DNA of 64,000 nucleotides. It comes from Aromatoleum toluolicum. GTDB lineage: Bacteria > Pseudomonadota > Gammaproteobacteria > Burkholderiales > Rhodocyclaceae. This document shows, one piece after another, positions 1-64,000 of this stretch. The translations under genes and the position numbers were made by a program. The DNA lies in the NCBI RefSeq assembly GCF_012911005.2, contig NZ_WTVS01000022.1, positions 1 to 64,000 of the forward strand, written 5' to 3'. Each line of letters begins with the position of its first letter. The first letter of the stretch is position 1. The notes under the pieces were generated by a model that had not been told where the DNA came from, did no database searches, and saw only the letters and a list, made by a program, of their open reading frames with translations.

Positions 1-53
1 CATTGGAAATCATGGCCGTGCCGGAGGCAGGTCTCGCGGGAATGCAGTGTCTT

Positions 54-59
54 TATAAT
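54..59 (+). promoter_or_regulatory. -10 box of the rsmE promoter
   Basis: A perfect TATAAT lies only eight bases before the rsmE ATG. If it is a working -10 box, transcription would begin within a base or two of the start codon and the mRNA would be leaderless. No good -35 hexamer is visible 16 to 18 bases upstream, so the assignment rests on the -10 alone. Confidence 0.45.
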
Positions 60-67
60 ACACCACG

Positions 68-790
68 ATGATTTCGCGCTTCTTTTGCCCCCTTCCGCTG
101 CCGGCTGCCGGCGAGATCCAGCTGCCCGAGGCGCTGGCCCATCATGCTGCGCGCGTGCTGCGGCTGCGCGACGGCGATCCTGTCGTCCTGTTCGACGGCA
201 CGGGCGGCGAGATGCCGGCCGTACTGCGGCTGCGCGGCAAGCAGTGCTTTGCCGAGCTGCAGGCGCGGCGCGCGGTCGAGCGCGAGTCGCCGCTGCGGCT
301 GGTGCTGGTGCAGGCGCTGGCGAGCGGCGACAAGATGGACTGGATCGTGCAGAAGGCGGTCGAGCTCGGTGTTGCTGCTGTCGTGCCGGTGCAGGCGGAG
401 CGTTCCGTGCTGCGGCTTGCCGGCGAGCGTGCGGCCAAGCGCGTCGAGCACTGGCAGCAGGTCGCCGTGTCGGCGTGCGAGCAGAGCGGACGCAACCGCG
501 TACCGGTCGTCGCACCGATCGCCGGGCTGCGCGACTACCTTGCCCGCCCGTGCGAGGGCGTGCGCCTGATCCTCGATCCGGCGGCCACGCAGCGCCTGCT
601 CGACGCCGGGCGCCCGGCGGGCGAAGTGCACCTGCTGATTGGCCCGGAAGGGGGTTGGTCCGACGACGAGCTCGCGGCCTGCCGCAGCGCGGGTTGCGCC
701 GGCATGGGGCTGGGGCCGCGCGTGCTGCGCACCGAGACCGCGGGGCTGGCCGCAGTTGCCGCACTGCAGGCCGTGTGGGGCGATTTTTGA
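68..790 (+). CDS. rsmE: 16S rRNA (uracil-1498-N3)-methyltransferase RsmE
   Basis: RsmE uses S-adenosylmethionine to methylate N3 of U1498 in 16S rRNA, in the mature 30S subunit. The 240-residue product has the usual family length. An N-terminal PUA-like RNA-binding part (about residues 1-70) precedes a SPOUT methyltransferase domain. The C-terminal trefoil-knot signatures are clear: IGPEGG near residue 190 and LRTETA near residue 219, which form the cofactor pocket. The ATG at 68 follows a TATAAT closely and has no obvious ribosome-binding site, which fits a leaderless transcript. The next gene begins 12 bases after the stop, so the two are probably co-transcribed. Confidence 0.95.
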   Translation: MISRFFCPLPLPAAGEIQLPEALAHHAARVLRLRDGDPVVLFDGTGGEMPAVLRLRGKQCFAELQARRAVERESPLRLVLVQALASGDKMDWIVQKAVELGVAAVVPVQAERSVLRLAGERAAKRVEHWQQVAVSACEQSGRNRVPVVAPIAGLRDYLARPCEGVRLILDPAATQRLLDAGRPAGEVHLLIGPEGGWSDDELAACRSAGCAGMGLGPRVLRTETAGLAAVAALQAVWGDF

Positions 791-802
791 GGAGGCGGGG
801 CG

Positions 803-2290
803 ATGTTCGAATCGGCTGAACTGGGCCACAAGATCGACAAGGACGAATACGACGCGGCCGAACCGGAGTTGCGCGCGCAGCTGCTCGATGCGCAGTTCGA
901 CCTCCTCGAAGCGAAGTCCTTTGCCGTCGTCGTGCTGATCAACGGCATCGACGGCGCCGGCAAGGGCGAGACGGTGAATCTCCTCAACGAATGGATGGAC
1001 CCGCGCCACATCCAGACGCTGGCCTTCGATTCGCCGACCACCGACGAGGCCGAGCGTCCCTTCATGTGGCGCTTCTGGCGCGCGCTGCCGCCACGCGGGC
1101 GCATCGGGATCCTGTTCGGCAACTGGTATACGGACCCGATGCGCGAGCGCGTCGAGAAGATCTCGAAGAAGGCCGACCTCGACCAGCGTCTTGACGAGAT
1201 CAACCGCTTCGAGGCGATGCTGGTGCGCGAGGGAGTGCTGCTCCTGAAGCTGTGGTTCCACCTGTCGAAGGACGGGCAGCGCAAGCGCCTCAAGGCGCTG
1301 GAAAAGGATCCGCGCACGCGCTGGCGGGTCACCGAGCAGGACTGGCACTTCTGCGAGCGTTACGACCGCTATCGCGAAGTGGCGGAACACTCGCTGCGGC
1401 ATACCAGTACCGGTGATGCGCCGTGGATGATCGTGGACGGCTCCGATCCGTGCTATCGCGAGCTCTTTGTTGCGCGTGCGCTGCTCGATGCCTTGCGCAA
1501 GCGGCTCGATGCCGGCGCGCGTCATTGGGTGGCGCGCCAGACGGCCCCTCCGCTGCCGCCAGCGCCCGATTCGCGCAACCTGCTCAACAGCCTCGCGCTG
1601 CGGCAGCCGCTGGACAAGAAGGAGTACCAGGAGCTCCTCGAGCGCTACCAGGGGCGGCTCGCGCTGCTCACGCGCGACGAGGCCTTCCGCGGCCGCTCGC
1701 TCGCGCTTGTGTTCGAGGGCGCGGATGCCGCGGGCAAGGGCGGCGCGATCCGCCGCGTCACCGCCGCGCTCGACGCGCGCCAGTACAACGTCGTGCCGGT
1801 GGCCGCGCCGACCGAGGAGGAGCGCGCCCAGCCTTACCTGTGGCGCTTCTGGCGCCATCTGCCGCGACAGGGCCGGGTCGCGATCTTCGATCGCTCGTGG
1901 TACGGCCGTGTCCTCGTCGAGCGCGTCGAGGGCTTCTGCTCGGAGGCCGACTGGATGCGCGCGTACTCGGAGATCAACGACTTCGAGGACCAGCTGGCGG
2001 GTGCCGGGGCGGTGGTCGTCAAGTTCTGGCTGCAGATCGGCAAGGACGAGCAGCTGGAACGTTTTCGCGCGCGCGAAGCGGAAGCACACAAGCGTTTCAA
2101 GATCACCGCCGAGGACTGGCGCAACCGCGAACGCTGGGACGACTACGGTCGCGCCGTGTGCGACATGGTCGACCGTACGAGTACCGAGACCTCGCCGTGG
2201 ACCCTGGTCGAGGCGGACAACAAGCTGTTTGCCCGCATCAAGGTGCTGCGCACGCTGTGCGAGCGGCTCGAATCCGCACTGCAACGCTGA
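803..2290 (+). CDS. pap: Polyphosphate:AMP phosphotransferase (two-domain PPK2)
   Basis: This enzyme moves a phosphate from polyphosphate to AMP, making ADP in the cytoplasm. The 495-residue protein is a tandem of two PPK2 domains, which marks the class II, AMP-specific branch. The first Walker A is GIDGAGKG near residue 48 and the second GADAAGKG near 306. The lid/Walker B segment is intact in the second half (DRSWYGR near 362), while the first half has the variant GNWYTDP, as is typical of this branch, in which the C-terminal half carries activity. The ATG follows a strong GGAGG site. It lies 12 bases behind rsmE, probably in the same transcript. Confidence 0.93.
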   Translation: MFESAELGHKIDKDEYDAAEPELRAQLLDAQFDLLEAKSFAVVVLINGIDGAGKGETVNLLNEWMDPRHIQTLAFDSPTTDEAERPFMWRFWRALPPRGRIGILFGNWYTDPMRERVEKISKKADLDQRLDEINRFEAMLVREGVLLLKLWFHLSKDGQRKRLKALEKDPRTRWRVTEQDWHFCERYDRYREVAEHSLRHTSTGDAPWMIVDGSDPCYRELFVARALLDALRKRLDAGARHWVARQTAPPLPPAPDSRNLLNSLALRQPLDKKEYQELLERYQGRLALLTRDEAFRGRSLALVFEGADAAGKGGAIRRVTAALDARQYNVVPVAAPTEEERAQPYLWRFWRHLPRQGRVAIFDRSWYGRVLVERVEGFCSEADWMRAYSEINDFEDQLAGAGAVVVKFWLQIGKDEQLERFRAREAEAHKRFKITAEDWRNRERWDDYGRAVCDMVDRTSTETSPWTLVEADNKLFARIKVLRTLCERLESALQR

Positions 2291-2359
2291 CGCACGGGGC
2301 CGGGCACCGATGTCCCGATCCCGTGCGGTAGTCACGCCGCGATGCGCCCTGTATTCCGC

Positions 2360-2365
2360 TAGAAT
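2360..2365 (+). promoter_or_regulatory. Putative -10 box (TAGAAT) before argA
   Basis: CGCTAGAATG lies in the spacer before argA. The same TAGAAT core recurs at several gene starts in this window (5540, 38131, 39998, 56508). There is no convincing -35 element. Confidence 0.35.
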
Positions 2366-2428
2366 GGACCGGGCACGCGTGCCCTGCGCCGCACCCGGCG
2401 AGGTTCCAGATTTCCTGATGGTGACGAT

Positions 2429-3802
2429 TTGAGCGGCAACTCCAATCCTGGCTCCAACCCCAATCCGAATCCCGTGGCATCCGATATCGCGGCGTCGACC
2501 GAGCAGTTCGTGGCCTGGGTGCGCGGGGCCGCGCCCTACATCCATGCCTTTCGCGGGCGCACCTTCGTTCTCGCCTTCGGCGGGGAAGTCGCCGCCGGCG
2601 CGCGCGCCCAGAGTCTCGCCTACGACTGCAACCTGCTGGCCGCGCTGGGCATCCGCCTCGTGCTCGTGCATGGTGCCCGGCCGCAGATCGAAGCCGAGCT
2701 CGCGCGCCGCGGACTGGAGCCGCGTTACCACAACGGGCTGCGCGTCACCGACGCCGATGCGCTCGAATGCGTGAAGGCCGCGATGGCGGTGACGCGCATC
2801 GAAGTCGAAGCGCTGCTGTCGCAGGGGCTGCCGAACACGCCGATGGCGGGCAGCTACATGCGCGTGACGGGCGGCAACTTCATCACGGCCCGCCCGGTCG
2901 GCGTCGTCGACGGCGTCGATTACCAATACACGGGCGCCGTGCGCAAGATCATCGCCGAGGAGATCAACGCCGACCTCGACCAGCAGAACGTCGTGCTGAT
3001 CTCGCCGATGGGCGTGTCGCCGGCGGGCGAGATCTTCAACCTCAGCATGGAGGAGGTCGCCGAGGCGGTCGCCGTCGCGCTGAAGGCGGAGAAGCTCATC
3101 TACCTGTGCGACGCTCCGGGCCTGCTGGATGCGGACCAGCGCCTGATCGATTCGGTGACCGCCGACGAGGCCGAGCGCATGTTCAACGCCGGCGAAGGGC
3201 TCACCGAGGATCTCGACCTCTACCTGCCGTGCGCGATCCGTGCGGTGCGCCGCGGCGTGGCGCGCGTGCACCTCATCGACCACGACAAGGACGGCGGCCT
3301 GCTGCTGGAGTTCTTCACGCACGCCGGGGTGGGCACCGTCGTGTCGCGCGACCCGCTGTTCCGCCTGCGCGACGCGAGTTTCGAGGATGTCGCCGCGCTG
3401 GTCGCGCTGATCTCGCCGATGGAGGCGGACGGTACGCTGGTGCGGCGTGGGCGCGAACTGCTGGAGCAGGAGATCGACCGCTTCTCGGTCGTCGAGCACG
3501 ACGGCGTGCTGGTCGGTTGTGCGGCGCTGTACCCGTTTTCCGACGAGCGGGCCGCGGAGCTCGCCTGCCTTGCCGTCACGCCCGAGTACCGTCGCGCGGG
3601 TCTCGGCGACCAGCTGCTGCGCCGCATCGAGCAGCGCGCGCGCAATCAGCGCCTCGAGCGCCTGTTCGTGCTCACGACGCGTACCGCGCACTGGTTCCGC
3701 GAGCGCGGTTTCAGCGAGATCGGCCCCGAGGCGCTGCCGCAGAAGAAGCGCGACTTGTACAACTACCAGCGCCGCTCGAAAGTGTTCGTGAAGACGCTAT
3801 GA
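2429..3802 (+). CDS. argA: N-acetylglutamate synthase ArgA
   Basis: ArgA acetylates glutamate with acetyl-CoA, the first step of arginine synthesis. The 457-residue protein has an N-terminal amino-acid-kinase-like domain (about 1-290, including the LVLVHGARPQIE segment) that in this family binds the feedback inhibitor arginine. A C-terminal GNAT acetyltransferase domain follows (about 310-457, with a TPEYRRAGLGDQLL acetyl-CoA loop). The start appears to be TTG: the frame is closed upstream by a TAG at 2360 and has no ATG or GTG before residue 16. A four-codon ORF (ATG at 2418) ends across the TTG, so reinitiation is possible. A GTG at 2474 is the alternative start. Confidence 0.92.
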   Translation: MSGNSNPGSNPNPNPVASDIAASTEQFVAWVRGAAPYIHAFRGRTFVLAFGGEVAAGARAQSLAYDCNLLAALGIRLVLVHGARPQIEAELARRGLEPRYHNGLRVTDADALECVKAAMAVTRIEVEALLSQGLPNTPMAGSYMRVTGGNFITARPVGVVDGVDYQYTGAVRKIIAEEINADLDQQNVVLISPMGVSPAGEIFNLSMEEVAEAVAVALKAEKLIYLCDAPGLLDADQRLIDSVTADEAERMFNAGEGLTEDLDLYLPCAIRAVRRGVARVHLIDHDKDGGLLLEFFTHAGVGTVVSRDPLFRLRDASFEDVAALVALISPMEADGTLVRRGRELLEQEIDRFSVVEHDGVLVGCAALYPFSDERAAELACLAVTPEYRRAGLGDQLLRRIEQRARNQRLERLFVLTTRTAHWFRERGFSEIGPEALPQKKRDLYNYQRRSKVFVKTL

Positions 3803-3860
3803 CCGACGCGCGCGCAGTGTCCGGTCGATGGCGCGCGTGCGGCATGCGTGCGGAGGCCGC

Positions 3861-5591
3861 GTGAGCGGAAAGGAAGCGCCTTCTCAGGCTGCGCCGGCCC
3901 TTTCCGGCGTGGCGGGGGCGCTCCTTGCGGGCCTTGGCGCGCTGGCAGGTGCGCACTTCGGCGTCGCCGGCGAGTGGGGCCTGCTGGCCCTCGTGCTCAT
4001 TGCGGCCGGGGGGCTGGGTGCCGCGGCCGTGCTGATATACGTCAACGCGGCGGCTCGCCGGCAGACAGGCGACGACGCGGCGATCGCGTCGCGCCTCGAC
4101 GCGCTCGACGTCGTCGTCCATCTTTCCCCCGGCGCCATGGCGGGCGTGCCGGCCACCGATCATGCGAAGCGGCTGGATGCGGTCGCGGTCGGCGTGTCCC
4201 GCCTGCGCGAAATCGCCGAAGGGGTGCATGGCGTCGAAGCCCTGTTCGACATGCGCGGGCGCCTGACCTGGATCAGCCCGTCGATCGAACGGCTGACGGG
4301 CTGGAGTCCCGCAGCCTGCCTCGAAGCGCCCGATGCGCTCGCCCTGCTGGTGCACGAATCCGACCGCCGCTATTGCCAGCGCATGGCGCAACGCGTCGCC
4401 GAGGGTAGTCCCGGCGAGGATTTCGAGATGCGCCTGTTGCGCGAGGACGGCCACATCTGCTGGGTCGCGTGCCACTGGCGGCCGCTCGGCCGGGAGGGAG
4501 GGCAGCCGGCCGGCCTCCGGATGTCGGCCGAGGACATCCAGGCGCGCAAGGAAGCCGAATACAAGCTTCTCGAAACCGTTACCGAGCTGCGGCGTGCCCA
4601 GGCGCTGCGCGAGCGCTACCTGGCGCGCTCGAACGACGAGCGTCAGCGACTGTCCGCGCTGCTGAACGTCATCCGTCTGGGCATCCTGTTCATGGACCGC
4701 GACCACCGCGTGCTCTATTACAACCGCGCGATGCTCGACATCTGGGGCTTCCCGCCCGACGAGAACCTCATCGGCATGCGTGACGTGGTGCTGCAGAGCC
4801 GCGTCGCCGACTTGATCGAACAGCCCGAGGCCTACTTCGAGCACATCGACGCGGTGCTGCGCACCTATGTCGTCAGCGAGCCCCACGAAGTGAATTTCAA
4901 GGACGGCCGCATCGTCACAGACATCGCCGCGCTGGTCGAGGCCGTGCAGGGGCGCCGCGGCATCGGGCGCCTGTGGATCTACGAGGATGTCACAGAGCAG
5001 CGCCGCACCGCGCAGCGTCTGGTCGAACTGGCCGAACACGATCCGCTGACCGGCCTCTACAACCGCCGGCGCTTCCACGAGGAGCTCGACCGGCAGCTTG
5101 CCGAAGCCTCGCGCCATGACGGCCAGGTCGGGCTCGTCGCGATCGACCTCGACGACTTCAAGCCGATCAACGACGAGTTCGGCCACCAGGCCGGCGACGA
5201 GGTGCTGGTCACGCTGGCGGAGAAGGTCGGCGACGTCATCCGCCGCAACGAGATGTTCTGCCGCCTGGGCGGGGACGAGTTTGGCGTGGTGGCGCCCGAC
5301 GCAGGCGAAGGCGAACTGTGCGAGCTGGCGCGCCGTATCATCGAAGTGATCGAGGCGCTGCGTTTCGAGTTCGGCGGGCGCACCGTCGGCATCACCGCGA
5401 GCCTCGGCATCGCGATCTACCCGCGCCACGCGCCGTCGGCGGAACAGTTGATCGCGGCGGCCGATCAGGCCATGTACCGCTCGAAGAGCAGCGGTCGCGA
5501 CCAATGGACCATGGCCGGGAGCTGTGCGGGGGAATCCGCTAGAATGAGCCCCACTGAATCCGATGAACCCGATTGCAGAAGAGAGGACTGA
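3861..5591 (+). CDS. Membrane-anchored PAS-PAS-GGDEF diguanylate cyclase
   Basis: This is a predicted diguanylate cyclase that makes cyclic di-GMP from two GTP. From the N-terminus it shows two close hydrophobic segments (about residues 10-60), a PAS domain (about 120-240), a short coiled-coil linker, a second PAS domain (about 265-385) and a GGDEF domain ending near 560. The active-site motif is intact (RLGGDEF, GGDEF at about 471-475). The inhibitory I-site reads RRNE rather than RxxD, so product inhibition may be weak. There is no EAL domain. I chose the GTG at 3861 because GGAGG lies four bases upstream; an in-frame ATG at 3828 would add 11 residues. yggX begins three bases after the stop. 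Confidence 0.88.
   Translation: MSGKEAPSQAAPALSGVAGALLAGLGALAGAHFGVAGEWGLLALVLIAAGGLGAAAVLIYVNAAARRQTGDDAAIASRLDALDVVVHLSPGAMAGVPATDHAKRLDAVAVGVSRLREIAEGVHGVEALFDMRGRLTWISPSIERLTGWSPAACLEAPDALALLVHESDRRYCQRMAQRVAEGSPGEDFEMRLLREDGHICWVACHWRPLGREGGQPAGLRMSAEDIQARKEAEYKLLETVTELRRAQALRERYLARSNDERQRLSALLNVIRLGILFMDRDHRVLYYNRAMLDIWGFPPDENLIGMRDVVLQSRVADLIEQPEAYFEHIDAVLRTYVVSEPHEVNFKDGRIVTDIAALVEAVQGRRGIGRLWIYEDVTEQRRTAQRLVELAEHDPLTGLYNRRRFHEELDRQLAEASRHDGQVGLVAIDLDDFKPINDEFGHQAGDEVLVTLAEKVGDVIRRNEMFCRLGGDEFGVVAPDAGEGELCELARRIIEVIEALRFEFGGRTVGITASLGIAIYPRHAPSAEQLIAAADQAMYRSKSSGRDQWTMAGSCAGESARMSPTESDEPDCRRED
5540..5545 (+). promoter_or_regulatory. Putative -10 box (TAGAAT) for yggX
   Basis: CGCTAGAATG lies inside the 3' end of the cyclase gene, 50 bases before yggX. 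It matches the sequence before argA and may give yggX its own promoter. Confidence 0.35.
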
Positions 5592-5594
5592 ACG

Positions 5595-5867
5595 ATGGCC
5601 CGTATGGTCAATTGCATCAAGCTTGGTCGCGAGGCGGAGGGGCTGGACCTGCCCCCGGTTCCCGGTGCGCTCGGCAAGCGCATCTTCGACAACGTCTCGA
5701 AGGAAGCCTGGCAGCAGTGGGTCAAGTACCAGACCATGCTGATCAATGAAAACCGCCTGAACCTGATGGATGCGCGCGCGCGCAAGTACCTGTCGGAGCA
5801 GATGGAGAAGCATTTCTTCGAAGGCGGCGCCGACCAGGTCGGCGGCTACGTCCCGCCGGCGCAGTGA
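5595..5867 (+). CDS. yggX: YggX-family Fe(II)-trafficking / oxidative damage protection protein
   Basis: A 90-residue cytosolic protein of the YggX family, linked in enteric bacteria to protection of iron-sulfur clusters from oxidative damage and to iron trafficking. The family signature is clear: the start [17 protein letters not shown] with the conserved Cys7, then [18 protein letters not shown] and a C-terminal FEGG segment. Length is typical. It starts three bases after the cyclase stop and is followed by a strong bidirectional terminator, so it is the last gene of this + strand block. In many proteobacteria yggX neighbours mutY; here it does not. Confidence 0.95.
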
Positions 5868-5900
5868 GATCCCGCCGCGCAACGCGGCGTGACTGAATGA

Positions 5901-5928
5901 AAAGGGATGGCCGCGGCCATCCCTTTTT
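5901..5928. terminator. Bidirectional intrinsic terminator between yggX and phoU
   Basis: AAAGGGATGGCC pairs with GGCCATCCCTTT around a central CG-rich turn. A T run follows on the + strand and the matching A run precedes it, so the same hairpin can end yggX on one strand and phoU on the other. Confidence 0.85.
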
Positions 5929-5963
5929 GCTTGAACCGCCGCCGCAGGGCGGCGCGACGGCCG

Positions 5964-6671
5964 TCAGTTGGAGCCGGAAGCGCGTTCCAGCGCCTCGACT
6001 CCTTCGTGGCGCACGTCGCGGCCCTTGACCATGTACACGACGTACTCGGAGAGGTTCTTGGTGTGGTCGCCGATGCGCTCGATCGACTTGGCGATGAACA
6101 GTACGTCCAGCGAACGCGTGATCACGCGGGGATCTTCCATCATGTAGGTGATCAGCTGGCGCATGATGCCCTTGAAGATCGCATCGACCTCCTTGTCGCG
6201 CCGCACGATGTCGGGCGACGCGGTCGGGTCCATGCGGGCGAAGGCATCGAGTGCGCCGTGCAGCATCTCGACGACCATCGACGATACGTGGCGCAGCTCG
6301 ACCTTGGGGACGAAGGCGGCGTCCGAGTCGACGATCTGGCGGCCGGCCTTGGCGATCTTCTTGGCCTCGTCGCCGATGCGTTCGAGGTCGGTGATCATCT
6401 GGATCATCGTCATGACCATGCGCAGGTCGCCGGCGGCGGGGGCATGGCGCGCGATGACGTGGATGCAGGCGTCGTCGAGCGCGACTTCCTCGTCGTTGAC
6501 CTTGCGGTCGTCCGCGATGACCTGCTCCAGCAGTTCCTGATTGCCCGTCCCGAGCCCTTCGATCGCACGCGTCAGCTGCTGCGCCACCAGACCGCCCATT
6601 TCCAGCAGGCGCTTGCGGATCGCTTCCAGCTCGTTATCAAACTGCGTGTAGGTGTGCTTGCTCATTTTCAT
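5964..6671 (-). CDS. phoU: Phosphate-specific transport system accessory protein PhoU
   Basis: PhoU is a cytosolic regulator that connects the Pst phosphate transporter to the PhoR/PhoB two-component system and limits phosphate uptake. The 235-residue, all-helical protein has two PhoU repeats. Both show the metal-binding E-x3-D pattern of the family (for example DLERIGDEAKKIA in the first half and SIERIGDHTKNLSE in the second). The ATG is preceded by a short leader. No pst or phoBR gene is visible nearby, so here phoU is apart from the operon it usually belongs to, or that operon lies elsewhere. Confidence 0.95.
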   Translation of the reverse strand: MKMSKHTYTQFDNELEAIRKRLLEMGGLVAQQLTRAIEGLGTGNQELLEQVIADDRKVNDEEVALDDACIHVIARHAPAAGDLRMVMTMIQMITDLERIGDEAKKIAKAGRQIVDSDAAFVPKVELRHVSSMVVEMLHGALDAFARMDPTASPDIVRRDKEVDAIFKGIMRQLITYMMEDPRVITRSLDVLFIAKSIERIGDHTKNLSEYVVYMVKGRDVRHEGVEALERASGSN

Positions 6672-6740
6672 GTTCCGGTCCCGAGAGAGCGCGAGGCTAG
6701 CAGGCGAATGTGACGGAAATATTGCACCGATGGTTGCGGC

Positions 6741-7409
6741 TCAGGAGCTCGCGGCGACGCGCCGCTCGACGCCTGTCGGCGTGGCCATCAGCAGCAGGTC
6801 GGCGCCGCGCAGCGCAAACAGGCCGTTGGTCACGACGCCGGTGATCTGGTTGATCTCCGTTTCCAGGGCTTGCGGCTGCGGAATGCGCAGGCCGTGCACG
6901 TCCAGGATCAGGTTGCCGTTGTCGGTCACGAAGCCCTCGCGCAGCACGGGGCGTCCGCCGATCCGGGCGAGGCGGCGCTCGACGTAGGCGCGCGCCATCG
7001 GGATCACCTCCACGGGCAACGGGAAGGCCCCCAGGCAGCTCACGAGCTTCGACTGGTCGCAGATGCACACGAAACGTTCGGCAACCGCGGCGACGATCTT
7101 CTCGCGCGTCAGCGCGCCGCCGCCGCCCTTGATCATCGCGAAGCCGCCGTCGATCTCGTCCGCCCCGTCCACGTAGAGTTGCAGCTCGGTCACGTCGTTG
7201 AGGTCGATCAGCGGAATGCCGTAGCCCTCGAGGCGGCGTGCGCTCGCTTCCGAGCTCGATACGGCGCCGGCGATGCGCCCGCGCATGTCCGCGAGGCCGT
7301 CGATGAAGTGATTGACCGTCGAGCCCGTGCCGACGCCGACGATCATGCCGTCCTCGACGTAGTCCAGCGCCGCGCGCGCTGCGGCCTTCTTCAGTTCATC
7401 CTGATTCAT
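6741..7409 (-). CDS. rpiA: Ribose-5-phosphate isomerase A
   Basis: RpiA interconverts ribose-5-phosphate and ribulose-5-phosphate in the pentose phosphate pathway. The family motifs are present in order: [14 protein letters not shown] (phosphate binding, near residue 25), YVDGADEID with the catalytic acids, and [14 protein letters not shown] with the catalytic lysine. At 222 residues it is the usual length. The frame is open 27 codons further upstream, but the ATG at 7409 (MNQDELKK) matches known RpiA starts. It lies just downstream of moeA on the same strand and may be co-transcribed with it. Confidence 0.95.
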
Positions 7410-7431
7410 TGCATCATCCTGTTGGTATGTC

Positions 7432-8685
7432 TTACACGAGGCCGTCGAAGATCTGTACCTGCACGGTCTCGCCGGCGAGGACGTCGCCACGCTCTTCCGG
7501 CAGCACGATGAAGCAGTTCGCTTCCGACATCGAACGCAGCACGCCCGAACCCTGGGCGCCGGCGAGCCGCACCGTCTGGCGGCCGTCGACGAGGGCCAGG
7601 CGGCCGCGCATGAATTCGCGTCGTCCGGGCTGCTTGCGGATGGTTTCCGCGCACACCACGTCGAACAACGCCGGCTCGGGTAGCGGCGAGACGCCGGACA
7701 GGGCTTGCAGGGCGTCCTGGACGAATTGGTAGAAGGTCACCAGCACCGCGACCGGATTGCCGGGCAGGCCGAACAGCCACGCATCGCCGACGCGTCCGAA
7801 GGCCATCGGTCGTCCGGGCTTGATGTCGATCTTCCAGAACGCGACCTCGCCGAGGCGATTCACGAGTTCGCGGATGAAGTCCGCTTCGCCGACCGACACG
7901 CCGCCGCTCGTCAGGATCACGTCGGCGTTGGCCGAAGCGTCGCGGAAGGCCGTTTCCAGCGCCTGCGGGTCGTCGCGCACGACGCCCATGTCGATGAGAT
8001 CGCAACCCAGGCGCGAGAGCGCACCGAAGAGCGTGTAGCGGTTGCTGTCGTACACCTCGCCGGGGGCGAGCGGCTTGCCGATCGACGCGAGCTCGTCGCC
8101 CGTCGAGAAGAAGGCCACGCGCAGGCGGCGGCGCACGGCGACCTCGGCGATACCGAGCGAGGCGATGAGGCCCAGTTCGGCCGGTCCGCAGCGCTTGCCC
8201 GCGGGCAGGGCGACGCCACCCAATGCCAGATCCTCGCCTGCGCGGCGCAGGTTCTGCCCGGCGCGCTGTCCCGCGGGGACATGCACCTTGCCCTCAGCGG
8301 CACGCGTCACCTCCTGCACGACGATCGAGTCGGCGCCTTCCGGAATCGGCGCCCCGGTCATGATGCGGACGGCCTGTCCGGCGCCGACGATGCCGGAGAA
8401 CGGCTTGCCGGCGAATGCGGTGCCGACGATGGTGAGGGTGCTCTCGCCCTGGGGCGCGAGGTCGGCGTGGCGCACCGCATAGCCATCCATCGCCGAGTTG
8501 TCGTGGGCCGGTACGTTGCACGGTGCAATCACGTCTTCGGCGAGCACACGCCCGAGGGCGCTGCGGACATTGACGCGCTCCCATCCGCCGACCGGCGTCA
8601 GCCGTTCGAGAATGGCCTGCCTCGCGGCGGCGGCGGAGTAGTTGGTCGAGCGGGCGGAGGTCGGGCTCACGGGGTTCTGTGCCAT
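7432..8685 (-). CDS. moeA: Molybdopterin molybdenumtransferase MoeA
   Basis: MoeA inserts molybdate into adenylylated molybdopterin, completing the molybdenum cofactor. The 417-residue protein shows the N-terminal MoeA signature ([10 protein letters not shown] near residue 68), the central MPT-binding domain with FFSTGDEL and [11 protein letters not shown], and [14 protein letters not shown] before the C-terminal beta domain. mog, which makes its substrate, is at 34138 in this window, and a user of the cofactor (msrP) is at 35594. rpiA follows 22 bases after the stop. Confidence 0.96.
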
Positions 8686-8804
8686 GGTCTTGGTTCCTGG
8701 ATGCGGCGTTCGCTCGGTCTTGCGAAAGGCGCATTATCGTCCGATCTTGCGTGCCGTGCGACGGGCGGGCGCAAGGCGGCGCATGCCGGCGGTGCCGGAA
8801 AAAG

Positions 8805-8830
8805 AAAAGGGGTGGCGATGCCACCCCTTT
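8805..8830 (-). terminator. Intrinsic terminator of the cytochrome c4 gene
   Basis: AAAGGGGTGGC pairs with GCCACCCCTTT across a three-base loop. Read on the minus strand, the stem is followed by TTTTCTTTTT. It lies 34 bases past the cytochrome stop codon. Confidence 0.8.
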
Positions 8831-8863
8831 CACCCCTTTCGAGACCGCTGCGGCGCAGGACGA

Positions 8864-9493
8864 TCAGCGCAGGCCGGCGGCGTAGTCGGCGACCGCCTTC
8901 ATTTCCGGATCGGTCATCTTCAGCGCGATGGTCTGCATCATCTGTGCCGGGTCGTTCTTGCGCACGCCGTCGCGGAAGGCCTTCAGCTGGGCCTCGGTGT
9001 AGTCGGCATACTGGCCGGCGATGCGCGGGAACTGGGCCGGCAGGCCGGCGCCGGCCGGGCCGTGGCAGCCGGCACAGGCGGGAACGCCCTTGGTCGGGAG
9101 GCCTGCACGCCAGATGTTCTGGCCGAGCTTGGCGAGGTCCGGGTTCTTGGCCGAATCGGGTTGCAGCGTTTGCGACGAGAAGTGGATGGCGAGTGCCTTC
9201 ATGTCCGCTTCCTCGAGCGCCGCCACCATGCCACCCATGATCGGGTTTTCGCGCTCCGCGGGCTTGCCGTTCCAGCCCTTGAAGTTCTTCAGCTGCTTGA
9301 AGAGGTAGTCGGAATGCTGGCCAGCCAGTTTCGGGTTGACCGGAATCGGGCTGTTGCCGTCGGCACCGTGGCACCCGACGCAGAGGGTTTCTGCGGTCTG
9401 TTTCGCCTTGGCGAGGTCGGGGGCCGCCTGGTCCTGGGCATGAACGCCGCCCGTAACCAGCAGCAGCGAGAGCAGCAGGGAACGCTTGATCAT
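8864..9493 (-). CDS. Dihaem cytochrome c4
   Basis: A periplasmic electron carrier with two fused class I cytochrome c domains. The start MIKRSLLLSLLLVTGGVHA is a Sec signal peptide, with likely cleavage after Ala19. CVGCH (38-42) and CAGCH (near 138) bind the two haems. Likely Met axial ligands are in NPIMGGM and in AQMMQTIA. At 209 residues it matches cytochrome c4, which feeds electrons to terminal oxidases. The longer open frame (to 9658) is not used, because the signal peptide begins at 9493. The divergent neighbour is engB, and cytochrome c4 beside engB is also seen in Pseudomonas. Confidence 0.92.
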   Translation of the reverse strand: MIKRSLLLSLLLVTGGVHAQDQAAPDLAKAKQTAETLCVGCHGADGNSPIPVNPKLAGQHSDYLFKQLKNFKGWNGKPAERENPIMGGMVAALEEADMKALAIHFSSQTLQPDSAKNPDLAKLGQNIWRAGLPTKGVPACAGCHGPAGAGLPAQFPRIAGQYADYTEAQLKAFRDGVRKNDPAQMMQTIALKMTDPEMKAVADYAAGLR

Positions 9494-9615
9494 GGTGTCC
9501 TCAGAAAGCCGTGAGTGGATATCGCAAACGCGGTATTCTATAACACTTGGCCGGATTTGCGCGATGCAATGTGGGCTGTCCGGCATAACCATCCGCGTTT
9601 TCCCCCTCCCTTCCG

Positions 9616-10266
9616 ATGTCCCTCTTCCGCAACGCAAAATTCGAGATTTCCATTGCAAAACCGGGTGATCTTCCGGTTCCGGACGGCCCCGAGATCGCTT
9701 TTGCCGGCCGCTCGAACGCCGGCAAGTCGAGTGCCATCAATACGATTGCCGACCATACGCGTCTCGCATATGTGTCGAAGACGCCCGGGCGCACGCAGCT
9801 GATCAATTTCTTCCGCCTTGATTGCGGGGCGGTGCTGGTCGACCTTCCCGGCTACGGCTACGCGAAGGTGCCCGAGGCGATCCGCCGACAGTGGGTGAGC
9901 CTGCTGGAGAACTACCTGCGCCAGCGCGAGAGTCTCGTCGGGCTCGTGCTGATCATGGATTCGCGCCATCCGCTGACGCCGCTGGACCGCCAGATGATTG
10001 ACTGGTTCCTGCCGAGCGGGCGACCGATCCACGTGCTGCTGACGAAGGCCGACAAGCTCACGCGCAACGAGGCGGCGGCCACGCTGGCGGCGGTGCGCCG
10101 CGAACTGGCGCCGCTGGGAGCGCAGATCACGGCGCAGCTGTTCTCGAGCCTGAAGAAGGTCGGGACGGAAGAGGTCGAGCACACCGTGGCGGGCTGGCTG
10201 AACCTGCCGACGGAAGCGCTGCCTGCGATTCCTGCGACGGCGCGCCTGGGTGGTGCCGGAAAATAA
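9616..10266 (+). CDS. engB: Ribosome biogenesis GTP-binding protein EngB (YihA/YsxC)
   Basis: EngB is an essential TRAFAC-class GTPase needed for 50S subunit assembly. The G motifs are in order: G1 GRSNAGKSS at 31-39, G2 TPGRT, G3 DLPGYGYA, G4 TKADK, and a C-terminal FSSLKK G5. The 216-residue length is typical. It is transcribed away from cytochrome c4 and ends directly against a convergent structured region with its own terminator, whose U tract overlaps the engB stop codon. That arrangement is discussed under the candidate small RNA. Confidence 0.96.
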
Positions 10267-10400
10267 AAGACCCCGGGCCAAAGGGGATAAAGCCCGGGGT
10301 CAAACGCCTTAACGGGATTAAGGCACCCGCTCAGGGAGGTGAAGCGGGGGACGGCTCGTCACCATCCGAACGTTCAGAGTAAATGCACTTTGAAGAAGTT
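10261..10400 (-). ncRNA. Candidate small regulatory RNA convergent with engB
   Basis: Read on the minus strand, this gap folds into three hairpins in a row. The first is CCCGCT/AGCGGG (10326-10348) with an 11-base loop UCACCUCCCUG. The second is GCCTTAA/TTAAGGC (10306-10324) with loop UCCCG. The third is GACCCCGGGC/GCCCGGGGTC (10269-10301), followed directly by UUUUAUUU. The last is a good intrinsic terminator only on this strand, because on the + strand no T run follows. The 3' end is therefore well placed; the 5' end is a guess. Loops are C-rich, and one resembles the anti-Shine-Dalgarno sequence. Spot 42 in E. coli and ErsA in Pseudomonas sit in the same place relative to engB/yihA. The family is not one I recognise by sequence. 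Confidence 0.55.
10269..10301 (-). terminator. Intrinsic terminator of the candidate small RNA
   Basis: A perfect 10-bp GC-rich stem (GACCCCGGGC/GCCCGGGGTC) with a 13-base loop, followed on the minus strand by UUUUAUUUU. On the + strand the bases after the stem are CAAACGCC, so it does not look like a terminator for engB. Confidence 0.8.
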
Positions 10401-10443
10401 CCCACTCGAATTCGTTACCTTATATTTCATGTCGATTAACTGA

Positions 10444-11478
<1,035 letters not shown>

Positions 11479-11505
11479 GGCGGCGGGGGTGCGGCCCCGG
11501 GATCG

Positions 11506-12165
11506 CTACCGGGGCAGGAGGCGGCCGGCCGCGCGACGCAGATCGAGGATCGATGCGATCCTGACGTCGACGTAGGCCGGCCTTTTCATGCCGCGGCCGA
11601 CCAGCACCGTCTTCATGCCCAGCCGGCGGGCGGTGCGCAGGTTGTCGGCCGAATCCTCGACCAGGATGCAGCGCTGCGGCGGCAGCCGCAGATCGTGCAG
11701 CAGGTGGCGGAAGGCGCGTGCCTGTGGTTTCGGGTGGAAGCGCATCTGCTCGATACCATAGACCGCGGCGAAATGACGGCGGAGCCCCATCGCGTCGAGC
11801 ACGGCCCCGGCATAGCGCTGCGGTCCGTTCGAGAACACGATCTTGCGCCCGGGTAGGCGGCGCAGCAGCGCGCCGAGTGCGCGGTCGAAGACCATCATCG
11901 CGTGCAGCCGTTCGAAGCGGTGTGTCTCGGCGAGGAAATGGTGCGGATCGACGCCGTGATGGCGCATGAGGCCGGTCAGCGTCGCGCCGTAGCGCCGCCA
12001 GTAGCGCAACCGCAGGGCGTTGGCGTCCTCGTCGCTCAGCGCGAGGTGCCGCGCGAGGTAGGCCGTCATGCTGACGTTGATGTGCGGGAAGATGTGCGCG
12101 CTGGCGTTGTGCAGCGTGTTATCCAGGTCGAAGAGCCACACCGGGCCTGCGCACGGTTTGCTCAC
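11506..12165 (-). CDS. HAD-family hydrolase, pyrimidine 5'-nucleotidase type
   Basis: A 219-residue haloacid dehalogenase-like phosphatase. The motifs are WLFDLDNTLHNA (motif I nucleophile Asp near residue 12), FSNGPQRYA (motif II) and ILVEDSADNLRTARRLGMKTV (motif IV). The family contains pyrimidine 5'-nucleotidases (SDT1-like), but the substrate cannot be read from sequence. I chose the GTG at 12165, seven bases past the bioC stop, because the phosphatase motif starts right after it; the open frame extends further but overlaps bioC. It is the third gene of a bioB-bioC-HAD run, so a role tied to biotin synthesis is possible but unproven. Confidence 0.85.
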   Translation of the reverse strand: MSKPCAGPVWLFDLDNTLHNASAHIFPHINVSMTAYLARHLALSDEDANALRLRYWRRYGATLTGLMRHHGVDPHHFLAETHRFERLHAMMVFDRALGALLRRLPGRKIVFSNGPQRYAGAVLDAMGLRRHFAAVYGIEQMRFHPKPQARAFRHLLHDLRLPPQRCILVEDSADNLRTARRLGMKTVLVGRGMKRPAYVDVRIASILDLRRAAGRLLPR

Positions 12166-12172
12166 GTCGATC

Positions 12173-13066
12173 TCAGCCCTTGCCGGGGCGTGGCTGGAAA
12201 CGGACGATGGCGCGGCCGTCCTCGGTCGTCTTGGGCTGGGCTTTCCAGGCGTGGCCCTGCACGACCTCGAAGGTCGCAGGCAGGCGCCCATCCCGGCGCA
12301 GCGCCTCGAGAGTCTGTCGGGCGGCCTCCCAGCCGCCTTTCCCCGACAGGCCGCGCGGGCGCGCGACGCTCGCATTGGTGCAGCCCGACAGTCGCAGGTC
12401 GCGCAGCAGTTCGTCGAGGTCCGCGTAGGTCAGCGTCAGCACTTCCATGTCCATGACGGGGTCGGAAAACCCGGCCTGTACCAGGGCGTCGCCCAGGTCG
12501 TGCATGTCGATGAAGCGGTGCACGCGCTCGCCCTGCGTGGCGGGCAGTGCGGCGCGCAGCTCGCGCAGCGTGTCCGGGCCCAGCGTCGAGAACATCAGCA
12601 TGCCATCCACTTCCAGCACGCGATGCACTTCGCGCAGCGCCGGAAGCGGGTCGGCGAGCCAGTTGAGCATCAGGTTGGACCACACCAGCGACATGCTGGC
12701 GCGCGCAAAGGGCAGGGCGGCGGCGTCGGCACACGCGAGCGCGGGTCCCTGGGGTTTTCCCAGCGCGCGCAGGCGGTCGAGCAGGCCGCGCGCGCCGCGC
12801 GCGCGGGCGAGCATCGGCAGCGCGAAGTCCGCGCCGACACGTTGCGCCGCAGGGAAGCGGCGGCCGAGCCCGTCGAGGTCGGTCCCGGTCCCGCAACCGA
12901 GGTCGAGGATGCGCTTCGGTTCGATGCGGATGTAGTCGAGCCGCTCGTCCATGCGCCGCGCGACCTCGCGCGCGAGCATGGCGACCTCGTCGCAGCTTGC
13001 CGCCGCGCGTCCGAAGCGCCGGATCAGGAGTTTGCGGTCGAGCGCGAAGTCGGCGTCGCCGGCCAT
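12173..13066 (-). CDS. bioC: Malonyl-[acyl-carrier protein] O-methyltransferase BioC
   Basis: BioC methylates the free carboxyl of malonyl-ACP with S-adenosylmethionine, so that the fatty-acid machinery can build pimeloyl-ACP for biotin. The 297-residue protein has the class I methyltransferase motif I ILDLGCGTGTDLDGL (near residue 53), then FALPMLARAR and LVWSNLMLNWLADPLPALREVHRVL, typical of BioC. The ATG at 13066 was chosen because upstream sequence is antisense to bioB. It starts 14 bases after bioB. The assignment is supported strongly by that neighbour. Confidence 0.9.
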   Translation of the reverse strand: MAGDADFALDRKLLIRRFGRAAASCDEVAMLAREVARRMDERLDYIRIEPKRILDLGCGTGTDLDGLGRRFPAAQRVGADFALPMLARARGARGLLDRLRALGKPQGPALACADAAALPFARASMSLVWSNLMLNWLADPLPALREVHRVLEVDGMLMFSTLGPDTLRELRAALPATQGERVHRFIDMHDLGDALVQAGFSDPVMDMEVLTLTYADLDELLRDLRLSGCTNASVARPRGLSGKGGWEAARQTLEALRRDGRLPATFEVVQGHAWKAQPKTTEDGRAIVRFQPRPGKG

Positions 13067-13080
13067 CCCGTGCGAACCGC

Positions 13081-14076
13081 TCACATCGGACGCAGGCCGA
13101 GGCGGGCGAACAGCTTCTCGTCGCGATCGGCTTCGGGGTTGTCCGTGGTCAGCAGACGCTCGCCGTAGAAGATCGAATTCGCCCCGGCCAGGAAGCACAG
13201 GGCCTGCATCTCGTCGCTCATCTGCTCGCGGCCCGCGGACAGGCGAACGAAGCTGGTCGGCATCATGATGCGCGCCGCGGCGACCGTGCGCACGAATTCG
13301 AACGGGTCGAGCTTCTCGGCTTCGGCGAGCGGGGTGCCGGGGATCGCCACAAGGTTGTTGATCGGCACCGACTCTGGCGGACGTTCCAGGTTCGCGAGCT
13401 GCACGAGCAGGCCGGCGCGGCCGCTGCGGCCTTCGCCCATGCCGATGATGCCGCCCGAGCACACGTTGATGCCGGCATTGCGCACCTGGTCGATGGTGTC
13501 GAGGCGGTCGGCGAGAGTGTGCGTCGTGATCACCTTGTCGTAGTACTCGGGCGCGGTGTCGACGTTGTGGTTGTAGTAGTCGAGGCCGGCGTCCTTGAGC
13601 TGCTGCGCCTGGTCGCCCTTGAGCATGCCCAGGGTGACGCAGGTTTCCATGCCCAGCGCCTTCACCTCGCGCACCATCGCGAGGACGGTCTCCATCTCGC
13701 GCTCCTTGGGCCCCTTCCACGCGGCGCCCATGCAGAAGCGGCTGGACCCCTTGGCCTTCGCCGCCTTGGCCTTCTCGACGACCTCGGCAACCGCCATCAG
13801 CTGCTGGCGGTCGAGACCGGTCTTGTAGCGGGCCGACTGCGAGCAGTAGCTGCAATCCTCGGAACAGCCGCCGGTCTTGATCGAAAGCAGTGTCGAGCGC
13901 TGAACGGCATTGGCGTCGAAGTTCTCGCGGTGCACCTGCTGGGCGCGGAAGACGAGGTCCATGAACGGCATTTCAAACAATGCTTCGGCCTCGGCGACGC
14001 TCCATTGCTTGCGGGCGGCGGCGGCGTTGGCGGCGGGCTGGGTATCGAGGTTGCGGCACGCGGAAGTCATTGTCAT
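13081..14076 (-). CDS. bioB: Biotin synthase BioB
   Basis: BioB is the radical-SAM enzyme that inserts sulfur into dethiobiotin. The CxxxCxxC cluster motif is [10 protein letters not shown] (Cys 71, 75, 78 from the chosen start). The residues typical of the auxiliary [2Fe-2S] cluster lie in [17 protein letters not shown], and the arginine in FVRLSAGR. I chose the ATG at 14076; a second ATG lies two codons later and an in-frame ATG at 14112 would extend it by 12 residues. It leads the bioB-bioC-HAD run. bioA, bioD and bioF are not in the window. Confidence 0.96.
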
Positions 14077-14154
14077 GAAAGCAGTTCCGGGATGTAATGC
14101 GAAGCTTCCCATATTCGTTCATTCGGCGAAAACTTGTCAAACGTACTTCACCGT

Positions 14155-14844
14155 ATGGAGTCGGTGGCGCGAATCCTCGCGGCGAGGCTCATGCCGAACG
14201 AGTGCTTCGTGTGCGGTCAGGGAGCCGGCTCCGCGCTGGTTTGCGGGGCGTGCCGGGAGGGTCTGCCACGGGTGGCGACGGTCTGCCCGGTGTGTGCGAT
14301 CCCCTCCGGCGACGATCTGATCTGCGGCAGTTGCCAGCGCGCGGCGCCGGCATTCGACGCGACCGTGGCGGCCTTGCCGTACGTGTTCCCGGTCGACCGG
14401 CTCGTCCAGGCGCTGAAATACGGACGCAGGCTGGCGTTGACGGACTTTCTCGCGGGCCTGCTGGAGCCGTTCGCGCCGCCGCACGGGCCGGCGCTCGTGG
14501 TGCCGATGCCGCTCCACCCCAGTCGCCTGCGCGAGCGTGGCTTCAACCAGGCGGCGGAGATTGCACGGCCGCTCTCCCGTGCCTGGGGGTTGCCGTTCGA
14601 GGCTGCTGCGGTCGAGCGCGTCCGCGACACGGCCCCGCAGGCCTCGCTGCCGTGGCTCGAGCGGCGGCGCAACATGCGCGGCGCCTTCCGTTGCCACGGG
14701 ACGTTCGAAGGCAGGACCGTGGTGGTCGTCGATGACGTGATGACCACCGGCGCAACGCTCGACGAACTCGCGCGCACGTTAAAATCGCACGGCGCAGCCC
14801 GCGTAGTGAACCGGGTCGTTGCGCGTACTCCATCGCCGGTCTGA
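14155..14844 (+). CDS. comF: ComF-family phosphoribosyltransferase-like protein
   Basis: A 229-residue ComF/GntX-family protein. In naturally competent bacteria ComF helps take up single-stranded DNA, while in others it affects gluconate growth; the biochemical role is unsettled. The N-terminal part has two zinc-binding knots (CFVCGQ ... CGAC and CPVCAIP ... CGSC). The C-terminal part is a type I phosphoribosyltransferase fold with the PRPP loop VVVVDDVMTTGAT near residue 195. The chosen ATG is divergent from bioB and has no strong ribosome-binding site; a TTG seven codons upstream is the alternative. trmL starts one base after its stop. Confidence 0.9.
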   Translation: MESVARILAARLMPNECFVCGQGAGSALVCGACREGLPRVATVCPVCAIPSGDDLICGSCQRAAPAFDATVAALPYVFPVDRLVQALKYGRRLALTDFLAGLLEPFAPPHGPALVVPMPLHPSRLRERGFNQAAEIARPLSRAWGLPFEAAAVERVRDTAPQASLPWLERRRNMRGAFRCHGTFEGRTVVVVDDVMTTGATLDELARTLKSHGAARVVNRVVARTPSPV

Positions 14845-14845
14845 A

Positions 14846-15313
14846 ATGCTCGACATCGTCCTCTTCCAGCCCGAAATTCCTCCCAACACGGGCAATTCGA
14901 TCCGTCTCGCTGCCAATACGGGCGCCCACCTGCATCTGGTCCGTCCGCTTGGTTTCGATCTCTCCGACCGGCAGCTCGCGCGCGCAGGCCTCGATTACCA
15001 CGACCTCGCACGCGTCAGCGTGCACGACGACTTCGATGCGTGCTGCCGCGTCCTCGCCGGACGACGCATGTTCGCCCTGAGCACGAAGGGGGAGCAGCGT
15101 TACGACAAGATCGCGTACCGCGAAGGGGATGTGCTGCTGTTCGGGCGGGAAACCAGCGGCCTGCCCGCCGACGTAATCGCGAAGCTGCCGCAGGGGAGCA
15201 CGTTGCGCATCCCGATGTGTCCGTCGAACCGCAGTGTGAACCTGTCGAACGCCGTGGCCGTGGTCGTGTTCGAGGCGTGGCGGCAGCTGGGATTCGCGGG
15301 CGCCGCGCCGTAG
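14846..15313 (+). CDS. trmL: tRNA (cytidine/uridine-34-2'-O-)-methyltransferase TrmL
   Basis: TrmL methylates the ribose of the wobble base in tRNA-Leu isoacceptors. The 155-residue protein is a minimalist SPOUT enzyme: LFQPEIPPNTGNSIRLAANTG at the N-terminus, LFGRETSGLP in the middle and IPMCPSNRSVNLSNAVAVVVFE at the C-terminal knot. The start at 14846 is the first Met of the conserved core; the extra nine codons upstream overlap comF. It is co-transcribed with comF and converges on gpsA, with GC-rich palindromic DNA between the two stops. Confidence 0.95.
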   Translation: MLDIVLFQPEIPPNTGNSIRLAANTGAHLHLVRPLGFDLSDRQLARAGLDYHDLARVSVHDDFDACCRVLAGRRMFALSTKGEQRYDKIAYREGDVLLFGRETSGLPADVIAKLPQGSTLRIPMCPSNRSVNLSNAVAVVVFEAWRQLGFAGAAP

Positions 15314-15365
15314 GGAAGGAAGGGGCCGCCGCCGGCGGTCGGGTATGGGGGCGGGGCCCCGCCGC

Positions 15366-16361
15366 CTATTCCTGGCGCGGTTCGCGCGACAGCAACTGCT
15401 CGACGACTTCGCGCGGCCCCAGGCGGTTGCCGTGGAGCAGCTCGTCGACCGCGGCGCACAGGGGCATGTCGACGCCGCGACGGGTGGCGAGGCTTGCCGC
15501 TTCGCGCGCGGTGGATACGCCTTCGGCGACGTGTCCCAGCTCGTTCAGGATCTCGGGGAGGGTCTTGCCCTGCGCGAGCGCGAGTCCGACGCGGCGGTTG
15601 CGCGACAGGTCGCCCGTGCAGGTGAGGATGAGGTCGCCCATGCCTGCCAGGCCCATCAGCGTGTCCGCGCGACCGCCGAGTGCCGTGGCCAGGCGTGCGA
15701 TTTCTGCGAGCCCGCGCGTGATCAGTGCTGCGCGCGCGTTGAGGCCGAAGCCCATGCCGTCGGAAACCCCAGCGGCAATCGCCAGCACGTTCTTGATCGC
15801 ACCGCCGATTTCTGCGCCGACGACGTCGCTGTTGGCGTACATGCGCAGCCGCGGCTGGTGCAGCTTGTGCACCCACTCCCGGGCGAAATCGATGTCCGCC
15901 GCCGCCAGCGTGACCGCCGTCGGCATGCCGCGGGCGACTTCCGCGGCGAAGCTGGGACCGGTCAACACGCCGCAGGGCGCGTCTGCGCCCAGTTCCGTCG
16001 CCACGATCTCGTGCGGCAGGCGTCCGCTGCCGGCTTCCAGGCCCTTGCACGCCCAGATCAGCGGCGTCTGCGCCTGGATGTCATGCAGGCGGCGCGCGGT
16101 CTGGCGCAATCCGGCGAGTGGCGTGACGACGAGATGAAGGTCGGCGCCGCGTGCCGCGGCCTCGAAATCCGATGTCAGTTCGAGCGCCTGCGGCAGCGGC
16201 ACGTCGGGAAGGTAACGGGCGTTGGTGCGCTCGGCGGCGAGTGTGGCGATGTGGTCGGCGTCGCGTCCCCACAGGATCACGCGATGCTGCGCCGAGAACG
16301 CCAGCGCCAGCGCAGTCCCCCATGCGCCGGAGCCGAACACGGCGATGCGGATCGGGCTCAA
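15366..16361 (-). CDS. gpsA: Glycerol-3-phosphate dehydrogenase [NAD(P)+]
   Basis: GpsA reduces dihydroxyacetone phosphate to sn-glycerol-3-phosphate for phospholipid synthesis. The 331-residue protein begins with the Rossmann motif IAVFGSGAWGTALA, then has GPSFAAEVARGMPTAV, the catalytic-lysine region GGAIKNVLAIAAGVSDGMG and GLAGMGDLILTC. Start choice: no ATG or GTG precedes the motif in frame at a sensible distance, and a TTG at 16361 overlaps the TGA of the preceding SH3 gene by two bases (TTGA). Translation is therefore probably coupled. It is the last gene of the rhodanese-grxC-secB-SH3-gpsA run. Confidence 0.94.
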   Translation of the reverse strand: MSPIRIAVFGSGAWGTALALAFSAQHRVILWGRDADHIATLAAERTNARYLPDVPLPQALELTSDFEAAARGADLHLVVTPLAGLRQTARRLHDIQAQTPLIWACKGLEAGSGRLPHEIVATELGADAPCGVLTGPSFAAEVARGMPTAVTLAAADIDFAREWVHKLHQPRLRMYANSDVVGAEIGGAIKNVLAIAAGVSDGMGFGLNARAALITRGLAEIARLATALGGRADTLMGLAGMGDLILTCTGDLSRNRRVGLALAQGKTLPEILNELGHVAEGVSTAREAASLATRRGVDMPLCAAVDELLHGNRLGPREVVEQLLSREPRQE

Positions 16362-16804
16362 AGCCCCCAGACCTCCGTCACCCGGACGAAGCCGCTCGCG
16401 CCGTCCTTGTGGCGCACGGGGAGCCAGCCCTCGTTCGCGTTTCCGGTGACCTCGAGGACCACGTCCTTCGCGCTCTCGAACGCAACCGGCGCGTCGGCCG
16501 CGGGGCGCTGGCGCGCCACGGCGCGGGCGCTGGTCACCATCACCGTGCGTTTGTCCGACAGGGTGCGGCGCTCGATCCAGTTGATCGAGCCGCCCGCGTC
16601 GCGCACCTTGGTCCACTTTTCGAGGCTCACGACGACTTCGAGCGGCGTGCCGGGCGCAATGATGAACAGCCGCTTGCCCTTGTCCGACGGCGAGTCGTAC
16701 AGGATGGCCGGTTCGGCAACCGAGCGGTATTCGATCGCGTGGGCACCCGCCGCCGGCAGGGCGAGGGCGGCGGCGAGCGCGATGCAGCGGAGCTGGGTGC
16801 GCAT
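16358..16804 (-). CDS. Exported SH3 domain-containing protein
   Basis: A 148-residue predicted exported protein. MRTQLRCIALAAALALPAAG is a Sec signal peptide. The mature part looks like two bacterial SH3 units (about 25-90 and 95-148), with the GYVR-like ending present as SGFVRVTEVWGL. Bacterial SH3 domains often bind cell-wall peptides, but no function is known here. It begins five bases after secB and its stop codon overlaps the gpsA start, so all three are likely translated from one message. Rhodocyclales genomes commonly keep it at this place. Confidence 0.75.
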   Translation of the reverse strand: MRTQLRCIALAAALALPAAGAHAIEYRSVAEPAILYDSPSDKGKRLFIIAPGTPLEVVVSLEKWTKVRDAGGSINWIERRTLSDKRTVMVTSARAVARQRPAADAPVAFESAKDVVLEVTGNANEGWLPVRHKDGASGFVRVTEVWGL

Positions 16805-16809
16805 CGGGA

Positions 16810-17277
16810 TTACTGGATCGGCAGTTCGCCGGGTTCGCGGGCTTCGGATTGCTGCTGCTGCGCCTGGTACAGCGCCTCGAAATTGACCGGGGCCAGCACC
16901 ACGGGCTGGAAGCCGGCGCGCGTGATCGCGTCCGAGATCGCCTCGCGCGCATACGGGAAGAGGATGTTCGGGCAGCCGATCATCGTCACCGGTTCGAGGT
17001 CGCCTTCGGGGATGTTGCGGATCTGGAAGATGCCGCCCTGGGCAACCTCGACGAGGAACACGGTGCGCTCGTCGGCGAGCTTGGCCGAGACGGTGACCGT
17101 CAGCGTGACTTCGTAGACGCCCTCGTCGACGCCGCTCGCGTCGGTGCGCAGCTGCACGTTGATCTGCGGATTCTCGCGCTCGAGGAAGATGCGTGGGGCG
17201 CCGGGTACTTCCAGAGACAGATCCTTGACGTAGAGTTTTTCGATCGAGAAGACGGGGGCTTGGGCGTTGTCGGACAT
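16810..17277 (-). CDS. secB: Protein-export chaperone SecB
   Basis: SecB is the homotetrameric cytosolic chaperone that keeps precursor proteins unfolded and hands them to SecA. The 155-residue protein has the family core: [40 protein letters not shown] and [36 protein letters not shown]. The ATG at 17277 (MSDNAQ) is preferred over one six codons upstream. The gene follows grxC and the rhodanese gene, a grouping shared with gamma- and betaproteobacteria, where grxC-secB-gpsA is an old cluster. Confidence 0.97.
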
Positions 17278-17325
17278 GAGGGGGCCTGGGAACAATGAAA
17301 AGGGTGAGAGGGAGGTGAAGGGGGC

Positions 17326-17589
17326 TCAGGCCCGCTGCAGCAGCGTGTCGAGCTTGCCCTGGTGTTCGAGTGCGTAGAGGTCGTCGCAGCCGCCGACGTG
17401 TGTGTCGCCGATGAAGATCTGCGGCACGGTGCGGCGTCCGGTGAGGCTGATCATTTCGTCGCGGCGGGCGGGATCCTGGTCGACGCGGATCTTCTCGATG
17501 TCCTGCACGCCCTTGCGCCGCAGCAGCTGCTCGGCGCGAACGCAGTAAGGGCACACCGCCGTCGCGTACATCCGGATCTTCGCTTGCAT
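17326..17589 (-). CDS. grxC: Glutaredoxin 3
   Basis: A dithiol glutaredoxin that reduces disulfides with glutathione in the cytoplasm. The active site is CPYC at residues 13-16, followed by TVPQIFIGDTHVGGCDDL, which holds the cis-proline and the glutathione-binding GGCDD. At 87 residues it is the usual size. An ATG two codons upstream of the chosen start is also possible. It starts two bases past the rhodanese stop and precedes secB. Confidence 0.96.
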   Translation of the reverse strand: MQAKIRMYATAVCPYCVRAEQLLRRKGVQDIEKIRVDQDPARRDEMISLTGRRTVPQIFIGDTHVGGCDDLYALEHQGKLDTLLQRA

Positions 17590-17591
17590 CG

Positions 17592-18008
17592 TCATTTCCT
17601 CTTGCGGCTGAGCGGCTGGCCCGCCTTCTCCCATTCGACGATGCCGCCGCGCAGGTTGAAGAGCTTTTCGAAACCGGCCTTCTTCAGGGCGGCGGCCGCG
17701 GTCGCGGACCGATTGCCCGTTGCGCAGCACAGGATGATGGGGCGGTCCTTGAACTTTTCCAGCTCGCCGCTGCGGCGTTCGAGCTCGCCGAGCGGGATGT
17801 GGCGCGCGTTGGGAATGTGGCCGCCGACGAATTCGCCCTGGTCGCGCACGTCGACGATCTGGGCATCCTCGCGGTTGATCAACAGGGTCGCCTCGACCGG
17901 AGAAAGCTGCGACTTGTCGCCCTGGCTGCGCGCGAGGTCGAACAGCAGCCATGCGCCGCTTGCGGCCGCGAGCGCGGCCCAGTACCAGTGTTGCTGCAGG
18001 AATTCCAC
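17592..18008 (-). CDS. Membrane-anchored rhodanese-like protein
   Basis: A 138-residue single-domain rhodanese with an N-terminal membrane anchor (about residues 9-24). The domain has IVDVRDQGEFVGGHIPNARHIP and the active-site loop CATGNRS with the catalytic cysteine at 95, preceded by a second cysteine. Rhodanese domains carry sulfane sulfur as a persulfide; the acceptor here is unknown. It sits immediately upstream of grxC and secB, an arrangement like yibN-grxC-secB in enterics, and it lies downstream of the ArsR regulator on the same strand. Confidence 0.93.
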   Translation of the reverse strand: MEFLQQHWYWAALAAASGAWLLFDLARSQGDKSQLSPVEATLLINREDAQIVDVRDQGEFVGGHIPNARHIPLGELERRSGELEKFKDRPIILCCATGNRSATAAAALKKAGFEKLFNLRGGIVEWEKAGQPLSRKRK

Positions 18009-18069
18009 GTAGATGTACTCCGTTTTCTTTTCTTGTCGTGTGGTGGGCGTGGCGCCGCCCGCCCGGCTG

Positions 18070-18399
18070 TCAGTTCCGGCCGGGCTGGTCGTTGCAAAAC
18101 ACTTCGCGCATCAGCGCGATGAGCTGCAGGGTGCGCTGGTCGCAGATGCGGTAATAGACGCGGTTGGCGTCCTTGCGGGTCTGCAGAACGGCCTTGTCGC
18201 GCAGGATCGCGAGATGCTGCGAGATGTTGCTCTGCGAGGTGCCGACCGCCTCGACGATGTCCTGGACGCACACCTCGTTCTCGCCCAGCACGCAAAGGAT
18301 CTTCAGGCGCAGCGGGTGGGCGATGGCCTTGAGCGCGCGCGCAGCGGTTTCGATGTGCTCGTGCTTGTCGATGAGGTCGATGATGGTCTTGGTGTCCAC
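18070..18399 (-). CDS. ArsR/SmtB-family transcriptional regulator
   Basis: A 109-residue winged-helix repressor. ALKAIAHPLRLKILCVLGENEVCVQDIVEAVGTSQSNISQHLAILRDKAVL covers helices 2-5 with the recognition helix near residues 52-66. The ELCVCDL metal motif of ArsR/SmtB is replaced by EVCVQDI, with one cysteine only, so classical arsenic or zinc sensing is doubtful. Thiol or persulfide sensing is possible, given the adjacent rhodanese and glutaredoxin genes, but that is inference. It is transcribed toward the rhodanese gene, with 61 bases between. Confidence 0.88.
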   Translation of the reverse strand: MDTKTIIDLIDKHEHIETAARALKAIAHPLRLKILCVLGENEVCVQDIVEAVGTSQSNISQHLAILRDKAVLQTRKDANRVYYRICDQRTLQLIALMREVFCNDQPGRN

Positions 18400-18429
18400 G
18401 ATGGCGGGAAGTGCAGATCAGGCGAGTAG

Positions 18430-18437
18430 TATAAAAT
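18430..18437. promoter_or_regulatory. AT-rich promoter core between arsR-like gene and gpmA
   Basis: TATAAAAT in an otherwise GC-rich 159-base divergent spacer. It could serve as the -10 box of gpmA or lie in the arsR promoter. No -35 can be assigned with confidence. Confidence 0.3.
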
Positions 18438-18558
18438 ACCGCGGCCCGTAAAGGCGTGTCATCGGTGCCCTGGTGCACAGCCAGCCCGTTCCGGGCGTCC
18501 GCATGGTAACGGTCGAGGGCCCGGCCCTCTTCGCCCCCAACACATCCTCTGAGCGCTC

Positions 18559-19308
18559 ATGTACCGAATCGTTCTGCTCCGTCACGGCGAATCGACCTGG
18601 AACAAGGAAAACCGCTTCACCGGCTGGACCGACGTCGATCTCTCCGAGAAGGGCGTCGAGGAGGCGCGCGCCGCGGGCTGGCTGCTCAGGCGCGAGGGCT
18701 ACAGCTTCGATCTCGCCTTCACGTCGGTGCTCAAGCGTGCCAACAAGACGCTCAACCTGGTGCTCGAGGAGCTCGACGCGCTGTGGTTGCCGGTCGAGCA
18801 TTCGTGGCGCCTGAACGAGCGCAGCTATGGCGCGCTGCAAGGGCTGAACAAGGCCGAGACCGCCGCCCGCTTCGGCGAGGATCAGGTGCTGGCGTGGCGC
18901 CGCGCGTACGATGTCGCGCCGCCGGCGCTGGCCGAAGGCGACGAGCGGCTGACGATGAACGATCCGCGCTATGCGTCGTTGCCGCGCGCGCAGTTTCCCC
19001 GTACCGAATGCCTGAAGGACACGGTGGTCCGGTTGGTGCCGTACTGGGAAACCGTCATCGTTCCGCAGCTGCTCGCCGGTCGCCGCATCCTGATCGTCGC
19101 GCACGGCAACAGCTTGCGTGCCCTCGTCAAGTATCTCGACGGCCTGCCGGACGAAGGTATTGTCGGCCTCGAGATCCCGATGGCGCAGCCGCTGGTGTAT
19201 GAGCTGGACGCCAACCTGCGTCCGATCAAGAGCTACTACCTGGCCGACGCGGACACGATCCGTGCGGCGCAGGCCGCGGTGGCCGCGCAGGACAAGGCCA
19301 GGAGCTGA
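18559..19308 (+). CDS. gpmA: 2,3-bisphosphoglycerate-dependent phosphoglycerate mutase
   Basis: GpmA interconverts 3- and 2-phosphoglycerate in glycolysis and gluconeogenesis. [27 protein letters not shown] holds the phospho-accepting histidine (His9). [16 protein letters not shown] and [16 protein letters not shown] complete the active site. The 249-residue length is standard. The envC-like gene begins eight bases past the stop, and the two are followed by ctpA; this trio is conserved in many betaproteobacteria. Confidence 0.97.
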
Positions 19309-19316
19309 GACTGCAA

Positions 19317-20741
19317 GTGCCGATGAAGGGACATCCGCGACTGCGTAGCCTGCGTCTTGTGCTGGCCGCGTGCGCCCTCTTTGCGGTCACCGTCGCACAC
19401 GGGACCGACGCTCCGGAAGTCGCGCAGAAGCGCTCCGACCTCGAGGAGGTGCGCCAGCGCATCCGCGAGCTGCAGAAGGAGATCGCGGATACCGAGGAAT
19501 CGCGTTCGAGCGCCTCGGAGGAGCTCGCGGAGGCCGAACGGGCCGTCTCGCGGGTGCAGCGCGAGCTGCAGCAGCTCACCTCGAACCGCGCTGCGGCGGA
19601 GAGGAACCTCGCGGTGCTGGAGGCAGAGCGGCAGGCGGTCGCGGAACGCATAGGCGGCCACCAGTCCGAGCTTGCGGACTGGCTGCGGCGGCATTACGTG
19701 CATGGCGCGGCCGGCGGCGTCGCTCCCTTCCTGTCGACCCGCGACCCGAACCAGCTCGCGCGCGATGCGTACTATCTCGAACATCTCGGCAAGGCCCGTC
19801 TCGAACTGATCGAGACCTTGCGCACCGATCTCAAGGAGAAGAACCGCCTGGGCGAGGCGATCGTCGCGCGGCGGGACAGGCTGGTCGCGCTCGAGGCCGA
19901 GCAGCAGGCGCGTCGCAAGGAGCTCGAGGTGGTGCAGGCGCGGCGCAAGGAGGCCGTGACCGGCCTCGCGGAGCAGTTGCGCTCCCAGCGCAAGGAGGAG
20001 CGGACCCTTCGCCAGGATCAGGAGCGCCTCGGTCGGCTGGTCGCGGTGCTGGCGCGGCGTGCCGCTGAACGCGAAGCGGCGCGCGCCGCTGCCGCGGCGA
20101 AGGCCGCGCGCGAGCAGGCGGCGCGTGAGCTGGCCGCACGGGAAAAGGCCTTGCGGGAACAGGCTGCGAGGAACGACTCCGCGCGTGATGCGGCCGCGCA
20201 GACTCCCAGTGCTGCGCTCGCCGCGAGCGGGGCCGCCGCCGAAGGCGCCCAGGAACTCCGGCAGACCCGGCCGGCTCCCGCCCGCTCCGAGCCTGTCGTC
20301 GGCGAGATCCGCCAGTCGGCCGGGCCGACGCCCACCGGCGTGAACTTCGCGCAGTTGCGCGGCAAGATGAGATTTCCCGTGCGTGGAGAACTCGTGGGGC
20401 GCTTTGGCGCTCCAAGGGCGGAAGGCGGAACGACGTGGCGCGGCGTCTTCATCCGTGCGGCGGGGGGCGCGCAAGTGCGTGCCGTGGCAGGCGGGGAGGT
20501 GGTCTTCTCGGACTGGCTGCGCGGGTACGGCAACCTCATCATCGTCGACCACGGCGGCGACTACCTGACCATTTATGGCAACAACGATGCGCTGCTCAAG
20601 GAACTCGGCGACAACATCGCCGGAGGCGACGCGATTGCCAGCGTGGGCGCCAGCGGAGGCGGCAGCGAATCGGGTTTATACTTTGAAATCCGCCATCGGG
20701 GTCAGCCGCTCGATCCCCTGAAGTGGGTGCAGTTCAACTAG
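19317..20741 (+). CDS. EnvC-like murein hydrolase activator (M23-like domain)
   Basis: A 474-residue predicted periplasmic protein: signal peptide (about 1-30), a long coiled coil (about 35-260), an Ala/Pro-rich linker, and a C-terminal LytM/M23 domain (about 345-474). The metal-binding residues of active M23 peptidases are missing: the positions expected to be His and HxH read WRGVF, YGNND and LYFEIR. This matches EnvC, which activates amidases instead of cutting peptidoglycan, and suggests a role in daughter-cell separation. The GTG at 19317 was chosen because AGGAG lies 12 bases upstream; an ATG at 19323 is nearly equivalent. It sits between gpmA and ctpA. Confidence 0.88.
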   Translation: MPMKGHPRLRSLRLVLAACALFAVTVAHGTDAPEVAQKRSDLEEVRQRIRELQKEIADTEESRSSASEELAEAERAVSRVQRELQQLTSNRAAAERNLAVLEAERQAVAERIGGHQSELADWLRRHYVHGAAGGVAPFLSTRDPNQLARDAYYLEHLGKARLELIETLRTDLKEKNRLGEAIVARRDRLVALEAEQQARRKELEVVQARRKEAVTGLAEQLRSQRKEERTLRQDQERLGRLVAVLARRAAEREAARAAAAAKAAREQAARELAAREKALREQAARNDSARDAAAQTPSAALAASGAAAEGAQELRQTRPAPARSEPVVGEIRQSAGPTPTGVNFAQLRGKMRFPVRGELVGRFGAPRAEGGTTWRGVFIRAAGGAQVRAVAGGEVVFSDWLRGYGNLIIVDHGGDYLTIYGNNDALLKELGDNIAGGDAIASVGASGGGSESGLYFEIRHRGQPLDPLKWVQFN

Positions 20742-20785
20742 ATTTTCCGGCGTGGGCCGGGCGACGTTTCCTCGATGGAGTGCTC

Positions 20786-22183
20786 ATGCGCAACAAGCTT
20801 CAAAAAGCAGGATTGGTGATGACCGGCGTGGTCGCCGGCGTGCTGATCAGCCTCAATTTTTCCGCCAGCGCCGACAAGGCCACGCAGGCACCCCTGCCGG
20901 TGGAAGAGCTGCGCGCGTTTGCCGACGTCTTCAACGCGATCAAGCAGGGCTACGTCGAGCCCGTCGAGGACAAGAAACTCATCAATCACGCGATCAGCGG
21001 CATGCTGAGCGGGCTCGATCCCCACTCCGCCTATCTCGACGCGGAAGCCTACAAGGAACTGCAGGTCGGCACGCACGGCGAGTTCGGCGGCCTGGGCATC
21101 GAGGTCGGCATGGAAGACGGTTTCGTCAAGGTGATCTCGCCGATCGAGGACACGCCGGCCTACCGTGCCGGGGTGAAGGCGGGCGACCTCATCGTCAAGC
21201 TCGACGATACGCCGGTCAAGGGCATGAACCTCAATGACGCGGTCAAGCGCATGCGCGGCAAGCCGAAGACCGACATCACGCTGACGATCGCGCGCAAGGG
21301 CGAGCAGAAGCCCGTCGTGCTGAAGATCACGCGTGAGGTGATCAAGGTGCAGAGCGTCAAGTCCAAGGTCGTCGAACCGGGCTATGGCTACCTGCGCGTC
21401 GCGCAGTTCCAGGAGAACACCGCCCAGGCAGTGGTGGAGCACCTCGGTAAGCTGGCCAAGGGCAACGAGCTGAAGGGCCTGGTCCTCGACCTGCGCAACG
21501 ACCCGGGCGGCCTCCTGCACGGCGCTGTCGGCGTCGCCGCCGCCTTCCTGCCGAGCAATACGCTGGTGGTGTCTACCGACGGCCGCACCGAGGACGCGAA
21601 GCGCGAATATCGTGCAAGCCCCGAGGACTACCTGCGCGGCACGCGCGAGGATTTCCTCAAGTCGCTGCCGCAGGGCGCGCGCACGCTGCCGATGGTGGTG
21701 CTCGTGAATGCCGGTTCCGCGTCGGCGTCGGAGATCGTCGCGGGCGCGCTGCAGGACCACAAGCGCGCGGTGGTGATGGGCACTCAGACCTTCGGCAAGG
21801 GGTCCGTGCAGACCATCCTGCCGCTCAACGCCAGCACCGCCATCAAGCTGACGACCGCGCGCTACTACACGCCGAGCGGCCGTTCGATCCAGGCCAAGGG
21901 CATCGAGCCGGATATCGTCGTGGAGGAAAGCGCCAACGGTTCCTCGCGGCGTCTGCGCGAGGCCGACCTCGACGGACACTTGGGCAACGACAAGGATCCG
22001 GACGCAGAACGCAAGCTCAAGGAGGCGCAACGGCCGGCTGGTGAAGGGGGCAAGGCGCCGGGCGGAGACGACGAGGCTGCGTCGCCGCACCGGTTCGAGT
22101 TCGCCGGCAAGGATGACTATCAGCTCGGCCAGGCAGTAAATCTTCTCAAAGGCCTGCAGATCGTCCAGAATAAAAAACAATGA
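20786..22183 (+). CDS. S41-family C-terminal processing protease
   Basis: A 465-residue exported carboxy-terminal processing protease. It has a signal or anchor segment (about 1-30), a CTP N-terminal region, a PDZ domain (about 80-165, starting at EFGGLGIEV), and the S41 protease core. The Ser-Lys dyad is in GSASASEIVAGALQDHK (Ser near 313) and TFGKGSVQT (Lys near 338). The tail (about 385-440) is charged and low in complexity. In this family the enzyme trims periplasmic or peptidoglycan-linked proteins. It follows the EnvC-like gene by 44 bases, which fits a joint role in envelope maintenance. Confidence 0.94.
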   Translation: MRNKLQKAGLVMTGVVAGVLISLNFSASADKATQAPLPVEELRAFADVFNAIKQGYVEPVEDKKLINHAISGMLSGLDPHSAYLDAEAYKELQVGTHGEFGGLGIEVGMEDGFVKVISPIEDTPAYRAGVKAGDLIVKLDDTPVKGMNLNDAVKRMRGKPKTDITLTIARKGEQKPVVLKITREVIKVQSVKSKVVEPGYGYLRVAQFQENTAQAVVEHLGKLAKGNELKGLVLDLRNDPGGLLHGAVGVAAAFLPSNTLVVSTDGRTEDAKREYRASPEDYLRGTREDFLKSLPQGARTLPMVVLVNAGSASASEIVAGALQDHKRAVVMGTQTFGKGSVQTILPLNASTAIKLTTARYYTPSGRSIQAKGIEPDIVVEESANGSSRRLREADLDGHLGNDKDPDAERKLKEAQRPAGEGGKAPGGDDEAASPHRFEFAGKDDYQLGQAVNLLKGLQIVQNKKQ

Positions 22184-22215
22184 GCCGATAAGGCCTACTG
22201 GATGGGGAGGCTGGG

Positions 22216-22668
22216 ATGCGCCGAGAAACCGCCTACAAACTCGCCGGTCGCCATCACGAGCATCCCGTGGCGGCGGCCGGGCTGTTCAAGGAGCGGGAGA
22301 TCCGCTTCTCCGAGTTCCCGCCACGCCAGGCGGAGCAGGCGCTGCGATCGCTGCGCCTGCTCAAGGGGCTGCACGCCGCACCTCACGGCGAGCGCCCGCA
22401 TTCCATCATCGTTGCCTATTCGGTGCTCGAGCTCTCGCTCGAGGTCCTGGAGGACGCGCTGCGCGACGCGGGCTTCCACCTCGACAACTCGCTCTACGTG
22501 AAACTGACGCGTGCCGTCGTGTATTTCTGCGAGGAAACGCAGCGGCACAATGTCGAGTCGCCCGAGCGGCTGCTCAAGAAGTCGAACGAGGTCTACGTGA
22601 AGGTGTACGAGCATCACCTCCACGGCGACCACGACGACACGCCGCCGGAATTCCGCGAATACAAGTGA
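22216..22668 (+). CDS. Conserved hypothetical protein, possible ferredoxin-like fold
   Basis: I do not recognise a named family. The 150-residue, soluble, charged protein lacks a signal peptide and membrane segments. The central part (about 40-115) alternates strand and helix in a pattern like heavy-metal-associated domains: SLRLLKGLH, HSIIVAYSVLELSLEVLEDALRDAGFHL, SLYVKLTRAVVYFCEET. There is no CxxC motif, and the only cysteine is in YFCEE. The C-terminus is rich in His and Asp (HHLHGDHDD), which could bind metal. It lies between ctpA and the MoeB-like gene on the same strand. Confidence 0.7.
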   Translation: MRRETAYKLAGRHHEHPVAAAGLFKEREIRFSEFPPRQAEQALRSLRLLKGLHAAPHGERPHSIIVAYSVLELSLEVLEDALRDAGFHLDNSLYVKLTRAVVYFCEETQRHNVESPERLLKKSNEVYVKVYEHHLHGDHDDTPPEFREYK

Positions 22669-22732
22669 GCCCGGTCCTGCCGGGCGTTGATGTGCCGGCG
22701 CTGCGTCCGGTACCGTGTGGATTATTGTCCCG

Positions 22733-23491
22733 ATGAATGACGATCAGCTCCTCCGCTACAGCCGCCACATCCTGCTCCCGGAAATCGGTGTCGAGGGCCA
22801 GGAGGCGATTCTTGGTGCGCGCGTGCTCGTCGTGGGGGCGGGCGGTCTCGGTTCGCCGGCGGCGATGTATCTGGCCGCCGCGGGCGTCGGTACCCTGGTC
22901 CTGTGCGACGGCGACACGGTGGATCTCACCAACCTGCAGCGCCAGATCCTGCACAGCGCGGAGGGGGTCGGGCGGTTGAAGGTCGAATCGGGGCGCGACA
23001 CGCTGCTGCGCCTGAATCCGTTCGCGCGGGTCGAAACCGTGGCCGAGCGGCTGGAGGGCCACGCCCTCGACGCGCAGGTGGCGGCCGCCGACGTGGTGCT
23101 CGACTGCTCGGACAATTTCGCCACCCGCCACGCGATCAACCGCGCCTGCGTGCGTCACTGCAAACCGCTCGTGTCGGGTGCTGCGATCCGCTTCGACGGC
23201 CAAGTCTCGGTCTTCGATCTGCGCCAGGCCGAGAGCCCGTGCTACCACTGTCTGTTCCCCGAGGGGCAGGAGGTGGAGGAGATCCGCTGTGCGGTGATGG
23301 GGGTGTTCGCGCCGCTCACCGGCATCATCGGCGCGACCCAGGCCGCCGAGGCGCTGAAGCTGCTGGTCGGTTGCGGCACGACGCTGGACGGGCGGCTGCT
23401 GCTGCTCGACGGTCTCGGCATGGAATGGCGCAGCGTGACGCTCGGGCGGGATCCCGGCTGCGCCGTGTGTGCGGGTCGCGGCGAAGCCTGA
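22733..23491 (+). CDS. MoeB/ThiF/HesA-family adenylyltransferase
   Basis: A 252-residue E1-like enzyme that adenylates the C-terminal glycine of a small ubiquitin-like sulfur carrier (MoaD or ThiS type). VLVVGAGGLGSPAAMYLAAAGVG is the nucleotide-binding fold. LTNLQRQILH and CSDNFATRHAINR are family signatures, and CYHC plus CAVC bind structural zinc. With 252 residues it lacks the C-terminal rhodanese domain found in longer homologues. Whether it serves molybdopterin or thiamine synthesis cannot be settled; moeA and mog are elsewhere in the window. I chose the ATG at 22733 over one six codons upstream. Confidence 0.92.
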   Translation: MNDDQLLRYSRHILLPEIGVEGQEAILGARVLVVGAGGLGSPAAMYLAAAGVGTLVLCDGDTVDLTNLQRQILHSAEGVGRLKVESGRDTLLRLNPFARVETVAERLEGHALDAQVAAADVVLDCSDNFATRHAINRACVRHCKPLVSGAAIRFDGQVSVFDLRQAESPCYHCLFPEGQEVEEIRCAVMGVFAPLTGIIGATQAAEALKLLVGCGTTLDGRLLLLDGLGMEWRSVTLGRDPGCAVCAGRGEA

Positions 23492-23503
23492 GTCCCGCGG
23501 TTC

Positions 23504-24598
23504 TCAGGAGGCCTGCGGGCGGGCAATGATCCGCAGGTCACTGCCGATTCGGCGCACGTCGCGCAGATCGAGCCGCACTGCCTTGTCGAGGGCGGCGAGC
23601 TCCGGCAGGTTGAACAGCCCCTGTGCGCTGCCGCCCACGAGCATGGGCGCCATGTAGAGCAGGATCTCGTCCACGCAGCCTTCCCGCAGCAGCGAGCCGT
23701 TGAGCTTGAAGCCGGCCTCCGCGTGGACTTCGTTGAAGCCGCGGCGTCCGAGTTCCTGCATCAGGGCCGGCAGGTCGACCTTGCCCGCGCTATCGGGCAG
23801 CACGACGACCTCGACGCCGCGCTCGGCGAGCGCGGCGATCTTGCTTTCGTCCGCGACCGCGGCGGCGACGAGGCAAGTCCCGCCCTGCAGCAGTTTGGCC
23901 GAGAGCGGCACGTCGAGGCGCGCGTCCACCAGGACGCGCTGCGGCTGGCGTTCGCAGGGCACTGCGCGTACGTTGAGCTGCGGGTCGTCGCCGCGCACCG
24001 TGCCGATGCCGGTGAGCACGGCGCACGCGCGTGCGCGCCAGCGATGGCCGTCGCGTCGTGCCGCCTCGCCGGTGATCCACTGGCTGACGCCGTTGTTCAG
24101 AGCAGTCTTGCCGTCCAGCGTGCTCGCAGCCTTGAGACGCAGCCACGGGCGTCCGCGCGTCATGCGCGAGACGAAACCGATGTTGAGTTCGCGCGCCTCG
24201 TCGCCCATCAGGCCGCTGCTTGCAGCGATGCCCGCTTCGCGCAGGATCGCCATGCCGCGGCCGGCGACGAGGGGATTGGGATCGTCCATCGCCGCGACCA
24301 CGCGTGCGATGCCGGCACGGATCAGTGCCTCGGCGCAGGGCGGCGTGCGGCCATGGTGGGCGCAGGGCTCCAGCGTCACATAGGCGGTTGCGCCGCGTGC
24401 AGCGCCGCCGGCTGCCTTGAGGGCCTCGATCTCGGCATGTGCCTCGCCGGCGCGTCGGTGCCAGCCCTCGCCGACGATTTGGCCGTCGCGCATCAGCACG
24501 CAGCCGACGCGCGGGTTGGGGGTGGTGGTTTCCAGGCCGCGCGCTGCCAGTTGCAGCGCACGGGCCATTGCGCGGTGGTCAGTTGCCGAAAAGGTCAT
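23504..24598 (-). CDS. ribD: Bifunctional riboflavin biosynthesis protein RibD
   Basis: RibD deaminates the pyrimidine ring (N-terminal domain) and reduces the ribosyl side chain with NADPH (C-terminal domain), two consecutive steps of riboflavin synthesis. The deaminase has the zinc motifs HAEIEAL and [15 protein letters not shown]. The reductase domain (about 145-364) has [15 protein letters not shown] and [14 protein letters not shown]. The ATG at 24598 overlaps the 3' end of nrdR by 20 bases; a GTG three codons upstream is possible. nrdR-ribD is a conserved pair in proteobacteria. It converges on the MoeB-like gene. Confidence 0.95.
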
Positions 24599-25094
24599 TC
24601 TCGGCACCGGCCGGGTCGGGATTGTCCTTGCGCCCGCGCTTCGGGCGCGCCTGCACTTCGCGGATCACTTCTGAGAATTCGTCGACGTCGGCGAAATTGC
24701 GATACACCGAGGCGAAGCGGATGTAGGCGACCTTGTCGAGCTTCTTCAGTTCCTTCATCACCAACTCGCCGATCTTCTCGCTCGGAACTTCGGTTTCGCC
24801 CAGCGACAGAAGCCTCGCCTCGATGCGGTCGACCGAGGACTCGAGCGCCTCGAGCGTGACCGGCCGCTTGCGCAGCGCGAGCTTGAGGCTGCTCGTGAGC
24901 TTGTCGTGGTCGAATTCGGTGCGCATGCCGTTGCGCTTGATGATGTGCGGCATCTTGAGGTCGATGCGCTCGTATGTCGTGAAGCGCTTGTCGCAGTGGG
25001 CGCAGCGGCGCCGGCGGCGTACGACCTCGCCGTCTTCGTTCTCGCGTGTATCGGTGACCTGGGTATTCGGGTCGCCGCAGAACGGACACTTCAT
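24579..25094 (-). CDS. nrdR: Transcriptional repressor NrdR
   Basis: NrdR is a zinc-ribbon, ATP-cone repressor of ribonucleotide reductase genes that senses ATP/d[16 protein letters not shown] and [10 protein letters not shown] hold the four zinc cysteines (3, 6, 31, 34). The ATP cone follows (about 48-138, with [16 protein letters not shown]). At 171 residues it carries a longer charged tail than the usual 150. No NrdR box was seen in the nearby sequence. The glyA terminator lies upstream, so nrdR-ribD needs its own promoter in the short gap after 25094. Confidence 0.96.
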
Positions 25095-25121
25095 GGTGGG
25101 TGTCGGCCTTCTTCAACGGGC

Positions 25122-25157
25122 AAAAAAAAGGGTGTGCCGCGCAAGGACGGCACACCC
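25122..25157 (-). terminator. Intrinsic terminator of glyA
   Basis: On the minus strand GGGTGTGCCG pairs with CGGCACACCC around an eight-base loop and is followed by eight T residues. It lies 33 bases past the glyA stop and separates it from nrdR. Confidence 0.9.
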
Positions 25158-25189
25158 CGTTTATTCACGCAGGACTCGCCGTCCGCGGA

Positions 25190-26440
25190 TTACTTCCCAT
25201 ACACCGGGTGCTTGGCGCACAGTTCCGCGACCTTGCCGCGAACGCGGGTGAGGACGGCTTCGTCCGCGGGCGCGTCGAGCACGTCGGCGATCAGGTGCGC
25301 GATCTGCTCGGCTTCGATCTCGGTGAAGCCGCGGGTGGTCATCGCCGGCGAGCCGATGCGGATGCCGGAGGTGACGAAGGGCTTTTCGGGATCCTTCGGG
25401 ATGGCGTTCTTGTTCACCGTGATGTGCGCGGCGCCCAGCGCGGCCTCGGCGGCCTTGCCGGTGATGTTCTTCGCGCGCAGGTCGACGAGGAACACGTGGC
25501 TTTCGGTGCGCCCGGAGACGATGCGCAGGCCGCGCTCCTCGCCGAGCACGCGCGCCATGACGCGGGCGTTGGCGATGACCTGTTCCTGGTAGTTGCGGAA
25601 CTGCGGCGTCAGCGCTTCCTTGAAGGCGACGGCCTTGCCGGCGATGACGTGCATCAGCGGGCCGCCCTGCAGGCCGGGGAAGATGGCGGAGTTGATCGCC
25701 TTCTCATGCTCGGCCTTCATCAGGATGATGCCGCCGCGCGGGCCGCGCAGCGTCTTGTGCGTGGTCGAGGTGACGACGTCGGCGTGCGGAACCGGGTTCG
25801 GGTAGTAGCCTGCGGCGATCAGGCCGGCGTAGTGGGCCATGTCGACCCAGAAGGTCGCGCCGACTTCCTTCGCGACCTTCGCGAAGCGCTCGAAGTCGAT
25901 GCGCAGGGAGTAGGCGGAGGCGCCGGCGACGATGATGCGCGGCTTGTGCTCGCGGGCGAGGCGCTCCATCTGGTCGTAGTCGATCTCTTCCTTCTCGTTC
26001 AGGCCGTAGGCGACGACGTTGAACCACTTGCCCGACATGTTCAGCGGCATGCCATGGGTGAGGTGGCCGCCTTCGGCGAGGCTCATGCCCATGATGGTGT
26101 CACCGGGCTTGGCGAAGGCCATCAGTACGGCCTGGTTGGCCTGCGAGCCCGAGTTCGGCTGCACGTTGGCGGCGTCGGCGCCGAAGAGCTTCTTGAGGCG
26201 GTCGATCGCGATCTGCTCGGCGACGTCGACGTGCTCACAGCCGCCGTAGTAACGCTTGCCCGGATAGCCTTCGGCGTATTTGTTGGTGAGCTGGGAACCC
26301 TGCGCTTCCATCACGGCGTTGGAAACGTAGTTTTCCGAGGCGATGAGCTCGATGTGGTCTTCCTGACGGCGGTTTTCGGCCTGGATGGCGGCCCACAGTT
26401 CCGGATCGACCTTGGCGAGGGTGTCTTGCGCAGAGAACAT
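25190..26440 (-). CDS. glyA: Serine hydroxymethyltransferase
   Basis: GlyA interconverts serine and glycine with tetrahydrofolate and is a main source of one-carbon units. The 416-residue PLP enzyme has [20 protein letters not shown] near the N-terminus, the PLP-lysine motif [14 protein letters not shown] (Lys near 229), and the usual C-terminal [15 protein letters not shown]. It is upstream of nrdR on the same strand but separated by a strong terminator. In many betaproteobacteria glyA is next to nrdR-ribD as here. Confidence 0.97.
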
Positions 26441-26556
26441 GAAACGGTCTCGAAGGGGTGATTAAAGGCGGATATTAGCATGCACCGGCAGTGCGGATGA
26501 ATCGCAGGCCGGCGCCCACGATGATGGCTGGCGCCCGGTGCATCGGAGGTGCGGCT

Positions 26557-27204
26557 TCAGGCGTTCGGCAGTTCGTCGCGCGCGCCCTCGAGGTGGCGCT
26601 TGTCCGCCCAGCTGACGAGGTGCCAGCGGGTGCCGTCGTATTCGATCCAGTTGAGGGCGGCGTTCGGGATGGCGAAGTCGCGCGGGGCGTCGAGCGGCTT
26701 GCCGGCGGCGAGACGATGGACGATGTCGAGTACGCCGCCGTGCGTGACGATCAGGACCTGCTCGCCATGGTGGTTGGAGGCGAGGTCGGCGAGCATGCGC
26801 TCGATGCGGCCGGCGAACTCCGCAAGGCTTTCGCCGCCTCCCGGAAAGGTGAAATGCGGGTCGCGCTGCTTGAAGCGGAGATAGTCGTCCGGAAAGCGGG
26901 CTTCGGCCTCGGCGTAGGTCAGCCCCTGGAAGGCGCCGTAGTGGCGCTCGCGCAGGTGGTCGTGGAATTCGACCGCGGCCGCGCGATCGCGGGTGATGGC
27001 GGCGGCGGTCTGGCGCGCGCGCTGCAGGTCGCTGCAATAGACTGCGGCGAAATGCACGGTGGCGAGGCTGGCCGCGGTGGCCGCGGCCTGCGCCTCGCCG
27101 GTGCGGTTGAGGGGCACGTCGAGGTGCCCCTGCAGCCGCCGTTCCGCATTCCACTCGGTCTCGCCGTGCCGCACGAGGCACAGGCGGGTGGGCCTCACTT
27201 CCAT
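26557..27204 (-). CDS. Histidine phosphatase family protein
   Basis: A 215-residue branch-1 histidine phosphatase. LVRHGETEWNAERRLQGHLDVPL carries the catalytic histidine (His13), LRERHYGAFQGLTYAEAEARF the second region, and IVTHGGVLDIVHRL the second catalytic histidine. The closest functional groups are cofactor-independent small-molecule phosphatases, including alpha-ribazole phosphatase (CobC) and GpmB-like enzymes; sequence alone does not choose. Its start overlaps the end of the TRAP large permease gene by 10 bases, so it is translated as part of that operon. Confidence 0.9.
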   Translation of the reverse strand: MEVRPTRLCLVRHGETEWNAERRLQGHLDVPLNRTGEAQAAATAASLATVHFAAVYCSDLQRARQTAAAITRDRAAAVEFHDHLRERHYGAFQGLTYAEAEARFPDDYLRFKQRDPHFTFPGGGESLAEFAGRIERMLADLASNHHGEQVLIVTHGGVLDIVHRLAAGKPLDAPRDFAIPNAALNWIEYDGTRWHLVSWADKRHLEGARDELPNA

Positions 27205-28880
27205 GCGCCCCCGCCGCTCTCGCCCCAGCTACCCTCGCCCGCGGGCTGCTGGATCTGAATGGTGTCGAGGTCGACCTTGGTCTTTTCGTCGAGACCGCCC
27301 GTCACGAGCTCGGGGAACGCAATGACCATGCCGACCATCGCGATCTGGATGATCACGAAGGCGATCGAGCCGCGGTAGATGTCGCCGGTCTTGAACCCCT
27401 CGATGCGCTTGTTCGTGATGCGGTCGAGGTAGGCGTTGGCCGGCGCGACGCTGCGCAGGTAGAACAGCGCGAAGCCGAAGGGCGGGGTGAGGAAGGAGGT
27501 CTGCAGGTTCAGCGCGATGATCACACCGAACCAGATCAGGTCGATGCCCATCTTGTCGGCGACCGGTCCGAGGAGCGGCATCAGGATGAACGCGATCTCG
27601 AAGAAGTCGATGAAGCAGCCGAGGAAGAAGATCACCGTATTGACGAACAGCAGGAAGCCGAGCTGGCCGCCGGGCAACCGGTCGAAAAGGTGCTCGACCC
27701 ACTTCTGACCATCGACAGCCGTGAACACGAAGCTGAAGATCGTCGAGCCGACGAGGATGAATAGCACGAAGATCGACAGCCGCGAGGTCGACTCGAGCGC
27801 CTGGACGAGGGTCTTGAAGTCGAGGCGGCCACGCGAGACGGCCATGATCATCGCCCCGACCGCGCCCATTGCGCCGCCTTCGGTTGGCGTTGCGACGCCG
27901 AGGAAGATCGTGCCGAGAACAAGGAAGATCAAGATCAGCGGCGGGATCAGCACGAAGGTGACGCGTTCTGCGATGCGCGATAGCAGGCCCAGTCTGAGCA
28001 ACTTGTTGAGGAGGGCGAGCACCAGCGCGAAGATCGTGCCGAAAGTCAGCGCGACGACGATGACTTCGTCCAGCGCGGGCGGCAGAACCTCCTTGCCTTC
28101 GATCCAGGTGAGGACCGCGCCGTAGTTTTGGCCAAGCAGGACCGAGACGATCGTCACCACGGCGGCCAGGACGCCGAGCGAGCGCAGGCCCGAGCTGCCG
28201 TCCGGTTCGCGATAGGCGAGGGCTTCCGGGGGCAATGCCGGCACCATTTTGGGCTTGAAAATCGCCAGGCCGATGATGAACAGCGCATAGAGGCCGACGA
28301 GTGCGAGCGCCGGGATCATCGCGCCCTTGTACATGTCGCCGACGCTGCGGCCGAGCTGGTCGGCCATGACGATCAGGACCAGGGAAGGCGGTATCGCCTG
28401 TGCGAGGGTGCCCGACGCGGTGATGACCCCGGCGGCGATCGGGCGGCTGTAGCCGTAGCGCATCATGATGGGCAGCGAGATCAGGCCCATCGAGATCACC
28501 GATGCGGCGACGACGCCGGTTGTCGCGGCGAGCAGCGCGCCGACGAAGATGACGGCAAGCGCGAGGCCGCCGCGCACCGGGCCGAAGACCTGGCCGACGG
28601 TCTCGAGCAGATCCTCGGCCATGCCGCTTCGTTCAAGTATCAACCCCATCAGCGTGAAGAACGGAATCGCGAGCAGCGTATCGTTCTGCATGATCCCGAA
28701 TACCCGCAGCGGCAGCGCCTGGAACAGGGTCGAGGGGATCAGCCCGAGCTCGAGGCCGACGAAGCCGAAGAACAGGCCGCAGGCCGACAGCGAAAAGGCG
28801 ACCGGGAAGCCGGACAAGAGAAAGAAGATGATCACCCCGAACATGATCGGGGCGATGTTGGCGGAGACGAATTCGATCAT
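27195..28880 (-). CDS. dctM: TRAP transporter large permease (DctM type)
   Basis: The large integral membrane subunit of a tripartite ATP-independent periplasmic transporter, which imports carboxylates or similar solutes using the sodium gradient. It is strongly hydrophobic throughout, with family motifs such as LLAIPFFTLMGLILERSG, TGVVAASVISMGLISLPIM and ATPTEGGAMGAVGA. At 561 residues it is much longer than the usual ~430; an extra region (about 220-320) adds two likely membrane helices and a loop. It overlaps the small permease by four bases and the phosphatase gene by ten, so translation is coupled on both sides. Confidence 0.95.
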   Translation of the reverse strand: MIEFVSANIAPIMFGVIIFFLLSGFPVAFSLSACGLFFGFVGLELGLIPSTLFQALPLRVFGIMQNDTLLAIPFFTLMGLILERSGMAEDLLETVGQVFGPVRGGLALAVIFVGALLAATTGVVAASVISMGLISLPIMMRYGYSRPIAAGVITASGTLAQAIPPSLVLIVMADQLGRSVGDMYKGAMIPALALVGLYALFIIGLAIFKPKMVPALPPEALAYREPDGSSGLRSLGVLAAVVTIVSVLLGQNYGAVLTWIEGKEVLPPALDEVIVVALTFGTIFALVLALLNKLLRLGLLSRIAERVTFVLIPPLILIFLVLGTIFLGVATPTEGGAMGAVGAMIMAVSRGRLDFKTLVQALESTSRLSIFVLFILVGSTIFSFVFTAVDGQKWVEHLFDRLPGGQLGFLLFVNTVIFFLGCFIDFFEIAFILMPLLGPVADKMGIDLIWFGVIIALNLQTSFLTPPFGFALFYLRSVAPANAYLDRITNKRIEGFKTGDIYRGSIAFVIIQIAMVGMVIAFPELVTGGLDEKTKVDLDTIQIQQPAGEGSWGESGGGAWK

Positions 28881-29485
28881 TTCTGGGGCTCGCCGGCTGC
28901 GTTGTTCGGGGCGGTGGCGCTGACTGCGGCCTGGACGTGTTCCTCGATATCGCTATGCGTGTCGTGGGCGAGACTGTCGGGCCCTTTGCCGGTGAGGAAG
29001 GCGATGCGCTTGAAGAGTTCGGAGACCGCCTGCAGCCCGAGCAGTGCGAACCCGGCCGGGACCAAGGCATAGACGGGCCAGCGGATCAGGCCGCCGGCGT
29101 TGGACGAGACTTCGCCGGATACGTAGGCGCCATGCACGACCGGCCACGAGAAGCTGATCATGAAGTAGCACAGCGGCAGCAGGAAGACGATGATGCCGAT
29201 GACGTCGATGAGGTTGCGCGTGCGCGCGCTCAGCTTGCCGGCGACGACGTCGATGCGCACGTGGGCATTCTGCAGGAAGGCGTAGCCGGCGCCGAGCATG
29301 AACACGGCGGCGAACAGATACCACTGGATCTCGAGGAAGGCGTTCGAACCGACGTGGAACGCCTTGCGCGCCACTGCGTTCAATGTGCTGATCACCGCTG
29401 TGGCGAAGATGAACCAGATGACGACCTTGCCGATGAGCCGGCTGAGTGCGTCGATCGCTTGTGACAACTTGAGGAGAGTTCCCAT
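28877..29485 (-). CDS. dctQ: TRAP transporter small permease (DctQ type)
   Basis: The small membrane subunit of the TRAP transporter. The 202-residue protein has four hydrophobic helices (about 20-45, 60-80, 100-125, 150-175) and the family motif NAFLEIQWYLFAAVFMLGAGYAFLQNAHVRIDV. The ATG at 29485 (MGTLLKL) was preferred over one ten codons upstream. It ends in a four-base ATGA overlap with the large permease and follows the two binding-protein genes. Confidence 0.93.
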   Translation of the reverse strand: MGTLLKLSQAIDALSRLIGKVVIWFIFATAVISTLNAVARKAFHVGSNAFLEIQWYLFAAVFMLGAGYAFLQNAHVRIDVVAGKLSARTRNLIDVIGIIVFLLPLCYFMISFSWPVVHGAYVSGEVSSNAGGLIRWPVYALVPAGFALLGLQAVSELFKRIAFLTGKGPDSLAHDTHSDIEEHVQAAVSATAPNNAAGEPQK

Positions 29486-29616
29486 CGGGTGCCTGCCTGA
29501 AACGTGGGTAAACACAGGTGCATGGCCACGGGGTCATGCCCGCCGGATCGCCGGTGCAGCCAGCGGCCGGCGGCGGAAGGGCAAACGGCCCGCCGGAGCG
29601 GGTCGTCCGGTATTGC

Positions 29617-30699
29617 TTACAGCTTCTGCGCGGCCATGTACTGGTCGTAACTGCCTTCGGCGATGCCCTGCCACTGGTAGGCGTCGGCAAGGAAGCGCGA
29701 GTAATCGGCGTAGACCTTCTTCCAGCTCGGGTTCTTGCTGTTCAGCTCGGCATAGACCTCGCGCGAAGCCTTGAACGCGGCGTCCATGACATCCTTGGGC
29801 AGGCGCTGCAGCTTGGCGCCTTCGGCGATGAGCTGCTTGAGGGAGGTCGGGTTTCGCGCGTCGTAGCGGGCGAGCACCTCGATGTGGGCGTCGGCGGCGG
29901 CCTGGCGCACGATGGACTGGTATTCCTTCGACAGGCCGTGGTACGCCTTCGCATTCACGAGCAGGGAGAACTGGGTGCTGCCTTCCCACCACGCCGGGTA
30001 ATAGTAGTTCTTGGCGACCTTGTGCAGGCCCAGGCGCAGGTCGTCGTACGGGCCGATCCACTCGGCGGCGTCCACGGTGCCCTTCTCCAGCGCCTGGTAG
30101 ATCTCGCCGGCGGGGATGTTCTGCGGCACGGCGCCCAGCTTCGTGATCACGCGACCGGCGAAGCCGCCGATGCGGATCTTGAGGCCGTTGATGTCGGCGA
30201 CCGACTTGATCTCCTTGCGGTACCAGCCGCCCATCTGCGCGCCGGAGTTGCCCATCATGAAGTTCACGATGTTGAACTGGGCGTAGAACTCGCGCAGCAG
30301 CTTCATGCCGTTGCCGTCGTTCATCCACGCGGCCATCTGGCGCGCGTTCATGCCGAAGGGGATGGCGCAGTCGAGCGCGAAGGTCTCGTCCTTGCCGAAG
30401 AAATAGTAGGGCGCGGTGTGGGCGCACTCGATGGTGTCCTGCTGCAGCGCGTCGACGACGCCGAAGGCGGGGACGAGTTCGCCGGCGGCATGCACGCTGA
30501 CGGTGAACTTGCCGCCCGTTGCTTCGGTCACGTTCTTCGCGAAGGTTTCGGCGCCACCGAAGAGGGTTTCGAGCGATTTCGGGAAGCTCGACGCCAGGCG
30601 CCAGCGGATGGCCTGCTGTGCGCCGACGATCGCCGGCGCCGTGCCTGCAGCGATGATTCCGGCGAGGCCGGCGTTCTTCAGGAATTTGCGACGTTCCAC
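29617..30699 (-). CDS. TRAP transporter substrate-binding protein DctP, copy 1
   Basis: A periplasmic solute receptor of 360 residues. The start MERRKFLKNAGLAG has the twin-arginine pattern RRxFLK, so export by Tat is likely. WRLASSFPKSLETL, FTVSVHAAGELVPAFGVVDALQ, the ligand-binding arginine region NGLKIRIGGFAGRV and EIYQALEKGTVDAAEWIGP are typical of the TakP-like branch that binds 2-oxo or other monocarboxylic acids; the exact ligand is not known. It lies 131 bases upstream of dctQ. A paralogue of identical length lies directly upstream. Confidence 0.93.
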   Translation of the reverse strand: MERRKFLKNAGLAGIIAAGTAPAIVGAQQAIRWRLASSFPKSLETLFGGAETFAKNVTEATGGKFTVSVHAAGELVPAFGVVDALQQDTIECAHTAPYYFFGKDETFALDCAIPFGMNARQMAAWMNDGNGMKLLREFYAQFNIVNFMMGNSGAQMGGWYRKEIKSVADINGLKIRIGGFAGRVITKLGAVPQNIPAGEIYQALEKGTVDAAEWIGPYDDLRLGLHKVAKNYYYPAWWEGSTQFSLLVNAKAYHGLSKEYQSIVRQAAADAHIEVLARYDARNPTSLKQLIAEGAKLQRLPKDVMDAAFKASREVYAELNSKNPSWKKVYADYSRFLADAYQWQGIAEGSYDQYMAAQKL

Positions 30700-30898
30700 G
30701 AGATGTCTCCTCTCACGTGTGTTGCTGGTTGTAATGGCTCGGAGAGTACTTCGTTCGGAGTAGGCCGAAAAAGCCGCGGAAAACCCTAATAAGCGGCAGC
30801 GGGCGCGCGAGCTGCGTCGCGGCAGTGGGCGCGCGCCGCTATGGCGCCGCAGCCCGGGACGGGTGCCGCTGCGGTCTGCCCCGTCTGCGGTCGGCTAC

Positions 30899-31981
30899 TC
30901 AGAGCTTCTGCGCCGCCATGTACTGGTCATAGCTGCTCTCGGCGATCGAGGTCCACTGGTACTGCTCCTTCATGAAACGGGAGTAGTCGTCGTAGATCTT
31001 CTTCCAGTTCGGATTCTTGTCGTTGAGTTCAGCATAGACCTCGCGCGACGCTTTGAATGCCGCGTCCATCACGTCCTTCGGCAGGCGACGGAGTTTCGCG
31101 CCTTCCGAGATCAGTTGCTTGAGTGCGGGCGGGTTGCGTGCGTCGTAGCGCGCCTGGGTGATGACGTGCGACTCGGCGGCGGCGCTGCGCACGATGGACT
31201 GGTATTCCTTCGACAGCGCGTTGTAGGCCTTGGCGCTGACGTAGAGGGTGGTCTGGGCGCTGCCTTCCCACCATGCCGGGTAGTAGTAATAGGGCGCGAC
31301 GCGGTACAGGCCGAGCTTGAGGTCGTCGTGCGGGCCGACGAATTCGGTTGCGTCGAGTGCGCCCTTTTCCAGAGCCGAGTAAATTTCGCCCGCGGGAATG
31401 TTCTGCGAGACCACCCCGAGCTTGGCGAGCACGCGCCCGCCGAAGCCGCCGACGCGGAACTTCAGGCCGTTGAAGTCGGCGACCGACTTGATCTCCTTGC
31501 GGAACCAGCCGCCCATCTGCGCGCCGGTGTTGCCCATCGGGAAGCTGATGATGTTGTAAGGCGCGTAGAACTCGCGCAGCAGTTTCATGCCGTTGCCGTC
31601 GAACATCCAGGCGTTGAGCTGGCGTTCATTCATGCCGAACGGGATCGCGCAGTCGAACGCGAAGGCTTCGTCCTTGCCGAAGAAGTAGTAAGGCGCGGTG
31701 TTGGCGCACTCGATCGTGCCCTGCTGGATCGCGTCGACGACGCCGAACGCGGGGACGAGCTCGCCGGCGGCGTGCACGGTGACCTGAAACTTCCCGCCCG
31801 TCATTTCCGAAACGCTCCTCGCGAACACTTCGGCTGCGCCGATCAGCGTGTCGAGCGACTTCGGGAAGCTCGATGCGAGGCGCCAGCGGATGTTCTCCTG
31901 CGCATGGACGATTGCCGGCGCGGTGCCGGTGGCGAGCACGCCGGCGATGCCGGCCCCTTTGAGAAACTTGCGACGTTCCAC
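30899..31981 (-). CDS. TRAP transporter substrate-binding protein DctP, copy 2
   Basis: A second 360-residue binding protein, colinear with copy 1 without visible gaps and alike at most positions, so a tandem duplication. It has the same Tat-type start (MERRKFLKGAGIAG) and the same TakP-like motifs, including FNGLKFRVGGFGGRV and EIYSALEKGALDATEFVGP. Differences cluster in pocket-facing segments (for example WIGPYDD against FVGPHDD), so the ligand preference may have shifted. Only one set of permeases follows, so both receptors may share it. A 199-base spacer separates the copies. Confidence 0.92.
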   Translation of the reverse strand: MERRKFLKGAGIAGVLATGTAPAIVHAQENIRWRLASSFPKSLDTLIGAAEVFARSVSEMTGGKFQVTVHAAGELVPAFGVVDAIQQGTIECANTAPYYFFGKDEAFAFDCAIPFGMNERQLNAWMFDGNGMKLLREFYAPYNIISFPMGNTGAQMGGWFRKEIKSVADFNGLKFRVGGFGGRVLAKLGVVSQNIPAGEIYSALEKGALDATEFVGPHDDLKLGLYRVAPYYYYPAWWEGSAQTTLYVSAKAYNALSKEYQSIVRSAAAESHVITQARYDARNPPALKQLISEGAKLRRLPKDVMDAAFKASREVYAELNDKNPNWKKIYDDYSRFMKEQYQWTSIAESSYDQYMAAQKL

Positions 31982-32128
31982 GATCTCTCCTTGTTATCCG
32001 TTCTGGAATCGAGACAATGACGAAGGGATGATCCGGGATGCGAGGCAGTCGCACCGGATCGCGCGCCGAATCATAGCCCAGCACGATGGAATTGCCACGA
32101 CTGCGCTGCGGTCGCGCGCCGGAAGCGT

Positions 32129-33469
32129 TCAGCGTCCTGCAACCTTCATGCGTTCGATGAGGATCGAGCCGCACAGTTTCGAGCCGCGCGGCAGCGCGTC
32201 GTTGCCGATGGCGACGATGCTGCGGAAGATGTCGCGCAGGTTGCCGGCGATGGTGATTTCTTCCACGGCGTGCTTGATCTTGCCCTTCTCGACCCAGAAG
32301 CCCGCCGCGCCACGCGAGTAATCGCCGGTGACGTAATTGACGCCCTGGCCGAGGAGCTCGGTGACGACGAGGCCACGGTCCATGTGCTTGACCAGCGCGG
32401 CGAAATCCATATTGCCCGGCTTGACGATAAGGTTGTGCGAGCCGCCGGCGTTGCCGGTGGTCTGCAGGCCGAGCTTGCGCGCCGTGTAGGTCGACAGGAA
32501 GTAGCCCTGCAGCACGCCGTCGGTGACCACCTCGCGGTCGTGCGTGGCCACGCCGTCGCTGTCGAAGGCGCTGGAGCCGAAGCCCTTGGGCAGGTGCGGG
32601 CGCTCGGAGATGTTCACGAGCGGCGAGAACACAGGCTGGCCGAGGCTGTCGAGCAGGAAGGACGACTTGCGGTACAGCGAGCCGCCGCTCACCGCATACA
32701 CGAAGTTGCCGATCAGCGACACGGCGAGCGGCGCTTCGAACAGCACGGGTACTTCGCAGGTCTTGATCTTTTTCGCGCCGAGGCGCGCGAGCGCACGTTC
32801 GGCGGCGCGCCGGCCGACCGATTCGGCCGACATCAGCTCGGCGGCGTCGCGGCGCGTGTCGTACCAGTATTCGCGCTGCATGGCGTCGCCTTCCCCGGCG
32901 ATGACCGAACACGACAGGCTGTGGCGCGAGCTGGCGTAGCCGCCCATGAAACCGTTGCTGTTGGCGGAGATGAAGTGCGATTCCTGCGTCGAGACGCTGG
33001 CGCCTTCGGAATTCGTGATCTTCGGGCTGGCCGCGAAGGCGGCGTCCTCACAGCTGCGCGCGGCGGCGATGGCCTCTTCGACGCTCGGGCGCCACGGGTG
33101 GTGCAGGTCGAGGTCGGGGCAGTCCGTGGCCATCAGCGCGGCCTCGGCGAGTCCGGCGCAGGGGTCGGGGGCGGTGAAGCGCGCGATCGAGACTGCCGCG
33201 TCGACGGTCGCCTTCAAGGCCGCCTTAGAGAAATCCGAGGTGCTCGCGTGGCCGCGCTGCTGGCCGAGGTAGACGGTGACGCCGATGCCCTTGTCGCGGT
33301 TGTACTCGATCGTGTCGACTTCGCCCTTGCGCACCGTCGCGGACTGGCCGAAGCCTTCCGAGACGTCGGTTTCGCAGGCCGATGCGCCGCGCTTCTTCGC
33401 GAACTTGAGGATGTCGCTGGCGATTTCCTGCAGGCGGTCGGAGGAGAAGGAGAAGCCTTGATCGGACAT
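32129..33469 (-). CDS. pmbA: Metalloprotease-complex subunit PmbA (TldE)
   Basis: PmbA pairs with TldD to form a protease that cleaves unfolded peptides, for example in microcin maturation and CcdA turnover. The 446-residue protein belongs to the U62 family but lacks the HExxxH zinc motif, as expected for the non-catalytic partner. LIGNFVYAVSGGSLYRKSSFLLD, GVLQGYFLSTYTARKLG and the C-terminal RDIFRSIVAIGNDALP are typical. The ATG at 33469 (MSDQGF) was chosen over one seven codons upstream. It is divergent from darP; tldD is in the window at 61456. Confidence 0.95.
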   Translation of the reverse strand: MSDQGFSFSSDRLQEIASDILKFAKKRGASACETDVSEGFGQSATVRKGEVDTIEYNRDKGIGVTVYLGQQRGHASTSDFSKAALKATVDAAVSIARFTAPDPCAGLAEAALMATDCPDLDLHHPWRPSVEEAIAAARSCEDAAFAASPKITNSEGASVSTQESHFISANSNGFMGGYASSRHSLSCSVIAGEGDAMQREYWYDTRRDAAELMSAESVGRRAAERALARLGAKKIKTCEVPVLFEAPLAVSLIGNFVYAVSGGSLYRKSSFLLDSLGQPVFSPLVNISERPHLPKGFGSSAFDSDGVATHDREVVTDGVLQGYFLSTYTARKLGLQTTGNAGGSHNLIVKPGNMDFAALVKHMDRGLVVTELLGQGVNYVTGDYSRGAAGFWVEKGKIKHAVEEITIAGNLRDIFRSIVAIGNDALPRGSKLCGSILIERMKVAGR

Positions 33470-33494
33470 GGGCGGGAGACCGTTGAGCAAAGGC

Positions 33495-33500
33495 TATAAT
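33495..33500 (+). promoter_or_regulatory. -10 box of the darP promoter
   Basis: A perfect TATAAT lies 31 bases before the darP ATG, in the divergent gap with pmbA. No -35 close to consensus is visible. Confidence 0.5.
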
Positions 33501-33530
33501 CTTACCCCGTTCCCACCGACTGTACTTTTC

Positions 33531-34109
33531 ATGAGCCACGCGCACCACGACGAAATGCTGCCGGACGACGATTCGGGCGTTCCGGAGCCGCCCAGCAAGA
33601 GCCAGCGCAAACGCGAGATGCATGCGCTGCAGGATCTGGGCGAGCAGCTGGTGGCCTTGTCGCTGGACCAGCTGAAGAAGGTGCCGCTGCCCGAGTCGCT
33701 CGCCGATGCGGTGCGCGAGGCGAAGCGCATCACCAGCCACGAGGGGCGGCGGCGCCAGATGCAGTATGTCGGCAAGCTGATGCGCAACGTCGATCCGGCG
33801 CCGATCCAGGCGCAGCTGGATGTTTTCAACGGCATCTCGAAGGCCGAGATCGCACGCCAGCACCGCCTGGAGCGCCTGCGCGCCGAGCTGCTCGAAGACG
33901 AGAAGACGCTGCAGGCGATCGGCGAGCAGTGGCCCGAGGCGGACTTCCAGCAGCTGCGCACGTTGCGCCGCAACGCGCTCAAGGAGCGCGAGCTGAACAA
34001 GCCGCCGCGCGCGTTCCGCGAGATCTTCCGCATCCTGCGCGACCTCGATGCCGGGGCGGGCCAAGGTGGTGGAGAGGACGCCGCGGTCGACGCTGCCGCC
34101 GACGAATGA
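33531..34109 (+). CDS. darP: Ribosome biogenesis factor DarP (YjgA, DUF615)
   Basis: A 192-residue, highly charged, helical protein of the YjgA family, which associates with pre-50S ribosomal particles. PPSKSQRKREMHALQDLGEQLVALS is the family N-terminus, RRRQMQYVGKLMRN and LNKPPRAFREIFRILRD the central and C-terminal signatures. The start at 33531 was chosen over an upstream frame extension because it follows the promoter and matches known starts. In E. coli and many betaproteobacteria yjgA is next to pmbA, as here. mog follows 28 bases downstream. Confidence 0.93.
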   Translation: MSHAHHDEMLPDDDSGVPEPPSKSQRKREMHALQDLGEQLVALSLDQLKKVPLPESLADAVREAKRITSHEGRRRQMQYVGKLMRNVDPAPIQAQLDVFNGISKAEIARQHRLERLRAELLEDEKTLQAIGEQWPEADFQQLRTLRRNALKERELNKPPRAFREIFRILRDLDAGAGQGGGEDAAVDAAADE

Positions 34110-34137
34110 GCCGAAGAATGTGGGATATGGAGGCACG

Positions 34138-34728
34138 ATGAGGGAAGAAATCACCATCGGCCTGGTCTCGATCAGCGACCGGGCTTCCGACGGGACCTAC
34201 GAGGATCAGGGCATCCCGGCGCTGCAGGACTGGCTCGCGAAGGCGCTGACTTCGCCGTGGCGCGCGGAGACGCGGCTGATTCCGGACGAGCGGCCGATGA
34301 TCGAGCGCACGCTGCTCGATCTCGCCGACACCGCGGGCTGCTCGCTGATCCTGACGACCGGCGGCACCGGACCGGCGGTGCGCGACGTGACGCCGGAGGC
34401 GACACTGGCGGTGGGCGAGAAGGAGATGCCCGGCTTCGGCGAGGAGATGCGCCGCATCAGCCTGAACTTCGTGCCCACCGCGATCCTGTCGCGGCAGGTC
34501 GCGGTGATTCGCGGCAAGTGCCTGATCGTGAACCTGCCGGGGCAGCCGAAGTCGATCCGCGAGACGCTGGAAGGCTTGCGTGAGGCCGACGGTACGGTCG
34601 CGCACGTCGGCATCTTCGCGGCCATTCCCTATTGCATCGATCTCATCGGCGGGCCTTACGTCGAGACCGACGAGGCCGTGATCAAGGCTTTCCGGCCGAA
34701 GAACGCGATCCGGCCGAAGCAGGGCTGA
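34138..34728 (+). CDS. mog: Molybdopterin adenylyltransferase Mog
   Basis: Mog adenylates molybdopterin before MoeA inserts molybdate. The 196-residue protein has GLVSISDRASDGTYEDQGIPAL at the N-terminus, LILTTGGTGPAVRDVTPEAT as the MPT-binding loop, and NLPGQPKSIRETL near the C-terminus. The ATG at 34138 was chosen; an extension upstream overlaps darP. It is in the same strand block as pmbA's divergent partner darP, and the molybdoenzyme msrP follows on the opposite strand. Confidence 0.95.
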   Translation: MREEITIGLVSISDRASDGTYEDQGIPALQDWLAKALTSPWRAETRLIPDERPMIERTLLDLADTAGCSLILTTGGTGPAVRDVTPEATLAVGEKEMPGFGEEMRRISLNFVPTAILSRQVAVIRGKCLIVNLPGQPKSIRETLEGLREADGTVAHVGIFAAIPYCIDLIGGPYVETDEAVIKAFRPKNAIRPKQG

Positions 34729-34756
34729 GCGGCCAAGGCGATCACGAGCGCCGTGT

Positions 34757-34852
34757 TCCTCCCCCTTCAAGGGGGAGGTTAGGAGGGGGATGGGTTTCGG
34801 CGACGGCTGCGTAACCCATCCCCACCCCAGCCCTCCCCTTGAAGGGGAGGGA
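34757..34852. repeat. Nested palindromic intergenic repeat
   Basis: Two near-perfect palindromes, CCTCCCCCTTCAAGGGGGAGG and its relative CCCTCCCCTTGAAGGGGAGGG, flank an inverted pair GGGATGGGTT/AACCCATCCC. The whole 96-base block can fold into one long nested hairpin. It fills the gap between the convergent genes mog and msrQ. Similar CTTCAAGG palindromes are common between genes in high-GC proteobacteria. It may also act as a shared terminator. Confidence 0.75.
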
Positions 34853-34901
34853 GCGACCGTGCAGTACTCAACCTGACATCACGTAATTGCTTGCCTGCGT
34901 A

Positions 34902-35585
34902 CTAATAGCGCGGTGATTTCGCGACCAGCGGGATGACCTTCCCGCCCGGCATCGGGCGCGGCATGCTCGCCGCGATCTGGCGGCGGCGCTCCTGCTCGCG
35001 CCACCAGCCGCGCATGCCGAGGAGGGCGGCGAGGATCAGGCCGTAGATCATCGGTTCGAGGATGTCGGCCTTCACCAGCCACCAGTAATGCACGATCGCG
35101 AGGATGCCGATCGCGTACACGGAGCGGTGCAGCGACTGCCAGCGGCGTCCGCCGAGGCGCCGGATCGCGTAGTTGTTCGACGTGACGGCGAGCGGGATCA
35201 GCAGCACGAAGGCGGAAAAGCCCACGGTGATGAAGGGCCGCTTCATGATGTCGTGCGCGATCGATTGCAGGTCGAAGAACTGGTCGAGCCAGAAGTACGT
35301 CGTGAAGTGCAGGCTGGCGTAGAAGAACGCGAACAGGCCCAGCATGCGGCGCAGGCGCAGCAGCCAGTTGAGCCCGGTGAGCTTGCGCAGCGGCGTGACG
35401 GCGAGCGTGATGAGCAGGAAGCGCAGCGTCCAGTCGCCGCTGCCGCGCGTGATCGCCTCGATGGGGTTGGCGCCGAGGGCGTCGTCGAACCAGCGCTGCA
35501 TATAGAGCGCGAACGGCACGAGGCACAGGGCAAACAGCAGGGCCTTGATCGCGGCGAGCTGGGCGGCGGACGGGGGCTTGGTCAT
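34902..35585 (-). CDS. msrQ: Haem-binding membrane subunit MsrQ
   Basis: MsrQ is the membrane cytochrome that passes electrons to MsrP. The 227-residue protein has about six hydrophobic helices and conserved histidines in LHFTTYFW, LHRSVYAIG and IVHYWWL that can ligate haem. It belongs to the ferric-reductase-like transmembrane family. The ATG at 35585 lies eight bases past the msrP stop. The two genes form the conserved msrPQ (yedYZ) operon. Confidence 0.95.
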   Translation of the reverse strand: MTKPPSAAQLAAIKALLFALCLVPFALYMQRWFDDALGANPIEAITRGSGDWTLRFLLITLAVTPLRKLTGLNWLLRLRRMLGLFAFFYASLHFTTYFWLDQFFDLQSIAHDIMKRPFITVGFSAFVLLIPLAVTSNNYAIRRLGGRRWQSLHRSVYAIGILAIVHYWWLVKADILEPMIYGLILAALLGMRGWWREQERRRQIAASMPRPMPGGKVIPLVAKSPRY

Positions 35586-35593
35586 CGGGCGGG

Positions 35594-36538
35594 TCAGAAG
35601 GACTTGCGCAGGTCCATGCCCTGGTACAGGCTCGCAACCTGTTCGGCATAGCCGTTGAACATCAGCGTCGGGCGCTTGCGGAATTCGCCTATCCGTCGCT
35701 CGGTCGCCTGGCTCCAGCGCGGGTGGTCGACGTTCGGGTTCACGTTCGAATAGAAGCCGTACTCGCTCGGCGCGGACTTGTTCCACGCGGTGCGGGGTTC
35801 CTTGTCGACGAGACGGATCGCGACGATGGATTTGGCGCTCTTGAAGCCGTATTTCCACGGCACGACGACGCGCACCGGCGCGCCGTTCTGGTTCGGCAGC
35901 ACCTCCCCGTACAGGCCGAGTGTGAGCAGCGTCAGCGGATGCATCGCCTCGTCCATGCGCAGGCCCTCCGTGTAGGGCCAGTCGAGCACCGGGCGGCGCA
36001 GCATGATTTTCGGGTCGTAGTGGGTGACGAACTCGACGTACTTCGCGCTGCCTTGCGGATCGACCTGCCTGAGCAGCGCTGACAGCGGAAACCCGACCCA
36101 CGGGATCACCATCGACCACGCCTCGACGCAGCGCAGGCGGTAGATGCGTTCCTCGAGCGGCGCGAGCTTGAGCAGCTCGTCGATGTCGAAGGTGCGAGGC
36201 TTGCCGGCCAGCCCCTCGACGCGCACCGTCCACGGACGCACCGCGAGCTTGCCGGCGTTCGCGGCGGGGTCTTCCTTGTCGGTGCCGAATTCGTAGTAGT
36301 TGTTGTAAGTCGTGACCGACTTGTACGGCGTCTGGGGCTCGTCGCTGCTGAAGGGCGAACGCGCCAGCGGACCGAGCTTGGCTGCGGCGGCGCGCGCTTC
36401 GGCTGGAAGTCCGGCCCACATCGCGGCACCGGCGGCGAGTGTCGCACCGGCGCCGACGAGGAAGCGCCGCCGGTCCTCGAACAGGGCTCGCGGGGTGATT
36501 TCCGACGGCAGGATGTCGCTGGGCTTGAGGATTCGCAT
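35594..36538 (-). CDS. msrP: Protein-methionine-sulfoxide reductase catalytic subunit MsrP
   Basis: MsrP is a periplasmic molybdoenzyme that repairs methionine sulfoxide in envelope proteins, taking electrons from the quinone pool through MsrQ. The 314-residue protein starts with a twin-arginine signal ([18 protein letters not shown], residues 22-39). The molybdenum-ligand cysteine is Cys137 in [27 protein letters not shown] and the C-terminal [19 protein letters not shown] are typical. It uses the cofactor made with moeA and mog, both in this window. The upstream gap contains a perfect inverted repeat. Confidence 0.96.
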
Positions 36539-36569
36539 CGCGTCACGTCATGGGGAGAAAGATTGCTCA

Positions 36570-36592
36570 TTCGGCATCTGCATGATGCCGAA
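36570..36592. repeat. Perfect inverted repeat upstream of msrP
   Basis: TTCGGCATC and GATGCCGAA are separated by five bases, giving a 9-bp perfect palindrome 32 bases before the msrP start. Its place in the only gap upstream of msrPQ suggests an operator, but it could also be a hairpin in the 5' leader or part of the end of the anti-sigma transcript. Confidence 0.45.
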
Positions 36593-36638
36593 GTTCCGGT
36601 TGAGTGGGGAATCTGCCCCGCTCGATGCGGGGCGACCG

Positions 36639-37406
36639 TCAGGGCGCGATCTGGTGATAGACGCTGTTCGCGAGCGGCAGCAGCGTGTCGCGGCCGAACT
36701 GGCCGGACAGCGCATAGGCGAAGCGGCCGTCCACCCAGTAGAACACGCCCACTTCGCCCTGCTGCGCGTAGCGGAACGCGGTCGTGCCGGCGCCGTCGTC
36801 GCGCACGCTGAGGTACAGCGTGAGGCGGCGTCCGCCGTCGTTCTCGTACATGAACTGGGCGCTGGGGCCGTCGGTCGCCGGCAGCAGGCGCCCGCCGAGC
36901 AGCGCGAAGCCCTGCTCGCGCAGGTCGGGCAGTTTCACCGGGGCGCCGAGGCGCTTCGTCAGCCAGGCGACGAGATGCTGTTCCTGGTCCGCGCCGACTT
37001 CGACGGGATGGCGGACTTCGGGCGCATACACCGCGTGGGCGACCGCGGCGCGATGCGGCAGGGATGCGAGGGTGTCGCCATCGGGGGCGGAGGTCTGACC
37101 CAGGTGGTAGCCGACACCGGCGCCCGCAAGCGCGCCGACGGTCATCCAGGCGGCAACGGCGGCGAACCGGAGCGTCCGCACGGGGCGGCGCCGTTCGAGC
37201 GAGGCACGCAGGTGTGACGGGACCGGCTCGGCGAGGAGCGGATCGTAGGCGCTGCGCAGCGCTTCGCTATCTGCGCGCCACCCGTCGATGCGCGCGGCGC
37301 GTGTCGGATCCTCGGCCAGCCAGGCGTCGACCTCGGCGCGGCGGGCGGCGTCGAGTCGCCGGTCGACCCAGGCGTGCAGATCGTCTTCGCAGATCGGGCG
37401 TGGCAT
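36639..37406 (-). CDS. Anti-sigma factor, single-pass membrane protein
   Basis: A 255-residue protein with an N-terminal cytosolic part (about 1-75) that resembles anti-sigma domains (MPRPICEDDLHAWVDRRLD, similar to zinc-less RsiW/FecR-type starts), one transmembrane helix (about 80-102, FAAVAAWMTVGALAGAGVGY) and a periplasmic domain. It starts two bases after the sigma gene stop, so it is almost certainly the cognate anti-sigma factor. The HxxxCxxC zinc motif is absent. The periplasmic signal it senses is unknown. Confidence 0.85.
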   Translation of the reverse strand: MPRPICEDDLHAWVDRRLDAARRAEVDAWLAEDPTRAARIDGWRADSEALRSAYDPLLAEPVPSHLRASLERRRPVRTLRFAAVAAWMTVGALAGAGVGYHLGQTSAPDGDTLASLPHRAAVAHAVYAPEVRHPVEVGADQEQHLVAWLTKRLGAPVKLPDLREQGFALLGGRLLPATDGPSAQFMYENDGGRRLTLYLSVRDDGAGTTAFRYAQQGEVGVFYWVDGRFAYALSGQFGRDTLLPLANSVYHQIAP

Positions 37407-37408
37407 GG

Positions 37409-37912
37409 CTATTTCACAACCTTCAGATAGTCGGGTACGGCGGATTGCCCGGCGAGCACCTGACGCAGGCGCTCGCGCGCACGGGACAGGCGCGACATGA
37501 CGGTGCCGATGGGCGTGCCCAGAATGCGGGCGGTGTCCTCGTAGCTCATGTCTTCCAGCGCGACGAGCAGCAGGACTTCACGCTGCTCGGGGGACAGCTG
37601 CTGCAGGGCGCGTTCCAGTTCGCGCAGCTCGATGCCGTCCAGTTGTTGGGGGCGTACCGCGACCTCGGGCAGGTCTTCGGGGGGACGGAAGTCCATGGCG
37701 CCCGCGGCGCGGTACTGGTTCACGAACACGTTGTGCATCATCGTCAGCAACCAGGCGCGCAGGTTGCCCGGGCGCCACAGGCGACCTTTCAGCAGGGCGC
37801 GTTCGAGCGTGTCCTGCACAAGGTCGTCGGCACGTGCGGCGTCGCCCGTCAGGCCGCGCGCATAGCGGCGCAGGCGCGGGATTTCGGCGAGAAGGGCGTC
37901 GTCGGAGAACAT
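37409..37912 (-). CDS. ECF-family RNA polymerase sigma factor
   Basis: A 167-residue sigma factor with only regions 2 and 4. Region 2 (about 10-75) has YARGLTGDAARADDLVQDTLERAL and LRAWLLTMMHNVFVNQYR. Region 4 (about 105-155) has LQQLSPEQREVLLLVALEDMSYEDTARILGTPIGTVMSRLSRAR, a standard helix-turn-helix. The gene pairs with the membrane anti-sigma gene downstream. A small ORF with a good ribosome-binding site ends 12 bases upstream, and a likely ECF-type promoter lies before that. Proximity to msrPQ suggests an envelope-oxidation response, which is inference. Confidence 0.95.
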   Translation of the reverse strand: MFSDDALLAEIPRLRRYARGLTGDAARADDLVQDTLERALLKGRLWRPGNLRAWLLTMMHNVFVNQYRAAGAMDFRPPEDLPEVAVRPQQLDGIELRELERALQQLSPEQREVLLLVALEDMSYEDTARILGTPIGTVMSRLSRARERLRQVLAGQSAVPDYLKVVK

Positions 37913-37924
37913 GCAGGGCGGCGG

Positions 37925-37999
37925 TCAGGGGCGGGCGGTGTGCCAGCCGGTGTTGGTTCCGTCGTCGACGGTGCGGCCGGGCAGGCGGCGCATGTTCAT
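37925..37999 (-). CDS. Small ORF (24 codons) upstream of the ECF sigma gene
   Basis: MNMRRLPGRTVDDGTNTGWH is the first part of a 24-residue ORF ending in TGA 12 bases before the sigma start. GAGGAG lies seven bases before its ATG, which is better than the weak site of the sigma gene itself. It may be a leader peptide that couples translation to the sigma gene, or a small functional peptide. No homologue is known to me; conservation is the test. Confidence 0.45.
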   Translation of the reverse strand: MNMRRLPGRTVDDGTNTGWHTARP

Positions 38000-38030
38000 G
38001 CTCGGGCTCCTCGATGGTGGCTGGTAATGC

Positions 38031-38059
38031 ATGAACAGGCCGGCCGCGGGGTTTATTCC
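38031..38059 (-). promoter_or_regulatory. Putative ECF-type promoter of the sigma operon
   Basis: On the minus strand GGAATAAAC (38059-38051) is followed after about 17 bases by GTTCAT (38036-38031). GGAAT-type -35 boxes are common for autoregulated ECF sigma factors. The position, about 30 bases before the small ORF, fits a promoter. Confidence 0.45.
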
Positions 38060-38130
38060 GCCGCGGCTCCGTCATCCGCCGTCAAGGCGTGTCACGCGGT
38101 CGGGAGCCACGGCGGACGCCAATCTTCGGC

Positions 38131-38136
38131 TAGAAT
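38131..38136 (+). promoter_or_regulatory. Putative -10 box (TAGAAT) of aroG
   Basis: GGCTAGAATCG lies 38 bases before the aroG ATG and resembles the boxes before argA, yggX and alaS. No clear -35. Confidence 0.4.
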
Positions 38137-38173
38137 CGAACGCTTGCCAACGCCACTCTGCAGAGTTTTCGCC

Positions 38174-39259
38174 ATGTCCGCTTCAGTCAAGATCCACATC
38201 GACGACGTCCGCATCAAGGAAATCAAGGAGCTGGTGCCGCCTGCGCACGTGCTGCGCGAGTTTCCGGCGACCCCGAAGTCGGCGGAAGTGGCGTTCGAGG
38301 CGCGTCAGGCGATCCATCGCATCCTGTACGGCGCCGACGATCGGCTGCTGGTCGTGATCGGGCCGTGCTCGATCCATGATCTCGACGCGGCGCTCGAATA
38401 CGGGCGCAAGCTGAAGGCCGAGGCGGCCCGCTTCAAGGACGAACTCCTCGTCGTGATGCGCGTGTATTTCGAGAAGCCGCGCACCACGGTCGGCTGGAAG
38501 GGGCTGATCAACGACCCGTATCTCGACAACAGCTTCCGCATCAACGAAGGCGTGCGCATCGCACGCAAGCTGCTGTGGGAAATCAACGAGATGGGCCTGC
38601 CGGCCGGGACCGAGTTCCTCGACATGATCACGCCCCAGTACATCGGCGACCTGATCTCGTGGGGGGCGATCGGCGCGCGCACGACCGAGAGCCAGGTGCA
38701 CCGCGAGCTCGCGTCGGGGCTGTCGTGCCCGGTCGGGTTCAAGAACGGCACCGACGGCAACGTGAAGATCGCCGTCGATGCGATCAAGGCCGCGCAGTCG
38801 CCGCACCATTTCCTGTCGGTGACCAAGGCGGGGCATTCGGCGATCGTTTCGACGATGGGCAACGAGGATTGCCACGTGATCCTGCGCGGCGGCAAGGCGC
38901 CGAACTACGATGCGGCGAGTGTCGACGCGGCATGCAGGGAACTGGCGGCGTCGGGGGTGCCGGGCAAGGTCATGATCGACTTCTCGCATGCCAATAGCCG
39001 CAAGCAGCACCGGCTGCAGATCGACGTCGCGCGCGATGTCGGCGCGCAGATGGCTGCGGGCGAGGACCGCATCATCGGCGTCATGGTCGAGTCGCACCTG
39101 AAGGACGGGCGCCAGGATCTGGTGCCGGGCAAGGAGCTCGAGTACGGCAAGAGCATCACCGATGCGTGCATCGGCTGGGAGGACAGCGTTACGGTTCTCG
39201 AGATCCTTGCCGAGGCGGTGCGCCAGCGGCGCGTGAGCCACGGCGCCGATCTGGAGTAA
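38174..39259 (+). CDS. aroG: 3-deoxy-7-phosphoheptulonate synthase, class I (AroG type)
   Basis: DAHP synthase condenses phosphoenolpyruvate and erythrose-4-phosphate, the entry step of the shikimate pathway. The 361-residue protein has LLVVIGPCSIHDLDAALEYG (the metal cysteine in GPCSIHD), VYFEKPRTTVGWKGLINDP, GARTTESQVHRELASGLSCPVGFKNGT and MIDFSHANSRK. This is the class I-alpha, E. coli-like type that is usually inhibited by an aromatic amino acid; phenylalanine is most likely, but the isozyme cannot be fixed from sequence. It is monocistronic and divergent from the sigma operon. Confidence 0.95.
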   Translation: MSASVKIHIDDVRIKEIKELVPPAHVLREFPATPKSAEVAFEARQAIHRILYGADDRLLVVIGPCSIHDLDAALEYGRKLKAEAARFKDELLVVMRVYFEKPRTTVGWKGLINDPYLDNSFRINEGVRIARKLLWEINEMGLPAGTEFLDMITPQYIGDLISWGAIGARTTESQVHRELASGLSCPVGFKNGTDGNVKIAVDAIKAAQSPHHFLSVTKAGHSAIVSTMGNEDCHVILRGGKAPNYDAASVDAACRELAASGVPGKVMIDFSHANSRKQHRLQIDVARDVGAQMAAGEDRIIGVMVESHLKDGRQDLVPGKELEYGKSITDACIGWEDSVTVLEILAEAVRQRRVSHGADLE

Positions 39260-39328
39260 GGCGGGTTTCCGCGCCGGTGTGGTCCGGCGCGGCTAGATGA
39301 TTCGGTCTCTCCGGGCGGCCCGTCCGGG

Positions 39329-39880
39329 TCAGGCGTTCTTGCGCTTCTGCCACAGCACGTCGCCGCGGCCGCCGGCACGGTTGAGCACGCGGCCGAGCAC
39401 GAACAGCAGGTCCGAGAGGCGGTTCAGGTACTGGCGCGGACCGTCATTCACCGCCTCTTCGAGCGCCAGCGCGACGAGCGCGCGTTCGGCGCGCCGGCAC
39501 ACCGTGCGTGCGTGATGCGCGAGCGCGGCGGGACGGGTGCCGCCGGGCAGGATGAAGTCCTTGAGCGGCTCCAGAGGTTCGTTGAGGCGGTCGAGTTCCT
39601 GTTCGAGCTTCTCGACCTGCTTCGTCGTGATCATGCTCATGCCCGGGATGCACACTTCGCCGCCGAGGTCGAAGAGGTCATGCTGCGCGTCGGTCAGCAG
39701 CGAGCGCACGTCTTCGGGCAGTTCCTCGCACAGCAGCACGCCGATGGCGGCATTGAGTTCATCGACTTCCCCGAGGGCATGGATGCGCAGGCTGTTCTTC
39801 GACACGCGCTTGCCGTCGCCCAGTCCGGTGGTGCCGGCGTCGCCGGTGCGGGTGTAGATCTTCGAAAGTCGATGTCCCAT
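39329..39880 (-). CDS. Cob(I)yrinic acid a,c-diamide adenosyltransferase, PduO type
   Basis: An ATP:cob(I)alamin adenosyltransferase that makes adenosylcobalamin. The 183-residue protein is the PduO type: KIYTRTGDAGTTGLGDGKRV at the N-terminus, GEVDELNAAIGVL, and RRAERALVAL plus YLNRLSDLLFVLGRVLNR at the C-terminus. No other cobalamin gene is nearby, so it may simply supply coenzyme to enzymes encoded elsewhere, for example methylmalonyl-CoA mutase. It converges on aroG and is divergent from alaS. Confidence 0.95.
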   Translation of the reverse strand: MGHRLSKIYTRTGDAGTTGLGDGKRVSKNSLRIHALGEVDELNAAIGVLLCEELPEDVRSLLTDAQHDLFDLGGEVCIPGMSMITTKQVEKLEQELDRLNEPLEPLKDFILPGGTRPAALAHHARTVCRRAERALVALALEEAVNDGPRQYLNRLSDLLFVLGRVLNRAGGRGDVLWQKRKNA

Positions 39881-39997
39881 GGGGTTGATCCGTTATTTTG
39901 AGCTGGAAGGACCGAAATTATAGGCGATGGCCGCGCTGCGCATGGCGCCGGGCTTCGCCTGCGTCCGTTTCATCGGCTTACCGGGCAGGCATCGGTT

Positions 39998-40003
39998 AGA
40001 ATC
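39998..40003 (+). promoter_or_regulatory. Putative -10 box (TAGAAT) of alaS
   Basis: GGTTAGAATCG lies 55 bases before the alaS start in the divergent gap. It matches the recurring TAGAAT core. The -35 is not evident. Confidence 0.4.
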
Positions 40004-40057
40004 GTCGCTTCCGAACGACGCGGCGCCGATGCGGGGCCGCACAACCGAATGCCAGCC

Positions 40058-42679
40058 ATGAAAAGCGCCGAAATCCGCGAGAAATTCCTCAAGTTCTTCG
40101 AGTCGAAAAGCCACCAGATCGTTGCCTCCAGTTCGCTGGTGCCGCACGAGGATCCCACCCTGCTGTTCACCAACGCGGGGATGAACCAGTTCAAGGACGT
40201 GTTCCTCGGCTTCGACAAGCGTCCTTACTCGCGCGCGACGACCTCGCAGAAATGCGTGCGCGCCGGTGGCAAGCACAACGACCTCGAGAACGTCGGCTAC
40301 ACGGCGCGGCATCACACCTTCTTCGAAATGCTGGGCAACTTCAGCTTCGGCGATTACTTCAAGCGCGACGCGATCGCCTACGCGTGGGAGCTGCTGACCG
40401 GGGAATTCAAGCTGCCGAAGGACAAGCTGTGGGTCACGGTGTACGCCGAGGACGACGAGGCCTACGACATCTGGACCAAGGAAGTGGGTGTGCCGGCCGA
40501 GCGCGTGATCCGCATCGGCGACAACAAGGGCGCGCGCTACGCGTCGGACAATTTCTGGATGATGGGCGACACCGGCCCCTGCGGTCCGTGCACCGAGATC
40601 TTCTTCGACCACGGCCCCGAGATCTGGGGCGGTCCCCCGGGATCGCCCGACGAGGACGGCGACCGCTACATCGAGATCTGGAACAACGTGTTCATGCAGT
40701 TCAACCGCGACGAGGCGGGCGTGATGCATCCGCTGCCCAAGCCGAGCGTGGACACCGGCATGGGTCTCGAGCGCATCTCGGCGGTGCTGCAGCACGTGCA
40801 TAGCAACTACGAGATCGACCTGTTCCAGAACCTGATCAAGGCGGCGGCGCGCGAGACGAAGGTCGCGGACCTCGACAGCCCGAGCCTGAAGGTGCTGGCC
40901 GACCACATCCGCGCCTGTTCCTTCCTGATCGCCGATGGCGTGATTCCCGGCAACGAGGGGCGCGGCTACGTGCTGCGCCGGATCATCCGCCGTGCGATCC
41001 GTCACGGCTACAAGCTGGGCGCGCGGGCTGCATTTTTCCACCGCCTCGTGGCGGATCTGGTCGCCGAGATGGGCGAAGCCTATCCCGATCTGAAGGCCGC
41101 ACAGGGGCGCGTCGCCGAGATCCTCAAGCAGGAAGAGGACCGCTTCTTCGCGACGATCGAGAACGGCATGGCCATCCTCGAAGCCGAGCTGGCGGCGATG
41201 GCGGCGGCCGACGTCAAGGTGTTCAACGGAGAGATGGCGTTCAAGCTGCATGACACCTACGGCTTCCCGCTGGACCTGACCGCGGACGTCTGCCGCGAGC
41301 GCGACGTGACCGTCGATGCGGTCGCCTTCGACGCGGCGATGACGCGCCAGAAGGAGCAGGCGCGCGCGGCGGGCAAGTTCAAGATGGCGGCGAACCTCGA
41401 CTACGACGGTCCGGCGACGACCTTCCACGGCTACGAGCGGCTGGAGGAGCGCGGCAACGTGCTGGCGCTGTACAGGGATGGGGCGCCGGTCAATGAGCTG
41501 GTCGAGGGCGAGATCGGCGTCGTGGTGCTGGACGACACGCCGTTCTATGCCGAGTCGGGCGGCCAGGTCGGCGACCGCGGCGAGCTGCGCGGCGCGGCGG
41601 GGATCTTTGCGGTCGAGGACACGCAGAAGATCCAGGCCACGGTGTTCGGCCATCACGGCGTGGTGAAGACGGGCCGGCTGTCGGTCGGGCAGGGGGTGAC
41701 GGCGAAGGTTGATGCGGCGGCGCGTGCGCGCACGCAGCGCAATCACTCGGTCACACACCTGATGCACAAGGCGCTGCGCGAGGTGCTGGGCGCGCACGTG
41801 CAGCAGAAGGGTTCGCAGGTCGATCCGGACAAGACGCGTTTCGACTTCGCGCACACCGCGCCGATGACGGCGGAGGAGATCCGCGAGGTGGAGGAGATCG
41901 TCAATGCCGAGATCCTCGCCAATGCGGCGACCGATGCGCGCGTGATGCCGATCGAGGATGCTCAGAAGACGGGCGCGATGATGCTCTTCGGCGAGAAGTA
42001 CGGCGACGAGGTGCGGGTGATGACGATCGGTTCGACGCGGGAGCTGTGCGGCGGCACGCACGTCGCACGGACCGGTGATATCGGGCTGTTCAAGGTCCTG
42101 TCGGAGGGCGGTGTCGCGGCCGGGGTGCGCCGGATCGAGGCGGTGACGGGCGAGCTGGCGCTGCAGTACGTGCAGGAGCAGGAGCGGCGCGTGCAGGGCG
42201 TGGCGGCGTTGTTGAAGACTCAGCCGGACGAGGTCGCCGAGCGTGTCGCGGCGGTGCTGGACAATGTGCGTGCACTGGAGAAGGAGCTGGCGCGCCTGAA
42301 GTCGAAGCTGGCGGCGAGCCAGGGCGACGACCTGGTGTCGCAGGCGACCGACGTGAAGGGCATCAAGGTGCTGGCGGCGATGCTGGACGGTGCCGACGTG
42401 CCGACGCTGCGCGAGACGATGGACAAGCTGAAGGACAAGCTGAAGTCGGCGGCGATCGTGCTGGCCTCGGCGGCCGACGGCAAGGTGAGCCTGATTGCGG
42501 GCGTGACGGCGGACCAGACGGGCAAGGTGAAGGCTGGCGAACTGGTGAACTTCGTCGCACAGCAGGTCGGCGGCAAGGGTGGCGGGCGGCCGGACATGGC
42601 GCAGGCGGGCGGCACCGAGCCGTCGAAGCTGCCGGCGGCTCTGGCGGGCGTCGCGGACTGGGTGGCGGGTAAGTTGTAA
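40058..42679 (+). CDS. alaS: Alanyl-tRNA synthetase
   Basis: AlaRS charges tRNA-Ala and edits mischarged serine or glycine. The 873-residue protein has the class II catalytic core at the N-terminus ([19 protein letters not shown], and motif 3 [10 protein letters not shown]), an editing domain with the zinc ligands HSVTHLMH and CGGTHV, and a C-terminal C-Ala domain. I chose the ATG at 40058 ([10 protein letters not shown]), the usual AlaRS start, over one three codons upstream. A terminator follows 32 bases after the stop. Confidence 0.97.
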
Positions 42680-42710
42680 GCCGCGGCTCGACGCTTTTGG
42701 GCTTGATCTG

Positions 42711-42753
42711 AAGAGCCCCGTCGGTCTTTGGCCGGCGGGGCTCTTGTGTTTTT
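42711..42753 (+). terminator. Intrinsic terminator of alaS
   Basis: AAGAGCCCCG pairs with CGGGGCTCTT, with a second inner pairing CCG/CGG in the loop, followed by GTGTTTTT. Confidence 0.85.
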
Positions 42754-42787
42754 CGGGGCGCGGCTTGTTTGCGTGCGGGACTCCGTG

Positions 42788-42968
42788 GGCGTCGTCGTCG
42801 CCTTTCCCCTCCGGGCAGACGTTCGCGGCCTTTGGCTTCCCGCCGGCCAGCGGGGGCGTCGGCGCAAACTCGGGCGCTGCGCGCCCTCAGACATGCGCCG
42901 CCGTTTTCCCCCGCAACGGCCCGGCCGGCGGCGCTCGCGACAGCCCTGCGGGGGAAGGCGACGACGCC
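42788..42968. repeat. Large nested palindromic element in the alaS-algC gap
   Basis: The outer arms GGCGTCGTCGTCGCC and GGCGACGACGCC, each next to a CCCC/GGGG tract, are inverted copies about 150 bases apart. Inside them a second inverted pair rich in GCCGG (left CGCCGGCC, right GGCCGGCG) encloses a small hairpin GGGCG/CGCCC. The stretch is 181 bases and non-coding as far as I can tell. It looks like a dispersed, non-autonomous repeat. Confidence 0.6.
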
Positions 42969-43000
42969 TGGCGTGGTGCAGGTGCCTGACGATGGTGAAT

Positions 43001-43089
43001 GTAGGGCGGGAGAAGCCGAAAGCGCATCCCGCCGACCCGGCGTCAATCAACACACAGTGAAGGCGGGATTCGCTGCGCTGCTCCCGCCC
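43001..43089. repeat. Inverted pair of GGCGGGA...TCCCGCC repeats
   Basis: Two imperfect palindromes, GGGCGGGAGAAGCCGAAAGC (43004 onward, closing with CATCCCGCC) and GGCGGGATTCGCTGCGCTGC (43062 onward, closing with TCCCGCC), are inverted relative to each other. The pattern resembles the small REP-like intergenic repeats of betaproteobacteria. It lies in the same gap as the element at 42788. Confidence 0.6.
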
Positions 43090-43111
43090 GACGGCGCTGT
43101 CGTCCGGCAGA

Positions 43112-43156
43112 AAGGAAAAGGCCCCGATCCCGGCATTTTCCGGCGATCGGGGCCTT
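43112..43156 (-). terminator. Intrinsic terminator of the phosphomannomutase gene
   Basis: On the minus strand AAGGCCCCGATC pairs with GATCGGGGCCTT, with CCGG/CCGG pairing inside the loop, followed by TTTTCCTTTCT. Confidence 0.85.
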
Positions 43157-43188
43157 GTGTTTGTTGTTATTGTTGTTATCGGATGTTC

Positions 43189-44580
43189 TTAGAACGGCAG
43201 CTTGAGGCCGGGCCAGACTTGGTCGATCGCGCTGCGGAAGGCATTCTGGATGCGTGCGATCGCGGTCTCGTTGTCCGCTTCGAATCGTAGCACGACCACC
43301 GGCGTCGTGTTCGACGGACGCGCGAGTCCGAAGCCGTCGGCGTATTCGACACGTACGCCGTCGAGGGTGATGATTTCGGTGGCGCCGTCGAAGCGGGCGG
43401 CTTCCTTGAGGCGGCGCACGAGTTCGAAGGGTTCGCCCTCGGCCATCTTGATGTTGAGCTCCGGCGTGCTCAGCGCATCGGGCAGGCCCTTCAGCACGGC
43501 GCTGGGGTCGGCGTGGCGCGACAGGATCTCGAGCAGGCGGGCGCCGGCGTAGAGGCCGTCGTCGAAGCCGAACCAGCGTTCCTTGAAGAACACGTGGCCG
43601 CTCATCTCGCCGGCGAGCGGAGCGCCGGTTTCCTTGAGCTTGGCTTTCACGAGGGCGTGGCCGGTCTGCCACATCGTCGGCTTGCCGCCGTGCTGGCGCA
43701 CCCAGCCGGCGAGGTTGCGGGTGCATTTGACGTCGTAGATGATCTCGCCGCCCGGCACCCGTGACAGCACATCGGCCGCGAACAGCATCAGTTGGCGGTC
43801 GGGGTAGATGATTTCGCCGTCCTTGGTGACGACGCCGAGGCGATCGCCGTCGCCGTCGAAGGCGAGGCCCAGTTCGGCATCGGTTTCCTTCAGGGCGCGG
43901 ACCACGTCCTGCAGGTTCTCGGGCTTGGACGGGTCGGGGTGGTGGTTTGGGAAGGTGCCGTCGACCTCGCAGAAGAGTTCGACGGTTTCGCAGCCGAGGC
44001 GGCGGAAGAGTTCGGGAGCGACGGCGCCGGCGACGCCGTTGCCGCAGTCGATGACGATCTTCATCGGGCGGGCGAGCTTGACGTCGGAGACGATGCGTTC
44101 GAGGTAGGCATCGACGACGTTCTCCTGACGGAGCTGGCCGGCGCCGTGCGCGAGGTCGTTGTCGGCGATGCGGCGGCGCAGATCCTGGATCAGGGGGCCG
44201 TACAGCGTCTGGCCGCCCAGCACCATCTTCAGGCCGTTATAGTCGGGCGGGTTGTGGCTGCCGGTGACGCTGACGCAGGAGTCGGTGCCGAGCTGGTAGG
44301 CGGCGAAGTAGGTGAGCGGGGTGGGCACGCAGCCGATGTCGACGACGTCGACGCCGGCGGCGCGGATACCGTCGGACAGTGCGCCGGCGAGCTCGGGGCC
44401 GGACAGGCGTCCGTCGCGGCCGACGGCGATCGCGCGCTGGCCGCGCGCCACGGCTTCCGAGGCGAGGGCGTGGCCGATGGCGCGCACGGCGTCCGCGGTG
44501 AGGGTGCGGTCGACGATGCCGCGGATGTCGTAGGCCTTGAAGATTTCAGCTGCCGGGACGGCGTAGGAGGTCGAAGTCAT
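43189..44580 (-). CDS. Phosphomannomutase/phosphoglucomutase (AlgC/ManB type)
   Basis: An alpha-D-phosphohexomutase that interconverts mannose-6-P/mannose-1-P and glucose-6-P/glucose-1-P, feeding LPS and exopolysaccharide sugar-nucleotide pools. The 463-residue protein has the phosphoserine loop SVTGSHNPPDYNGLK (Ser108), the metal loop DGDGDR near 242, the sugar-binding GEMSGH, and the C-terminal phosphate-binding loop RPSNTTP. AlgC-type enzymes are usually bifunctional, which is why both activities are named. The ATG at 44580 was chosen over a 44-codon upstream extension. A strong terminator follows. Confidence 0.94.
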   Translation of the reverse strand: MTSTSYAVPAAEIFKAYDIRGIVDRTLTADAVRAIGHALASEAVARGQRAIAVGRDGRLSGPELAGALSDGIRAAGVDVVDIGCVPTPLTYFAAYQLGTDSCVSVTGSHNPPDYNGLKMVLGGQTLYGPLIQDLRRRIADNDLAHGAGQLRQENVVDAYLERIVSDVKLARPMKIVIDCGNGVAGAVAPELFRRLGCETVELFCEVDGTFPNHHPDPSKPENLQDVVRALKETDAELGLAFDGDGDRLGVVTKDGEIIYPDRQLMLFAADVLSRVPGGEIIYDVKCTRNLAGWVRQHGGKPTMWQTGHALVKAKLKETGAPLAGEMSGHVFFKERWFGFDDGLYAGARLLEILSRHADPSAVLKGLPDALSTPELNIKMAEGEPFELVRRLKEAARFDGATEIITLDGVRVEYADGFGLARPSNTTPVVVLRFEADNETAIARIQNAFRSAIDQVWPGLKLPF

Positions 44581-44743
44581 GGTCGGCGTGGTCTCTTGTG
44601 CAGAGGTCGGATTCAGGGGGCTGGCCGGACGCTCGCGCGCGCCGGGTCCGCCGAGGTGCGCAGGATAGCGCAGATGCGCGCTGCGGATGTGTCGGGACGG
44701 CGGAAAAAGCATAAGGGCATGTTGCAGTGCCGCATCCGCAGCG

Positions 44744-45175
44744 TCAGTGGACGATGCGCGGGCCGTCGTGCATGCCGGCGTGGTGCATTTCGGGGGCCGG
44801 CGAGGCGTGGTGCATGATCATCTTCCACCCGCGTGGTCCGCTCGCGTAGACGTTGGTCGCGATCATCGGCGGGGGGACGCGGTCGTCGCCCGGGAGGGCA
44901 ACATGTTCGATGACGTTGTGCGTCGCGAGCAGGGAGTTGCCCGCGGTGACCCGCTGGGAAACGCTGACCGTGAGGCGGGCGCCGCCGGCAAACAGCTGGC
45001 GCCAGGATTCGAGCACGGCGCGCAGGCCGACGAGGCGGGCGCCGTCCGGGTGGATGCACACGACCTCGTCGTGGTCGGACCACACCTGCGTCATCGCGTC
45101 CAGGTCGGAGCGCGCGAGCGCGTCGTAGAAGGCGGCCTCGGCCTCCAGGGCGGTGGTGAAGACGGGGCTGGTCAT
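44744..45175 (-). CDS. SnoaL/NTF2-like domain protein (ketosteroid isomerase-like)
   Basis: A 143-residue single-domain protein of the NTF2-like fold. FTTALEAEAAFYDALARSDLDAMTQVWSDHDEVVCIHPDGARLVG is the typical YybH/DUF4440-like N-terminal half, and RGWKMIMHHASPAPE the C-terminal sheet. The family includes enzymes and binding proteins, and no substrate can be inferred. The C-terminus is rich in His and Met (MHHAGMHD), which may bind metal. It follows the zinc-finger gene by about 95 bases on the same strand. Confidence 0.85.
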   Translation of the reverse strand: MTSPVFTTALEAEAAFYDALARSDLDAMTQVWSDHDEVVCIHPDGARLVGLRAVLESWRQLFAGGARLTVSVSQRVTAGNSLLATHNVIEHVALPGDDRVPPPMIATNVYASGPRGWKMIMHHASPAPEMHHAGMHDGPRIVH

Positions 45176-45269
45176 GTGGGCTATGAGTGCTGGCGTGAGC
45201 GAAGGAACTGGTCCGGAAATGCGATGGGGGCATTGCTGCCCCCATTGTCGGTTAGTGCTTTCCGCTCGG

Positions 45270-45470
45270 TCAGTGGTGACCTTTCGGGCGCTCGCCGGTG
45301 AACACGTATTTGGCGCTGCAGTACGGGCAGACGGCTTCGCCTTCGGCCAGCACGTCGAGGAAGACACGCGGGTGGCGGGCCCACAAGGGCGCATCGGGGC
45401 GCGGGCAGTGCAGCGGCAGGTCGTGTGCGGTGACGGCGATCGTTTGGGGTTTGTCCTGGTTTTCGGCCAT
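45270..45470 (-). CDS. Zinc-finger CHCC-type protein (NDUFS6-like)
   Basis: A 66-residue protein with the zf-CHCC pattern: LHCPRPDAPLWARHPRVFLD, then AVCPYCSAKYVF, giving one Cys, one His and a CxxC pair for zinc. The domain is related to the NDUFS6 accessory subunit of complex I. In betaproteobacteria a gene for it very often lies next to ilvE, as here, 13 bases downstream. Its role is not established. Confidence 0.92.
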   Translation of the reverse strand: MAENQDKPQTIAVTAHDLPLHCPRPDAPLWARHPRVFLDVLAEGEAVCPYCSAKYVFTGERPKGHH

Positions 45471-45483
45471 GGCGGAGGAATCC

Positions 45484-46404
45484 TCAGATGAAAGAGAGCC
45501 AACGCTCGTATTCGGGGGCGCGACCGTTGACGATGTCGAAGAAGCGCGCCTGGATCTTCTCGGTGATCGGGCCGCGCTTGCCGGCGCCGATGCTGCGGTT
45601 GTCGAGCTCGCGGATCGGGGTGACTTCGGCGGCGGTGCCGGTGAAGAAGGCTTCGTCGGCGATGTAGATGTCGTCGCGCGTCATGCGGCGCGATTCGAAG
45701 CGCAGGCCCAGTTCGCGCACGATGTTGATCACCGAGTCGCGCGTGATGCCGGTCAGCGCGGAGGCGATCTCCGGTTCATAGACCACGCCGTCCTTGATGA
45801 CGAAGAGGTTTTCGCCCGCACCTTCCGCGACGAAGCCCTGGGTGTCGAGCAGCAGCGCCTCGTCATAGCCGTCCTGCGTGACCTCGAGGTTCGCGAGGAT
45901 GGAGTTGGCGTAGGTGCTGGCGAGCTTGGCGCGCGCCATGGTGACGTTGACGTGCTGGCGCGCGAAGGACGAGGTCTTCACGCGGATGCCCTTCTCGAGG
46001 CCTTCCTCGCCGAGGTAGGCGCCCCACGGCCAGGCGGCGATGGCGACGTGCACGCGCGCGCCGCGGGTCGAGATGCCCATCTTTTCCGAGCCGTAGAAGG
46101 CGATCGGGCGCAGGTAGCAGGATTCGAGCTTGTTCGCGCGCACGACTTCCAGCTGGGCTTCCATGAGTTCTTCCTTGGAGAAAGGAATGTCCATCATGTA
46201 AATCTTGCCGGAGTTGATCAGGCGCTGGGTGTGCTCGGGGAGGCGGAAAATCGCGGTGCCCTTGGCGGTCTTGTACGCGCGCACGCCCTCGAACACGGAC
46301 AGGCCGTAGTGCAGGGAGTGGGTCAGGACGTGCGTCGTCGCCTCGCGCCACGGCACGAGTTTTCCGTCCTGCCAGATGAAACCGTCGCGGTCAGCCATGG
46401 ACAT
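45484..46404 (-). CDS. ilvE: Branched-chain amino acid aminotransferase
   Basis: IlvE is a fold-IV PLP enzyme that catalyses the last step of valine, leucine and isoleucine synthesis. The 306-residue protein has DGFIWQDGKLVPW and HSLHYGLSVFEGVRAY at the N-terminus, the PLP lysine in MARAKLASTYANS, and GFVAEGAGENLFVIKDGVVYEP after it. GITRDSVINIVRELG is the phosphate-binding loop. It begins a short ilvE-zinc-finger-NTF2 run and follows nhaD by about 115 bases on the same strand. Confidence 0.96.
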   Translation of the reverse strand: MSMADRDGFIWQDGKLVPWREATTHVLTHSLHYGLSVFEGVRAYKTAKGTAIFRLPEHTQRLINSGKIYMMDIPFSKEELMEAQLEVVRANKLESCYLRPIAFYGSEKMGISTRGARVHVAIAAWPWGAYLGEEGLEKGIRVKTSSFARQHVNVTMARAKLASTYANSILANLEVTQDGYDEALLLDTQGFVAEGAGENLFVIKDGVVYEPEIASALTGITRDSVINIVRELGLRFESRRMTRDDIYIADEAFFTGTAAEVTPIRELDNRSIGAGKRGPITEKIQARFFDIVNGRAPEYERWLSFI

Positions 46405-46519
46405 GGTGGGATTCTCCAGCGGAATTGTATTCAGGGGGGGAACCGCCCAGGAGGGCGGAACGAATTCGCGATTTTAGCGCAATCCCGGCGGGAATGCCGG
46501 GATGCGCGGCGATGGCGGC

Positions 46520-47725
46520 TTACTGCGGATGCCAGCCGATGATGAGCGTCATCGCGATGAAGCCGGCGACGTAGGCGACCGGGACGTGCCAGCCCTTGCG
46601 CAGCCACAGGACGGCGGAACGGGCTTCCGGATACATGTTCGAGAGGGCGACGCCGGCCGAGGAGCCGAACCACAGCATCGAACCGCCGAAGCCGACGGCA
46701 TAGGCGAGGAAGCCCCAGTCGTAGCCGCCCTGGCGGATCGCCAGCGCGGTGAGCGGGATGTTGTCGAACACCGCGGAGACGAAGCCCAGCGCGAACGCGC
46801 TCATCAACGAGGCGGGCGGCAGTTCGCTGACCGGCATCATCGATGCGCAGCCCACCAGCGCGAGCAGGAAGATCGAGCCTTTGGCGGTTTCCGGCATGAT
46901 CTCCCAGTCGTGGCGGCGCAGCTTCGCGGTGAGCAGGATCGCGACCCACACGGCGACGCCGATGAAGGGGAAGCTGCTGGCGATGCTGGGGGCGGCGATG
47001 TTGATCGTGACGTTGGTACCGATCGCGAGGCCGAGCATCAGCGCGACGATGAAGATGCGGCCCCAGTCGATGCGGGTGTGCTCGTGCGAGTGTTTGTTGA
47101 TCGGCGACCAGGCGTGCTGCTGCTTGGCGGCGATGGTGCCGAAGATGCACAGGGCGACCGCGGCGCCGAGGGCCGCTTCGAGCACAGCGAGCGGAGAGAT
47201 GCCGGCGATCCACATCATCGTCGTCGTCGTGTCGCCGACGACCGAGCCCGCTCCGCCGGCGTTGGACGCCGCGACGATGGCCGCGAGGTAGCCGATGTGC
47301 ACCCTGGCGCGGAAGAGTTGATGTGCCATCGCGCCGCCGATCAGCGCCGCGGCAATGTTGTCGAGGATCGCCGAGATGAAGAAGATCATCACCAGCAGGG
47401 CGAACGGCCCCTTCCAGTCATGCGGCAGGAACTTGGGCAGGATCACCGGCACGTGGCTCTTCTCGAAGTGCCGCGCGAGGATCGCGAAGCCCATCAGCAG
47501 GCAGAACAGGTTGGCGAAGGTGACCCATTCGTGGCCGAGGTGGGCGAACCAGCCGGCGATGCCGGCGCCGGTCACGAAACCGGTGAACACGATCTTGTAC
47601 AGGCTGATGACGGCGAAGCCGGTCAGCGCGACGTACAGGGTGTAGTGGTGGAACAGCGCCACGCCGAGCAGCGTGAACGCGAACAGGATGAAATCGACGG
47701 GAATGCCAGCGAGTGTGGGTGTCAT
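46520..47725 (-). CDS. nhaD: NhaD-family sodium:proton antiporter
   Basis: A 401-residue polytopic membrane protein of the ion transporter superfamily, with about 11 to 12 helices. ISAILDNIAAALIGG and SAVFDNIPLTALAI are the two pseudo-symmetric DN motifs expected in NhaD, and NAGGAGSVVGDTTTTMMW is the family signature of the pore region. Two of four helices have long hydrophilic loops (KHSHEHTR). It exports sodium in exchange for protons. It is divergent from the nudJ-like gene. Confidence 0.92.
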   Translation of the reverse strand: MTPTLAGIPVDFILFAFTLLGVALFHHYTLYVALTGFAVISLYKIVFTGFVTGAGIAGWFAHLGHEWVTFANLFCLLMGFAILARHFEKSHVPVILPKFLPHDWKGPFALLVMIFFISAILDNIAAALIGGAMAHQLFRARVHIGYLAAIVAASNAGGAGSVVGDTTTTMMWIAGISPLAVLEAALGAAVALCIFGTIAAKQQHAWSPINKHSHEHTRIDWGRIFIVALMLGLAIGTNVTINIAAPSIASSFPFIGVAVWVAILLTAKLRRHDWEIMPETAKGSIFLLALVGCASMMPVSELPPASLMSAFALGFVSAVFDNIPLTALAIRQGGYDWGFLAYAVGFGGSMLWFGSSAGVALSNMYPEARSAVLWLRKGWHVPVAYVAGFIAMTLIIGWHPQ

Positions 47726-47911
47726 GATCGTTGTGAGTGGGTCTTGTTCGGACGAGCTGTCTCCTTCGCACGATCTTTTTCTTGGTTTGACGCGGAGGGC
47801 CTTGAATGATAATGCCTCTCAGCCTCTTGTGCGCGTCGCGCGGGATGCTTCTGCTCGCACTTTCGCGCGTCGCGGCGGGCGTGGCGCGCTAAGATCGCAC
47901 TTTTGCCTGCG

Positions 47912-48376
47912 ATGGCTGCAATGGACAGAGTGTGGAAGCCGAATGTCACGGTGGCATCGGTGATCGAGCGCGACGGACGTTTCCTGGTGGTCGAGGAAGA
48001 AACGGCCGACGGACTGCGTTTCAATCAGCCGGCCGGCCACCTCGAGGCAGGTGAGTCGCTGGTGGAGGCGGCGGCGCGCGAGACGCTGGAGGAAACGGCG
48101 CACCGCTTCGTGCCCGAGTATGTGGTCGGGATCTATCAGTGGCCCGTGCCGCAGGGTGACATCACCTATCTGCGCTTCACGTTCGGTGGCACGGTCGGTG
48201 CGCAGGAGACGGGGCGCGCGCTCGATGCCGGCATCGTGCGGGCGTTGTGGCTGACGCGCGACGAACTGCTGGATTGCCGCGCGCGGCATCGCAATCCACT
48301 GGTGCTGCAGTGCGTGGATGACTGGATCGCGGGACGCCGTTACGCGCTCGAACTGATCCGGCACTATCCGGGCTGA
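47912..48376 (+). CDS. nudJ: Nudix hydrolase, NudJ type
   Basis: A 154-residue Nudix enzyme that hydrolyses nucleoside diphosphates or related pyrophosphates; E. coli NudJ also acts on HMP-PP. VTVASVIERDGRFLVVEEET leads to the Nudix box GHLEAGESLVEAAARETLEETAH (residues about 48-70), which has the G-x5-E-x7-REUxEExGU form with the last Gly replaced by His. The start is uncertain: ATG at 47912, ATG at 47921 or a TTG at 47903. It is followed by a small exported-protein gene and mnmA, as in gamma- and betaproteobacteria, where nudJ precedes mnmA. Confidence 0.88.
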   Translation: MAAMDRVWKPNVTVASVIERDGRFLVVEEETADGLRFNQPAGHLEAGESLVEAAARETLEETAHRFVPEYVVGIYQWPVPQGDITYLRFTFGGTVGAQETGRALDAGIVRALWLTRDELLDCRARHRNPLVLQCVDDWIAGRRYALELIRHYPG

Positions 48377-48387
48377 TTGCCGACGCG

Positions 48388-49110
48388 ATGCGTGTCGCGC
48401 TGCTCGCCTGCGTGTCCACCGGTTTGTTCGCCTGGTTGCCGTTGGCGCAGGGGGCGGCCGCGGTCGAGGTGTGCTTCAACTACGGTTGCGCGAACCGGGT
48501 CGAGGTGGTGCTGGCCGAGGATGGGCTCGCCGGCGTGGCCGGGGTGCTGGCGCAGGCCACGGATGCGGACTCGGAACGCGCCGCGATTGCCCGGGCGGTG
48601 GGCATGATGCAACGTCTTTCCGCCGCGCAGGCCCCGATCGCAGCGGACCGCGGCGGCAATTACCGCGACGATGAGGTCGAGGGACGCATGGACTGCATCG
48701 ACCATTCGACCACGACGACGCATTTTCTCGAGCTGATGGCCGCGCGCGGCTGGCTGCGCTTTCATCGCGTGCTGGCGGTCGAGCGGCGGACGCCCTATCT
48801 GGTGCTGCAGCATTTTTCCGCGGTGATCGAGGAAACGGACGCGCCGGGACCGCAGCCGGCCGTGCCGGGCGTGTCCGCGCCGGTGCCAGACTACATCGCG
48901 CCGATGCTGGCGCTATGCGACTGCGGCGAAGTGCTGGCCGACATCGGGCCGGGCGTCGTCGCACGTCCGGAGCTGGAGTCGGACGAGGTGCCGGGGCACA
49001 ATCCCGGCGCACGCTTTGCGGTCGACAGCTGGTTCGTGGATCATGGCGAACCTGCGGTGGTGCTGCCGCTGGCGGAATGGCTGAATGGAGAAGGACCGAA
49101 TGTCCAGTAA
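48388..49110 (+). CDS. Conserved hypothetical exported protein
   Basis: I do not recognise a named family. The 240-residue protein starts with a clear Sec signal peptide ([20 protein letters not shown]) and has no other membrane segment. Visible signatures are an early CFNYGCANR cysteine pair, a central [19 protein letters not shown], and CDCGE near the C-terminus. The cysteine pairs point to disulfides or metal binding in the periplasm. It overlaps the mnmA start by 11 bases and lies 11 bases after nudJ, so all three are likely co-transcribed. Confidence 0.75.
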
Positions 49111-50224
49111 GAAGGACCCGAACGGGATGAAGGTGGTTGTCGGCATGTCCGGCGGCGTCGATTCCTCGGTGACCGCGCTGCTGCTGAAACAGCAGGGCTA
49201 CCAGGTGACCGGCCTGTTCATGAAGAACTGGGAAGACGATGACGATGACGAGTACTGCTCGACGCGTCAGGATCTCGTCGACGTCGCGTCGGTGTGCGAC
49301 GTGATCGGCATCGACCTCGAGGTCGTGAATTTCTCGGCCGAGTACAAGGACCGCGTGTTCGCCGATTTCCTGCGCGAATACGAGGCCGGGCGCACGCCGA
49401 ATCCGGACATCCTGTGCAACTCGGAGATCAAGTTCCGCTGCTTTCTCGATCACGCGATGCAGCTCGGCGCGGACAAGATCGCGACCGGGCACTATGCGGG
49501 CGTGCGCGAGTGGGCCAATGACGGGCGCACCGAATACCAGCTGCTGAAGGCCGAGGATGGCACCAAGGACCAGAGCTACTTCCTCTACCGCCTGACGCAG
49601 GCGCAGCTCGCGAAGACGCTGTTTCCGCTGGGCAGCCTGTACAAGCGCGAGGTGCGCCGGATCGCCGCCGATGCCGGCCTGCATGTCGCCGAGAAGAAGG
49701 ATTCGACGGGCATCTGCTTCATCGGCGAGCGGCCGTTCCGCGAGTTCCTGATGCGCTATCTGCCGACGAAGCCGGGCGAGATCCGCAACCTCGACGACGG
49801 GCGCGTGCTCGGCGAGCACCAGGGGCTGATGTACCACACCATCGGCCAGCGGAAGGGGCTGCACATCGGTGGCATCAAGGGCAAGCAGGACGAGGCGGGC
49901 GAGCACGATGCGTGGTACGTCGCCGCGAAGGACGTGAAGGAGAACGTGCTCTACGTCGTGCAGGGACACGAGCACCCGGCGCTGCTGAAGAGCAGCCTGA
50001 CGGCGACGGAGCTCAACTGGATTTCGGGGCGCAACCCGCACACCCACTGGGTGTATACGGCCAAGCCGCGCTACCGCACCCCGGACATGCCGAGCGAGAT
50101 CGACGCACTGGGCGACGACCGTGCCGAGATCGCGTTCGCCCAGCCGCAGTGGGCGCTGACGCCGGGGCAGAGCGTGGTCGTGTATGAATCGAAGGTGTGC
50201 CTGGGCGGCGGCGTGATCGTTTGA
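49100..50224 (+). CDS. mnmA: tRNA-specific 2-thiouridylase MnmA
   Basis: MnmA adds sulfur to U34 of tRNA Lys, Glu and Gln, with ATP and sulfur relayed through the TusE pathway. The 374-residue protein has the PP-loop [14 protein letters not shown], the catalytic cysteine region [12 protein letters not shown], the persulfide cysteine region [10 protein letters not shown], and the C-terminal YTIGQRKGL-like [10 protein letters not shown] chose the ATG at 49100, because GGAGAAGG lies five bases upstream; other in-frame ATGs are at 49085 and 49127. It overlaps the previous gene by 11 bases. Confidence 0.95.
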
Positions 50225-50251
50225 GCCGGCTCGCCCGGCGGCAGTTTGCGG

Positions 50252-50284
50252 ACGCCCGGACGGCGCAGGTCGCGGTCCGGGCGT
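50252..50284. terminator. GC-rich hairpin between convergent mnmA and the 59-residue gene
   Basis: ACGCCCGGAC pairs perfectly with GTCCGGGCGT across a 13-base loop. It lies between two convergent stops. No clear T run follows on either strand, so its efficiency as an intrinsic terminator is uncertain. Confidence 0.5.
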
Positions 50285-50290
50285 TGCCGT

Positions 50291-50470
50291 TTACGCGTTG
50301 CCCTTGTCGTCGAGGCCGCCCTTCTTCAGGAGCTTGGCAACGAGGGGATTGACGCCGGATGCGGCATTTGCCCCGCCCGACGCCTTCGCGAAGCGGTCGG
50401 GGGTGTCCGTGTTCTTCATGCGGCTGTTGATCTTGAGGCCGTTGAGTTTCTCGAGGTCGGTCTTTTTCAT
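50291..50470 (-). CDS. Small conserved hypothetical protein (59 aa)
   Basis: I do not recognise its family. The protein starts MKKTDLEKLNGLKINSRMKN and is basic, with a Lys/Gly-rich C-terminus (PLVAKLLKKGGLDDKG). No signal peptide or cysteine is present. The start at 50470 has a run of T residues next to it and only a weak ribosome-binding site. It lies 59 bases downstream of the 310-residue unknown gene and could be co-transcribed with it. Confidence 0.55.
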   Translation of the reverse strand: MKKTDLEKLNGLKINSRMKNTDTPDRFAKASGGANAASGVNPLVAKLLKKGGLDDKGNA

Positions 50471-50529
50471 TGCGTATCGATCCTTGCCGCCGTGCGGGGC
50501 GTTGTGGAGCGCGGTTGTGCCGGATGCGC

Positions 50530-51462
50530 TCAGGGGGCGACCGGCGAAGGGTGCAGGCGCAGACAGAGGCCGCTGCGCCAGTGTTCGCAGCGTTCGACGT
50601 ATTCGCGCGTGCTCTTGGGCATGGGCACCCGGGCGCGGGTGATGTAGCTCACGAGGTCGCGCCCCTGCACGATCAGGTTCATGCCGTCGACGGCGAGCTG
50701 CAGGTCTTCGGTGGTGGTCGCGCCGGCCAGGCGCGGCGTGACGCTGGCGAGCCGTTCCGCGGCAACGGCGAAGTCGGACCACACGTCGAAGATCGCCGGG
50801 TCGGTGCGCAGCGTCTCGCATTTCACCTTGGCCGCTTCGGTGAATCGCAGCGTGGGGTCTTCGATGCCTTCGAAGAAGCGCGAGCCGGCGAAGGTCTCGA
50901 CCATCACGCCGCCGATGCGGTCAATGTCGCGCAGGGTTTGGGAGATCTTGATGTAGCGGCTGTCGTAGAAGGCTTCGATGGGGATCGAGAACGCGCGGAA
51001 GGGCTCGCCCCACAGCTCGTCGATGCCTTCCTCACCGCTTCGATGGCGCACCAGCTTGCCGAGGTTGAGTGCCTCCTGCAGGCAGAATCCGCATTCGCGC
51101 ATCAGCGCGTTGTCGGTCTGGATCTCGATGCCGAGTTCCTGCATCTCCATCAGCTTGGTGAAGATGTCGGTGGCGCGGTTGAACAGCGCGCCCGCGAGCA
51201 TTGCGCCCTTCACGCGCTTGCGGTCCGGGTCCTGCTCGGCGTCGTAGGACGCGCGCGTCTCGGCGAGGCGCTTGCCGGGGATGTTGATGCCGTGCTCGAC
51301 ATGGTTGAACAGGCGACGCGTGAGCCCCTCGATCAACTGTCGTTTCATGCGCAGCGAATCGGCCGGCGGCTCGTAGGCCTTGATCCAGTAGCCGTCGTAG
51401 AACACGCGTTCCACGCCGTCGATGACGCGCTTGGTGCCGTTGGCGGTGACGGTAGTATTCAT
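50530..51462 (-). CDS. Conserved hypothetical protein (310 aa)
   Basis: I do not recognise the family. It is a soluble, mostly helical protein with no signal peptide. Noticeable stretches are RRLFNHVEHGINIPGKRLAE near residue 50, DNALMRECGFCLQEALNLGKL with a CGFC pair near 120, and a basic C-terminus ending in a short Cys-containing tail (CEHWRSGLCLRL). The gene stands between a small unknown gene and sixA on the minus strand. Nothing in the sequence suggests an enzyme class. Confidence 0.75.
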   Translation of the reverse strand: MNTTVTANGTKRVIDGVERVFYDGYWIKAYEPPADSLRMKRQLIEGLTRRLFNHVEHGINIPGKRLAETRASYDAEQDPDRKRVKGAMLAGALFNRATDIFTKLMEMQELGIEIQTDNALMRECGFCLQEALNLGKLVRHRSGEEGIDELWGEPFRAFSIPIEAFYDSRYIKISQTLRDIDRIGGVMVETFAGSRFFEGIEDPTLRFTEAAKVKCETLRTDPAIFDVWSDFAVAAERLASVTPRLAGATTTEDLQLAVDGMNLIVQGRDLVSYITRARVPMPKSTREYVERCEHWRSGLCLRLHPSPVAP

Positions 51463-51556
51463 CTATGGAATGCCCGGACGAGTTGAGCGGAAGGCGCGTG
51501 CGAGCGAACGGCGCCCCTGTCGCAGGGCGAATCTTACGGCAAGCGCCGCGTCCGCG

Positions 51557-51578
51557 ATGTCGATTCGCGACATTTTTT
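51557..51578 (+). terminator. Orphan terminator-like hairpin with T run
   Basis: ATGTCG, a five-base turn and CGACAT are followed by five more T residues, on the + strand. Both flanking genes are on the minus strand, so no annotated + transcript ends here. The six-base stem is short. Confidence 0.35.
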
Positions 51579-51634
51579 GCGCCGCGCAAAGGGGGCGCCG
51601 CGGCGGCCGCAACCCGGCCGCGCTGCGGCCGGCG

Positions 51635-52087
51635 TCAGGCGAGGTCGGGGGGAACGACGGCGCGCAGCACGTTCTGGGTTTCGCCCTCGCGCACGCGGTT
51701 GCTGAACCACCACAGTGCGCCCTTCTTGATCGTCCAGTCGGCTTCCACGCCCGCGAGCAGCAGGGCGGCCATGCGCCCGAGCGCCGGCTGATGGCCGACG
51801 ACGAGGCAGGGGCCGGCGGAGTCCGGCCAGCCGGTGGCGGCGAGCAGGTCGGCGACGCTGCCTTCGGGGCCCAGGGCGGGGACGATCTCGAAGCGGTCGG
51901 TGAAGGCGCTGGCAGTCTGGCGGGTACGCACGGTCGGGCTGACGAGCACGCGCAGGCGCTTGGGGCGGCGCTCTTCCAGCCAGGCGGCCATGCGCTGCGC
52001 CTGGCGCAGGCCGCGTTCGGTCAGTTCGCGCGTGTGGTCGGGACTGCCGTCGACCGCTTCGGCATGGCGCCACAGCAACAGATCCAT
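51635..52087 (-). CDS. sixA: Phosphohistidine phosphatase SixA
   Basis: SixA removes phosphate from histidine phosphocarriers, notably in the PTS-Ntr system. The 150-residue protein has MDLLLWRHAEAVDGSPDHTRELTERG with the catalytic RHAEA, VSPTVRTRQTA, and CLVVGHQPALG with the second catalytic histidine. I chose the ATG at 52087, which starts the conserved core, over one six codons upstream. It lies 62 bases past the stop of the CYTH-CHAD gene on the same strand. Confidence 0.92.
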   Translation of the reverse strand: MDLLLWRHAEAVDGSPDHTRELTERGLRQAQRMAAWLEERRPKRLRVLVSPTVRTRQTASAFTDRFEIVPALGPEGSVADLLAATGWPDSAGPCLVVGHQPALGRMAALLLAGVEADWTIKKGALWWFSNRVREGETQNVLRAVVPPDLA

Positions 52088-52149
52088 CGTGTCCTCCGTG
52101 TCCAAAGGTGCGACAGCCTATGGGGCGAGTGTTGCCGCGCGATGACGGC

Positions 52150-53676
52150 TCAGCCGCGCGCCGCCGCCCACGGGGCGTCTTCGCCCAGCAGGCGCGCGAC
52201 GTCGCGCAGCGCGCGGCGGCCGAGGCGGGCGTAGCCGGGGCCGTGCCAGCCGCACACGAAGGCCGCCGCGGCGCGCAGCTGCGGGTCGTCGCCGGCGTAG
52301 TGCGCGAGGCGGACGCGCGCGACATCGATGTCGTGCACGAAACCGAGCGCGTTCTGGGCGCGGACGATGGTCGCAACGTAGCGCCGGGTAGGCTTGGCTG
52401 GCAACAGCGGGGCGAAGAACTCGAGCGCATAGCGCAGGCGCTTGAGGGCGATGCGCAGTGCGTGCAGGTGGGTGCGGCTGCGGTCGGCCGCCGCGGCATG
52501 GCGGCGTCGGACCTTCTTGCGCAGGCGCTCGAGCTGGCGCACCGCGAAGTCGGCGAGCGCGCGGTCGCCCCGGGCGCCGTCGTCCGGCAGGGCGTGCAGT
52601 GCCGCGGTCAGGCCGATCATGAGGCGGCCCTGGGCGGCAGGGTCGAGCGCATGCACGGACTCGCTGCGCGCGCGCTCGCGTTCGGCGCGGATGCGCTCGG
52701 CCAGCGCGATGACGGAGTCGGCCTCGCTGCCGCTGTGCCCGGCTTCGTCGGTGGCCACCGGTGCGAGGATCTCGTTGTACAGGACGTCCAGATCGCGCGC
52801 TTCGGCGAAGGTGCGCGCGTTCTCGCCGAGGCGCGCGCGCCAGTGTTCGACGAATTCGGCGGGCAGGATCGGCGCGAAGAGGCTCAGCAGGGTGCGCAGG
52901 CGCCGCAAGGCGACGCGCAACTGGTGGATGAATTCGGGCGCGCCGTCCTCGGTCGCGCCGACGGCGTTGGCCTGCCACTGGCGCAGGCAGGAATAGGCGA
53001 GGGCGCGGAAGGCCGCGAGCGGCGAGTCGCCGGTGCCGATGGCCGACGCTTCGGCGCGCGCGGGCGCTTGCCGTGTGCCGAGGTGGAGCGCGTAGCCGCG
53101 TTCGGCCTTGCTGATGTCGCTGGGCATCAGCGGGTTGTCGGCGGCGAGGCGGCAGGCGAGCAGCAGCAGGTCGAGCGGCGTGCCGGCGACGAGTTCGAGC
53201 TCGAGTTCGCTGATCGGCGCGCGCCGATCGCCGGCGACGACTTCCCCGGTGTCGATCATCATCAGGATGCGCACCTTGTCGTCGGGCGCAAACAGGCGCG
53301 TTTCGCGCCGGAAGCGGGTCGAGAAGACGGGTGCGAGGTCGGGCGCGTGGCGGGTGAGGAGCTTGCGCACCTTGGGGGCATCGACCGCGCTGAAGTCGAA
53401 GCTGCCGGAAAAAGGCTGTTCCCACTCGGGTCGGCTGGTGAGGCCGGTCGTGGATTCGGCCGCGCACTTCACGGTCTGCAGTTCGACGCGCCCGTGCCGG
53501 CGGGTGCGCAGGGCGATCTTGCGCTCCTTGAGCCGCAGGTCCGGCGTGTCGAAATAGGTGTTGTCGAGCGTCTTGGCGCTCCCCTGGCGGGCGGCGCCGG
53601 CCACCAGCGGATGGCGCCGCAGCGCGGCCAGGGCCTTGGGGGGCAGCGCGAGTTTGAGTTCGATTTCCTGGCTCAT
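52150..53676 (-). CDS. CYTH and CHAD domain-containing protein
   Basis: A 508-residue two-domain protein. The N-terminal CYTH domain (about 1-200) has the hallmark EIELKL at residues 4-9 and a triphosphate tunnel fold; members hydrolyse inorganic triphosphate. The C-terminal CHAD domain (about 215-500) is a helical bundle with conserved histidines and Arg/Lys-rich helices (HQLRVALRRLRTLLSLF and HLHALRIALKRLRYALEFF) that binds polyphosphate in studied members. The start at 53676 is the first Met before EIELKL. sixA follows downstream, a neighbour also seen in other genomes. Confidence 0.93.
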   Translation of the reverse strand: MSQEIELKLALPPKALAALRRHPLVAGAARQGSAKTLDNTYFDTPDLRLKERKIALRTRRHGRVELQTVKCAAESTTGLTSRPEWEQPFSGSFDFSAVDAPKVRKLLTRHAPDLAPVFSTRFRRETRLFAPDDKVRILMMIDTGEVVAGDRRAPISELELELVAGTPLDLLLLACRLAADNPLMPSDISKAERGYALHLGTRQAPARAEASAIGTGDSPLAAFRALAYSCLRQWQANAVGATEDGAPEFIHQLRVALRRLRTLLSLFAPILPAEFVEHWRARLGENARTFAEARDLDVLYNEILAPVATDEAGHSGSEADSVIALAERIRAERERARSESVHALDPAAQGRLMIGLTAALHALPDDGARGDRALADFAVRQLERLRKKVRRRHAAAADRSRTHLHALRIALKRLRYALEFFAPLLPAKPTRRYVATIVRAQNALGFVHDIDVARVRLAHYAGDDPQLRAAAAFVCGWHGPGYARLGRRALRDVARLLGEDAPWAAARG

Positions 53677-53798
53677 GAGGCTCGTTCACCCGATGGTAGG
53701 GGGCTGATTCTATGCGCGCGCCAGCTCCGCGTCATGCGCGCAAGTGCCGGGTGAAACATTTCAGCCGGTGTTTGCGCGCCCTGGCGGCATGCCCTGCG

Positions 53799-56483
53799 TC
53801 AGTCCTCGCTGAACACCAGCTGCCACAGTCGGCGCACCGATTCGCGCGCGAACGCCACTTCCAGCGGCTGGACGCGCGAGGGCAGGTCGTTGAGGCGCTG
53901 GCGGTGCTGCAGGTGGCGGAACATGCGGTAGCTGTCGCCGCAGCGGCCCGCGAGGCCGGCCGGGATCAGGTTGAGATCGCCGGCGATGCGCAGCAGGGCG
54001 ATGTTGCCGAGGTTGCCGGTGAGCTCCGGATATTGATGCGCATGGCCGAGCACGAGGTACTGGACGAGGAACTCGACGTCGATAAGGCCGCCGAGATCGT
54101 GCTTGAGATCGAAGAGCTCGCTCTTGCCCGCGTGTGCATCGCGCATCTTGTGGCGCATCTCGAGCACGTCGGCGTGCAGCTTGTCGAGGTCGCGCGGCTG
54201 GCGCAGGATCTCGCAGCGGATGCGTTCGAAGGCTTCGCCGAGCACCGGGTCGCCGGCGGCGAAGCGCGCGCGCGTGAGCGCCTGGTGCTCCCACACCCAG
54301 GCGGACTCGAGCTGGTACTTGCGGAAGGAGTCGAGCGAGCATACGAGCATGCCGGATTCGCCGTTGGGGCGCAGGCGCAGGTCGGTCTCGAACATGATGC
54401 CCGCGGCCGTCTGGCTCGACAGCCAGGTGTTCAGGCGCTGGCCGAGGCGGGCGTAGACCTCGGGTGCTTCGGGCGCGTCGTCGTCGTGCAGGTACACGAG
54501 GTCGAGGTCGCTCGCGTAGCCGAGCTCCTTGCCGCCGAGCTTTCCGTAGGCGATCACGGCGAACTTGGGTTCGTCGCGATGGCGGATCTTGATCTTGCGC
54601 CAGATCGTCGGGATGCTCAGGTTCAGCATCATGTCGGCGAGCGCCGAGAGGTGGTCGGCGAGTTTTTCGACCGTGAGCATGCCGGCGATGTCCTGCATCA
54701 GCAGCCGGAACACGAGCGCGTGGTGCTGTTCGCGCATCATGTCCATCTGCCGCTCCATGTCGGGTTCGGCGGCGTCTACGGCTTCGGCGATCTGCTGGCG
54801 CAGCGTTGCCCAGTCGGGGGCCGTCTGGAGTACGCGCGCGTCGAGCAGTTCGTCGAGCAGGATGGGGTGACGGATAAGGAACTGCGCGGCCCAGCGCGAC
54901 GCGTTCATGAGGTCGGCGACGCGGCGCAGCGCCTGCGGGTATTGCTGCAGTAGCGCGAGATAGGCGCCGCGGCGGCTGATCGATTCGAGGAGGTCGAGGC
55001 AGCGCCCGAGCGTCTCGTCGGCGCCGGAGGTGCTGGCGGCGGCTTCGATGACACGCGGGATCAGCGCATCGAGGCGGCTGCGGATGTGGTTGGGCAGTTG
55101 CTGGTAGCGGTTGCCGGTGCGGATCGCGGCGAGGCGGCGCGCGGCGGCGGGCGGGTCGCGGTAGCCCAGCTTGGTGAGCGTGGCTTCGGCCTGGCCGGAG
55201 TCGCCGGCCGAGGCCCACATGCTGTCGAGCGTATGGCCTTCCTCCGCAGGGTCGCCGAAGACCTGCTCGAAGTGCCGGCTCACCATCGCGCGGTAGCGGT
55301 CGAGCACGTCGAGCAGGGCAGCGAAGTCAGGGAAGCCCATCGCGCGTGCGATGCGTGCGCGGTCCTCGTCGTTGCCGGGCAGGTCGTGCGTCTGCGCGTC
55401 GTCGAGGTACTGCAGGCGGTGTTCGAGGCGACGCAGGAATTCGTAGGCCTCGCCGAGTTCGGCAACCGCCTCCGGGGCAAGGAAGCCGCGCTCGCCGAGG
55501 CGCGCGAGCACCTTGAGCGTCGGGCGGATCTGCAGCTGGGTTTCGCGCCCGCCGCGGATGATCTGGAAGACCTGGGCGATGAACTCGATCTCGCGGATGC
55601 CGCCGGGCCCCAGCTTGATGTTGTTGGCGCGGTCGCGGCGCGCGACTTCGCGGCGGATCTGCGCGTGCAGGTCGCGCATCGCGTTGATGGCGCCGAAGTC
55701 GAGATACTTGCGATAGACGAAGGGGCGGGCGATCTTCTCCAGTTCCTCGAAGCGTTCGCCGGCGAGCACGCGAGCCTTGATCCACGCGTAGCGCTCCCAT
55801 TCGCGCCCCTGGGTGATGAAGTAGTTCTCCAGCATGTCGAAGGAGCACACCAGCGGCCCCGAGTCGCCGTTCGGGCGCAGGCGCATGTCGACGCGGAACA
55901 CCTGGCCGTGCTCGGTGATCTCGGCCAGCGCCTGGATCAGCTGCTTGCCGAGGCGTTCGAAGAACTCGAAGTTGCTGAGGACCTTCGCCCCGCCGGTTTC
56001 GCCGTCCTCGGGATAGATGAAGATCAGGTCGATGTCAGAAGAGACGTTGAGTTCGCGTCCGCCGAGCTTGCCCATGCCGACAACGAGCAGCTCCTGCTCC
56101 CAGCCGGTCTGCGATACCGGGGCGCCGTAGCGTTGCACCATGGCCTCGCGCAGCACGTCGTGGGCGGCGCGGATCGTGACTTCGGCGAGCACGGTCATCG
56201 TTTCGGTGACTTCGGCGAGGTCGGCCATGCCGTTGAGGTCGCGCACGATGAGGTGGCACATGACCCAGGTGCGCAGGTCGCGCAGCGTGCCGCGCAGGCG
56301 GGCCTCGTCGAGCCCGGATGCGGCCATGAAGGCCTGCATCGGCGCGGCGTCGAGCGGCCGGTCGTGCGAGGCTGCGAGCCGTTCGGCGAGCCAGGCGCGG
56401 CCGTCGAGCATGCGCTGCAGGTAGCGCGACAGCGTGGCGGCGTAACAAATTGCTTCGGAGGGCTGCTTGAGTGATTCGGACAT
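53799..56483 (-). CDS. glnE: Bifunctional glutamine synthetase adenylyltransferase/deadenylase
   Basis: GlnE adds or removes AMP on glutamine synthetase under the control of PII. The 894-residue protein has the two nucleotidyltransferase-like domains: N-terminal deadenylase with SSDIDLIFIYPEDGE (about residues 147-161) and C-terminal adenylyltransferase with YASDLDLVYLHDDD (about 656-669), each followed by a helical GlnD/PII-linked region. The GKLGG motif occurs before both active sites (GMGKLGGRELN and AYGKLGGKELG). It is divergent from yhdP and ends about 120 bases before the CYTH-CHAD start, on the same strand. Confidence 0.96.
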   Translation of the reverse strand: MSESLKQPSEAICYAATLSRYLQRMLDGRAWLAERLAASHDRPLDAAPMQAFMAASGLDEARLRGTLRDLRTWVMCHLIVRDLNGMADLAEVTETMTVLAEVTIRAAHDVLREAMVQRYGAPVSQTGWEQELLVVGMGKLGGRELNVSSDIDLIFIYPEDGETGGAKVLSNFEFFERLGKQLIQALAEITEHGQVFRVDMRLRPNGDSGPLVCSFDMLENYFITQGREWERYAWIKARVLAGERFEELEKIARPFVYRKYLDFGAINAMRDLHAQIRREVARRDRANNIKLGPGGIREIEFIAQVFQIIRGGRETQLQIRPTLKVLARLGERGFLAPEAVAELGEAYEFLRRLEHRLQYLDDAQTHDLPGNDEDRARIARAMGFPDFAALLDVLDRYRAMVSRHFEQVFGDPAEEGHTLDSMWASAGDSGQAEATLTKLGYRDPPAAARRLAAIRTGNRYQQLPNHIRSRLDALIPRVIEAAASTSGADETLGRCLDLLESISRRGAYLALLQQYPQALRRVADLMNASRWAAQFLIRHPILLDELLDARVLQTAPDWATLRQQIAEAVDAAEPDMERQMDMMREQHHALVFRLLMQDIAGMLTVEKLADHLSALADMMLNLSIPTIWRKIKIRHRDEPKFAVIAYGKLGGKELGYASDLDLVYLHDDDAPEAPEVYARLGQRLNTWLSSQTAAGIMFETDLRLRPNGESGMLVCSLDSFRKYQLESAWVWEHQALTRARFAAGDPVLGEAFERIRCEILRQPRDLDKLHADVLEMRHKMRDAHAGKSELFDLKHDLGGLIDVEFLVQYLVLGHAHQYPELTGNLGNIALLRIAGDLNLIPAGLAGRCGDSYRMFRHLQHRQRLNDLPSRVQPLEVAFARESVRRLWQLVFSED

Positions 56484-56507
56484 GGGAGGCGAGCTCAGGA
56501 TCGTTGA

Positions 56508-56513
56508 TAGAAT
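56508..56513 (+). promoter_or_regulatory. Putative -10 box (TAGAAT) between glnE and yhdP
   Basis: GATAGAATGCG lies in the divergent gap, 113 bases before the yhdP start. It matches the TAGAAT core seen before other + strand genes. Confidence 0.3.
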
Positions 56514-56625
56514 GCGCGGTTCCCCGGACGCTTGAGCTGGTGCCGACGCTCAGGATGCAGACTGGATTGTATCGAACCCGGTCCGCATTCACTTGCACCG
56601 CAGCGCCGCCCCCGCCTTATTGCCG

Positions 56626-59600
56626 ATGAACGCTCCCCACGCCCACCTTCCTGACGTCCGTTCCATGGTGTCGACCGCGCGTCGTGGTCGCCTGTGGCGC
56701 GTGCTGTCGGTCGTGCTGCTGGTGGCGTGGTTCGTGGCGGGGGCAGGTTATTTGTTCGTGCGCGAGGTTCTGGTGCCGCGTGTGGGCGAGTTTCGCGAGG
56801 AAGTGGCCGGTGCGATTTCAGATGCGGCCGGGCTGCCGGTGTCGATCGAGGGCCTGGCCGCCGACCTGTCGGGCCTGCGCCCGCGCCTGCATCTCGCCGG
56901 ATTCGAACTCAAGGACAGCGCCGGGCGTCCCGCGCTGCGCCTGGAAAGCATCGACGCGACCCTGTCGTGGTCTTCGCTGCTGCGCGCCGAGCCGCACTTC
57001 CACCGCATCGAGCTGAACGGTCCCGTGCTCGCCATGCGGCGCGAGGTCGACGGCGCGATCTACATCGCCGGCGTGCGCATCGACCCGGAGGAGACCGCCG
57101 ACGGGACGCTGGCGGACTGGTTGTTCGCGCAGCGCGAGATCGTCGTGCGCGATGCGAGCCTGGGCTGGACCGACGCGCTGCGCGGCGCCCCCGAGCTGAA
57201 CCTCGCCGGGGTGCAGTTCCGCCTGCTGCGCAGCGGCCCGCGCTACCAGTTCGCGCTGCAGGCACACGCGCCGGCGGAGCTCGCGCCGATGGTGGAGGTG
57301 CGTGGCGACCTGGCGAGCCGCACGCCGGCCGATCCCTTGTCTTGGCTGGGGCAGGTGTATCTCGCGGCGGACGACGCGAGCCTGGGCGGCTGGCGCACCT
57401 GGATCGATTACCCGGTGGCGCTGGCAGGTGAGGGCGGGGTGCGCGCATGGGTCGGACTCGGGGACGGGGGCGTCAATGCGCTGGCGGTCGATCTCGCGCT
57501 CGACGATGTGCATACGCGCCTCGGCGACGACCTGCCGGTGCTCGAACTTGCGGGCGTGCGCGGGCGCCTTTCGGGGCGGCGCACGCCGGATGGCATCGAG
57601 TTCTCGGCGCGCGGGCTGGAGCTCGCGACCGTCGATGGCCTCGCGATCGCGCCCACGGATCTCGACCTGGTGTTGCACGGCACCGGCGACGGCACGCCGG
57701 ACGGCGGCAAGTTCACCAGCGGGCGCCTCGATTTCCGCGTGCTCAGCAACCTGGCGGCGCACCTGCCGTTCGATCCGGCCGTGCGTCAGCGCCTCGGTGC
57801 GTTCGCGCCGCAGGGTACGCTCGACGACCTGCGTCTAGAGTGGCGCGGCGCACCCGAGCGGCTCGAGACGTGGAAGATCCACGCCCGTTTCGACGGCATC
57901 GCGCTCAATCCGCAAGGGGCCATTCCCGGCCTCGCGGGCATGTCGGGAGAGCTCGAGGGCGACGAGCGCAGCGGACGCTTCCGCATTGCCGGCCAGAACG
58001 CCGCGCTGGAATTGCCGGCGGTGTTCCCCGAGTCGCACGTCGGATTTTCGAGCCTGCGCGCGGACGGACGCTGGACGCAATCTGCCGGGCGGCTCGAGAT
58101 CGCGCTCGACAGCGCGAACTTCGAAAATCCCGATGCGACCGGCACAGCGTCCGGGCGCTATTGGCCCGCCGCCGAGGGGGCCGGCGAGATCGACCTGAAC
58201 GCCCGCCTGACACGTGCCGAGAGCGGCGCGGTGTGGCGCTACCTGCCGCACGTCGTGAATGACGAGACGCGGAACTGGTTGCGGCACGGCATCGTCGGCG
58301 GGCGAGTGCCGGATGCGCGCCTGCGCCTGAAGGGCAATCTCGATGATTTTCCCTTCCGTGACCGCAAATCGGGCGAGTTCCTCGTGACCACGCGCGTGTT
58401 CGGCGCGCGGCTGGACTACGCCGAGGGGTGGCCGTCGATCACCAACATCGACGGCGAGGTGCGCTTCGAGGGGCCGGGCATGCGCATCACAGCCGATCGC
58501 GCGCGCATCTTCGGCGTCGCGCTCGCGAACGTCGTCGCCGATGTGCCCGACCTCGACGCACCGGGCGGCGAGATCATGAGCATCCATGGCCGCGCATCCG
58601 GGCCGACAGCCGATTTCCTGCGTTTCGTCTCCGAGAGCCCGGTGTCGCGGCGCATCAACGGATTCACCGATGCGATGCGTGCCGAAGGCACGGGCGCGCT
58701 CGACCTGAAGCTGGTGCTGCCGCTGCGCGACATCGATGCCAGCTCGGTGAAGGGCGAGTATCGGTTCGCGGCCAATCGCCTTACCGTGGTCGATGGTCTG
58801 CCACCCTTGACCGAGGCGGCAGGGGTGGTGCGCTTCACCGAGAACGATCTGGAAATCCCCGAGGCGCGCGCACGCCTGTACGGCGAGCCGATGCAACTTG
58901 CGGCGCGCACCGCCAAGGACGGGGGCGTGGTCTTCGACGCCCGCGGCGCGCTCAAGGTGCAGGCGGTGCGCGAGGCGCACGATTGGCCCGGCCTTGATCA
59001 CCTCTCCGGCGGCACCGAGTGGCAGGCCAACATCGACGTGCGTTCGCAGGGCACGCGCGTGGTGGTCGATTCCGGATTGGCGGGCGTCGCGTCCAGCCTG
59101 CCCGAGCCGCTGAACAAGAGCGCCGCCGCTGCGTGGCCGCTGCGCGTGATGCTGGATTTCCCCGCGAATGGCAGATCCGAGAGCCTGAGCGTCGCGCTGG
59201 AGGGGCGCGGCGACCTGTTGCTGGAGCGCCGTCGCGAAGGCGACGCGTGGGGCGCGGTGCGCGGCGGGGTCGGCGTGCATGCCGGAATTCCCTCCGGCGA
59301 GTCGGGCTTCTCGATCGCGGCGAAACTCGACGAATTCGACGTCGATGCCTGGCGCAAGGTGCTCGATGCGGCCACGGCGGGCGAGCACCAGGACGCGCAG
59401 GCGGGACGCTCGATCGCCGTCGCCGGGGTGGACCTGCGGGCGAAGCGCCTCACCGGCTTCGGCCACGAACTCGGCGACGCGCATGTCAGTGCGCGTGCCG
59501 ACGATGGTGGCTGGAAGGGGCGGATCGAAAGCCGCGAGGCCGAGGGGGATTTCGACTGGCGCGAAGGCGGCGACGGCACCCTGCGCGCACGTCTGAAGCG

Positions 59601-60525
59601 CCTGGTCCTGGCCGGGAACCATGATGCCGCCACGGAGGCGCCCGATGCGGCCGAGAGCGCCACGGAAACGGAGGAACCGCCGAGCCGCCTGCCTGCCCTC
59701 GACATCGTCGTCGACCGCTTCTCGCTGCGCGGCATCGAATTCGGCCGTCTCGAATTGCAGGCGCGCAATCGCGGCGGGATGTGGCACCTCGATTCCGTGT
59801 CCCTCGCGAATCCGGACGGCAAACTGGGCGGTTCCGGCCTGTGGCGTCCCGGCACTCGGCCGCAGACGGATCTGGATTTCCGCCTCGAGGCGCGCGACAT
59901 CGGTCAGCTCGCAAGCCGGCTCGGCTACGGGGAGGTCGTGCGCGGCGGCAAGGCGGTGCTGGCGGGCAAGATCGCCTGGCGCGGCGCCCCGACGCGCATC
60001 CACTATCCCTCGCTGACCGGAACGATGATGGTCGAGGCCGAGGACGGGCAGTTCCGCAAGCTCAATCCGGGGATGGGGCGCCTCCTTGGCGTGCTCAGCC
60101 TGCAGTCCCTGCCGCGGCGCCTCACGCTCGACTTTCGCGACGTGTTCAGCGAAGGATTCGCCTTCGATAGCATTTCCGGTAGCATCAAGGCGGCTTCGGG
60201 GCAGTTGCGCACCGACGACCTGCAGATCCGCGGCCCCTCGGCGCGGGTGCGGATGAGTGGTTCCGTGGACCTCGAGGACGAGACGCAGGACCTGCGCGTG
60301 CGGGTGCAGCCGACGCTGGCCGAATCGGTCGCGCTGGGCACGGCCGCCGGACTCATCAACCCGGTCGCGGGCGTGGTCGCGTATGTCGCGCAGAAGGCGT
60401 TGAGCGATCCGATCGAGAGGATGTTCGCGTTCAGTTATTCGATTACCGGCAACTGGGCCGACCCGAAAGTCGAGAAACTCTCCGCCGCGAACCCCGGCAC
60501 GGCGGACCCATCGAAGCAGGAGTGA
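56626..60525 (+). CDS. yhdP: YhdP-family AsmA-like envelope protein
   Basis: A 1299-residue single-pass inner-membrane protein with a large periplasmic part. In E. coli YhdP belongs to the AsmA-like group that moves phospholipids to the outer membrane. A transmembrane segment (about residues 25-45) is followed by repeating beta-strand-rich segments, the DUF3971-like middle and an AsmA-like C-terminal region near SASGQLRTDDLQI. The final part, VALGTAAGLINPVAGVVAYVAQ, is hydrophobic. The ATG at 56626 was chosen; a TTG upstream and an ATG at 56665 are alternatives. The nitrilase gene overlaps its stop. Confidence 0.92.
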   Translation: MNAPHAHLPDVRSMVSTARRGRLWRVLSVVLLVAWFVAGAGYLFVREVLVPRVGEFREEVAGAISDAAGLPVSIEGLAADLSGLRPRLHLAGFELKDSAGRPALRLESIDATLSWSSLLRAEPHFHRIELNGPVLAMRREVDGAIYIAGVRIDPEETADGTLADWLFAQREIVVRDASLGWTDALRGAPELNLAGVQFRLLRSGPRYQFALQAHAPAELAPMVEVRGDLASRTPADPLSWLGQVYLAADDASLGGWRTWIDYPVALAGEGGVRAWVGLGDGGVNALAVDLALDDVHTRLGDDLPVLELAGVRGRLSGRRTPDGIEFSARGLELATVDGLAIAPTDLDLVLHGTGDGTPDGGKFTSGRLDFRVLSNLAAHLPFDPAVRQRLGAFAPQGTLDDLRLEWRGAPERLETWKIHARFDGIALNPQGAIPGLAGMSGELEGDERSGRFRIAGQNAALELPAVFPESHVGFSSLRADGRWTQSAGRLEIALDSANFENPDATGTASGRYWPAAEGAGEIDLNARLTRAESGAVWRYLPHVVNDETRNWLRHGIVGGRVPDARLRLKGNLDDFPFRDRKSGEFLVTTRVFGARLDYAEGWPSITNIDGEVRFEGPGMRITADRARIFGVALANVVADVPDLDAPGGEIMSIHGRASGPTADFLRFVSESPVSRRINGFTDAMRAEGTGALDLKLVLPLRDIDASSVKGEYRFAANRLTVVDGLPPLTEAAGVVRFTENDLEIPEARARLYGEPMQLAARTAKDGGVVFDARGALKVQAVREAHDWPGLDHLSGGTEWQANIDVRSQGTRVVVDSGLAGVASSLPEPLNKSAAAAWPLRVMLDFPANGRSESLSVALEGRGDLLLERRREGDAWGAVRGGVGVHAGIPSGESGFSIAAKLDEFDVDAWRKVLDAATAGEHQDAQAGRSIAVAGVDLRAKRLTGFGHELGDAHVSARADDGGWKGRIESREAEGDFDWREGGDGTLRARLKRLVLAGNHDAATEAPDAAESATETEEPPSRLPALDIVVDRFSLRGIEFGRLELQARNRGGMWHLDSVSLANPDGKLGGSGLWRPGTRPQTDLDFRLEARDIGQLASRLGYGEVVRGGKAVLAGKIAWRGAPTRIHYPSLTGTMMVEAEDGQFRKLNPGMGRLLGVLSLQSLPRRLTLDFRDVFSEGFAFDSISGSIKAASGQLRTDDLQIRGPSARVRMSGSVDLEDETQDLRVRVQPTLAESVALGTAAGLINPVAGVVAYVAQKALSDPIERMFAFSYSITGNWADPKVEKLSAANPGTADPSKQE

Positions 60526-61379
60526 GCAGCTTGAACCGTTCCGCCCCGTCCGCAGCCCCGGTGCCCCCCGTGCGTATCGCCGCGATCCAGACCGTCTCCG
60601 GCCCCGATGTCGGCGACAACCTGCGCGTCGCCGGCGAGCTGATCGCCGAGGCCGCGGCCGCCGGTGCGAAGCTCGTCGCCTTGCCCGAATATTTCCCGCT
60701 GATCACTGCCGACGAGACCGTCAAGGTGGCGATCCGCGAAGCCGAGGGCAGCGGCCCGATCCAGGACTTCATGCGCGAAACCGCCGTGCGTCACGGAATA
60801 TGGCTCGTCGGCGGCACGATCCCGCTGGTGGCCGACGCCGACGCCAAAGTGCGCAATTCCACGCTGGTGTTCGACGACAGTGGCGAACGCGTCGCGCGCT
60901 ACGACAAGATCCACCTGTTCGGCTTCCAGAAGGGCGCCGAACGCTATGATGAGGCCGCGACGATCGAGGCGGGCAGGGCGGTGGTGACCTTCGACGCCCC
61001 ATGCGGGCGTGTCGGACTGTCGGTGTGCTACGACCTGCGCTTCCCCGAGCTCTTCCGTGCGATGGGCGCGGTCGACCTCATCATCCTGCCCGCGGCCTTC
61101 ACCTACACCACCGGCCGCGACCACTGGGAGGTGCTGCTGCGTGCCCGCGCCATCGAGAACCAGTGCTACGTGATGGCGCCGGCCCAGGGCGGGCGCCATC
61201 CGAGCGGCCGCGTCACCTGGGGCCACACGCTGATCGCCGACCCGTGGGGCGAAGTCCTCGCATGCCGCGACGAAGGACCGGGTGTGGTGTGGGCGGATCT
61301 CGACCCTGCGCGCATCGCCGCCGTGCGCGAGAGCCTGCCGGCGCTGCGCCACCGCTGCCTCGGCACGGCTAACGCCTGA
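60522..61379 (+). CDS. Carbon-nitrogen hydrolase family protein (Nit/omega-amidase type)
   Basis: A 285-residue cytosolic amidase of the nitrilase superfamily. The catalytic Glu-Lys-Cys triad is visible: LPEYFPL (Glu56), [10 protein letters not shown] (Lys129) and [13 protein letters not shown] (Cys169). The closest known group is Nit1/Nit2, which hydrolyses deaminated glutathione or 2-oxo acid omega-amides; the substrate here is not proved. The GTG at 60522 overlaps the yhdP stop (GTGA); a TTG at 60531 behind AGGAG is an alternative start. yhdP-nit-tldD is a conserved order in betaproteobacteria. Confidence 0.93.
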
Positions 61380-61455
61380 CGACGGCACCGACCTTTTTGA
61401 CCTTATTCGTGTTGTCCGTGTCGAATGGACCGGACCTCCCCAACCTGGACGAACA

Positions 61456-62901
61456 ATGAGCCGAGCACAGAACCCCCTCAAGGTCGCCGACCGTTACCTC
61501 CTCAACCCCTATGATCTGGGCGAGGCGGAAGTGGAGAAGGTGTTCCGCAAGCTGATGCGCCATCGCCTCGACTACGCCGACCTGTACTTCCAGTACCACC
61601 GTTCGGAGGGCTGGAGCCTCGAGGAAGGCATCGTCAAGTCAGGCAGCTTCAACATCGAGCAGGGCGTCGGCGTGCGCGCGATCAGCGGCGAGAAAACCGC
61701 CTTCGCCTACTCTGACGACATCTCGCTGCCCGCCCTCACCGCAGCCGCCGAAGCGACGCGCGCGATCGCCGACGCGGGCGGCCGGCGCAGCGTCGCGATC
61801 GCCCCGCATGCCGGCAAGTCGCGCCTGTACCGCGGCGAGGACCCGCTCGCCTCGCTCGACGACACCGCCAAGGTGAAGCTCCTCGAGCGCCTCGAAGGCT
61901 TCGCACGCGGCGAGGATCCGCGCGTCGCGCAGGTCATGGCGCACATCTCCGGCTCCTGGGAAGTCGTGCTCGTCGCGCGCAGCGACGGCCACATGGCGGC
62001 CGACGTCCGCCCGCTGGTGCGCGTGTCGGTCACCGTGATCATGGAAGACAAGGGCCACCGCGAGCAGGGCAGCGCCGGCGGTGGCGGGCGCTTCGACTAC
62101 GGCTACTTCGACGACGATCGCCTGCAGGAGTACGCGCGCGCGGCGGTGCATCAGGCGCGCACCAACCTTGCCGCCGGCCCCGCGCCGGCCGGCACGATGA
62201 GCGTCGTGCTCGGCCCCGGCTGGCCCGGCATCCTGCTGCACGAGGCGATCGGCCACGGCCTCGAGGGTGATTTCAACCGCAAGGGCAGCTCGGCCTTCTC
62301 CGGACGCATGGGCCAGCAGGTGGCGGCGAAGGGCGTCACGGTCGTCGACGACGGCACGCTGCCCGACCGGCGCGGTTCGCTGACGATCGACGACGAGGGC
62401 AATCCGACCGAGCGCACCGTGCTGATCGAGGACGGCATCCTCACCGGCTACATGCAGGACACGATGAACGCCCGCCTCATGGGGGTGAAGCCCACCGGCA
62501 ACGGCCGGCGCGAATCCTTCGCCCACCTGCCGCTGCCGCGCATGACCAACACCTACATGCTGAACGGCGACAAGGCGCCCGAGGAGATCATCAAGTCGGT
62601 GAAGAAAGGCCTGTACGCGGTGAACTTCGGTGGCGGCCAGGTCGACATCACCTCCGGCAAGTTCGTGTTCTCGACCGCCGAGGCCTACCTCATCGAAAAC
62701 GGCAAGGTCACCCGTCCGGTGAAGGGCGCGACACTGATCGGCAACGGCCCGGATGCGCTCACGCGCGTGTCGATGATCGGCAACGACATGGCCCTCGATC
62801 CGGGCGTCGGCACCTGCGGCAAGGACGGCCAGAGCGTCCCGGTAGGCGTCGGCCAGCCCACGCTGCGCCTCGACGGGCTGACCGTCGGCGGCACCGCCTG
62901 A
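61456..62901 (+). CDS. tldD: Metalloprotease TldD
   Basis: TldD is the catalytic partner of PmbA in a heterodimeric protease. The zinc motif [11 protein letters not shown] (HExxxH) is at about residue 262 of 481. The family signatures [34 protein letters not shown] and [17 protein letters not shown] are present. The start at 61456 follows the nitrilase gene by 76 bases; the longer open frame overlaps it. PmbA is encoded at 32129 in this window. It converges on the BON-domain gene. Confidence 0.97.
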
Positions 62902-62941
62902 CCGGGCGGGGGGATCCCGGCATTGGCGGCGCGCCGACGGT

Positions 62942-63283
62942 TCAGCGTTCCGCCAGTTCCAGCGCGTTCTCGACCAGACGCACGCCGCGCACGTTCAGCG
63001 CGGTACGCTGGGCGCGGGCGCGCTGTTCCTCATTGACGACGACGCCGGCCAGCGTCACGCGTCCCGCGTGCGCCGACACCGCGATGTGCGCGGCACGCAG
63101 CTCGGGGTCGGCGCCGATCGCCGACTTGATCTCGCGCTGGAGGTTGTGATCGTGTTCGTCGCGCGCCACGGCGGCCGTGGCCTGAGCCACTGCCACGAGG
63201 CTGTCTGCCTGTGCCGGCGCGCCGACACAGAATGCGATGGCGCTGGTGGTGAGAAAGGAAGCGATGTTCTTGCGGGTGATCAC
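62942..63283 (-). CDS. BON domain-containing exported protein
   Basis: A 113-residue periplasmic protein with one BON domain (about 45-113; LQREIKSAIGADPELRAAHIAVSAHAGRVTLAGVV), a fold linked to phospholipid or envelope binding, as in OsmY. I chose the GTG at 63283: AAGGAG lies eight bases upstream, and from it MITRKNIASFLTTSAIAFCV reads as an ideal signal peptide, cleaved near APAQA. The ATG at 63310 has no ribosome-binding site. It converges on tldD. Confidence 0.85.
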   Translation of the reverse strand: MITRKNIASFLTTSAIAFCVGAPAQADSLVAVAQATAAVARDEHDHNLQREIKSAIGADPELRAAHIAVSAHAGRVTLAGVVVNEEQRARAQRTALNVRGVRLVENALELAER

Positions 63284-63513
63284 GTTGGCGCTCCTTCTGC
63301 GAAGAGTCATGGAGTTGCGTTCCCGGCTGGGGACGCGCTTCGCTCTTCTTACAGCAGGTGACGTGCCAGCTTCCGTCAAGGCCAAGTGCAGACGCGGACT
63401 GGGGGCACTTGCCGGCGCATTTCCCCGCCCACGCGGAGTCCGGAATTCCAATCGCCGCCGAAATGTGTCGTTATTCCCCGACGGCAATCGGCGGCATTGC
63501 GCAAGTTACTGAT

Positions 63514-64000
63514 TTAGTTGAATTCATGCTGTCGCTCGCGGGCGACATCGGCGCTGTCGCCACGGAACAGGCTGGGCGTCAGCGAGTGTCGCTGCAGCAG
63601 GCGGTAGAACTCGGTGCGGTTACGGTCCGCGAGGCGGGCCGCGTCGGACACGTTGCCATCGGTGAGCTTCAGCAGCTGGATCAGGTAGTTGCGCTCGAAG
63701 CGCATTTTCGCTTCGGCGTAGCTCAACGCCTCGAGGCTTGGCCCGCGCAGCGCGCGCTCGACCAGCGCAAGCGGGATCAGCGGCGTCGTCGCGAGCGCGC
63801 TGGCCTGTTCCACGACGTTCTGCAGCTGGCGGATGTTGCCCGGCCACGCCGCGGTGGTGAGCGCCTCGAGCGCCTCCGGTGCGAAGCCGCGCAGCCGCTT
63901 CTGGTACTTGCGTGCGAGACCGCGCAGGAAGTGGTTCGCCAGCAGCGGGATGTCCTCGCGCCGTTCGTCCAGCGTCGGCAGGTTCAGGCAGACGACGTTC
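63514..64000 (-). CDS. Sigma-54-dependent response regulator, 3' end (partial)
   Basis: The reading frame runs off the end of the window. The visible 161 residues hold the C-terminal part of an AAA+ sigma-54 activation domain (LPTLDERREDIPLLANHFL, WPGNIRQLQNVVEQA), a linker, and a Fis-type helix-turn-helix (LKLTDGNVSDAARLADRNRTEFYRLLQRH). The DNA-binding helix is very like that of GlrR/QseF. The N-terminal receiver domain is expected beyond 64000 and cannot be seen, so the pairing with a sensor kinase is unknown. Confidence 0.85.
   Translation of the reverse strand, partial: NVVCLNLPTLDERREDIPLLANHFLRGLARKYQKRLRGFAPEALEALTTAAWPGNIRQLQNVVEQASALATTPLIPLALVERALRGPSLEALSYAEAKMRFERNYLIQLLKLTDGNVSDAARLADRNRTEFYRLLQRHSLTPSLFRGDSADVARERQHEFN

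Follow-up and report, generated by a model that had tools for sequence, protein, structure and literature searches.

The window analysed here is a stretch of 64,000 nucleotides from Aromatoleum toluolicum. It carries the GTPase gene engB (ysxC; 9616..10266, plus strand; TIGR03598, 231.6 bits) and, across a gap, hemB (10462..11478, plus strand; PF00490 ALAD, 457.7 bits). In this gap, a perfect 10-bp stem is formed on the minus strand by GACCCCGGGC (10301-10292) and GCCCGGGGTC (10278-10269), and the resulting terminator hairpin (10269..10301) holds UCCCC in its loop. The stem is directly followed by TTTTATTTT at 10268-10260, the U tract UUUUAUUUU of the transcript (10260..10268, minus strand), which covers the engB stop codon TAA (10264-10266). 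No T run follows the stem on the plus strand of the window. The only minus-strand ORFs of at least 60 aa that touch the gap lie at 9538-10281 and 10420-10953, and both were judged to be antisense shadows of engB and hemB, not genes. An earlier note, made from the sequence alone, had described just this arrangement. Its stem and U tract proved exact on re-reading, and its statements that nothing follows the stem on the plus strand and that no minus-strand gene precedes it were upheld. A simple terminator scan missed the site, its loop limit being 8 nt and the terminator loop here 13 nt. A sigma-70-type site found on the plus strand in the window scan (9/12 matches, 0.4 expected) was considered as a hemB promoter and set aside, as these figures are no evidence for one.

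A cmscan of the whole window gave a sole match above any Rfam gathering score, namely RF02837, 'Burkholderia RNA 7 (anti-hemB)', at 10351-10263 on the minus strand (whole model, positions 1-81; 74.7 bits against a cut-off of 49.5, E 1.2e-15). By sequence, the element belongs to the anti-hemB family of small RNAs. The models RF01719 (ErsA), RF02232 (sX13), RF00021 (Spot 42), and RF02278 (toxic or double-hairpin RNA) had no match at E<=1 in 9900-10700, and the first two had none anywhere in this genome. The match of alpha-r7 to the window, 21 bits against a cut-off of 60, was far too low for it to be retained. The full transcript is predicted to be about 107 nt (10260..10367, minus strand), with a 5' end deduced from the promoter and a 3' end from the U tract. 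The segment 10365-10258 folds with −47.8 kcal/mol, compared with a shuffle mean of −32.2 (z −4.7), and 0 of 200 shuffles were as stable. The match and the fold support the small RNA gene convergent with engB that had been proposed earlier, and the predicted length falls inside the proposed range of about 100-170 nt. The same note called the RNA undescribed and saw no sequence match to known ones; both statements are corrected by the RF02837 match, and expression of the family has been published for Burkholderia.

Three hairpins with apical C-rich loops are present in the fold and in the consensus structure. Hairpin 1 (10326..10348, minus strand) displays the loop CACCUCCCUGA, which is complementary to purine-rich ribosome-binding sites. 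Hairpin 2 (10306..10324, minus strand) reads GCCUUAA-UCCCG-UUAAGGC, and the third is the terminator hairpin. A further hairpin, GGATGGT/GCCGTCC (10349..10367, minus strand), lies 5' of these and outside the Rfam model.

Anti-hemB is listed in B. pseudomallei (PMC3521395). The anti-hemB of B. cenocepacia, ncS04, is an RNA of 105 nt with Northern panels and a 3' end mapped by RACE; its binding to Hfq is cited there from earlier work, and under none of the seven conditions in that study's Table 2 did its expression change significantly (PMC5688073). Bc7, which we infer to be the 'RNA 7' of Rfam, was obtained by Hfq co-purification, and a review gives hemB as its predicted target (PMC6321483). The name anti-hemB is positional, and the RNA in the window diverges from hemB.

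Within the order, 245 of 399 genomes exceed the RF02837 cut-off (299 reach E<=0.001), and within the family 49 of 61 do so (58 reach E<=0.001); among 14 control genomes, 3 gave matches, all below the cut-off. For comparison, the window copy was joined with the 30 best loci of the order and 28 further ones of the family, giving 59 betaproteobacterial loci. engB is downstream and convergent in 55 of the 59; it is on the other side in L037, and none was found by tblastn in L016, L035, and L054. hemB is upstream and divergent in 57 (none in L037; L056 is cut by a contig end). Among the 120 public records listed with the exact hairpin 1 motif, at least 101 have both engB and hemB in place, 12 have one neighbour in place, and 7 have neither. 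The closest of these records is Aromatoleum toluvorans, with 86.4% identity over 8.0 kb of aligned pieces. The locus, suggested in the earlier note to be conserved, is kept across Betaproteobacteria, as well as in many Gammaproteobacteria (below).

The constancy of hemB as the divergent neighbour (57/59) raises the question of whether, in line with the family name, the RNA regulates its neighbour hemB specifically or as a cis-antisense RNA. The target prediction for Bc7 (PMC6321483) points the same way, as does the raw duplex energy, which is −27.8 kcal/mol for the hemB start region and −19.4 kcal/mol for engB, values that include neither the cost of hairpin opening nor a background set. However, the RNA and hemB point apart and do not overlap. 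In addition, among 80 gammaproteobacterial engB flanks (two of them, L128 and L145, shortened by contig ends), 28 have polA in convergent orientation to engB and hemB was found in none, yet the RNA is kept there. We regard hemB-specific regulation as quite improbable, and geometry gives no support to hemB as a cis target.

An alignment of 32 of the 59 betaproteobacterial sequences showed compensatory variation in hairpins 2 and 3, with changes on both sides in 12 of 22 pairs. Hairpin 1 is almost invariant in this alignment and is therefore uninformative on its pairing. Its CTCCCTG is kept in 59/59 loci, and CCTCCCTGAG in 57/59. CCC occurs in the terminator loop of 53/59 betaproteobacterial loci and 23/34 gammaproteobacterial matches. 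A 5' helix with 5 or more pairs, directly adjoining the first position of the model, was found in 55/59 betaproteobacterial loci (23.7% of shuffles) and in 25/34 gammaproteobacterial matches (24.2% of shuffles); this strict count replaced a looser one, which gave 59/59 but also 73% of shuffles. The stem pairs are exchanged between loci, with variants such as AGATG/CGTCT, AGACG/CGTCT, GAAGG/CCTTC, and GAGGC/GCCTC. This fourth hairpin, 5' of the Rfam model, is new here. Three loci of Burkholderia-like sequence (L013, L014, and L040) have neither the C run in the terminator loop nor the strict 5' hairpin.

The relatives share an upstream motif, GGAACTT followed by 16-17 nt and TCNNA. We take the GAACTT/TCNNA motif to be the sigma-E/AlgU consensus. 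In the window it reads GGAACTT-N17-TCTGA (10374..10402, minus strand), a motif match that is conserved in relatives. Promoter scores of 8-9 out of 9 were obtained for 55/59 betaproteobacterial loci (2.7% of dinucleotide shuffles), for 21/34 gammaproteobacterial matches (2.3% of letter shuffles), and for at least 89 among the 120 public records listed. The window site is one of 2 exact matches in the 6.16 Mb genome, against 3 for the reversed-pattern control; therefore, there is no genome-wide excess. The other exact GGAACTT-N16/17-TCTNA match (L151, G000:C112:49653-49680) is directly upstream of a PrkA gene (PF08298, 603 bits). An RpoE gene (351.5 bits) is present, preceded only by a weak version of the motif (7 of 9). 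The putative sigma-E/AlgU-type promoter motif of most copies examined, the window copy included, is new here.

Among the Burkholderia-like loci, L013 scores 6, L040 scores 7, and L014 scores 8 with AAACTT. The three named Burkholderia records (L162, L173, and L233) score 6; in them, the GAACTT promoter is absent and a TATATGAT-like sequence stands in its place. The genus that gave the family its name thus looks like an odd branch of it. Loss of the promoter in Burkholderia may explain the flat expression of ncS04. That flat expression fits its different promoter and gives no support to stress control.

Alternatively, the site might encode no functional RNA at all: the hairpin could just close a transcript that starts elsewhere, or shield engB as a terminator, and the overlap of its U tract with the engB stop codon would suit such a role. 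We give this reading next to no credence, because the minus-strand ORFs touching the gap are antisense shadows, the whole 89-nt element is conserved together with its promoter, and B. cenocepacia expresses its member of the family as a separate RNA of 105 nt (PMC5688073).

The distribution of the RNA outside the order was examined in a class sample of 185 genomes, in which engB and RF02837 were searched genome-wide; engB was listed for 149. The Burkholderiales genomes G000 (this genome) and G049 were excluded from the per-genome count. RF02837 matched in 87 genomes outside the order, of which 73 had a listed engB and 14 were set aside. Where engB was among the matches listed, the best RF02837 match of the genome lay on the 3' side of engB in convergent orientation in 46/73 genomes; the remaining 27 were on the same strand (3) or elsewhere (24). 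Matches of at least 40 bits were convergent in 23 cases, on the same strand in 2, elsewhere in 4, and unscorable in 7, and those of 25-30 bits were convergent in 7, elsewhere in 21, and unscorable in 4. If matches were placed uniformly, far fewer than one best match would be expected at engB, which takes up some 1.2 kb of the roughly 3 Mb of a genome. Tandem anti-hemB-like RNAs, 2-4 copies beside engB, were seen at G622:C33:13148-13886, G558:C1:904217-904516, and G599:C5:70383-70706.

A second covariance model, R1, draws on 21 sequences from 20 loci of Gammaproteobacteria, all of them outside the order. Of 34 input matches, 24 were kept (at least 29 bits; 6 excluded by hand) and 21 were aligned, leaving out L075, L134, and L148. 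The R1 consensus structure is poor, with only 9 pairs, so the model works mainly by sequence. As its sequences were chosen via RF02837, R1 is independent of the betaproteobacterial letters, not of the choice made by the betaproteobacterial model. R1 found the window copy with 44.9 bits (E 1.4e-8) and the other betaproteobacterial loci in 58 of 58 cases (28.3-52.8 bits, E<=1.1e-4). At E<0.01, it matched 39 of the 80 engB flanks, 19 of them outside the model, and by strand 37 of these 39 are convergent with engB (exceptions, L090 and L141). A cmscan covered 40 of the 80 flanks, mostly picked for having a terminator, and 35 of the 80 were inspected; an initial terminator count around engB served the choice of loci only, not statistics.

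A reach of the family beyond Gammaproteobacteria was considered and rejected. R1 gave nothing at E<=10 on 24 polA 3' flanks from genomes of the same phylum (L292-L315, one cut to 384 nt). RF02837 reached 25.6-31.2 bits in 15 such genomes, and it lay beside polA in 0 of the 12 with polA among the matches listed (polA was unlisted in the other 3).

The polA side was searched with R1 at 41 loci, comprising 40 polA flanks (the 24 from outside the class among them), 20 of which were also covered by cmscan, and the E. coli Spot 42 region. Both sX13 loci were found (27.1 and 24.4 bits, E<=2.3e-4). Six Pseudomonas-type loci scored 24.5, 24.5, 23.4, 22.6, 17.3, and 14.4 bits; five of the six reached E<=0.011 and the remaining one 0.052. 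One of the six, L283, was outside the cmscan, which confirmed the others as ErsA. R1 also matched a polA-downstream gammaproteobacterial flank at L288:1236-1342 (minus strand) with 25.3 bits, and two others weakly, with 13.1 and 10.7 bits. In the class sample, RF01719 had 8 matches. The one over the cut-off (G613) follows the polA domain match at a distance of 110 nt, engB lying on a different contig, and the 7 below it are all convergent with engB, which was among the matches listed. RF02232 had 10 matches. The 2 over the cut-off lie about 170 nt after the polA domain match, without engB adjacent; of the 8 below it, 3 are at engB and 4 elsewhere where engB was among the matches listed, and 1, without a listed engB, overlaps an RF02837 match. 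The scoring rule for the promoter, which concerns the motif only, gave 8-9 at 5/5 ErsA loci.

The R1 scores of ErsA and sX13 (14-27 bits) are little above those of the RF02278 copies listed (14.6-18.5 bits; next match, 12.2). This genome contains seven RF02278 copies over the cut-off, three in one tandem array and two in another (G000:C112:114707-115398 and 108795-109063; C234:138057-138121; C145:77024-77089), and some of them weakly match the anti-hemB model with 25-31 bits. As a parent of the window RNA, RF02278 is ruled out by the scores (no window match at E<=1; R1 at most 18.5 bits). Such figures bear on the alternative that the window holds a Burkholderiales-only anti-hemB copy, and that it resembles ErsA, sX13, and the RNAs beside engB in Gammaproteobacteria through convergence of hairpin RNAs with C-rich sequence and GC stems. 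RNAs with C-rich loops are common, as the RF02278 copies illustrate with both models, and many weak RF02837 matches lie away from engB. However, convergence leaves unexplained the genome-wide best match beside engB in 46/73 genomes with a listed engB, the shared spaced promoter, and the scores of 28-53 bits that a model blind to the betaproteobacterial letters gives in 59/59 loci, window included. We consider it unlikely; it survives best for ErsA and sX13, whose sequences appear to link them to anti-hemB with moderate, not overwhelming, support.

A likeness to Spot 42 and ErsA had been proposed in the earlier note. It stands for place and orientation at engB, and for Spot 42 it goes no further than position. 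A review calls ErsA a functional orthologue of Spot 42 (PMC8395346), a statement that concerns ErsA. The window RNA might still be a Spot 42 orthologue, given the same placement in E. coli K-12. RF00021, however, is absent from 9900-10700 at E<=1, and on three Spot 42 loci (L275, L286, and L290) R1 had no match at E<=10. Folding of these three loci showed no C-rich loops, and their promoter scores did not exceed 7. Orthology with Spot 42 is considered quite improbable. A polA-downstream RNA at L284:1297-1408 (minus strand) shares GTAGGGTACAGAGGT with E. coli Spot 42; it has 26.7 bits with RF02837, and RF00021 is not listed for it at E<=0.1. It is possibly a divergent Spot 42 or a weak bridge.

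Family membership, synteny, covariation, and the promoter motif can be read from the DNA itself, and on these the following joint reading is built. The gap would encode an RNA of about 107 nt that stands alone, carries C-rich loops on its hairpins, and ends at a terminator of its own. Here and in most relatives, it would be transcribed by a sigma-E/AlgU-type RNA polymerase and, by analogy with ErsA, would act as an envelope-stress RNA, the promoter in Burkholderia being different. Acting in trans, it would use its C-rich loops, above all the invariant CUCCCUG in hairpin 1, to base-pair with several mRNAs at their G-rich ribosome-binding sites. Such pairing would block translation, as shown experimentally for sX13; this repressor mechanism is proposed because of what is reported for sX13 and ErsA. 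In sX13, it is the C-rich loops that repress mRNAs bearing G-rich motifs close to the start codon, and they do so independently of Hfq (PMC3771888). ErsA represses algC at its ribosome-binding site, with Hfq (PMC6321483, PMC8395346), and is described as Hfq-dependent (PMC8575079). The Hfq independence of sX13 against the Hfq dependence of ErsA counts against this joint reading. The invariant CUCCCUG loop and the long U tract would fit an action like that of sX13 or ErsA, and Hfq may assist because the Burkholderia copy binds Hfq. Anti-hemB and the gammaproteobacterial engB-convergent RNAs would descend from one old gene of the polA-engB locus, ErsA and sX13 less surely. Taken jointly, membership in the anti-hemB family, pairing in trans between C-rich loops and ribosome-binding sites, sigma-E/AlgU control, and descent from one old gene form a reading that we hold to be probable.

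With less assurance, we lean towards a wider proposal, in which anti-hemB, ErsA, sX13, and the gammaproteobacterial engB-side RNAs are one ancient polA-engB gene, controlled by envelope stress in most lineages. Betaproteobacteria would have kept the engB side and Xanthomonadaceae the polA side, Burkholderia would have swapped the promoter, and Spot 42 of enterics and vibrios would have replaced the gene or diverged beyond recognition. The cross-family link is new here. In the open-access papers searched, sX13 was not found together with ErsA, nor anti-hemB with either, and subscription papers may state the link. The sX13 paper already noted the polA locus shared by sX13, Spot 42, and alpha-r7 (PMC3771888), so the positional part is not new. 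In 2013, its authors raised the question of small RNAs at the polA locus in other bacteria (PMC3771888), which the genome-wide test answers in the affirmative for many families of Gammaproteobacteria. The proposed link ties a family described in Burkholderia to two well-studied regulators. If the proposal is true, the target and stress results from Pseudomonas and Xanthomonas become testable predictions for many betaproteobacteria, and envelope-stress control of the ErsA type would be an old trait, not a Pseudomonas one.

Compared with known systems, the window RNA is closest to anti-hemB/ncS04, with which it shares sequence, the three hairpins of the model, the engB-hemB position, and length (predicted 107 nt versus 105 nt). 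It differs in its sigma-E/AlgU-type promoter motif, which is absent in the three named Burkholderia records, and in the terminator loop, where these records lack the C run of the window (UCCCC). RF02278 RNAs also have C-rich anti-ribosome-binding-site loops, but they have two hairpins and lie at other loci. GsrN of Caulobacter combines a C-rich loop with a stress sigma factor, and the text of its report does not mention polA (PMC5869019); we consider it an analogue of the window RNA. Spot 42 shares the place and orientation at engB, whereas no similarity of sequence or loops to the window was found. Like the window RNA, sX13 of Xanthomonas has three hairpins with C-rich loops; it lies at the polA locus and is a remote R1 match. 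In contrast to the window RNA, it follows polA with engB non-adjacent in both positive genomes, and the sigma-E-type promoter motif is absent there (0/2 loci). ErsA (Pseudomon-1) lies in the polA-engB gap (PMC8575079) and depends on sigma-22 (PMC6321483). It is convergent with engB as published, carries an AlgU-type promoter motif and C-rich loops, and is matched remotely via intermediate gammaproteobacterial sequences. Its neighbour is polA, whereas that of the window RNA is hemB; polA of this genome is on another contig (C277), and the window RNA is not between polA and engB.
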